Source: Methylocystaceae bacterium
GTDB lineage: Bacteria > Pseudomonadota > Alphaproteobacteria > Rhizobiales > Beijerinckiaceae
Length of the DNA: 34,242 bases
Assembly (NCBI GenBank): GCA_009773555.1
Contig: WSXZ01000025.1
Coordinates: forward strand, 1 to 34,242
Direction of reading: 5' to 3'
A program made the translations under genes and the position numbers. This document shows, in pieces, positions 1 to 34,242 of the stretch. The stretch's first letter is position 1, and every line of letters starts with the position of its first letter. The notes under the pieces were generated by a model, which was not told the DNA's origin, did no database searches, and worked only from the letters and a program-made list of their open reading frames with translations.

Positions 1-99
1 GGTGATCGCCGCCGTCAAAGACGTCTTGCCATGGTCGACGTGCCCAATCGTCCCAATGTTGCAGTGCGGCTTCGTGCGTGAAAACTTTTCCTTGGCCAT
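1..99 (-). CDS. tuf: Elongation factor Tu, N-terminal part (cut by window edge)
   Basis: Only the first 33 codons are present; the gene runs off the left edge. Translation from the ATG at 97-99 (read on minus) begins [20 protein letters not shown] and continues through the P-loop [10 protein letters not shown], residues 19-28, which is diagnostic of EF-Tu, the GTPase that delivers aminoacyl-tRNA to the ribosome. A good Shine-Dalgarno (AAAGGAG) lies just upstream. It follows fusA in the same direction with a gap of about 46 bp, which is the normal order of the bacterial str operon (rpsL-rpsG-fusA-tuf). Identification is secure despite the truncation. Confidence 0.97.
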
Positions 100-145
100 C
101 GCCGTGCTCCTTTGAAGAGTACCTGTCGCCCCGTCGCGTTCGAGA

Positions 146-2221
<2,076 letters not shown>

Positions 2222-2232
2222 GACGGTTGTCC

Positions 2233-3086
<854 letters not shown>

Positions 3087-3995
3087 TCAATAGGGTCCTT
3101 CGCGTGATTGCGAATGGCGGATGTCAAGGGATCCCGCCGCGCATGGCCCTTAAAGGCACGCGCAAACGAGCGAAGCGCCGATGGCCGTAAGGGCCAAGGC
3201 GCTTCTAACGCAGAGGATCCCGTCGCCGGGATCGTGCCTTCCTGTCAGTCGCTTTCGCGACGTGCTGATTACCAACTACATTTGGCGGTCACAGGCAAGG
3301 CGACAGCGTTTAAGTTCGAAGGATCGAGAGCGAGGCGCTCGCCGACGGCATGAACTTACGGCCTGTCGAAAGTGGGCGGAACCTAATGGCGACGTTGGGC
3401 GGCGTCAAGCAAAGAATCTGTCATGATTGAAGAAATTCGCACGACGGCCCTCATCCGCCGGAAGTGAAATTCTTCAAATACTCAATCGCCGGCTCGACAT
3501 GCTCGCCGAGCTTCTTTGCACCCTCATCCCAGCCTTTAATGGCGGACCCCATGTCCTTGCCCTTTTCCGGGTGCAGCGCTTCGCAGAGGAAGGCCTAGCT
3601 CTAGCTGGCGCCCATCGACCCGGGCGGCGGCGATGGCTCTTGCGGCGTGGTTTCTCGACTTGGGGCTCGCTGCGCCTGGCGGCCACGCCTATTGCGAGCG
3701 CAAGGCCATATGGCGTTTCGAGTAGGCGCCCCGGATTGGCGCGCGACTTCGCCATTCTGAACGCTGCATGCTACAGTTGCATCGAGACCGCCCCGAGATT
3801 CTGGCTGACCGATCGCAACCGTGTGGCGCCGGCATGCCGTTGGCTCGGGACGGGCGCAGCCGCCAAATCCGCAGAAGCCGTCTCATCTGCGCAGTTTGGT
3901 CGCATGCCGACGGCATTGCGCCTGGCGCGCGCCGGTAACATCATCCCCCACTGCGACGGCGACGCCGCCAAAGTTGATCAAGGAAGGAAGCTCGA
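3087..3995. other. Gene-poor interval upstream of rpsL
   Basis: About 900 bp separate rpsL from the DUF465 gene. The part next to rpsL must carry the str operon promoter. On the minus strand a TTGACA-like hexamer lies at 3122-3127 and a TTGACG at about 3404-3409, but neither has a good -10 at proper spacing, so I do not call a promoter. Open frames on the plus strand here (for example 3427-3999) have no family resemblance and read like GC-rich noise. The only coding signal is a gene remnant at 3451-3594, listed separately. Confidence 0.6.
3451..3594 (-). pseudogene. 3' remnant of an unidentified gene
   Basis: On the minus strand, 47 sense codons ending in TGA at 3451-3453 read as protein-like sequence, with the segments KGKDMGSAIKGWDEGAKKLG and EHVEPAIEYLKN. 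This lysine/glutamate-rich amphipathic composition is unlike the Arg/Ala/Ser-rich noise of neighbouring frames. Two in-frame TAG stops lie immediately upstream (a TAG-AGC-TAG run at about 3595-3603), and no in-frame start follows them that would make a normal protein. I read it as the C-terminus of a gene whose 5' part has been lost or degraded. The family is not recognised. Confidence 0.45.
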
Positions 3996-4235
3996 ATGAG
4001 CCATGTTGCGCATGAGTTGCACGAAGAATTTCCCGAACACGCCGAGGCCATTCACGCCTTGAAGGCCAAGAACGCGCACTTCGCGCGCCTCACCGAGGAA
4101 TATCACACGCTCAATCGCGCCATTCACCGCATGGAGACCAATGTCGAACCGGCGGATGACGCAACGATCGAAGATCTCAAAAAGAAACGGCTGGTCCTCA
4201 AGGATGAGATCGCCGGCTTCCTCGAAACGGCGTAA
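3996..4235 (+). CDS. Small DUF465 (YdcH-type) coiled-coil protein
   Basis: A 79-residue, charged, almost wholly helical protein. The segment HFARLTEEYHTLNRAIHRME and the later LKKKRLVLKDEIAGFL follow the pattern of the DUF465/YdcH family, which is small, widespread in Alphaproteobacteria and of unknown biochemical role. A strong purine-rich ribosome site (AAGGAAGG) lies just before the ATG. It has no signal peptide, membrane segment or catalytic motif, so a cytoplasmic helical pair is expected. It stands alone, with a hairpin following the stop codon by about 22 bp. Confidence 0.8.
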   Translation: MSHVAHELHEEFPEHAEAIHALKAKNAHFARLTEEYHTLNRAIHRMETNVEPADDATIEDLKKKRLVLKDEIAGFLETA

Positions 4236-4257
4236 GGCTCGCGACCCCCTCCCCGGC

Positions 4258-4280
4258 CCTCCCCCGCGACGCGGGAGAGG
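4258..4280 (+). terminator. Hairpin after the DUF465 gene
   Basis: The arms CCTCCCCCGC (4258-4267) and GCGGGAGAGG (4271-4280) pair over 10 positions with one mismatch around a GAC loop, and flanking bases extend the stem. It lies about 22 bp after the stop codon. There is no T run, so it is either a weak or factor-assisted terminator or a copy of a small GC-rich palindromic repeat. Confidence 0.4.
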
Positions 4281-4394
4281 GAGCGGGCGCCGCGCGGTTT
4301 GCCGTCATGCCCGGCCTATGCGCCGGACACCACGAGGCGGCCGCGCCTATTAAGTCTTGGAAAATTGCGTCTTGGAAGGCGCGCCACGGCGTTG

Positions 4395-4417
4395 ATGGCC
4401 GCGACAGGCGCGGCCAT
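4395..4417 (-). terminator. Hairpin downstream of the 141-aa hypothetical gene
   Basis: ATGGCCGCG (4395-4403) and CGCGGCCAT (4409-4417) form a perfect 9-bp stem with a 5-nt loop. It lies 33 bp beyond the stop codon of the minus-strand gene at 4451-4876. No T tract follows on either strand, so termination is only a suggestion. Confidence 0.35.
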
Positions 4418-4450
4418 GACGCGGGGAGCCGGCCGCCCGCCGCGGCTGCT

Positions 4451-4876
4451 CTAACGATATTGCGCAGGCGGCTGCGGATTGTTCGCTGGGTTGCTGTCGT
4501 GCTTGGTCAGGCGGGCGACCAGCGGACCGCCGACCAGGGGCTGAAGCTCCGCCTCCAGCGCGTCGGCGACGTCCTTCCCATAGATTTCCTCACCGGCGAC
4601 ATGGATCGAGAAGGCTTTGCTGTGCTTGTCGATTTTCGCCGGGTCTTCAATCACCGCCTTGGTCCACTTGTAGAGCGGGAAATTCTCCTCGCCGCGCTGT
4701 TCGGCCGCGGCGACATAGTCGGCAAAAGCGTCGAGCTGGTTCCGAAGCTTCGCGTTATGTTTGGCGAGAATGTCGCTGAGGGGTTTGAGCGCCGGATTTT
4801 CCGGATCCTTGCGCGCGAGCTTGGCCGCTGCGTCGACGAGATTGACCCGAACCTGATATGCCCAATCTTCGCTCAT
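4451..4876 (-). CDS. Hypothetical helical protein, 141 aa
   Basis: A longer open frame reaches 4993, but the ATG at 4874-4876 has an AGGAG site at good distance, and from there the sequence becomes protein-like (MSEDWAYQVRVNLVDAAAKL). The product is soluble and mostly helical. It has a segment LAKHNAKLRNQLDAFADYV and a region FSIHVAGEEIYGKDVADALE that could be a small alpha/beta fold. No signal peptide, membrane helix, metal motif or catalytic motif is visible, and I do not recognise the family. It is monocistronic, divergent from chvI and convergent with the DUF465 gene. In many relatives pckA is the divergent neighbour of chvI; this gene is not PckA. Confidence 0.75.
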   Translation of the reverse strand: MSEDWAYQVRVNLVDAAAKLARKDPENPALKPLSDILAKHNAKLRNQLDAFADYVAAAEQRGEENFPLYKWTKAVIEDPAKIDKHSKAFSIHVAGEEIYGKDVADALEAELQPLVGGPLVARLTKHDSNPANNPQPPAQYR

Positions 4877-5363
4877 CGATCCACTCCTTGGGGCTGACGC
4901 CGCGCGCCGCGCCTTTTTCGCTTGCCTTATGAGCCGACCGGCGTCGGGCTGAAAGAACCAATAGCAGATTGGCGAAAACCCGAGATTTTCCAAGCCCCCG
5001 GCGCGCCGCTGACTGTCGCGCCCGCCGAGCTATCCCCTTGTCGCGCTTACGTTTAGTCGGGCATGCCCAGGCATAAGGTGATTTTTTTGGCAATACTGTG
5101 TATAAGCGTTCCGGCGGCATCGAGGCGGCGCCGCCCTCAGGGAACGGACGTCGGCCACATTTCAGCCGCCTTGGCCTCGGACTTTGTCGGGTCGACGGCG
5201 CGCCTTTCGAAAGTCCCGCTGTCGAGCCGATAAGAGTGTCGACTGTTGAGCATCGACGTCGCGCCCTTGGAAGAGTTCGGGGGCGGCCGTTTCGCGCGGA
5301 AAGCGCAGTCACGTCGCGCCGGCCCGGACGTTAAATTGCGGCCGCAAATTGCAAAGGGTGAAG
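4877..5363. other. Divergent regulatory interval upstream of chvI
   Basis: This 487-bp interval separates the hypothetical gene from chvI. The only AT-rich stretch is around 5078-5106, a T7 run followed by TTGGCA and then TATAAG at about 5101-5106. It is the best promoter-like patch for chvI, but a -35 at proper spacing is unclear, and it would give a leader of roughly 255 nt. Open frames inside the interval look like noise. Confidence 0.4.
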
Positions 5364-6062
5364 ATGCCGACCATCGCTCTCGTCGACGACGATCGAAACA
5401 TTCTCACCTCTGTCTCCATCGCTCTGGAGGGCGAGGGGTATCGCGTCCAGACCTATACCGACGGCGCGCAGGCGCTCGACGGGCTGCGCGCCAATCCGCC
5501 CGATCTGGCGATCTTTGACATTAAGATGCCGCGGATGGACGGCATGGAGCTTCTGCGTCGACTGCGGCAGAAGTCGGACCTCCCGGTGATTTTTCTCACC
5601 TCCAAAGACGAGGAAATTGACGAGCTGTTCGGCCTGAAGATGGGGGCGGACGACTTCATTCATAAGCCTTTCTCGCAACGGCTGCTTGTCGAGCGGGTCA
5701 AGGCGATTCTGCGGCGCTCCAATCCAAAGGAGGCCGCGGCTCAGAAGGAATCTGAGGCCAAGGTCCTGGAGCGCGGCGCGCTGCTGATGGACCCTGAGCG
5801 CCACACCTGCACCTGGCGAGGCGATCCGGTGGTGCTGACGGTCACGGAATTCCTGATTTTGCAGTCGCTGGCGCAGCGTCCCGGCGTCGTGAAGAGCCGC
5901 AACGCGCTCATGGACGCCGCCTATGACGACCAGGTCTATGTCGACGATCGAACGATCGACAGCCACATCAAGCGTTTACGCAAGAAATTCAAGGTCGCGG
6001 ACAACGACTTCGAAATGATCGAGACGCTCTATGGCGTGGGCTATCGATTCAAGGAAGCCTGA
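5364..6062 (+). CDS. chvI: ChvI-type response regulator
   Basis: A 232-residue OmpR/PhoB-class regulator. The receiver begins [20 protein letters not shown], which is typical of ChvI. The phospho-acceptor is Asp52 in [10 protein letters not shown], with acidic residues 8-10 and the KPF lysine completing the site. A winged-helix DNA-binding domain follows, ending in [11 protein letters not shown] and YGVGYRF. The ATG at 5364 is chosen over an upstream one at 5349 because it has GGGTGAAG spacing and matches the family start. In Rhizobiales, ChvI with ChvG controls envelope, acid and symbiosis/virulence genes. It is followed by chvG with a gap of 22 bp. Confidence 0.93.
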
Positions 6063-6084
6063 GTTCTCGCGGAGGGGACGCGAG

Positions 6085-8004
6085 ATGGACGCAAGCATCG
6101 AGGGTGACGGCGAGGTGACCGCCGTCGGCGACCAGGTTGCGGAAGCGCCGCGTCCGGCGGTCCCGGCGACCGCGCCAGCGCGCGACGCCGCCGCGGCGCG
6201 GGCCCGCCTGTGGCGGACGGTCTCCGTCCGTTTGGCGCGGGCGCAGCGCACGGTGCAGCGAACTGTCCAGTCGCATCTTTCGTCCTCGCTCACCCGCCGC
6301 ATCGTCGTTCTCAATCTTGGCGGGCTGGTCGCGCTGCTGGCTGGGTTCCTCTACCTCAACCAGTTTCGCGAAGGTCTGATCGACGCCCGCGTGCAAAGCC
6401 TGCAAACACAGGGCGAGATCATCGCCGCGGCGGTGGCGGCGTCAGCGACAGTCGACACCGACGCCATTTCCATTGATCCCGAGAAGCTGTTGAAGCTTGC
6501 GCCGGGAGAGAGCGCGAGCGACGCCGACGGCTCCCCGCTGGAGTTTTCGCTCAACCCCGAACGCGTCGGGCCGCTGCTGCGACGACTGGTGTCCCCGACC
6601 CGGCTGCGGGCGCGCATTTACGACCGCGACGGCTTTCTGCTGCTCGATTCGCGCTCCGTCTCCGGTCGTTCGAACATTCTGCGCTTCGAGCTGCCGCCCG
6701 CAAGCGGCCCGCCCACCACATTCGACGCATCGTCGTTCCTCGAACGGTCGCTGGAGTTTGTCCAGCGCCTGTCACATCGGCCGGAGCTGCCGCTTTACGA
6801 AGATATCGGCATGGGCAATGGCAAAGCCTATCCTGAGGTCGGCAGCGCGCTCGGCGGCCATATTCATTCGGTGGTGCGCGCCAACGCCAGGGGCGAAACC
6901 ATCATTTCCGTCGCCGTCCCGGTTCAGCGTTACCGGTCGGTGCGCGGGGCGCTGCTCCTCTCGACCATGGGCGGCGACATCGACGCCGTCATCGTCACGG
7001 AACGCTGGGGCATCATCCGCATCTTTCTGGTCTCGGCCGGCGTGATGCTGCTGATTTCGCTGTTCTTCACCAACACGATCACCGAACCGATGCGCCGCCT
7101 CGCCGAAGCGGCCGAGCGGGTGCGGCGCGGCGTCAAATCCCGCCAGGAGATCCCGGACTTCTCGGACCGGCCGGACGAGATCGGCCATCTTTCGGGCGCG
7201 CTGCGCGACATGACGAAGGCGCTCTACAACCGCATCGACGCGATCGAGCATTTCGCCGCGGATGTCGCGCATGAACTGAAGAATCCGTTGACGTCTCTGC
7301 GCAGCGCCGTCGAGACGCTGCCGATCGCCAAGACCGAGGAGTCGCGCGACAGGCTGCTCGCCGTCATCAAGCATGACGTCGGCAGGCTCGACCGTTTGAT
7401 CAGCGATATTTCCGACGCGTCTCGTCTCGACGCCGAACTCGCGCGCGCCGACATGGACGTCGTCGATCTCTCGGCGGCGCTGTCGACCGTCGTCGACTTG
7501 GCGCGCGCGGTGGAGCGCGGCGACGGCGTCACCATTCAGCTGACCGTGCGCTCCTCTCCCTACGACGCGACGCGCAGCCGCTGGCGCGTTCTCGGCAATG
7601 ACTCGCGCCTCGGTCAGGTGTTCAACAATCTGATCGACAACGGCCGGTCGTTTTCAAAGCCCGGCGGCGTCGTGCGGGTGCTGCTGTGGCCGGAGCGGGC
7701 GAAGGGGCCGGGAGGCCAGCAGGTCGAAGGCTTCGAGATCATCGTCGATGACGACGGCCCCGGCATTCCCGACGGCGCGTTCGAACGCATTTTCGAGCGT
7801 TTCTACACCGACCGGCCGGAACAGGGGTTTGGCCAAAACTCCGGGCTCGGGCTCTCGATCTCCCGCCAAATCATCGAGGCGCATGGCGGACGCGTCCGCG
7901 CCCTCAACCGCACCCGGGCGCATCCGCAGGGCACTGACGTGCCCCTGCCCGGCGACGCCGTGCTCGGCGCGCGCTTTGTCGTCTGGTTGCCTTCGGCGCG
8001 ATGA
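6085..8004 (+). CDS. chvG: ChvG/ExoS-type sensor histidine kinase
   Basis: A 639-residue inner-membrane kinase partner of ChvI. The Ala/Pro/Arg-rich cytoplasmic N-terminus precedes a first membrane helix at about residues 73-91. A periplasmic sensor domain of over 200 residues follows, then a second helix (FLVSAGVMLLISLFF), HAMP, a HisKA box with His396 in DVAHELKNPLTSL, and HATPase motifs FNNLIDNG, DDDGPGIPDG and GLGLSIS. The start at 6085 has a GGAGGGG site; an earlier ATG at 6031 lies inside chvI. The stop overlaps the start of hprK (ATGA), so the genes are translationally coupled. Confidence 0.92.
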   Translation: MDASIEGDGEVTAVGDQVAEAPRPAVPATAPARDAAAARARLWRTVSVRLARAQRTVQRTVQSHLSSSLTRRIVVLNLGGLVALLAGFLYLNQFREGLIDARVQSLQTQGEIIAAAVAASATVDTDAISIDPEKLLKLAPGESASDADGSPLEFSLNPERVGPLLRRLVSPTRLRARIYDRDGFLLLDSRSVSGRSNILRFELPPASGPPTTFDASSFLERSLEFVQRLSHRPELPLYEDIGMGNGKAYPEVGSALGGHIHSVVRANARGETIISVAVPVQRYRSVRGALLLSTMGGDIDAVIVTERWGIIRIFLVSAGVMLLISLFFTNTITEPMRRLAEAAERVRRGVKSRQEIPDFSDRPDEIGHLSGALRDMTKALYNRIDAIEHFAADVAHELKNPLTSLRSAVETLPIAKTEESRDRLLAVIKHDVGRLDRLISDISDASRLDAELARADMDVVDLSAALSTVVDLARAVERGDGVTIQLTVRSSPYDATRSRWRVLGNDSRLGQVFNNLIDNGRSFSKPGGVVRVLLWPERAKGPGGQQVEGFEIIVDDDGPGIPDGAFERIFERFYTDRPEQGFGQNSGLGLSISRQIIEAHGGRVRALNRTRAHPQGTDVPLPGDAVLGARFVVWLPSAR

Positions 8005-8465
8005 CGCCGCCGCAAGCGTCAGAGTATGTTCACGCCAATGCGCTGGTTCTCGGCGCGTTCGGCCTGCTGCTGCGCGGACCGTCCGGCGCCGGCAAGAGCG
8101 CGCTCAGCTTACAGCTTGTCGCCGACTGGCGGGCGCGCGGCGCTTTCGCGGCGCTCGTCGGCGACGACCGGGTCGCGCTCGAAGCGCTCAACGGCCGGCT
8201 GATCGCACGGCCGCACCCGTCGATCCGCGGGATCATCGAAGCGCGCGGTCTCGGGCTGATGCGCGTCGCCTATGAGCCGGCCTGCGTCCTGCGGGCCGTC
8301 ATCGACCTCCTCGCGTCCGGAGAGTCGCCGAAACGATATCCCGATGAAGAGGAAGCAACGACTCGGTTGAGCGGCGTGACGCTGCCGCGTATGTTCGAAA
8401 ACGCCGCAGACGTCGGAGCGGTGGCGCGAATTGCAGCTAACATTCAGAATGTTGCGACAAATTGA
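8001..8465 (+). CDS. hprK: Short HPr kinase/phosphorylase
   Basis: A 154-residue protein corresponding to the C-terminal catalytic domain of HprK/P, the usual short alphaproteobacterial form lacking the N-terminal domain of Firmicutes. The P-loop GPSGAGKS is at residues 26-33, followed by LVGDDRVAL and HPSIRGIIEARGLGLMRV, the conserved HprK/P signature region. It phosphorylates or dephosphorylates a serine on HPr. It overlaps chvG by 4 bp and is upstream of EIIA and ptsH, fitting a regulatory rather than sugar-importing PTS. Confidence 0.9.
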   Translation: MTPPQASEYVHANALVLGAFGLLLRGPSGAGKSALSLQLVADWRARGAFAALVGDDRVALEALNGRLIARPHPSIRGIIEARGLGLMRVAYEPACVLRAVIDLLASGESPKRYPDEEEATTRLSGVTLPRMFENAADVGAVARIAANIQNVATN

Positions 8466-8654
8466 CGGGGCCCTGCTGTTTTCGCTTGCCTATTTCGCCG
8501 CGTTGCACAAAATGTCGCCCCTGTTGAGCGGGGCGATCACGGCGGGCGCAACGGCTCCTCCTGGGATGCAATTTGGCTCCGTTCGCCCTTGCGGGCCGAC
8601 GCATTTTACGAGACATCGGCGCGCAAGAGACGTCTTCATGAGTGGTAGGGTCGT

Positions 8655-9056
8655 ATGATCGGAATGGTCTTGGTGACCCATGGCCACCTTGCCACTGAGT
8701 TTCGCGCGGCGCTCGAACACGTCGTCGGACCTCAAAAGCAGATTGCGGCGATCTCGATTGGGCCCGAGGACGATATGGAGCGCCGGCGCGGGGATATCAT
8801 TGAGGCGATCCGCGAGGCCGACAGCGGCGAAGGCGTGGTGCTGCTCACCGATATGTTCGGCGGCACGCCCTCCAATCTTGCAATATCCGTAATGGATGGC
8901 GGAAAGGTGGAGGTTCTCGCGGGGGTCAATTTGCCAATGCTGATCAAACTCGCTTCGGTCCGCGATACGCAACCTTTGGAGCAGGCGGTGCTGCAGGCGC
9001 AGGACGCCGGCCGCAAATATGTTTACATCGCCAGCAAAGTGCTCAACGCCAAATGA
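8655..9056 (+). CDS. PTS EIIA component of the mannose family
   Basis: A 133-residue EIIA(Man)-type domain (often annotated ManX or PtsN-like in this context). It begins MIGMVLVTHGHLATEF, where His9 is the expected phosphorylation site, and contains VVLLTDMFGGTPSNLA and LAGVNLPML, all conserved in the family. No EIIB or EIIC sugar permease is encoded nearby, so it probably works as a regulatory phosphoryl acceptor, as in other Alphaproteobacteria. It lies 189 bp after hprK, and its stop overlaps the start of ptsH (ATGA). Confidence 0.9.
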   Translation: MIGMVLVTHGHLATEFRAALEHVVGPQKQIAAISIGPEDDMERRRGDIIEAIREADSGEGVVLLTDMFGGTPSNLAISVMDGGKVEVLAGVNLPMLIKLASVRDTQPLEQAVLQAQDAGRKYVYIASKVLNAK

Positions 9057-9370
9057 ATGATCTCGTGACCGATAAATTTCATCAGGCTGCGGCCGAAGAC
9101 GCCATGTCGCGGGAGCTCGCGATCGTCAACAAGAAGGGGCTGCACGCCCGCGCAACCGCAAAATTCGTGCAGTGCTGCGAAAAATTTGACGCCGTCATCA
9201 CTGTTTCGAGAGGCGACGAAACCGTTGGCGGCAGCTCGATCATGGGCATTCTGACGCTGGGCGCGAGCCAGGGCACGACCATCGCCGTCACGGCGACCGG
9301 GCCACAGGCGAAGGCGGCGCTCGACGCGCTGGAGACGCTCGTCGCCAATCGCTTCGGCGAGGACGAATAG
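9053..9370 (+). CDS. ptsH: Phosphocarrier protein HPr
   Basis: A 105-residue HPr with an N-terminal extension of about 17 residues before the core SRELAIVNKKGLHARATAKF. His31 in GLHAR is the PEP-dependent phosphorylation site. Ser62 in GGSSIMGILTLG aligns with the regulatory serine (Ser46 of Bacillus HPr), the target of the HprK encoded two genes upstream. The core could also start at the ATG at 9104, but the ATG at 9053 overlaps the EIIA stop and supports coupling. No ptsI (EI) lies in the window. Confidence 0.93.
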   Translation: MNDLVTDKFHQAAAEDAMSRELAIVNKKGLHARATAKFVQCCEKFDAVITVSRGDETVGGSSIMGILTLGASQGTTIAVTATGPQAKAALDALETLVANRFGEDE

Positions 9371-9542
9371 CTCGGCAAGACGCCGCCGGAAGCGATCGCA
9401 AGATCTCGCTCGCAAAACTTGCGCGCAAGCGGCCAGCCCTGTAGAGCGCGTCCGCCACAATCGCCATGTTATTCGAAGCAAACGCGCAAGTTGCGATCCG
9501 TCGCAGGTTTGCTGAACCTTCCCCTGCTGGCAGGCGTCGTCC

Positions 9543-11357
9543 ATGTCCGTCTTTAAAGTTTACGTGCGCGTGCTGGGGCTGTTGCGGCCTCAGGCGCGGC
9601 TTGCGCTCATACTGGTCGCGGCCAATCTGGCGCTCGCGATCTCGGCCTTCGCCGAGCCGATGCTCTTTGGGCGCATCATCGACCGCATGACGCGCGCGCA
9701 AGCGCCCGGCGCAACGTTGACATGGAGCGATCTGCTGCCGCTCGTGTCCGCCTGGGCCGGCTTCGGCCTGTTTTCGATCGGCGGCGCCATTCTCGTCGGG
9801 CTCAACGCCGATCGTCTCGCGCATCGCCGGCGGCTTGCGATCATGTCGGATTATTTCGACCACGTTCTCAGCCTGCCGCTGAGTTTTCACACCAACGTCC
9901 ACTCCGGGCGTCTCTTAAAGATCATGCTCGACGGGGCGAACGCCATGTCGGGGCTGTGGCTGTCGTTCTTTCGCGAGAACTGCGCGTCCTTCGTTGCGCT
10001 CTTCGTGCTCTTGCCGGCGACGCTGTTCGTCAATTGGCGGCTCGGCTCGCTGCTCATGGCGCTCGTCGTGATCTTTTATTTCGTGACGAGCTTCGTCCTG
10101 CGACGCACGGAAGATCTGCAGGGTCAGGTCGAGCGCTACAATTCGACGCTCGCCGAACATGCGTCGGATGCGCTTGGCAATATCCCGGTGGTGCAGAGCT
10201 TTACGCGCATCGAAAGCGAATCGCATGCGCTGAACCGCATCATCGATGACGTCATCGCGGCGCAAATGCCGGTTCTCTCCTGGTGGGCCTTCGTCGCCGT
10301 CGCCAGCCGCGCCTCGGCGACGCTGACGATTCTGGCGATTTTCCTTTTGGGAATCTGGCTGCATTTGCGCGGCCTCGCCACGATCGGCGAGATCGTCGCC
10401 TTCATGAGCTTTGCAACGATGCTGATCGCCCGCCTCGAACAGGCGGTCGGCTTCGTCAATGTCCTGTTCCAGCAGTCCGCGAAGATTGCGGAATTCTTCG
10501 GCGTCCTCGACACGCCGGCGAGCGTCGCCGATCGCCCGCATTCCCGCGACGCGGAGCGGCTTGTAGGCGCGGTCGAGTTCGACAACGTCACCTTTGCCTA
10601 CGACGGACGCCGGCCCGCCGTTCGCGGCGTGTCGTTTACGGCGAAACCTGGAGAGACGATCGCGCTCGTCGGCTCGACGGGCTCAGGAAAATCGACGACG
10701 CTCGGGCTCTTGCATCGGGCCTTCGATCCCGACAGCGGCTCTGTGAAAATCGACGGCGTCGACATCCGCGAATTCACCTTGAGCTCGCTTCGCCGCAATA
10801 TCGGCGTCGTCTTTCAGGAGCCGATGCTGTTTGCGCGATCGATCGAGGAAAATCTTCGAATCGGCAATCCGGACGCGACGGACGAGGAGATCGCCCATGC
10901 GCTCGAACTGGCGCAGGCGACGGAGTTCGTCGCGCATCAGAGCGACGGGCGGGCGACGCGCGTCGGCGAACGCGGCCGCTCGCTCTCGGGCGGCGAGCGC
11001 CAGCGGCTCTCGATCGCAAGGGCGCTGTTGAAAAACCCGCCGATCATGGTCTTTGACGAGGCGACGAGCGCTCTCGACGCCACCACCGAGCGGCTGATTC
11101 AGAAAGCCTTGGAGGCGGCGATGAAGGGCCGCACGACCTTCGTCATCGCCCATCGGCTGGCCACGGTGCGCAACGCCGACCGCATCCTCGTCTTCGATCA
11201 GGGCGAGATCGTCGAGAGCGGCGGGTTCGACGAATTGGTCGCCAAGGGCGGTCGCTTCGCGATGCTCGCGGCGGCGCAGTTCATGACCGAGCCGACCGTT
11301 TCGACGACTCCGCTCGACGGGGTTTACGAAGCCGGCGCGCAGACTGGGGCGGGGTGA
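9543..11357 (+). CDS. ndvA: Beta-(1,2)-glucan export ABC transporter, NdvA/ChvA type
   Basis: A 604-residue half-transporter with membrane domain and ATPase fused; it should act as a homodimer in the inner membrane. The N-terminal half follows ChvA/NdvA closely (EPMLFGRIIDRM, then NADRLAHRRR, VVQSFTRIESE and VLSWWAF). The ATPase has Walker A GSTGSGKST, signature LSGGERQRLSIARALL, Walker B IMVFDEATSALD and the H-loop IAHRL. In rhizobia this protein exports cyclic beta-1,2-glucan to the periplasm for osmotic adaptation and host interaction. It is about 15 residues longer than usual at the C-terminus. The upstream 172 bp show no clear promoter. Substrate is inferred from family. Confidence 0.85.
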   Translation: MSVFKVYVRVLGLLRPQARLALILVAANLALAISAFAEPMLFGRIIDRMTRAQAPGATLTWSDLLPLVSAWAGFGLFSIGGAILVGLNADRLAHRRRLAIMSDYFDHVLSLPLSFHTNVHSGRLLKIMLDGANAMSGLWLSFFRENCASFVALFVLLPATLFVNWRLGSLLMALVVIFYFVTSFVLRRTEDLQGQVERYNSTLAEHASDALGNIPVVQSFTRIESESHALNRIIDDVIAAQMPVLSWWAFVAVASRASATLTILAIFLLGIWLHLRGLATIGEIVAFMSFATMLIARLEQAVGFVNVLFQQSAKIAEFFGVLDTPASVADRPHSRDAERLVGAVEFDNVTFAYDGRRPAVRGVSFTAKPGETIALVGSTGSGKSTTLGLLHRAFDPDSGSVKIDGVDIREFTLSSLRRNIGVVFQEPMLFARSIEENLRIGNPDATDEEIAHALELAQATEFVAHQSDGRATRVGERGRSLSGGERQRLSIARALLKNPPIMVFDEATSALDATTERLIQKALEAAMKGRTTFVIAHRLATVRNADRILVFDQGEIVESGGFDELVAKGGRFAMLAAAQFMTEPTVSTTPLDGVYEAGAQTGAG

Positions 11358-11404
11358 TTGGCGCCCCGCAGGCATGACTCTTCCAAATATCGCCCGATGA
11401 CAGC

Positions 11405-13689
11405 CTATACGTCCATCCAGACTTCATCGCACACGACGTGCATGCCCGCTTCCGCCTCTCTGGCGACGATCGAACCAGCGGTTTCGGGACGGATCGAGGT
11501 TGTGTCGGTATAGTGTGACAGAAACAAAGACATGACGTGTTCAACGCCTTCGGCGCGAACGGATCGCAGGTCGTCCTCGAAGTAGGCGCCGCGATTGAAC
11601 GCCCCTGTGATGATTTCATACGATGGGAAGTAAGCGACGTCTTCGTTTTGCAAAACGACTTCCTCGGCCGCCGCGCGCAGCACCGATTTCGAATAGGTTG
11701 TCGAGACGAGCACGTGCCTGTCTTCGTAAGTTGCGATCAGCGGGACAGGCGAGACGGTCAGAATAATCCTGGATTTCCGATTTACCGAGCGCAGACGCTC
11801 GATGAAAGCGTTGAGATCGCCCGCGGTTTCCGCCACGCCAAAGTTGATGAATTCATAGCTCTGATCATCCATGGCCCCAGCAACGACGCCGGGCGCCAAG
11901 GGGAACACCGCGCCGTCAATTCGCGAGCGCCAACCTTCCGTCAGCCCCAAGGTGAAGACGAATACGTCGAGCGTTTCGAACATCGATCTGACTGCGGAAA
12001 AATGCTCGATCCTTGCATCTTCGACATCTTGCGCGGTAGCAAAACCCTCCGGCTCAATCGTGGGTCGAAAAGGGTCCGCCCACCCTCCGTCGTGGCGCGT
12101 CCAAGCACAATCTTTCGGGATAAACCTGTTATAGGCGCGATCGAACAGCTGCAGCAATTGGCGCGCCGTGTATAAATTGCCAAAGCGCGCGGAAAAGACT
12201 CCATAGTTCTTTGCAACGCCGTCCTCACGCGCCATTTCAGGCGGCGCTGATTCTACGACATAGTAGTTGAGCCCGGAGGATTCGAGCGTGCGCGATATAT
12301 GCTGAGCGAAGCAGCTGCCCGCCGTTGCGACTCTGTCGCTTTTTTTGAGCTTGAACTTGCCGACAACAACAGGATCGACGCTTCCGAGCGGCGTCCGCTC
12401 GATCGCGCGGCGCCAGAACTGATAATCAGCCCGTCCGCTATAGGGGGACAACGGGCGATCTTCCGCTGCCACGGGGCCAATTTTCACAAAGGATTTTAGG
12501 TTCATATAGCCGGGCTGACTAAGGCGATCGGCAACCAAACGCTCCTGCGGATAGGTCTCGTAGCTTTCAAAGCTCGCTCGAATGAAAGAAGCAAGGTCGT
12601 GAACGCGCCCGACGCGCCACCCGGACGAATTTTGCTCTTTGAAGCGATATTGGCTTGGCCCAAGCCCCAGAGCTTTGCTCAACGGGGGATAGACGGACCA
12701 CGATGCCGACATGAGCATATTGTCGAAGATATACTCTTGAGGATTGCGTAACTGTGGCTCTAGCCCGAGTTTTTCGACGATGACTTCCGATAAATCAGCC
12801 AAAACGTGTAGTTTTTGGTGGTTTATTCCATACATAAAACAACCCGATTTACACCATTTTGCCACTAATATTTCACCCGGGAAGCCGGTTTGGTTTAGAT
12901 GCCATACCAGCCATGCCTTAGCTTGCTCATAATGACTAAAGAATCCGAGGGCCTCGAATACGTCTTTACGAAAAAGCGACTGTGTAGCTTCGATCGAAAG
13001 GCCAGACTTCCAAGACGCCAAACAGATTGAGGAATGCCAGCCGCCTGTAGGTGAATGAATCGCGGGGTCGATATAGACAATGTCCGGATGGAAACCGTTG
13101 AATATGATCAAAGGCCATGTAATGATTTTGGCCGCTGGCTTAATTTCCCTATCCGGGTTCCACTCTGTAATAGGATAACATCCGTCGCGGCCAGATCGCT
13201 CATGTCTGCGTCACCGACGCGCAGTTCAATCTGGTGGCCCGGCAAAAGTAGGGAGAGGAAGTTCGCGACACCGGCGGACTGACAGCTTCCAACAACAACA
13301 ATTTTCATGGCATTTATCTTTTTTTCAAGATCACGGCTATTAATCTTAGGATCGCATTTACGACCTTCCGCCCGACCGTACATCTCGTAGTGAACAAGCG
13401 CGTTCATCCCGCTCGCCGCGACATCGGGGTTCGCGCTCAGGTAGGCGTTCGTCGAAAACTTTGGCCCAGGGTCGAGCCCCGCCAATGCTCCATGGCAAGC
13501 ATAGTGTTGTACGGGGTCCATGCCTGAAAGCGTCGCGATCGAAACTTGGCTCAGATAAAACTCACGATCAAAAAATTCCGAACGCGATATCACGGCGCAC
13601 AAATGCTCGATTTGCATAGCTTCGTAGTCCGCTCCGTTTCCTGAGCGTTTCGACGGGGTTCGTGAAATGCGCTTAATGAATGGGAGCAT
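11405..13689 (-). pseudogene. Frameshifted WcbI-like / GSCFA-domain protein gene
   Basis: Two minus-strand frames, 13108-13689 (193 aa) and 11405-13111 (568 aa, TTG start), look like one gene broken by a single-base indel near 13155-13175. The first frame has a DPxxHY-type region (MDPVQHYACHGALAG), then the start of a WcbI-like domain, KIVVVGSCQSAGVANFLSLL, ending at VILLQ. The other frame resumes upstream of its nominal start with WNPDREIKPAAKI, then FNGFHPDIVY, the second half of the same domain. A GSCFA domain follows, with its eponymous motif at residues 265-269 of the second frame, and a TLGLTEGW motif. Both domain types occur with polysaccharide modification, probably as esterase/acetyltransferase-like enzymes. 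Base composition is far lower in GC than its neighbours, suggesting transfer. Confidence 0.75.
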
Positions 13690-13835
13690 CCGTAGGCCTA
13701 AAAAACCAAAGATGCCATGACGATAGCGCTAAGCGAGGCGAATTGCCAGACCGCCCGGACGAACGGTCTACAACTCCAAAATCGTCCAGTGATCAGCCCG
13801 ACAGCTATAAGTTTTTGGCGAAGGCGCATTTCCGC

Positions 13836-13867
13836 AAAAAAAAGCCGCGCCCCTTTCGGGGCGCGGC
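13836..13867 (-). terminator. Rho-independent terminator of rpsF-rpsR
   Basis: Read on the minus strand, GCCGCGCCCC-GAAA-GGGGCGCGGC (13867 to 13844) is a perfect 10-bp stem with a stable GNRA tetraloop, followed directly by eight T (13843-13836). It lies about 25 bp after the rpsR stop codon. This is a textbook intrinsic terminator and ends the operon at rpsR. Confidence 0.95.
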
Positions 13868-13891
13868 CGCAGGCTTCAAAACGCGATCTTC

Positions 13892-14128
13892 TTAGCGGAT
13901 CACGTAAGGCAGCAGGCCCAAGAAGCGGGCGCGCTTGATCGCCTGCGCGAGTTCGCGCTGCTTCTTGGCCGAAACGGCGGTGATGCGCGAGGGCACGATC
14001 TTGCCGCGCTCGCTGATGTAGCGGGACAGCAGACGCGTGTCCTTGTAGTCGATCTTCGGCGCGTTGGCGCCGGTGAACGGGCAGGACTTGCGGCGGCGGA
14101 AGAAGGGGCGGCGCGGGGCGGTGCTCAT
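13892..14128 (-). CDS. rpsR: 30S ribosomal protein S18
   Basis: A 78-residue S18, with [12 protein letters not shown] near the start and [18 protein letters not shown] in the middle, both conserved. S18 pairs with S6 on the platform of the 30S subunit. Its ATG overlaps the rpsF stop by 4 bp (ATGA), so translation is coupled. A strong terminator follows. In most relatives rplI follows in the same operon; here it is absent, and the frameshifted WcbI/GSCFA gene occupies the next position. Confidence 0.97.
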
Positions 14129-14580
14129 TCGACCTCTCCTTCAACCTTGCCTTCTTCGCGGCGCGGGCGACGCTCGGGACGATCTCCCCGGTCGCCTCGA
14201 TCCCCGCGATCGCCTCTGTCGCCCCGCGGGCCGCGGCGCTCGCCGCGGTCGTCGTCTTCACGTTTGCGAAGCTGCGCGGAGGGACCCTCCTCCAGCTCGT
14301 CGACGCGCAGCGTCAGCACGCGCAGAATATCTTCGTTGATGCTCTGCTGGCGCTGCATCTCCGCGAGCGCCGCCGGCGGCGCGTCGATGTTCATCAGGGT
14401 GAAATGCGCCTTGCGGTTCTTGTTGATCCGATAGGCGAGCGACTTGACGCCCCAATATTCGGTCTTGCCGACCGTGCCGCCGAGCGACGCGATGACGTTT
14501 TTGAACTGCGCGGTCAGAGCCTCCACCTGCTGGGGAGAAACATCCTGACGCGCGAGATAGACATGCTCGTAAAGAGGCAT
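14125..14580 (-). CDS. rpsF: 30S ribosomal protein S6 with charged C-terminal tail
   Basis: A 151-residue S6. The start [20 protein letters not shown] is chosen over an upstream in-frame ATG at 14691 because it is the conserved family start. The core runs to about residue 105 ([21 protein letters not shown]). A tail of about 40 residues follows, rich in Arg, Gly and Asp, with RGD-like units repeated four times in a row, then ending in acidic residues. Alphaproteobacterial S6 proteins often have such extensions. The gene is first in the rpsF-rpsR operon and has a large hairpin in its leader at 14726-14767. Confidence 0.96.
14181..14232 (-). repeat. Degenerate 9-bp tandem repeat in rpsF
   Basis: The Arg-Gly-Asp units of the S6 tail are encoded by a short degenerate 9-bp tandem array (variants of CGA-GGC-GAC on the coding strand). 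Such an array can expand or contract by slippage in multiples of 9 without breaking the frame. Confidence 0.6.
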
Positions 14581-14925
14581 GGATTTCGCCTTTCCGTTGC
14601 CGCGAGCCGCTCCGGCGCCAAGCCCTTCGAGCGCTTCTTGGGGACCTGCCCCCGGAAAGGCTCGAGAAGGAAAGTTCGAAGGCGGAGGCACGGGAAGACG
14701 GGCATTAAAACCCTCGCTCTCTGCCCATATTCTTGTCCGAAATCGCTTTGTGCGTTTCGGGAATATGCGCTCGAGCGCTTCCGTTCAGCCCCCGGCCGGG
14801 AACGTCGCGATCGGCGGTTTATACGCGGCTTTAAGCAGGATGCAAGAGCGCAAGGCCTCGCGGCTTGCCGCAGGGCGGCTCGGCCAGTATGGTCGCGCCG
14901 TCAAGCCGCCGCCAGGAGAGACGAG
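14581..14925. other. Divergent interval between rpsF and the lipoprotein gene
   Basis: This 345-bp interval must carry promoters for both rpsF (minus) and the small lipoprotein gene (plus). Apart from the interrupted hairpin at 14726-14767 I see no clear -35/-10 pair. The in-frame extension upstream of rpsF does not look like protein. Confidence 0.5.
14726..14767 (-). promoter_or_regulatory. Long interrupted hairpin in the rpsF leader region
   Basis: CATATTC (14726-14732) pairs with GAATATG (14761-14767) and CCGAAA (14737-14742) with TTTCGG (14755-14760). That gives 13 perfect pairs interrupted by a single 4-nt bulge, and the loop can add a further CGC/GCG pairing. It lies about 146-187 nt upstream of the rpsF start. 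No U run follows in the rpsF direction. It could be an mRNA leader structure (S6:S18 autoregulatory leaders are known in other bacteria) or a binding site in DNA. Confidence 0.5.
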
Positions 14926-15063
14926 ATGACGCGGAAAATCCGAGTGTTCGCGCTGCTGGCGGCCCTCTCCACGCTGCTGTCCGCCTGCGACAAATGCGGC
15001 GGCTTCCAGGAAATCCGCGTGCCCGGCCAGCCGCACGCCTGCAGGGACGGCGTCGCGCACTGA
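14926..15063 (+). CDS. Small lipoprotein, 45 aa
   Basis: From the ATG at 14926, preceded by AGGAGAG, the product has a short basic start (MTRKIR), a hydrophobic stretch (VFALLAALSTLL) and the lipobox LSAC at residues 18-21. Cys21 would become the lipidated N-terminus of a mature 25-residue peptide with two more cysteines (CDKCGG and the later HACRDG). No family is recognised. The good ribosome site and the complete signal sequence argue for a real gene. It precedes panB by 70 bp in the same direction. Envelope location is inferred from the lipobox. Confidence 0.7.
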   Translation: MTRKIRVFALLAALSTLLSACDKCGGFQEIRVPGQPHACRDGVAH

Positions 15064-15133
15064 CGCATTCCCAGCCAGCGCAAGCCGTTCATATAGAGTG
15101 TCGTCCTGACGATTAGGCGCGCCGGAGCCCCTT

Positions 15134-15961
15134 TTGCCCAACGCCAGCACCTTCCTCGACATGAAGCGCCGAGGCGAGAAGATCGTCGTCGTCACCGCCT
15201 ATGACGCGCCGACCGCGCGCATCGAGGCGGAGGCCGGGGTCGACATCATACTCGTCGGCGACAGCGTCGGGGTGAATGTTCTGGGCTATGCGCATGAGCG
15301 CGAGGTGACGCTCGCCGATATGGCGCATCACATCGCGGCGGTGCGGCGCGGCGCGCCCGAGGCCTACATCATCGGCGATTTGCCTTATGCGACCTATGAC
15401 ACGCCCCGGCAGGCCATCGAGAGTTCGCGCCTGCTGCGCGAATCTGGCGCCGATTGCGTGAAATTCGAAGGCGCGCAGCCCGACATCATGCGCGCCTTGA
15501 CGGCGGCGGGCTTCGACGTGTGCGCTCATCTCGGCCTCGAATCGCAGCATCACGACGTGAAGCGGCGCCAGGGCAAGACGGCGCAGGCCGCCGCGAAACT
15601 CTATGACGACGCGCTGGCGCTCGACGCGGCTGGGCAGAAATTCGTCGTGCTGGAGCTCGTGCCGCAGGAGCTCGCGGCGCGGATCACGCAAGCGATCGGC
15701 GCGCCGACGATCGGCATCGGCGCCGGCGCGGCGACGGATGGACAGGTGCTCGTCGTCAACGATCTCGCAGGGATCACCGCGCGTGAATTCAAGCACAACC
15801 GCCGCTACGGCGCCGTTGGCGCGGCCCTTCGCGACGCCGTCTCGGCCTATGCGCGCGACGTTCGGGCCGGGGTCTTTCCGGCGGAGGCGCACGCCTTTCA
15901 CATGGCTGACGAGGAACGCTCCGCCTTCGAGCGCGCGGCGAGTCTTAATCCGCTCCGATGA
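15134..15961 (+). CDS. panB: 3-methyl-2-oxobutanoate hydroxymethyltransferase
   Basis: A 275-residue PanB, the first committed enzyme of pantothenate (coenzyme A) synthesis. It adds a hydroxymethyl group from methylene-tetrahydrofolate to 2-oxoisovalerate. Motifs include VTAYDAPTARIEAEAGVDIILVG at the N-terminus (metal-binding Asp in LVGDSVG), KFEGA, and GIGAGAATDGQVLVVNDL near the C-terminus. The start is a TTG at 15134 with GGAG upstream; no in-frame ATG gives a complete N-terminus. The 3' end overlaps the convergent glycosyltransferase gene by 17 bp. panC is not adjacent. Confidence 0.95.
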   Translation: MPNASTFLDMKRRGEKIVVVTAYDAPTARIEAEAGVDIILVGDSVGVNVLGYAHEREVTLADMAHHIAAVRRGAPEAYIIGDLPYATYDTPRQAIESSRLLRESGADCVKFEGAQPDIMRALTAAGFDVCAHLGLESQHHDVKRRQGKTAQAAAKLYDDALALDAAGQKFVVLELVPQELAARITQAIGAPTIGIGAGAATDGQVLVVNDLAGITAREFKHNRRYGAVGAALRDAVSAYARDVRAGVFPAEAHAFHMADEERSAFERAASLNPLR

Positions 15962-17300
15962 CGATGGGCGGCGCGCCGGAGAGACGCCGACGCCACATGT
16001 CTTCGAACAGCGATTCCAGCGCGCGCGTGTAGGCGTAGACGTCGAAAAGCGCCGTCGTCAGGCGATTGGCGGCGAGCTTCGCCCGCAGTTCGGCGCAACG
16101 TACGGGATCGCCCGCCAAGACCAGCGCGATCTCCAAATATTCGTCAAAATCCGCCGCGATCAACTCCGGCAATCCGATCGCATGCAAAAGGCTTCCCGCC
16201 ACGCGCGAAGGAAAGGTGTCGCCGGCGCAGGTCACGATCGGCACGCCCGCCCACAGCGCGTCGCTCGCCGTCGTATGCGATCCGAAGGGCGCCGTGTCGA
16301 GCGCGAGATCGGCGAGTTGCAGGCGCGCCAGATGTTCGGCCTGCGGCAAATGCGGCGCGAAGATCATCCGCGCCGCGTCAATTCCGCGTCTGCGCATTTC
16401 ATTGCGCAGATTGCCTTCCGCCAGCATCGCCGCCGAGAGCCACAGCACCGCGCCCGGCGTCGCCTCGAGCAGTCGCGCCCAAAGATCGAAGATAAAGGGC
16501 GTGAGCTTATAGGCCTGATTGAAGCAGCAATAGACGAAGCCTTCCGCCGGCAGACCGGCGGCGGCCCGCGAGGGCGGCGCGCGCAGCGGCGTCCCGCGCC
16601 CGTGCGGCTGATAGGCGTGCGGCAGATAGGCGAAGGCTTCCGAATAGGCCGACGCCGACGACGGCGGCGTGACATAGCGGTCGGTCACGATGTAATCGCA
16701 CACGCCCGTTCCGAGCGTGCCGGGGTAGCCAAGATAATTGACCTGAACGGGCGCCGGCCGCAGCATCATCACGCTGGTGCGCGCGCCCTGGGTAAAGCCC
16801 TTGAGGTCGACCAGAATATCGACGCCGTCCGCATTGATGAGGCGCGCGGCCTCGGCGTCGGTCAGCTGCGAAATGTCGGCGAAAGCGTCGAAGGCGGCCC
16901 GCAGCCGCGTTCGCATCGCCCCCTCGACGCCGCAATAGCTGTAAGCGCGAAACTCGAAGCGGGCGCGATCATGCGCCTCGAGCGTCTCGACGAGAAGATG
17001 CGCGGTCGCATGCTCGTGGAAGTCGTTTGACAGATAGCCGACGCGGATCCTGCTGCGGGTGGAGAGGTCGAAGCGCATCGCGAGGCTCGCGCGCAGCGGC
17101 CCGGCCGCCAACAGCCGCGCGGCTGTCCAGCTCTCGGAACAGGCGCGCTGTTCGCCGGCGGTGATGCCGGGCTCCGACAGCAGGAGGAAGGGGGGCGTCG
17201 CCGGCCCGTCCGACAGAGCGAGCGCCGCCCGAATTTGCGGCGCGGCGGTGTCGAAATCTTCCCATTCGCACATGGCGCGGCTGCGAGATATGGATTTCAT
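15945..17300 (-). CDS. SPINDLY/O-GlcNAc-transferase-like glycosyltransferase without TPRs
   Basis: A 451-residue GT41-type catalytic region. It has RIRVGYLSNDFHEHATAHL, then DILVDLKGFTQGAR, VQVNYLGYPGTLG, YCCFNQAYKLTPFIFDLWARLL, DTAPFGSHTTASDALWAGVP and GDTFPSRVAGSLL, the succession seen in bacterial SPINDLY/OGT proteins. Such enzymes transfer a sugar from a nucleotide sugar to protein or other acceptors. The N-terminal TPR superhelix that usually precedes this region is missing. Only a short CEWEDFD linker remains, and no TPR gene lies next to it. The ATG at 17298-17300 is preferred because the open frame beyond it (to 17534) has no protein character. It overlaps panB at its 3' end. Confidence 0.85.
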   Translation of the reverse strand: MKSISRSRAMCEWEDFDTAAPQIRAALALSDGPATPPFLLLSEPGITAGEQRACSESWTAARLLAAGPLRASLAMRFDLSTRSRIRVGYLSNDFHEHATAHLLVETLEAHDRARFEFRAYSYCGVEGAMRTRLRAAFDAFADISQLTDAEAARLINADGVDILVDLKGFTQGARTSVMMLRPAPVQVNYLGYPGTLGTGVCDYIVTDRYVTPPSSASAYSEAFAYLPHAYQPHGRGTPLRAPPSRAAAGLPAEGFVYCCFNQAYKLTPFIFDLWARLLEATPGAVLWLSAAMLAEGNLRNEMRRRGIDAARMIFAPHLPQAEHLARLQLADLALDTAPFGSHTTASDALWAGVPIVTCAGDTFPSRVAGSLLHAIGLPELIAADFDEYLEIALVLAGDPVRCAELRAKLAANRLTTALFDVYAYTRALESLFEDMWRRRLSGAPPIVIGAD

Positions 17301-17472
17301 GGCGCCCTTTCGCGAGGGGCCAATCCGCACATCAGCCGGCCTTTGTGCGCGAAGCGATTTCCATGCCGCGCGACGATCGTCATCTGGCGAGTTGCCAGAA
17401 CCGCCGCCGCCGCTAGAAGATATTCTTTTGCCGCGCCGCCATCCGGGCGGGCGGTCCGCAACAAGGCTCATC

Positions 17473-18480
17473 ATGACGTCAGCCACGATCTCGAGAGAAG
17501 CGCCGGTCGGACTCCTTCTCGTCAATCTCGGCACGCCTGATGCGCCCGATGTCGCGGCGGTGCGGCGCTACCTGGCGGAATTTCTGTCCGACCGCAGGGT
17601 CGTCGACCTCCCGCGCGCGCTATGGCTGCCGATCCTCTACGGCGTCGTGCTCAACACCCGCCCCGCGCGCTCGGCGAAGCTTTATGAGTCGATCTGGAAC
17701 GCCGACACCGGCGAGGGTCCACTGAAAACCTTCACCCGCCTGCAAGCCGAGAAGCTGCGGGCGCGGATTGGCGCTTCGAACCTCATCATCGACTACGCGC
17801 TGCGCTACGGCGCGCCGTCGATCGCGACGCAGATCGAATCGCTGATCGTCAAAGGCTGCGAGCGAATCGCGGTGCTGCCGCTCTATCCCCAATATGCGTC
17901 ATCGACCACGGGCTCCGCCGCCGACGCCGCTTTCGACGCGCTGCGCGAGATGCGCAAGCAGCCGGCGCTGCGCATCGGCGCGCCCTATTACGACGACCCG
18001 GCCTATATCGACGCGCTCGCGACGAATATTACGCGCGCGCGCGCCGCGCTCGATTTCGAACCAGAGGTCATCATCGCCTCGTTCCATGGCCTTCCGCAGG
18101 CGCAGATCGATCGCGGCGATCCTTATCGCGCGCACTGCGAAGCGACATGGCGGCTGCTGTGCGAACGGCTCGGCATGAACGCCCAAAGCCTGCGTCTCGC
18201 CTTTCAGTCGCGCTTTGGGCGGGCGCGGTGGATCGAGCCCTATACGTCGGATGTGGTGACCGAGCTTGCCGGCGCCGGCGTCAAGCGCATCGCCGTCGTC
18301 GCGCCGGGATTTTCCGCCGACTGCCTTGAGACGATCGAAGAGCTTGGCGTCGAAATTCGCGATCTTTTTCTCGAGAAAGGCGGCGAGAAATTCGCCCGCC
18401 TGCCCTGTCTCAACGACAGCGACGAAGGCATGGCGCTGATCGAGACTCTGGCGAAGCGCGAAATCGCGGGGTGGATCTAA
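17473..18480 (+). CDS. hemH: Ferrochelatase
   Basis: A 335-residue HemH that inserts ferrous iron into protoporphyrin IX, the last step of haem synthesis. Recognisable segments are GLLLVNLGTPDAP near the N-terminus, LPLYPQYASSTTGS, ASFHGLPQAQIDRGDPY containing the catalytic His, FQSRFGRARWIEPYT, and APGFSADCLETIEE with the catalytic Glu region. An open frame extends upstream to 17059, but family alignment supports the ATG at 17473. It is divergent from the glycosyltransferase gene, with 172 bp between the starts. A copy of the structured repeat begins 26 bp after its stop. Confidence 0.95.
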   Translation: MTSATISREAPVGLLLVNLGTPDAPDVAAVRRYLAEFLSDRRVVDLPRALWLPILYGVVLNTRPARSAKLYESIWNADTGEGPLKTFTRLQAEKLRARIGASNLIIDYALRYGAPSIATQIESLIVKGCERIAVLPLYPQYASSTTGSAADAAFDALREMRKQPALRIGAPYYDDPAYIDALATNITRARAALDFEPEVIIASFHGLPQAQIDRGDPYRAHCEATWRLLCERLGMNAQSLRLAFQSRFGRARWIEPYTSDVVTELAGAGVKRIAVVAPGFSADCLETIEELGVEIRDLFLEKGGEKFARLPCLNDSDEGMALIETLAKREIAGWI

Positions 18481-18506
18481 CAGGGATTCAGGCTGATCCA
18501 TGCGCT

Positions 18507-18631
18507 CGGACCCTGTCATTCCCGGCAGGCCGAAGGCCTGACCGGGAACCCAGAGCCGAGCCAACAATGTTGGTTTTACTCTGGACTCCCGATCGGGCGC
18601 GTTGCGCGCGTCGGGAATGACATCGGAGCCG
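18507..18631. repeat. Structured interspersed repeat, copy A
   Basis: This 125-bp element is similar to 25918-26043 over its whole length. An outer inverted repeat TGTCATTCCCG (18514-18524) / CGGGAATGACA (18612-18622) is perfect. Inside are three hairpins: CAGGCC-GAA-GGCCTG, a long arm based on CCCAGAG / CTCTGGA with CCAACA-A-TGTTGG at its tip, and GCGCG / CGCGC. It lies between the convergent ends of hemH and the YfhO-type gene. No open frame of interest is inside it. Confidence 0.9.
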
Positions 18632-18675
18632 TGCAAAGAGAAGCGCGTCACGCGCGAATTGCCGACATTCGCTCG

Positions 18676-20955
18676 CTATCTTCGCGACAATTCGGTCAGC
18701 ATTCCGCGCAGCGGCTGAAAGTCGAAGCGCACCTCATGGCGCCCTTCCGGAATCGCGACGGCCCGGAACATAACGTTGGCGCGCAGAATCGGCGCTTCCA
18801 CGCCGTCGAGGTTCGCGAACCACCACGGATGCCAGACGTCGTGCAAAACAAGCCAGCCTCCGCCCGGAGGCGCGCTGGCCTCGGCGACGACGCGGTCGTT
18901 CTCGTAGGAGAGGATTTTCGCCGTCGCCGGCGGCGCATTTTTGCGCGTATGGCAAATCGGCGGCGTCTCCAGGAGCACCGTCTCGCGATAGTCCGCCTCC
19001 GGCCACTCGCCGCTCTTCATCATCGCCGCGAAATCGACGTGGATGGCGCAGGTTGCGAGTATGACGCGCGGCATGGCGCGGGGATTTTCGTAAATGTGAA
19101 CGTCGCCGATGCGCGTGAGTTCGACGAAGTCGCCCGACTTGTAATTCTCATCGATCTCTTCAATGGGCACGCCGGTCGCGATAAATCGCAGGCCGAGCAT
19201 GTCCGACAGGATTGAGCGATAGGCAGGATAGAGCTTGGAAAACTGGCGCTGCTCGGGAAGCGCAAGATGATCTCCGGCGCCGGTTACGTCCTCGAAGAGC
19301 CGCAGCCGGATGGGATTGTAACCGAGAACATGATCGAAGCCGTGGACGAGCGACGCGTTCGGCCAGTGAAAATCGATCGCCGCAAGTTCGACGCGGTCGC
19401 GACGATCCGGCCCCGCCGTCTCCTTGAGCTTCCCGCGCAGATAGGCGATCACCGGATCCTTGCCATTGACCCGCAAGGCGTCGAACTGCTCAGGCGGCAA
19501 GGCCGTCGATTCATTGGGACCATTGCCGATCGTAAGATCGGCGCTCATCAGCGTGGCGACCGCCGCAAGCAGATAAGGGCCGCGCAACAGCCTGTCGCGA
19601 GTCGCGAGGATAAGCGCGACGGCGAGGGCGGCAAAAATCGCGCTTGTCGCGAGCGGCCAGGAGGCTTGGTTGAGATGGCCCTTCACGCCCGCGACAAGCA
19701 GTGCGACCGCGAACAGCGCGGCGACGGCGCTGACAAGCCAAGCTGTACGCGGCGTGACTTCGCCCCGCTCAATGAGATTGAAGCCATAGCCTGCGAGAAC
19801 CGCGAAAGTCGCGCAAAAAAGGAAGGTGGCGTCGGCCGGCCGGCGCCAAAGGTCGACGCCGGGAAGATGATAGAAGAAGGCGAAGGCCGGCGTGTAGCGG
19901 CCGAAGGCATAGAGGGCGAAGAACAGCGCGGCGGCGGCGAAGAAGCGAATTTCCTTATTTGAAAAAAAGCGCCCGCCCAGCGCGGCGATCAGAGAGACGA
20001 GCGTCAGTTCGCCCATGTAAACATTGGACATGTTGCGCGCGAGGTAAAGGTCGCGCTCGCCGACCGGGGGGCCCCAGAAGTTTTTGAGCGGGCCGTCCGT
20101 TCCGAACATATTGGCTGAGATCAGAGTCCAGAAGGAGCCTGGCGGCAGCGAGCCCTTGAATGCGCCGTCGAGATCGATCTCGGGTCGGTTTGAATGCGCG
20201 GCGAGCTCCAGCGTGAAGGCGAGCGGCACGGCGATGATCGTCAAACCGACAAGCGCGCCCGCCGCGAGCGGCGTAACCGCGCTGAGTTTGGGCGATTCAT
20301 CGGTAGCGACGCGATAGGCGGCATAGGCGGAAAGCATCAGCACGCCGAGGAACGCGACCTGGTCCCGTCCCAGCACCAGCAGTGCGGCGGCGGCGCCCGC
20401 AGCGGCGCCATAGCGGGCCGAGCGCCGATCGAGCCCCCGCGCCAGCAGCCACAGCGTGACCGGAAGCCAGGCGAGACTCATGATCTGCCCGACATGCTGA
20501 ATTCGCCAGGCCGCCGAGCCGCCAAAAGCGAACGCGAGAGCAGCGAGCAATCCTCCCGCGGCGCTCCAGCCTCGATCGCGAAAATAGGCGATGAGCGCAA
20601 GGCCGCCCATGGCCAGCATCGCGAAGACGATCGCGTCGGCCAGGACGAAGGACGGCTCGGGAACGAGCGCCGCCGCCAGCAGGAAAAACGGCGAGAAGAT
20701 CAGCGATTGCGGATCGGCGATCTGCGGCATCCCCGCAAAGACGTGCGGCGTCCAGAACGGCGACTGGCCGCTGTGTAGGGCATGGGCGAGAAAGGCGAAC
20801 TGCGGAAAAAAATGCGCTTTCGCGTCCCAGGGAATGGTGACGCGCCCGGAAAGCCAGGGAAAGGCGAGCGCCAGCGCGCAGACGAGGAAGAACGCCGCCG
20901 CGAGGGCGTAGGGCTGACCTTCCGGGCGGCCGGCGCTTCTACCGATTCGTTGCAT
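18676..20955 (-). CDS. YfhO-type polytopic membrane protein
   Basis: A 759-residue protein with about a dozen hydrophobic helices over the first 500 residues and a soluble, probably extracytoplasmic, C-terminal domain. The first helix (ALAAAFFLVCALALAFPWL) is followed by a loop with WDAKAHFFPQFAFLAHAL and FAGMPQIADPQSL. The arrangement resembles GT-C lipid-linked sugar transferases and the YfhO family, which glycosylates envelope polymers in Gram-positives. The donor and acceptor are unknown here. The ATG at 20955 was chosen because the upstream extension to 21114 is not protein-like. No strong ribosome site is visible. Confidence 0.8.
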   Translation of the reverse strand: MQRIGRSAGRPEGQPYALAAAFFLVCALALAFPWLSGRVTIPWDAKAHFFPQFAFLAHALHSGQSPFWTPHVFAGMPQIADPQSLIFSPFFLLAAALVPEPSFVLADAIVFAMLAMGGLALIAYFRDRGWSAAGGLLAALAFAFGGSAAWRIQHVGQIMSLAWLPVTLWLLARGLDRRSARYGAAAGAAAALLVLGRDQVAFLGVLMLSAYAAYRVATDESPKLSAVTPLAAGALVGLTIIAVPLAFTLELAAHSNRPEIDLDGAFKGSLPPGSFWTLISANMFGTDGPLKNFWGPPVGERDLYLARNMSNVYMGELTLVSLIAALGGRFFSNKEIRFFAAAALFFALYAFGRYTPAFAFFYHLPGVDLWRRPADATFLFCATFAVLAGYGFNLIERGEVTPRTAWLVSAVAALFAVALLVAGVKGHLNQASWPLATSAIFAALAVALILATRDRLLRGPYLLAAVATLMSADLTIGNGPNESTALPPEQFDALRVNGKDPVIAYLRGKLKETAGPDRRDRVELAAIDFHWPNASLVHGFDHVLGYNPIRLRLFEDVTGAGDHLALPEQRQFSKLYPAYRSILSDMLGLRFIATGVPIEEIDENYKSGDFVELTRIGDVHIYENPRAMPRVILATCAIHVDFAAMMKSGEWPEADYRETVLLETPPICHTRKNAPPATAKILSYENDRVVAEASAPPGGGWLVLHDVWHPWWFANLDGVEAPILRANVMFRAVAIPEGRHEVRFDFQPLRGMLTELSRR

Positions 20956-20986
20956 GGCCACAGTTCTAGCGGCTCCAGACCCTGGC

Positions 20987-21538
20987 TCAAAGCCGCGCTT
21001 CAGGCGACCGCCTGAGGCCGAAGCGCGCAGCGAGCGCGTCGATATCCACAGCCGCACGGCGCTTGTCATCCGACTCCAGCAGGAGGCGCAACCCCATGCC
21101 GCGCAGCATGTCAATAAAGGCGATGATATCAGGGTCGTCGGCCGTCCGGCCGAAGAGCGGCGCGAGCTGCTCGGCCACGCCTCGGGCGTGCGCGGCGAGC
21201 GTCGCCCGAATTTCCGATTGGTCGCTCGCCTGAGCCACGACGCTCAAGAAGAAGCGCATCCTATTGCGCTCGAACATGAGCGCGCGCACCGCTTCGACAG
21301 GATCGACGTCGCTTCCGATCGAACCGCGCTTGGGCTTATGCGCCTGCGCATGCGACGCTTCGAGCGTCGCGGCGAGCAAATCCGTCTTACGCGGAAAATA
21401 ATAGGTCAAATGCGACTGCCGCAGTCCGGCCGCAGCGGCGACGCGGGTTTGGGTCAGCGCAGAGACGCCTTCTTTCCTCAGGATTTTGAGCGCAGCGTCC
21501 AGAATGCGCTGACGCGCGCTTTTTTCCACCATCGCCAT
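20987..21538 (-). CDS. TetR-family transcriptional regulator
   Basis: A 183-residue regulator. The N-terminal helix-turn-helix spans about residues 8-55: RQRILDAALKILRKEGV, then TQTRVAAAAGLRQSHLTYYFPRKTDLL, the canonical TetR recognition-helix pattern with YYFPRK. The C-terminal ligand domain is short and not assignable to a ligand. Start could be the ATG at 21538 or the one two codons later. It is divergent from the gene at 21672. The 133-bp gap contains the palindrome TTGGTA-N3-TACCAA, recurring at 22201, which I take to be its operator. Typical TetR behaviour would be repression of itself and the plus-strand genes. Confidence 0.9.
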   Translation of the reverse strand: MAMVEKSARQRILDAALKILRKEGVSALTQTRVAAAAGLRQSHLTYYFPRKTDLLAATLEASHAQAHKPKRGSIGSDVDPVEAVRALMFERNRMRFFLSVVAQASDQSEIRATLAAHARGVAEQLAPLFGRTADDPDIIAFIDMLRGMGLRLLLESDDKRRAAVDIDALAARFGLRRSPEARL

Positions 21539-21623
21539 TCGCGTTCATTCAACCTTCGCCGCCCAGCGTCGTATCAAAAAAAACGCGCCGCGGAAACGCC
21601 TCTGACGCTTGCGTCACATTTGA

Positions 21624-21638
21624 TTGGTAATATACCAA
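21624..21638. promoter_or_regulatory. Candidate TetR operator, copy 1
   Basis: A perfect inverted repeat TTGGTA-ATA-TACCAA lies in the divergent gap between the TetR gene and the periplasmic protein gene, 34 bp upstream of the latter's ATG. The AT-rich core would overlap a -10 region in either direction. The same half-sites recur at 22201-22215. I assign it to the adjacent TetR regulator from position and symmetry. Confidence 0.75.
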
Positions 21639-21671
21639 CCTAGCGCGCCACGCTAACGTTGGAGAGGATCG

Positions 21672-22121
21672 ATGAGATTATTTCTTATTGGGATGATCAG
21701 TGCAGCGGCGTGCCTGAGCGCGCGGGCCGACGAAGGATCCGAGGCGGCGCGCCGCCTGCTGTTCGAAACGTTCGACAAGCCCGAAACGCGCCTGTTTGTC
21801 GACGCAATCGTCGTCGAAGGCGACGTCGCCATCGCCGACTGGCGCCAGGGCGAACTCGGCGGCCGGGCGTTTCTTACGCGTAAGGGCGATGCGTGGAGCA
21901 TCTCGCTTTGCGCCGGCGACGCCTTGAAAGACAGCGCCACGCTGGAAAAGCTCGGCGTTTCCAAAGCAAATGCGGAAGCGCTTTCAAAACGGCTGGCGGC
22001 CGAAGAGACGCGGCTCTCGCCCGACGTGGTTGAACGATTCTCCCGATTTGACGGCATGGCCGCCGTCGAGGCGGATGGGAGCCATTCGCCGCTCGATCCC
22101 CATCACAAGCCCATTCCCTGA
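21672..22121 (+). CDS. Small periplasmic protein, possibly copper-uptake associated
   Basis: A 149-residue exported protein with a cleavable signal peptide (MRLFLIGMISAAACLSARA, cleavage before DEG). The mature part carries IADWRQGELGGRAFL and WSISLCAGDALKD, then a helical C-terminus and a His-rich tail (DPHHKP). From memory, this WxQG-GGR-LC pattern matches small proteins annotated as associated with copper uptake next to copper TonB receptors; I could not verify that. GGAGAGG precedes the ATG. The candidate TetR operator lies just upstream. The gene is followed by a 169-bp gap holding a hairpin and the second operator. Confidence 0.75.
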   Translation: MRLFLIGMISAAACLSARADEGSEAARRLLFETFDKPETRLFVDAIVVEGDVAIADWRQGELGGRAFLTRKGDAWSISLCAGDALKDSATLEKLGVSKANAEALSKRLAAEETRLSPDVVERFSRFDGMAAVEADGSHSPLDPHHKPIP

Positions 22122-22131
22122 CTGTCGCTCA

Positions 22132-22151
22132 CTGTTGCGCCGGAGCAACAG
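22132..22151 (+). terminator. Small hairpin after the periplasmic protein gene
   Basis: CTGTTGC (22132-22138) and GCAACAG (22145-22151) form a perfect 7-bp stem with a 6-nt loop, 10 bp after the stop codon at 22121. No T run follows, so it is a weak terminator or a processing structure at best. It separates the first gene from the second candidate operator. Confidence 0.35.
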
Positions 22152-22200
22152 CAACCGAAAATGCGCCCGTCAGGCCCGCCGAAGCGTTGCCCCACGTAAT

Positions 22201-22215
22201 TTGGTATATTACCAA
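22201..22215. promoter_or_regulatory. Candidate TetR operator, copy 2
   Basis: TTGGTA-TAT-TACCAA has the same half-sites and the same 3-bp spacer length as the palindrome at 21624-21638; the spacer is the reverse complement of the first. It lies 75 bp upstream of the Cys/His-rich gene that precedes the TonB-dependent receptor. This suggests a second promoter under the same regulator. Confidence 0.75.
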
Positions 22216-22290
22216 CATTCAGGTTCGGCGCTCTGAACGCCCCTCCTTTCGCGCCTTCGGCGAGACGCAGCCACGAGGATCCGAGACAAG

Positions 22291-22671
22291 ATGACGGCCC
22301 TTGCGAGAATGCCTCGCTCGATGATTTTGCGGCGCATCGGGGCCCTTTGCATCGCGCTGCTTGTCGCGCTCGCGGCGGTTTCTTCCTCCGCGCCGGCGCA
22401 TGCCGCGCGTCCCGGGACGACCGTGCACTGTCCGGACACTTCCCAACCTGCGCCGACGAACCATCCGTGTGGCGGCGAGCAATGCTGCTCGCTCTGCGGT
22501 CACAGCCAAAAAGAGCTGGTTTTTCCCTTTTTCGCGTCCGTATCTGGCGCCATCGCCTATGCGCCTCCGCGCGCCGCAAGCCGCGCATTCTGCGCCATTC
22601 AGGCGCCGGCCAGAAAAACCGTCCGCGCACATTCGCGCGCCGCCCCGCGCGCGCCGCCCCGCTTCTCCTGA
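22291..22671 (+). CDS. Cys/His-rich exported or membrane-anchored protein, 126 aa
   Basis: After a basic start there is a strong hydrophobic segment (LRRIGALCIALLVALAAV, roughly residues 13-30) ending in APAHA, a likely signal peptide. The mature part is dominated by HCPD, then HPCGGEQCCSLCGHSQKE, a dense set of cysteines and histidines suited to binding a soft metal. A second hydrophobic patch (LVFPFFASVSGAIAY) and a basic tail follow. It recalls the DUF2946-type small proteins that occur near copper genes, but I do not assign the family. Start among three nearby ATGs is uncertain. It lies 56 bp before the receptor gene. Confidence 0.65.
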   Translation: MTALARMPRSMILRRIGALCIALLVALAAVSSSAPAHAARPGTTVHCPDTSQPAPTNHPCGGEQCCSLCGHSQKELVFPFFASVSGAIAYAPPRAASRAFCAIQAPARKTVRAHSRAAPRAPPRFS

Positions 22672-22727
22672 TCGCGACAGTCTTCCCCTAACGATCGCGC
22701 GGCGAGACGCCGCTCAGGAGAGATTCC

Positions 22728-25088
22728 ATGTTCCGGACCGGCTTGCTGCGCGGCGCGTCCGCCGTCGCCCTCATTCTTTCGCTCGCGGATTCGAGCGCCT
22801 TTGCGCAACAGAGTCTGCCGACCATCGACATTGGCGGCGCCAAGCCGCGCGTCGTCGGACGCGGCGGCGGTCGCGCGCCGTCTACGGCGACAGCGCCAGC
22901 CGTCCCCGCCACATGGACGCAAACCGGCGGAGGCGGCGGGTCGTTGACCGTGCCGTCAGTCGCCCAGCAGCGCCGCGAACTCGAGCGCAGCGTCGGCTCG
23001 GTCGCCTTCGTCGACGCCAATACGCCCGAGATTCAAACCCGCTACGTTCACGACCTGCGCGACGCGCTCAAGGACGTCCCTGGCGTCTATGCCGAAAGCC
23101 GCTACGGACAGGAACTGCGTCTTTCGATCCGCGGCTCGAATCTGACGCGCGACTTCCATCTGCGCGGACTGGAGCTGCTGCAGGACGGCATTCCGATGAA
23201 CTACGCCGACGGCGGCGGCGATATGTATCAGATCGATCCCAAATATTTTCGCGCGATCGAAGTTATGAAAGGCGGCAACGCCCTCGCCTATGGCTCCTCG
23301 ACGCTCGGCGGCGCCATTAATTTCATCTCGCCCACCGCCTATACGGCGCTCGCGCCGAACATGGCGTCGCTCGAGGGCGGCAGTTACGGGACCGTGCGCG
23401 GGCAAGCGCAGATGTCGCGCATCATCGGCAATTTCGATTTTCTCATCAACGGCACGTTCACCCATGCCGACAATTACAGAAAACATTCGACGACGGACTA
23501 CACGCAGCTCAACGGCAATCTCGGCTATCGCTTCTCCAACGATCTCGAAACGCGGTTCTATTTCGGCGTCTATGACACGTGGCAATTGCTGCCGGGACAA
23601 CTCAACGAATTCGATGCGCGCAACAATCCGCGACTGTCGCTGCCGCCGTATCCGCCGGGTGTCGGGCCGGACGGCTTTGGCGCCAATCAGGCGCGAAACG
23701 TCAAGAACTGGCGCATTTCGAACAAGACCACGATCCTGAGCGAGTTCGGCCGCATCGACCTCAACAGCTGGTACACGCACAATTATCTCTATCATCCGAT
23801 TTTCGTGGTCATCGAACAGGAAGGCGGGACCTGGGGATTCACGCCGCGCCTCACCTCGAATTTCCTTGTCGACGGCCACCCCAACGAGCTCATCCTCGGC
23901 GGCCGCGCCTGGGGCGGATCGTCGAGCGATAATTGGTCCGACAATTACAATGGCATGCGGCTCAACCCCTATGGCGGGATCCCCGCCAATTTCGGCAACG
24001 CGCAGTTCTCCTTTCCACCCTATTCGTTCAACGGACTCGCGCAATTTGGCGCGGCGAATTCGTGCTTTGGCTTCTGCGGCCTGTTCATCAATCCCGGATT
24101 GGATCCGCGTCTGCGCAACAATCGCGCGACGGCGCTCAATCTCGAAGCCTATTTCGAGGATCGCCTGCATATCGCGCCGCAGCTCATCTTCATGTTCGGC
24201 GCCAAGCTTTTCGCCGATACGCGTCGCTATGCGGTTCTCGGCGGCATTCCCTTCGAGCCTGTTCCCGGCGTATCGGACCAAGTCTACCGCGGCATCGTGC
24301 CCAAGGTCGGTCTGATGTACGAACCGACGCCGGACATTCAGTTCTTCGCCGACATGACCGGAAGCCGCGACGTGCCGGACTTCATCGACCTGACGCAAGG
24401 CGTGTTTCCGCCGCCGCGCGACGGCACCAAATTCACGCCGCTCGCGGCGCAGAAAGCCTGGACCGGGGAGCTCGGCGCGCGCGGCAGATGGGACCGCTAC
24501 ACCTGGGACGTGACCTTCTACCATTCGGAACTGCAGGACGAACTCTTGAAATTCACCACCAATCCCGGCCTCGGCATTCCGGCGACGACCTTCAATGCGA
24601 AACGCACCATGCACCAGGGCGTCGAATTCGCGGCGAGCGCCGAACTCCTGCGCGATATTTTCGCGCCGGATGCAGGCGACGCGCTAAAGCTGTCGCAGGT
24701 TTGGACCTGGAACGATTTCCGCTTCGTCGGCGATCGCGACTTCGGCGACAATACGCTGGCCGGCATTCCGCGCCACGTCTTGCGCACCACGCTGTCCTAT
24801 TGGCGGCCCGACGGCCTCTACCTCGCGCCGCAGATGGATTGGGTTCCGGGAGGCGCTTACGTCGACTACGCCAATACGCTGCAGGCGCCGGGCTATGTCT
24901 TGCTGGGCGTCCAGGCGGGCATGAAGCTGCCCTACGGTCTCTCGTTCTTTGTCGAGGCGCGCAATCTGACCAATCGCCACTACATCAGCGACGTGACCAC
25001 GATCGTCGACGCCCGCGGTCTCGATCCGAGGGTCTTCTATCCGGGCACGGGACGGGTGATCTACGGAGGCTTGCGCCTCGCGTTCTAG
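22728..25088 (+). CDS. TonB-dependent outer-membrane receptor
   Basis: A 786-residue receptor. The signal peptide (MFRTGLLRGASAVALILSLA, cleaved after AFA) is preceded by an AGGAG site. The plug domain includes LRDALKDVPGVYAESRYGQE, LSIRGSNLTRDFHLRGLELL and IEVMKGGNALAYGSSTLGGA, followed by a 22-strand-type barrel. The end RNLTNRHYISDV and a terminal Phe (GGLRLAF) are typical of TonB-dependent receptors of the FecA-like group. Substrate cannot be read from the sequence. There is no N-terminal signalling domain, so no sigma/anti-sigma control is expected. It lies between the Cys/His-rich gene and an ABC system. Confidence 0.93.
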   Translation: MFRTGLLRGASAVALILSLADSSAFAQQSLPTIDIGGAKPRVVGRGGGRAPSTATAPAVPATWTQTGGGGGSLTVPSVAQQRRELERSVGSVAFVDANTPEIQTRYVHDLRDALKDVPGVYAESRYGQELRLSIRGSNLTRDFHLRGLELLQDGIPMNYADGGGDMYQIDPKYFRAIEVMKGGNALAYGSSTLGGAINFISPTAYTALAPNMASLEGGSYGTVRGQAQMSRIIGNFDFLINGTFTHADNYRKHSTTDYTQLNGNLGYRFSNDLETRFYFGVYDTWQLLPGQLNEFDARNNPRLSLPPYPPGVGPDGFGANQARNVKNWRISNKTTILSEFGRIDLNSWYTHNYLYHPIFVVIEQEGGTWGFTPRLTSNFLVDGHPNELILGGRAWGGSSSDNWSDNYNGMRLNPYGGIPANFGNAQFSFPPYSFNGLAQFGAANSCFGFCGLFINPGLDPRLRNNRATALNLEAYFEDRLHIAPQLIFMFGAKLFADTRRYAVLGGIPFEPVPGVSDQVYRGIVPKVGLMYEPTPDIQFFADMTGSRDVPDFIDLTQGVFPPPRDGTKFTPLAAQKAWTGELGARGRWDRYTWDVTFYHSELQDELLKFTTNPGLGIPATTFNAKRTMHQGVEFAASAELLRDIFAPDAGDALKLSQVWTWNDFRFVGDRDFGDNTLAGIPRHVLRTTLSYWRPDGLYLAPQMDWVPGGAYVDYANTLQAPGYVLLGVQAGMKLPYGLSFFVEARNLTNRHYISDVTTIVDARGLDPRVFYPGTGRVIYGGLRLAF

Positions 25089-25176
25089 CTCGGCGACGTT
25101 TGGGCGATCGGCGCGGCGAGCCATATATAGGGCTGGCGCGCCGGCCGCCTTCGCCGGTCCGATCAGGGCGCAATGC

Positions 25177-25890
25177 TTGTCGATTGACGCGACGCCGGAA
25201 AACCTCGCCGCTGAGCGGACAAGCGCGCCGATGCTGCGCGTCGAGCGGCTGCATAAATCCTATCCGACGCCGCAGGGCCGCGTTCCGGTGCTGCGCGGCG
25301 TAGACTTCACCCTCGCCGCCGGCGCCAGCCTGGCGCTGACCGGCGAATCCGGCAGCGGCAAAAGCACGCTCCTGCATCTTGTGGGTGCGCTCGACGACGC
25401 CGATTCCGGAGAGATCGTTATCGATGGCGTCGCGGTGACGCGGCTGTCGGAAACAGCGCGAGCCGCCATGCGGCGTGAAACTATTGGCGTCGTCTTCCAG
25501 CAGTTCAATTTGATTCCGAGCCTGACCGTCGGCGAAAATCTGGGCTTCCAGGCGCGGCTTGCCGGGCGCTACAATCCGGCGTGGCAGGAAGAGCTCACCG
25601 CGCGTCTTGGCCTTGCGACGCTGGCCGCGCGCTATCCTGAGGAGCTGTCCGGCGGACAGCAGCAGCGCGTCGCCATCGGTCGCGCCCTCGCCGTACGCCC
25701 CAGGCTTCTGCTCGCGGACGAACCGACCGGCAATCTCGACGAAGCGACCGGAGACGCCGTCATGGCGCTGGCGCTCGACCTCGTCGCCGCGACCGGCTGC
25801 GCCTTTCTGATGGCGACGCACAGCGAACGCCTTGCGGCGCGGCTGCAACGCCGCGTACGGCTGGAGGCCGGTCTTCTGGCGACGCAATGA
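25177..25890 (+). CDS. ABC transporter ATPase, MacB/LolD/AttE type
   Basis: A 237-residue ATPase. Walker [10 protein letters not shown] is at residues 56-64, the Q-loop is in [17 protein letters not shown], the signature is [15 protein letters not shown] and Walker B is [12 protein letters not shown]. These are typical of the MacB/LolD/FtsE class, which powers mechanotransmission of FtsX-type permeases rather than solute import. The start is taken as TTG at 25177; an ATG 18 codons further on is an alternative. It is 88 bp after the receptor. The partner permease begins 169 bp later, with a structured repeat in between. Confidence 0.9.
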
Positions 25891-25917
25891 AACGAATTCC
25901 GACCGATCCGTTCGCTT

Positions 25918-26043
25918 GGACCGTGTCATTCCCGGCAGGCCGAAGGCCTGACCGGGAATCCAGAGCCAATCCAAGAACGCTGGTCTTGCTCTGGATTCCC
26001 GATCGCGCGCTTTGCGCGCGGGTCGGGAATGACATCCGAGCCG
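25918..26043. repeat. Structured interspersed repeat, copy B
   Basis: A 126-bp element, clearly similar to 18507-18631. The outer inverted repeat TGTCATTCCCG / CGGGAATGACA encloses CAGGCC-GAA-GGCCTG (25936-25950), a perfect 13-bp stem GGGAATCCAGAGC (25954-25966) / GCTCTGGATTCCC (25988-26000), and GCGCGC-TTT-GCGCGC. It sits between the ABC ATPase and permease genes, and its right end is only 16 bp before the permease start codon. Confidence 0.9.
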
Positions 26044-26059
26044 TTCGAACGGATGTCGT

Positions 26060-28528
26060 ATGAGAGAGACGCTCTGGACGCTCGCCGCGCTTATCAGCCA
26101 CTGGCGCCGACGGCCGGGCAATCTCGCGACGCTCGTGCTGGGTCTCGCCATCGCCACGGCGCTGTGGAGCGGCGTGCAGGCGCTGAACGCTCAGGCGCGC
26201 AACAGTTATGACGCCGCGGCGAACGCGATTTCGGGCGGCGGCGCAAGAACGCTCGTCGCCTCTCGCGGCGGCCTGTTTGACCAGGAGCTCTTCGTGAGAC
26301 TGCGGCGCGCCGGCGTCACCGTGTCACCCGTTTTGGAAGGCGCCGTCCGGATCGGAGAGAAGAATATTCGGATCATCGGCGTCGAACCGCTGTCGCTGCC
26401 GCGCCGTTCGCCGATCGCCGACAGACGGACGCGAACGGATGTGATCGAAGATTTCTTTTCCGGTCCAGGCCGCGGCTTTGCCGCCCCGCAGACCTTGCGC
26501 CGGCTTGATCTTTCGGAGGGTGCCCAGCCGCAAACCGAGCGCGGTCAGCAGCTCCCGCCGCTCGCCGCGCTCGCCGAAGCGCCGCCCGGCGCGATCATCG
26601 TCGACATCGGCGTCGCGCAACGCTTGCTCGATCGACCCGGAAAGCTCTCGCGACTCGTCATCGTCGATGAGGAGACATTCGACGAGGCGCGGCTTAAGCT
26701 AATCGCCGGCGATGCGCTGCGGCTGGTCGCGCCGGATGATGATAGTGATCTGGCTCGCCTGACCGACAGTTTTCACCTCAATCTCACCGCCTTCGGCTTT
26801 CTTGCGTTCCTGGTCGGACTGTTCATCGTGCATGCCGCTTACGGCCTCGCGTTCGAACAACGGCTGGCGACCCTGCGCACCTTGCGCGCGCTCGGCGTTG
26901 GGCCGCCCCATCTCGTCGCAGCGATGGCCTGCGAAATCGCCGTCCTGACGCTGATTGCGGGAGGCGCGGGCGTCCTCGGCGGTCACGCCATCGCGCAGGC
27001 GCTTCTGCCGGATGTCGTAAAGAGTCTCGAGAGCCTCTACGGCGCGCAAATCTCCGATCGCCTTGCGCTCGATGCGCGCTGGTGGCTTTCCGGCCTTGCG
27101 ATGGCGGGCGCCGGCGCGGCGCTTGCGGCGGCGAGCCGCCTAACGAAAGCATTGCGGCTGCCGGCGCTGTCATTCGCGCGTCCCATGGCCTGGCGCGGCG
27201 CGCATCACCGCTATTTGCGACGGCAGGCCGCGCTCGCGGCGCTTGCGCTTGTCGCGGCGGCCGGCGCATTCGGCTTTGGCGAAGGACTTGCGTCAGGCTT
27301 CGCGATCATCGGCTTGGCGCTCCTTGCCGCGGCGCTCATACTGCCCGTCGGACTTGCCGGCGCCTTGGCGCTCGCCGAGCGTTTTGCGCGCCGGCCGCTC
27401 ACCCGCTGGTTCTTCGCCGACGGACGCCAGGAAATTTCCGGTCTCTCGCTTGCGCTGATGGCGCTGCTGATTGCGCTTGCGACCAACATCGGGGTCGGCG
27501 GCATGGTCGAGGGCTTTCGCCAGACATTCGATCGCTGGCTCGACGCGCGCCTCGTCGCCGAGGTCTATTTCGAGGCGGCGACGCCCGCCGATGCGCGCGA
27601 CATCGAGGCGTGGGCGCGCACGCAGCCCGACATTGCCGCGATCCTTCCTATCTGGCGCGCGAAGACGCGCATCGGCGGATGGCCCGTCGACGTCCTCGGC
27701 ATGACGCCTCACGAAACCTATACGGCGCATTTTCCCTTGATCGACGCCACGCCGGACGTGTGGACGGCGTTGCACGCGCAGGACGCCGTTCTCGTCAGCG
27801 AGCAGTTGGCGCGCCGCCTCAGTCTCGCTATCGGCGAGACGCTCGACATTCCGACGTCGGGGCGAGACTTGCGCGCGCGCATCGTCGGCGTCTTTCCCGA
27901 TTACGGCAATCCGAAAGGCCAGCTGCGCATCGATCACGAAAGGCTGACGCGCTATTTCGACGACGCTTCCGGCGTGCATTACAGCCTGCGCGTCGATCCG
28001 GGCGCCACGACGCGCGTCATCGCAAACATGCAGCAGCGCTTTGGCGGAAAAATCACGCGCATCGTCGATCAAGCCGAAGTCAAGACTCTCTCAACGGACA
28101 TCTTCGAGCGCACATTCGCCGTCACGACGGCGTTGAACACGCTCACGCTGATCGTGTCCGGCGTCGCGCTTTTCGCCAGTCTGCTGACGCTCAGCGACAT
28201 GCGGCGCGCCCGCATCGCGCCAGTCTGGGCGTTGGGCGCGACGCGGCGAAAGCTTGCGGCGCTGGAAATGGCGCGGGTCATGGCTTTTGCCGCCGTCGCC
28301 GCGGCTTTCGCGATCCCTCTTGGGCTGTTCATGACGTGGAGCCTTGTCGCGATCGTCAATGTCGCCGCCTTCGGATGGCGGCTGCCATTCCATATGTTTC
28401 CGGCGCAATGGCTTGTGGTTTCCTGCATCGCGCTTTGCGCCGCGTTCTTTGCGGCGCTCATCCCCGTCGTTCGGCTCGCACGCGTTTCGCCGAGCGAACT
28501 GCTCAGAGTCTTCTCGAATGAACGCTAG
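26060..28528 (+). CDS. FtsX-type ABC permease, 822 aa
   Basis: A large MacB/YbbP-type permease partner of the ATPase at 25177. The first helix (NLATLVLGLAIATALWSGV) is followed by an extracytoplasmic domain of about 200 residues, then an FtsX core (FLAFLVGLFIVHAAYGLAFE, TLRALGVGPPHLVAAM). A central group of helices and a second periplasmic domain precede a C-terminal FtsX core with WALGATRRKLAALEMARVM and LARVSPSELLRVF. Two FtsX repeats in one chain mean one copy can form the membrane unit. The ribosome site is poor, and it begins just after repeat copy B. The stop overlaps the lipocalin-like gene by 11 bp, supporting a shared operon. Confidence 0.88.
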   Translation: MRETLWTLAALISHWRRRPGNLATLVLGLAIATALWSGVQALNAQARNSYDAAANAISGGGARTLVASRGGLFDQELFVRLRRAGVTVSPVLEGAVRIGEKNIRIIGVEPLSLPRRSPIADRRTRTDVIEDFFSGPGRGFAAPQTLRRLDLSEGAQPQTERGQQLPPLAALAEAPPGAIIVDIGVAQRLLDRPGKLSRLVIVDEETFDEARLKLIAGDALRLVAPDDDSDLARLTDSFHLNLTAFGFLAFLVGLFIVHAAYGLAFEQRLATLRTLRALGVGPPHLVAAMACEIAVLTLIAGGAGVLGGHAIAQALLPDVVKSLESLYGAQISDRLALDARWWLSGLAMAGAGAALAAASRLTKALRLPALSFARPMAWRGAHHRYLRRQAALAALALVAAAGAFGFGEGLASGFAIIGLALLAAALILPVGLAGALALAERFARRPLTRWFFADGRQEISGLSLALMALLIALATNIGVGGMVEGFRQTFDRWLDARLVAEVYFEAATPADARDIEAWARTQPDIAAILPIWRAKTRIGGWPVDVLGMTPHETYTAHFPLIDATPDVWTALHAQDAVLVSEQLARRLSLAIGETLDIPTSGRDLRARIVGVFPDYGNPKGQLRIDHERLTRYFDDASGVHYSLRVDPGATTRVIANMQQRFGGKITRIVDQAEVKTLSTDIFERTFAVTTALNTLTLIVSGVALFASLLTLSDMRRARIAPVWALGATRRKLAALEMARVMAFAAVAAAFAIPLGLFMTWSLVAIVNVAAFGWRLPFHMFPAQWLVVSCIALCAAFFAALIPVVRLARVSPSELLRVFSNER

Positions 28529-29621
28529 ATCCCCGAACAGTTCCCCGGAACGGAGCTCGGCAATTTCGAGGCGATCGGCGCTTCTTCTCGCGCTGTCGTC
28601 GAGCGGCGCGTTGGCGCAAGGCTTCGGCGGACTTGGCGCGACGGCGCCCGGCTTCGCGATTCCCCGACCTGGAACGCCGCTCGCTTTTCCAAGAGACCAC
28701 GGCGCGCATCCCGATTTTCGTACCGAATGGTGGTACGTCACCGCAAATCTAAAAGGCGATGACGGCGCCGCCTATGGCCTGCAATGGACGCTTTTTCGCT
28801 TTGCGCTGCAGCCGAACGCGGCGCGCGCCGGCTGGGATGATCGCAACATATGGATGGGCCATGCGGCGGCGACGAGCGCGAGCGAACATCTCTTCGCGCA
28901 AAAATTCGCGCGCGGCGGCATTGGCCAGGCGGGCGTCGAGGCGACGCCCTTTCGCGCTTTCATCGACGACTGGGTTTTGGAAACGCGCGACAATTCTGCG
29001 GACGCCGGAATCGAGCGGCTGCGCGTTTCCGCGGGCGACAGGAATTTCGCCTATGCGCTCGATCTCACAGCGAAGGGACCGATCGTTCTGCAAGGCGAGG
29101 GCGGCTACAGCCGCAAGTCCGAGGCTGGACAGGCCTCCTATTATTACAGCCAGCCGTTCTTCGGCGCGGAAGGCTCGTTGTCGATGAACGGACGCAAAAT
29201 CCAGGTCTCCGGACGCGCCTGGATGGATCGCGAATGGTCGAGTCAGCCGCTCAGCGCTGATCAAAAAGGCTGGGACTGGTTTTCGCTGCATCTTGAGGGC
29301 GGCGCCAAACTGATGCTGTATCGCATGCGCAGCGTCGAGGCAGCGCCGTTTCTCTTTGGGAATTGGATCGACGCCGATGGCGCAACATCCATACTCGCGC
29401 GCGAAGACATCTTCCTCGAGCCTTTAGAGACGATACGTATCGCCGATCGCGACGTGCCGATCCGCTGGCGCGTGAAGATTAAAAACCGCGACGTTGACAT
29501 TGAGACGCGGCCGCTCAATCCAAGAAGCTGGATGGGAACAGATTTCGCCTATTGGGAAGGTCCGATCCGCTTTACGGGTTCGCACAGCGGCGAGGGCTAT
29601 CTCGAAATGACGGGCTATTGA
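28518..29621 (+). CDS. AttH/CrtC-type lipocalin-like exported protein
   Basis: A 367-residue protein. A twin-arginine-like signal (ISRRSALLLALSSSGALA) near residues 15-32 suggests export of a folded protein. The mature part shows FPRDHGAHPDFRTEWWYVT, then YGLQWTLFRFAL, WMDREWSSQPL and a C-terminal SHSGEGYLEMTGY. These are typical of the AttH / hydroxyneurosporene-synthase (CrtC) lipocalin-like fold. No carotenoid genes lie nearby, and AttH-type proteins commonly sit with an ABC ATPase and FtsX permeases (attEFGH), so a lipophilic-ligand carrier in the periplasm fits better than carotenoid hydratase. It overlaps the permease gene by 11 bp and the convergent MarR gene by 7 bp. Confidence 0.85.
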   Translation: MNARSPNSSPERSSAISRRSALLLALSSSGALAQGFGGLGATAPGFAIPRPGTPLAFPRDHGAHPDFRTEWWYVTANLKGDDGAAYGLQWTLFRFALQPNAARAGWDDRNIWMGHAAATSASEHLFAQKFARGGIGQAGVEATPFRAFIDDWVLETRDNSADAGIERLRVSAGDRNFAYALDLTAKGPIVLQGEGGYSRKSEAGQASYYYSQPFFGAEGSLSMNGRKIQVSGRAWMDREWSSQPLSADQKGWDWFSLHLEGGAKLMLYRMRSVEAAPFLFGNWIDADGATSILAREDIFLEPLETIRIADRDVPIRWRVKIKNRDVDIETRPLNPRSWMGTDFAYWEGPIRFTGSHSGEGYLEMTGY

Positions 29622-30061
29622 GACCCCGTGGCCGTGCGAAAAAAGTTCAAAAGAGCGCCTCGCGTATCCCGAAGCTTTTTCAAATGCACGGCGGCGAGCT
29701 CCGACAGCCGCCGGTCGCCCGCCCGCGTGATGACCACCAGCGATCTACGACGGTCGGTCGGATCGGTCTTACGCCTGACAAGCTTCGCCTGCGCCAGGCG
29801 CGACACCAGCTCCGCCGCGCTGTGATCGCGGATCATCAGCTGGTCGGCGAGTTCGCCGACGCTGATGTGTTTCGCGTCGCGAAAGGTGCGCACCACCAGA
29901 AGCGCCTGATACCATTGCACGGTCACGCCATGGTCGGCGGCGACCTGTTCGCTGAAGGCCAAAAACCTTCGCAAGTCGGAGCGAAATTGCGCGAGCGCGA
30001 CCAGGTCGTCTTCACTTGGCGACTTGCGCGGAGTCCCTTGTGTCTGTTCGCAGAGATTCAA
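29615..30061 (-). CDS. MarR-family transcriptional regulator
   Basis: A 148-residue winged-helix regulator. HTH and wing run from HISVGELADQLMIRDHSAAELVSRL to LVRRKTDPTDRRRSLVVIT, with the DxRxR wing motif typical of MarR. The start is a TTG at 30059-30061 with AAGAGG nine bases upstream; there is no suitable ATG. It converges on the lipocalin-like gene with a 7-bp overlap, so it is not part of that operon but may regulate genes nearby. An inverted repeat (GAGTCG / CGACTC, 30081-30105) lies directly upstream and could be its operator. Ligand unknown. Confidence 0.88.
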   Translation of the reverse strand: MNLCEQTQGTPRKSPSEDDLVALAQFRSDLRRFLAFSEQVAADHGVTVQWYQALLVVRTFRDAKHISVGELADQLMIRDHSAAELVSRLAQAKLVRRKTDPTDRRRSLVVITRAGDRRLSELAAVHLKKLRDTRGALLNFFRTATGSQ

Positions 30062-30080
30062 ATGAAACCTCTTAATTCCC

Positions 30081-30105
30081 GAGTCGTTCTCGCGCTGTGC
30101 GACTC
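30081..30105. promoter_or_regulatory. Inverted repeat upstream of the MarR gene
   Basis: GAGTCG (30081-30086) and CGACTC (30100-30105) are separated by 13 bp, 20-44 bp before the MarR start codon. AAATGA (30060-30065) and TCATTT (30104-30109) form a second, wider pair. It could be an autoregulatory operator; the evidence is position and symmetry only. Confidence 0.35.
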
Positions 30106-30171
30106 ATTTGGAGTAAAGAAACAATGCGCGCGCAGCGCCGGCGGGTCAATTCTAGTCGGCGTCAAAGCGGC

Positions 30172-31509
30172 CTATAATTGCGCGATGAAGTCATCAATCT
30201 TTGCAAAAAAAACATTGGGATCAGACTCTCCTCTGCTCAGGCGCGCAAGCGCCGCGCGACGACGCGGCGACTGCGGCGTCGAATAGTCGCGAACCGCTTG
30301 CAGCCATCCAAGTCCGTCGAGCGGATCGACATAGTCGATGGCATCGCCGCCGACTTCGCGGAAGGCCTCGATGTCAGAGGCGATGACGGGCGTTCCCGCC
30401 GCAAGCGCTTCTGCGACGGGCAGACCAAAGCCTTCGGCAAAGGAAGGCATGAGCAGCGCACGCGCGCCGGCAAGCAGGCTGCGCAGTCCCGGTGTGGAAA
30501 GTCCGCCCGCCTCAATGACGTGGGGACGCAAGGCGGCGCTGCGTTCCAGCATTTCGATCACGGCGGCGCTGAGCCAGCCGCGCTTGCCGACGATGATGAG
30601 CTTTGGCGGAGCCGTATCTCGCGCCAACACGCGCCATACGTTCAGCAGCGTCAAAAGATTCTTGCGCGGTTCGATCGTGCCGCAAACAACGAAATAGTTG
30701 ACGCCGTCGAGCGCCGCCGGCGGCTCGGCGCGCGATGAAAAGACCGGCGATACGGGCAGGCGGGCGACGCAGATCGGCAGTTCGGGCCTTCCGCATTCGG
30801 CGGCGAATTGACGAAGGCGCCCGGCGACGGCTTGCGATCCGACGACAACGCCTGCGCCATAGCGGCAGACATTGCTCATGCGTCGGGGATGCAGCATCGC
30901 TTCTCTTGCGCGAAAGAACTCCGGCGCCTCGATCGGAAGCAGGTCGTGGACGAAGAAGACAGGCTTCACATCCGGCCGCGCCGTAAGCCAGCGCAGATAC
31001 CAGCTTCGATCGACAAGAAATTGCGTGACGTTGAAATAGATCGCGCCACGCGGCGCCTCGCCCGTTGGCCTTCCAAGATAAGGCGCCCAGCGCCGCATCG
31101 CCTGCCAGTTTCGCTCAAGGAAAGAGAGATTCGGCGATCTTCTGACGCGAGTCATCGAGGCCCGAGCGGAGCCGTTGGAGAGAAACGCCGCGACGACGGC
31201 GCGATAGACCTCATCCTCCCCGGCGTCGCCATCTTCGCGCCAGAGACTCTCGACGCCTTCGATCGTCTCAAGCGCGCGGTCAGGATCGGCGAGGCGCGGG
31301 CCGATCGCCGTACAAATGAGCGCACTTCGCTCGCCTGCGCTGCGCGCAAGAAAATGCCTTGCGAGAGCGAAATCGACGCGATCGATGCCGTTTGGCGCTG
31401 CATTCAGCGCGCGTGTCACGATTCTCGTGACGTCATAGATGACGGTGCTGCGCGCCGCGTCACTCGCCGTCGACGTCAGTTGCGGCACTTCGTCTCGTCC
31501 AAACGACAT
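30172..31509 (-). CDS. GT4-family glycosyltransferase
   Basis: A 445-residue GT-B enzyme. The C-terminal donor half has VCGTIEPRKNLLTLLNVW, then LIIVGKRGWLS and the E-x7-E motif PSFAEGFGLPVAEALAAGTP, typical of family GT4, which uses nucleotide sugars to extend polysaccharides or glycolipids. The N-terminal half contains VFFVHDLLPIEAPEFF, often seen in O-antigen and EPS transferases. The ATG at 31509 is preferred to the TTG at 31515. It overlaps the upstream Cys-rich gene by 34 bp, and with hpnA forms a likely three-gene operon. Acceptor is unknown; hopanoid or envelope polysaccharide glycosylation is a guess from neighbours. Confidence 0.88.
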   Translation of the reverse strand: MSFGRDEVPQLTSTASDAARSTVIYDVTRIVTRALNAAPNGIDRVDFALARHFLARSAGERSALICTAIGPRLADPDRALETIEGVESLWREDGDAGEDEVYRAVVAAFLSNGSARASMTRVRRSPNLSFLERNWQAMRRWAPYLGRPTGEAPRGAIYFNVTQFLVDRSWYLRWLTARPDVKPVFFVHDLLPIEAPEFFRAREAMLHPRRMSNVCRYGAGVVVGSQAVAGRLRQFAAECGRPELPICVARLPVSPVFSSRAEPPAALDGVNYFVVCGTIEPRKNLLTLLNVWRVLARDTAPPKLIIVGKRGWLSAAVIEMLERSAALRPHVIEAGGLSTPGLRSLLAGARALLMPSFAEGFGLPVAEALAAGTPVIASDIEAFREVGGDAIDYVDPLDGLGWLQAVRDYSTPQSPRRRAALARLSRGESDPNVFFAKIDDFIAQL

Positions 31510-31793
31510 CGCCAAATCTCGATCGCGTCATTGGCTTCTCGAACAGCGCGTTCCGTTTCTCTTTCGAGACACTCCCGATAGCGAAAAACCATTTTCGTAA
31601 AGAGCTGCATTTCTTCATCACAAGCGGCCATCGCGAGTGCGGCGGCGGACGTCTCGATGCAGCTGGGGCGTGACGGCGGCGCGCAGTAGGTGAAGCCTCG
31701 AAGCGCTTGCGCGGCGAGCGGCTGCGCATGCGTCAGGAAAGCAGCCGCGGTCGCGAGCGCGGCGCTGCACATGCTCATCCCGGAGAACCGCAT
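31476..31793 (-). CDS. Small Cys-rich exported protein, 105 aa
   Basis: From the ATG at 31793, with GGAG upstream, the product has a hydrophobic signal peptide (MCSAALATAAAFLTHAQPLA, cleaved after AAQA or nearby). The mature domain of about 75 residues has five cysteines (YCAPP, SCIET, AACDEE, RECLE and a final WRCRLDETKC pair, counted from the mature start), compatible with disulphides in the periplasm, and a charged helical middle. I do not recognise a family. It begins 16 bp after hpnA and its end overlaps the glycosyltransferase start, so co-transcription is likely. Confidence 0.65.
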   Translation of the reverse strand: MRFSGMSMCSAALATAAAFLTHAQPLAAQALRGFTYCAPPSRPSCIETSAAALAMAACDEEMQLFTKMVFRYRECLERETERAVREANDAIEIWRCRLDETKCRN

Positions 31794-31809
31794 CGAACCC
31801 ACTCCGGCC

Positions 31810-32796
31810 CTAGGCGCCGCGACTTGCGAACCAATGCACCGCATCGGCGACCGCATCGGCTGGCGGCCGCGTCTTGTAGCCGAGCGTGCGGCGAGCCTTG
31901 GAATCGTCGAAGAACATGCGCTTCCCCGAAAGCCGCAAGCTCTCCCGATTGAGAAACGGCTCCGAGCCGGCAAAGCGCGCGACGATTTCATTGGCGTAGG
32001 CGAGCGGCATGAGCGGCCAGCGCGGCAATTTCGCCCAAGGCGGCGGCCGCCCCGTGATCCGCGATATTTCTACGAGCAGGTCGCGCAAGGTCAGATTTTC
32101 GCCTCCGAGAATATAACGCTCGCCGATACCGCCGACTTTCATCGCGGCGATGTGGCCCGCGGCGACATCCTCCACGTGAACGATGTTGAGTCCGGTATCG
32201 ACGTAGGCCGGCATGCCGCCGCGCATCGCCTCGCAGACGATCCTGCCGGTGGGCGTCGGCCGCACGTCGCCGGAGCCGAGCGGCGCAGAGGGGCACACGA
32301 TGACCGCAGGCAGTCCTTCATCTCGGATCATGCCTTCAACCAACCGCTCGGAAAGGACTTTGCTGAGCTTGTAGGCGCCGATCGCCCGTTCTGGAATCAA
32401 CCGGTTGAATTCTGTGCAGGGCGCCGAATCAGGATCAAGCGTCGCGACGCTGCTCGTATGCACGACGCGCTGCACGCCGGCCCGCAGCGCCTCCCGCATG
32501 ACGATCTCCGTCCCGCTCACATTGACGCGCATCACCGGTTCTGGATCGGGAGCCCAAAGGCGATAGTTCGCTGCAAGGTGAAAGAGAGCCGAGACGCCGG
32601 TCATGGCGCGCCGGACGCTTTCGCGATCAGTGACGTCGCCTTCGACGATCTCGCAATCCGGCGGCACATTGCCGCGCGGACTCGATCCGCGCAGAAGTGC
32701 GCGTACGCAGAATCCTTCCGCCAGCAAACCTCTCGCGACAGCGCCGCCGATGAAACCGCTTGCGCCCGTGACAAGTACCGTTCCGCGAGAAACCAT
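31810..32796 (-). CDS. hpnA: Hopanoid-associated sugar epimerase HpnA
   Basis: A 328-residue extended short-chain dehydrogenase/epimerase. It binds NAD(P) through VTGASGFIGGAVA (residues 9-21) and has the catalytic Tyr/Lys in GAYKLSKVLSE. The motifs HLAANYRLWAPDPEPVMRVN and YILGGENLTLRDLL and the overall length match HpnA, which is found with hopanoid biosynthesis genes and is presumed to act on sugar groups of the hopanoid head. GGCGAAGGA precedes the ATG. Other hpn genes (shc, hpnC-E) are not in the window. Confidence 0.85.
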   Translation of the reverse strand: MVSRGTVLVTGASGFIGGAVARGLLAEGFCVRALLRGSSPRGNVPPDCEIVEGDVTDRESVRRAMTGVSALFHLAANYRLWAPDPEPVMRVNVSGTEIVMREALRAGVQRVVHTSSVATLDPDSAPCTEFNRLIPERAIGAYKLSKVLSERLVEGMIRDEGLPAVIVCPSAPLGSGDVRPTPTGRIVCEAMRGGMPAYVDTGLNIVHVEDVAAGHIAAMKVGGIGERYILGGENLTLRDLLVEISRITGRPPPWAKLPRWPLMPLAYANEIVARFAGSEPFLNRESLRLSGKRMFFDDSKARRTLGYKTRPPADAVADAVHWFASRGA

Positions 32797-32903
32797 GTCC
32801 TTCGCCTCTCTTTGCTGATGGAATCGACAGAGAATGCCGCTTCACGGAAAATGGGCGGCGACCCCGTGAGGTCTGGATCGGGCCATGCGCTCGTCAGCGG
32901 CCG

Positions 32904-33618
32904 TCAGTTCGCGGCATGCTCAATCAGACTTTGATCATCTACTTCCAGCATAGAGGGCTCGTGCGCCGCCAACGCCGGTGGGAGCGATTCCATAATCTCG
33001 CGCTCCTCGCGCTGCATCCGCGCAAGATCCTTCTGTATGACGACGACGAAGCCAAGGAAGGTCAACCCGGACAGGCCGCCGATCACGAGACGCGCTGGAA
33101 CCGAGCCAAGCTGCAAAAAGCGCCCAGGACGCGACGAGAAGTCGAAACTCCGTCGCGCCCATGCCGCCGTAAGACAACCGATGCACCCGCTCCGTGACGA
33201 CCCTCAGATAGGTGTAGGAACTCATCAGCAGATAGAGCGAGAGCACCAGGAGCGATGAGCCGAGCGTGAAATAAGGCGACACGCCCAGACCGACAACGAT
33301 CAGAGTCTGAGCGATGAGATCGGACGAATGGTCGATGAAATAGCCATAATGCGGCCGTTCGATCGAACGATGCCGCGCAAGCGTGCCATCGAGAGAATCG
33401 CCGAACCAGTTGAGAAACAGGCCTCCAACGACCAGGACGAGAAATCCATTGGACCAGTGACAGCCGATGAAGCCGAGCAGGGTCAGGCCCGCGCCGAACA
33501 ATCCGATCGCTGTTAGATGATCCGGGGTCGCCCAGTCGGGCAAACGCCGCACCAAGGCCAACAGCACAGCGCGCTCCTTGAGCGCGAGAAAACTTTGGTT
33601 GATGCGCTGATTGGCCAC
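32904..33618 (-). pseudogene. CDP-alcohol phosphatidyltransferase, frameshifted at a T5 run
   Basis: From the GTG at 33616-33618 (GAGGGG upstream) the frame encodes a membrane CDP-alcohol phosphatidyltransferase. The motif D-x3-D-G-x2-A-R-x8-G-x3-D-x3-D is complete in GDSLDGTLAR and GYFIDHSSD. After ASWALF the reading becomes Arg-rich and non-membrane, ending at 32935. In another frame the sequence resumes as a good membrane helix, VPARLVIGGLSGLTFLGFVV, and a charged tail ending at 32904. Removing one T from the T5 run (A5 on the plus strand, 33115-33119) restores a single protein of about 237 residues. It is either a sequencing/assembly error or a real, possibly slip-prone, mutation. The product would make a phospholipid head group. 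Confidence 0.8.
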
Positions 33619-33768
33619 GAGAACCCCTCAAAAGCGTATCCCAGCCATATTACGGACGAAACAGGCAAAACGATGACATATTCAGAACTTAACCGGCATT
33701 AACCAAAATTCAAAAACTGTAATGCATCGGCATTTTCGGTCTCGAATGCGAAGCAAGCTTTATGCCTA
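33619..33768. other. AT-rich intergenic spacer
   Basis: This 150-bp gap is notably AT-rich for the window, with TTAACCGGCATTAACC near 33688-33704. It must contain the promoter of the minus-strand phosphatidyltransferase gene, but I cannot fix a -35/-10 pair. No hairpin with a T run follows the export gene. Confidence 0.4.
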
Positions 33769-34242
33769 TCAGTACAAAACTCGGGTAACGGCGACGCCCT
33801 GAATTGCCGGCTGCCCAACCGTACCGACGAGCTGCATGAGCTTGCTGATGTCGGAGAACGGGGCGTTGCTGACGTAAAGAATGTCTTTGTCGCGAATCGG
33901 GAAGCGGCGCGCCGCAAACAGCGCCGCGGGTTCGCGAAGATTGAGGTGATAGGCGACCGGCACCAGCCCAAGCGCAAGCAGACGCGGCGTGACCTGCGGA
34001 TATTCGTGCGCGAGACTTGCCGGCTCGTAGCGCAGAATGAAAACCCCATCGGGGTCGGCGCGTGAATCGGTTAGGCCGCCGGCCCTGCCGATCGCCTCTT
34101 CGAGCGTGATTCCGCGTGCATCGAATGGAACGACAGCGTTGGACCCGGTCGCCCCCATGACGGTAAACGTCTGCGGCGTGCGCTCGACGGTCAAAATGTC
34201 GCCCGCCCGCAAATAGATGTCTTCGCGAGGATTGACGAGCAG
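33769..34242 (-). CDS. Wza-type polysaccharide export protein, C-terminal part
   Basis: The last 157 codons of a gene that continues beyond the right edge. The segment NPREDIYLRAGDILTVERTP followed by FTVMGATGSNAVVPF and ITLEEAIGRAGGLTDSRADP is an SLBB (beta-grasp) domain of outer-membrane polysaccharide export proteins. DKDILYVSNAPFSDISKLMQ is the typical end. Such proteins form the outer-membrane channel for capsule or exopolysaccharide. Its stop is followed by a 150-bp AT-rich gap before the phosphatidyltransferase gene, so the two are probably separate units. Confidence 0.9.
   Translation of the reverse strand: MLVNPREDIYLRAGDILTVERTPQTFTVMGATGSNAVVPFDARGITLEEAIGRAGGLTDSRADPDGVFILRYEPASLAHEYPQVTPRLLALGLVPVAYHLNLREPAALFAARRFPIRDKDILYVSNAPFSDISKLMQLVGTVGQPAIQGVAVTRVLY

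Follow-up and report, generated by a model that had tools for sequence, protein, structure and literature searches.

Methane oxidation depends largely on copper, and in methanobactin (mbn) uptake methanotrophs acquire the metal through TonB receptors. To our knowledge, the control of copper uptake by methanotrophs outside the methanobactin system has been little studied. In Bordetella, copper is sensed by the CXXC motif of the leader CruR, with stalling at RAPP; the spacing between the two motifs is 45 residues, the addition of five residues strongly reduced the effect of copper, and a gap of 162 nt separates cruR from the receptor gene (PMC9426467). Upstream of TonB and copper genes, the arrest-prone motifs RAPP and RGPP are enriched (PMC12992588), and most gaps at CutF-like genes are shorter than 100 nt (PMC9973294). 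In Escherichia coli, the ComR–ComC system includes a TetR-like copper-responsive regulator, ComR (PMC7558416).

The locus compared with these systems lies in a 34,242-nt stretch of DNA (the window) from a Methylocystis-like genome of 4.0 Mb. The closest named genomes are Methylocystis (M. rosea SV97, strains L43 and H62, and one MAG), with a TetR that is 98% identical. An earlier note had described two perfect, equally spaced palindromes, TTGGTA-N3-TACCAA, and reading of the window found both to be exact and each the reverse complement of the other (operators 1 and 2; Table 1). Operator 1 sits between the start of tetR (21538, minus strand) and the start of the periplasmic protein gene (21672, plus strand), while 75 nt separate operator 2 from the ATG (22291) of a Cys/His-rich ORF. 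The note took such 15-mers to be rare by chance, and the count in 100 shuffles of the window was zero. The genome-wide scan that the note had proposed revealed no scatter: the 3,999,444 bases of the source genome (144 contigs) contained two exact copies, both at the locus. When up to two mismatches were allowed, 20 places matched (the two exact copies and 18 with two mismatches; single-mismatch places were absent), as compared with 46 for the backwards control pattern. The small regulon of the note amounts to two sites within a single locus.

Table 1. Features of the tetR–receptor locus; positions are those of the window.
Feature	Position	Strand	Basis
tetR, TetR_N-family regulator, 183 aa, no cysteine	20987..21538	minus	ORF, PF00440, TetR-fold model, family relatives
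Short hairpin then T8, tetR leader	21585..21599	minus	terminator-like scan; stretch conserved in Methylocystis (15 rows)
CTTGCGT, −35-like; TTGC starts 15 nt upstream of operator 1, reading to copper-uptake-associated gene	21608..21614	plus	site comparison
Putative operator 1, TTGGTAATATACCAA	21624..21638	none	exact palindrome, unique pair, conservation
NF033672 copper uptake system-associated protein, 149 aa, probably exported (hydrophobic N-terminus by eye)	21672..22121	plus	NF033672 match
Perfect 7-bp hairpin right after stop codon of copper-associated gene	22132..22151	plus	largely conserved in Methylocystis
TTGCCC, starts 14 nt upstream of operator 2	22187..22192	plus	GTTGC invariant in 13 Methylocystis rows
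Putative operator 2, TTGGTATATTACCAA, reverse complement of operator 1	22201..22215	none	exact palindrome, unique pair, conservation
Probable CruR/CutF-like leader ORF, 126 aa	22291..22671	plus	hydrophobic N-terminus by eye, CSLC, RAPP, motifs in relatives
TonB-dependent outer-membrane receptor, 786 aa, putative copper (complex) receptor	22728..25088	plus	PF00593, PF07715
ABC ATPase, FtsX/MacB-type permease, CrtC-type lipocalin protein	after receptor gene		Pfam

In related genomes, presence of the palindrome tracked that of tetR. Relatives of tetR, defined at E ≤ 1e-15, were detected in 15 of 248 genomes of the family and the exact palindrome in 17; 13 of the 15 genomes with a tetR match carried it, as compared with 4 of the 233 without one (Fisher p = 1.5e-16, a value that ignores relatedness). 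The two genomes with tetR and without the exact palindrome were G114, in which a one-mismatch copy lies beside tetR, and G158 (TetR 30–32% identity), in which no such palindrome was found. Around the four stray palindromes in tetR-less genomes, none of the ten window proteins searched for was detected within the 10.5–13 kb fetched. Four family genomes that have the copper-associated gene and lack this tetR contained no such palindrome in the 10–15 kb fetched. Within the genus, the receptor was present in 19 of 39 genomes, and a looser pattern, TTGGTN4TACCAA, in 22, covering all 19; the three matches among the 20 receptor-less genomes were in G151, G177 and G164. In G638 and G642 the looser match was away from the receptor locus, the site at the locus itself having one mismatch in the strict pattern. 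Extra exact copies were found in genomes having the locus, one in G628 and two in G642, and the pieces fetched around them encoded none of the proteins searched for.

In five Methylosinus loci (L041, L042, L044, L045 and L048), where TetR is 53–55% identical to that of the window, copies of the palindrome with 0–2 mismatches were found at both places, in the gap separating tetR from the copper-associated gene and ahead of the leader ORF; a further locus, L047, is cut by a contig end. L043, with an altered gene order, had a one-mismatch copy before a hydrolase gene and an exact copy before the copper-associated gene. Alignments of 15 and 13 Methylocystis rows revealed the operators as islands of identity in drifting gaps. 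L056 and L057 lack the leader ORF and the receptor together with operator 2, while retaining tetR with operator 1 as well as the copper-associated and ABC genes; a receptor remnant persists at L056 (a 110-aa match at 36%), and both assemblies also hold a second tetR–leader–receptor locus (L061 and L063). Loss of the palindromes from relatives keeping both tetR and the receptor was not seen, those inspected having copies with 0–2 mismatches.

These comparisons support the original proposal that two copies of a TetR operator accompany tetR and an uptake receptor, and indicate that the two palindromes are most likely operators of the neighbouring TetR, most likely a repressor. We rejected an origin of the palindromes by chance or from a repeat family. 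Single copies in 4 of 233 tetR-less family genomes and the extra copies in G628 and G642 would fit such an origin, but it is extremely improbable given the empty shuffles, the uniqueness of the pair in its genome, the association with tetR, the alignment islands and the dominance of TTGGTA among tetR-linked hexamers (see below).

The operator is unique to the locus in its own genome, but its half-site is common to a wider TetR branch. A contig scan with ten TetR sequences yielded 154 relatives, the best 80 of which were kept. Relatives were picked with the peptide patterns QSHLTYYF and LTQ[PT]R[VI]A[KA]A, so that the selection itself accounts for the constancy of the recognition helix (region RQSHLTYYFPRK in the window TetR); the operator played no part in the choice. 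At the 30 nearest loci (L050–L079), the exact N3 palindrome was found within 5 kb upstream of tetR in 23 cases and a one-mismatch copy in six more, and L078 (TetR 38%) had no such palindrome. TTGGTA was the commonest palindromic hexamer in this group, occurring at 23 loci, with the next at seven. In most of the farther relatives, namely L064–L067, L069–L074, L076 and L079 from Rhizobiaceae, Hyphomicrobium, Xanthobacter, Reyranella, Devosia, Nitratireductor and Burkholderia paludis, tetR is the last gene and the palindrome (0–1 mismatch) heads a gene run, varying in content, that encodes a TonB receptor, MFS, methyltransferase and/or saccharopine-dehydrogenase-like proteins. No copper gene was seen in the farther relatives' TonB–MFS–methyltransferase operons under the same operator.

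The other 50 loci (L080–L129) differed in the spacer: exact TTGGTA-N4-TACCAA was present within 300 nt upstream of tetR in 33, exact N3 within 5 kb in none, and neither exact form in 17. Exact N4 was found there at none of the 30 nearest loci. In a TetR tree with many long end branches and 18 unlabelled rows, the 29 N3 rows (six of them one-mismatch) and the 33 N4 rows were parted by one branch of moderate support (81/92), which implies one change as compared with 20.6 in shuffles and recurs in 80% of bootstrap trees; the site-less L078 fell among the N3 rows. YYF is followed by PRK in 25 of the first 30 loci and by PTR in 40 of the remaining 50. The distant relatives share with the window TetR the half-site TTGGTA and the motif QSHLTYYF, but have a spacer one base longer and, at residues 50–51, mostly T50-R51 versus R50-K51 in the window clade. 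The clade of the window combines the half-site with an N3 spacer, and most other members of the branch combine it with N4. Two spacers with a constant half-site in one branch would provide a clean case of the adjustment of a dimer to operator spacing.

Genes were listed for ten N4 loci, with Pfam searches on seven proteins of four of them. An HlyD-type gene follows tetR at L085, L087 and L110, with an ABC ATPase gene next at L085 and L087 and an ABC-2 permease at L087 as well; at L121 an ABC-2 permease is encoded about 4 kb further along. Exporter operons are not the only ones with N4, because at L137 an exact N4 site precedes a TonB–MFS–methyltransferase run. L137 came from an order-wide search, which gave a TetR match in 6 of 397 genomes, the source genome included (the others being L136–L140). 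L136 had a one-mismatch N3 site; at L138–L140 (TetR 38–39% identity) there was neither an exact or one-mismatch N3 site nor an exact site with any spacer of 0–9. Of the site-less loci, at least L078 and L138 keep the TonB–MFS–methyltransferase run. In the partial literature covered, the TTGGTA palindrome was not mentioned as a TetR operator among the matches listed.

The position of the operators is consistent with repression. We compared 39 sites, hand-picked from 22 loci and the window and many of them closely related: TTGC was found upstream of the operator in the cargo direction in 33 (at −14 in 26 and −15 in seven), with 10–11 nt between the −35-like box and the operator, as compared with four scattered occurrences on the opposite side. 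Consensus sigma-70 promoters were rejected, the consensus scan having found none at either operator. Because each putative operator lies directly behind a −35-like TTGC box reading into the cargo, occlusion of the promoter is the likeliest mechanism of repression. Activation by TetR at these sites is improbable, as is binding of the palindromes by a different regulator. The promoter elements are predicted only, which would leave room for either reading, but a dimer bound 10–11 nt behind the box, as in 33 of 39 sites, would cover the promoter; the palindrome follows tetR; and other members of the branch have the same half-site beside their own genes. The hairpin behind the copper-associated gene (−10.8 kcal/mol, 8 of 200 shuffles as good) may part the two transcription units. 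The hairpin in the tetR leader is only a lead, because its fold was not better than those of shuffles.

TetR itself was assigned through its N-terminal HTH (PF00440, E 2.6e-9, 37.2 bits, cut-off 24) and a structure model of medium confidence (pLDDT 74.9, pTM 0.65), in which an all-helical ligand domain has the TetR fold; the best Foldseek matches in the PDB were TetR-family proteins (first E 3.4e-5, TM 0.62). In 18 rows hand-chosen from the first 30 relatives, the clade-typical residues were F96, H117, R131, D135 and R146 (each 18/18), H63 (16/18) and D143 (15/18). They mostly differ in the other 50 relatives and are also kept in rows from loci where no copper gene was seen. The lack of cysteine, together with conservation of H63, H117, R131, D135, D143 and R146, suggests that a polar small molecule, perhaps a metal chelate, is a more likely ligand than bare Cu(I). 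TetR might instead bind copper ions and be the copper sensor, leaving the leader ORF without a regulatory role, as H117 and H63 and the precedent of ComR (PMC7558416) would allow. This is unlikely: the protein has no cysteine, BLASTP gave no similarity to E. coli ComR (E 92) and a relationship was rejected, the same residues are kept where no copper genes were seen, and the leader motifs are conserved while the remainder of that ORF drifts.

The periplasmic protein is an NF033672 copper uptake system-associated protein (124.9 bits, cut-off 50), and it is from this assignment that copper is inferred as the likely substrate. Four other NF033672 loci, without this tetR, were inspected: three carry CopC-CopD, DUF1775-PCuAC or PepSY_TM and one carries TonB receptors. 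The nearest solved relatives of the receptor are YncD/PqqU, mainly over residues 79–302. It scored 19 bits against the OprC-type TIGR01778, far under the cut-off of 472.45, and 111.3 bits against the PqqU model NF041535, far under its cut-off of 1200; its best scores were to TonB-siderophore and PqqU models, all below cut-off. TetR could regulate uptake of another substrate, for example a siderophore or other chelate, or a PQQ-like cofactor; the copper label derives from family names and the leader motif, and the TonB–MFS–methyltransferase operons headed by the farther TetR relatives would also fit. We regard this as a possibility of rather low probability, given that NF033672 is matched above cut-off, that three of the four other NF033672 loci have the copper-related neighbours listed above and that the leader ORF shares CXXC and RAPP with copper leaders. 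The genome has mbnC on another contig (G000 C11), and no mbn genes were identified among the locus proteins scanned. In the accessible part of a report on the copper transcriptome of Methylosinus trichosporium OB3b (PMC12811070), the only mention of TonB concerns a siderophore cluster, and DUF2946 does not appear; a literature search on the 'copper uptake system-associated' protein found no match.

The regulated unit proposed at first included, perhaps, the ABC genes. The FtsX permease was present in 38 of 39 genus genomes versus 19 for the receptor, and no ABC, FtsX or lipocalin matches were found in the fetched Methylosinus loci. Because their distribution does not follow the receptor, the ABC–FtsX–lipocalin genes were rejected as regulon core and are placed outside the regulon, though read-through from the receptor gene may reach them. 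The putative operators precede two units, the periplasmic protein gene and the leader–receptor genes.

The Cys/His-rich ORF had been counted among the proteins of that unit. By analogy, it is probably a regulatory leader of the CruR/CutF type rather than a functional metal-binding component, and copper would be sensed via a stalling peptide. It ends in RAPPRFS, three residues separating RAPP from the stop, and its CXXC is CSLC. The spacing from CXXC to RAPP is 50 in the window and 48 in L041, L042 and L048, so that the window ORF falls outside the CruR spacing (45, within one or two); the gap to the receptor gene is 56 nt. Because spacing and gap differ from those of CruR, the direction of the copper response is inferred from the cargo. 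An ORF with CXXC and C-terminal RAPPxFS precedes the receptor in the Methylocystis loci inspected from the window's receptor clade (L036–L040, L186–L191, L050–L055, L058, L059, L075, L077 and L206, partly the same genomes) and in Methylosinus L041, L042, L044, L045 and L048. In a second receptor clade (L046 and L183–L185) the leader ends in SATSPPR and has CXXC; the leaders of L182 and L043 end in RSPPANA and RGPPSVF, both without an exact CXXC. The window ORF had no significant Pfam match, DUF2946 included. Its positional counterpart in L048 matched DUF2946 (31.1 bits, cut-off 23.7), L041, L046 and L040 scored below the cut-off (17, 19.4 and 8.4 bits), and the L183–L185 leaders had no DUF2946 match at E 0.01. 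A CutF-like RNA stem-loop before the receptor was rejected (fold z −1.23, 22 of 200 shuffles as good).

Resemblance of the ORF with CXXC and C-terminal RAPPRFS to arrest-peptide leaders suggests two layers of control. Judged from sequence, conservation and co-inheritance, it is quite probable that the TetR operators serve a copper-acquisition locus under both TetR and arrest-peptide control. A TetR dimer would bind TTGGTA-N3-TACCAA just downstream of the −35-like TTGC box and block two putative promoters, one for the copper-uptake-associated periplasmic protein and the other for the leader ORF and TonB receptor. Ligand would release the repressor, and transcripts from the second promoter would then meet a second gate, the leader with its CXXC and arrest-type motif, coupling receptor expression to copper by analogy with Bordetella CruR. 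With a repressor gate and a leader gate, the locus would be a copper unit under transcriptional and co-translational control, and the presence of operator, regulator and leader peptide on one promoter would make the two forms of metal control separable. More speculatively, and with considerable doubt, TetR may sense a polar organic copper carrier, the cell's own or a stolen chalkophore, and the leader copper, forming a two-input gate. The receptor would then be made only when the carrier is present and copper is short, which would bear on chelate-borne copper in methanotrophs; TetR relatives in other genera would govern TonB–MFS–methyltransferase operons for related chelates; and the spacer would have changed by a single base (N4 to N3 or the reverse), perhaps once, together with residues 50–51.

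Like the methanobactin system, this locus would supply copper to a methanotroph through a TonB receptor, but mbnC lies on another contig. ComR–ComC likewise ties a TetR-like regulator to outer-membrane passage of copper (PMC7558416); the window TetR differs in its target genes as well as in sequence. The closest likeness is to the CruR–BfrG(CrtA) operon of Bordetella pertussis, where a small leader with CXXC and C-terminal RAPP, again three residues before the end, precedes a TonB-dependent receptor gene (PMC9426467, PMC12914433). Here, tetR and two operators suggest added transcriptional control ('TetR' does not occur in the accessible main text of PMC12914433), no PepSY_TM gene follows, and the motif spacing (50 versus 45) and receptor gap (56 versus 162 nt) differ. 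In its short gap the window leader is more like CutF of the Rhodobacter capsulatus cutFOG operon, also an exported Cys-motif leader with a proline-rich C-terminal stall motif; CutF raises multicopper oxidase output with copper (PMC9973294). In the window, the gene downstream of the leader is instead a receptor gene, before which no significant RNA fold was found. The literature covered, in part, contained no description of TetR operators combined with an arrest-type leader. The parts are of known kinds, and their combination, a TetR operator pair with an arrest-peptide-like leader on a probable copper-uptake locus, appears to be a new variant.

The operator of the window, TTGGTA-N3-TACCAA, was also found, with 0 or 1 mismatch, at the head of gene runs in most of the farther of the 30 nearest TetR relatives (within L064-L079). 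These runs comprise TonB receptor, MFS, SAM methyltransferase and/or saccharopine-dehydrogenase-like genes, in combinations that differ between loci, and tetR is their last gene. Upstream of the tetR genes of 50 distant relatives (L080-L129), a palindrome with one more spacer base, TTGGTA-N4-TACCAA, was present at 33 loci; in three of the four such loci checked, the next gene was of the HlyD type. The N4 form also lies ahead of a TonB-MFS-methyltransferase run at a locus from the order-wide search (L137:4169). A contig of genome G642 carries two exact N3 palindromes, and the searched proteins were absent from it.

Gene arrangement was variable in the fetched loci. In Burkholderia paludis, an alpha/beta hydrolase and the copper-associated domain form one fused protein (L065:6565-7962); in L043, a family locus with another gene order, a similar hydrolase is encoded separately, and its gene has its own operator-like site ahead. 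In L183, from the second receptor clade, an ORF judged by eye to be transposase-like separates the leader ORF from the receptor gene (L183:7935-9497).

Features of the window and of related loci
Feature	Location	Context
Palindromic repeat, ~130 bp, copy 1	window 18505-18640	
Palindromic repeat, ~130 bp, copy 2	window 25912-26050	between ABC ATPase and FtsX genes
Hairpin with T8	window 21585-21599	tetR leader
Two exact N3 palindromes	L204:6500-6800 (G642 C92)	starts 18 bp apart
Operator-headed run with terminal tetR (example)	L067:3840-8501	

The two repeat copies in the window are identical at 117 of 134 ungapped columns. Among the Methylocystis loci, the ABC ATPase and FtsX genes directly adjoin in L036 and L187, whereas a gap of ~170 nt separates them in L186 and L191. 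As this gap is present or absent depending on the locus, the sequence may be a small mobile repeat. The stretch surrounding the tetR-leader hairpin is well conserved in Methylocystis, and the hairpin itself folds no better than shuffled sequences.

Matches to mbnC were obtained in 22 of 39 genomes of the genus, 21 of them above the cut-off. The window's own genome has an above-cut-off mbnC (G000 C11:52013-52558) and therefore probably carries methanobactin genes as well.
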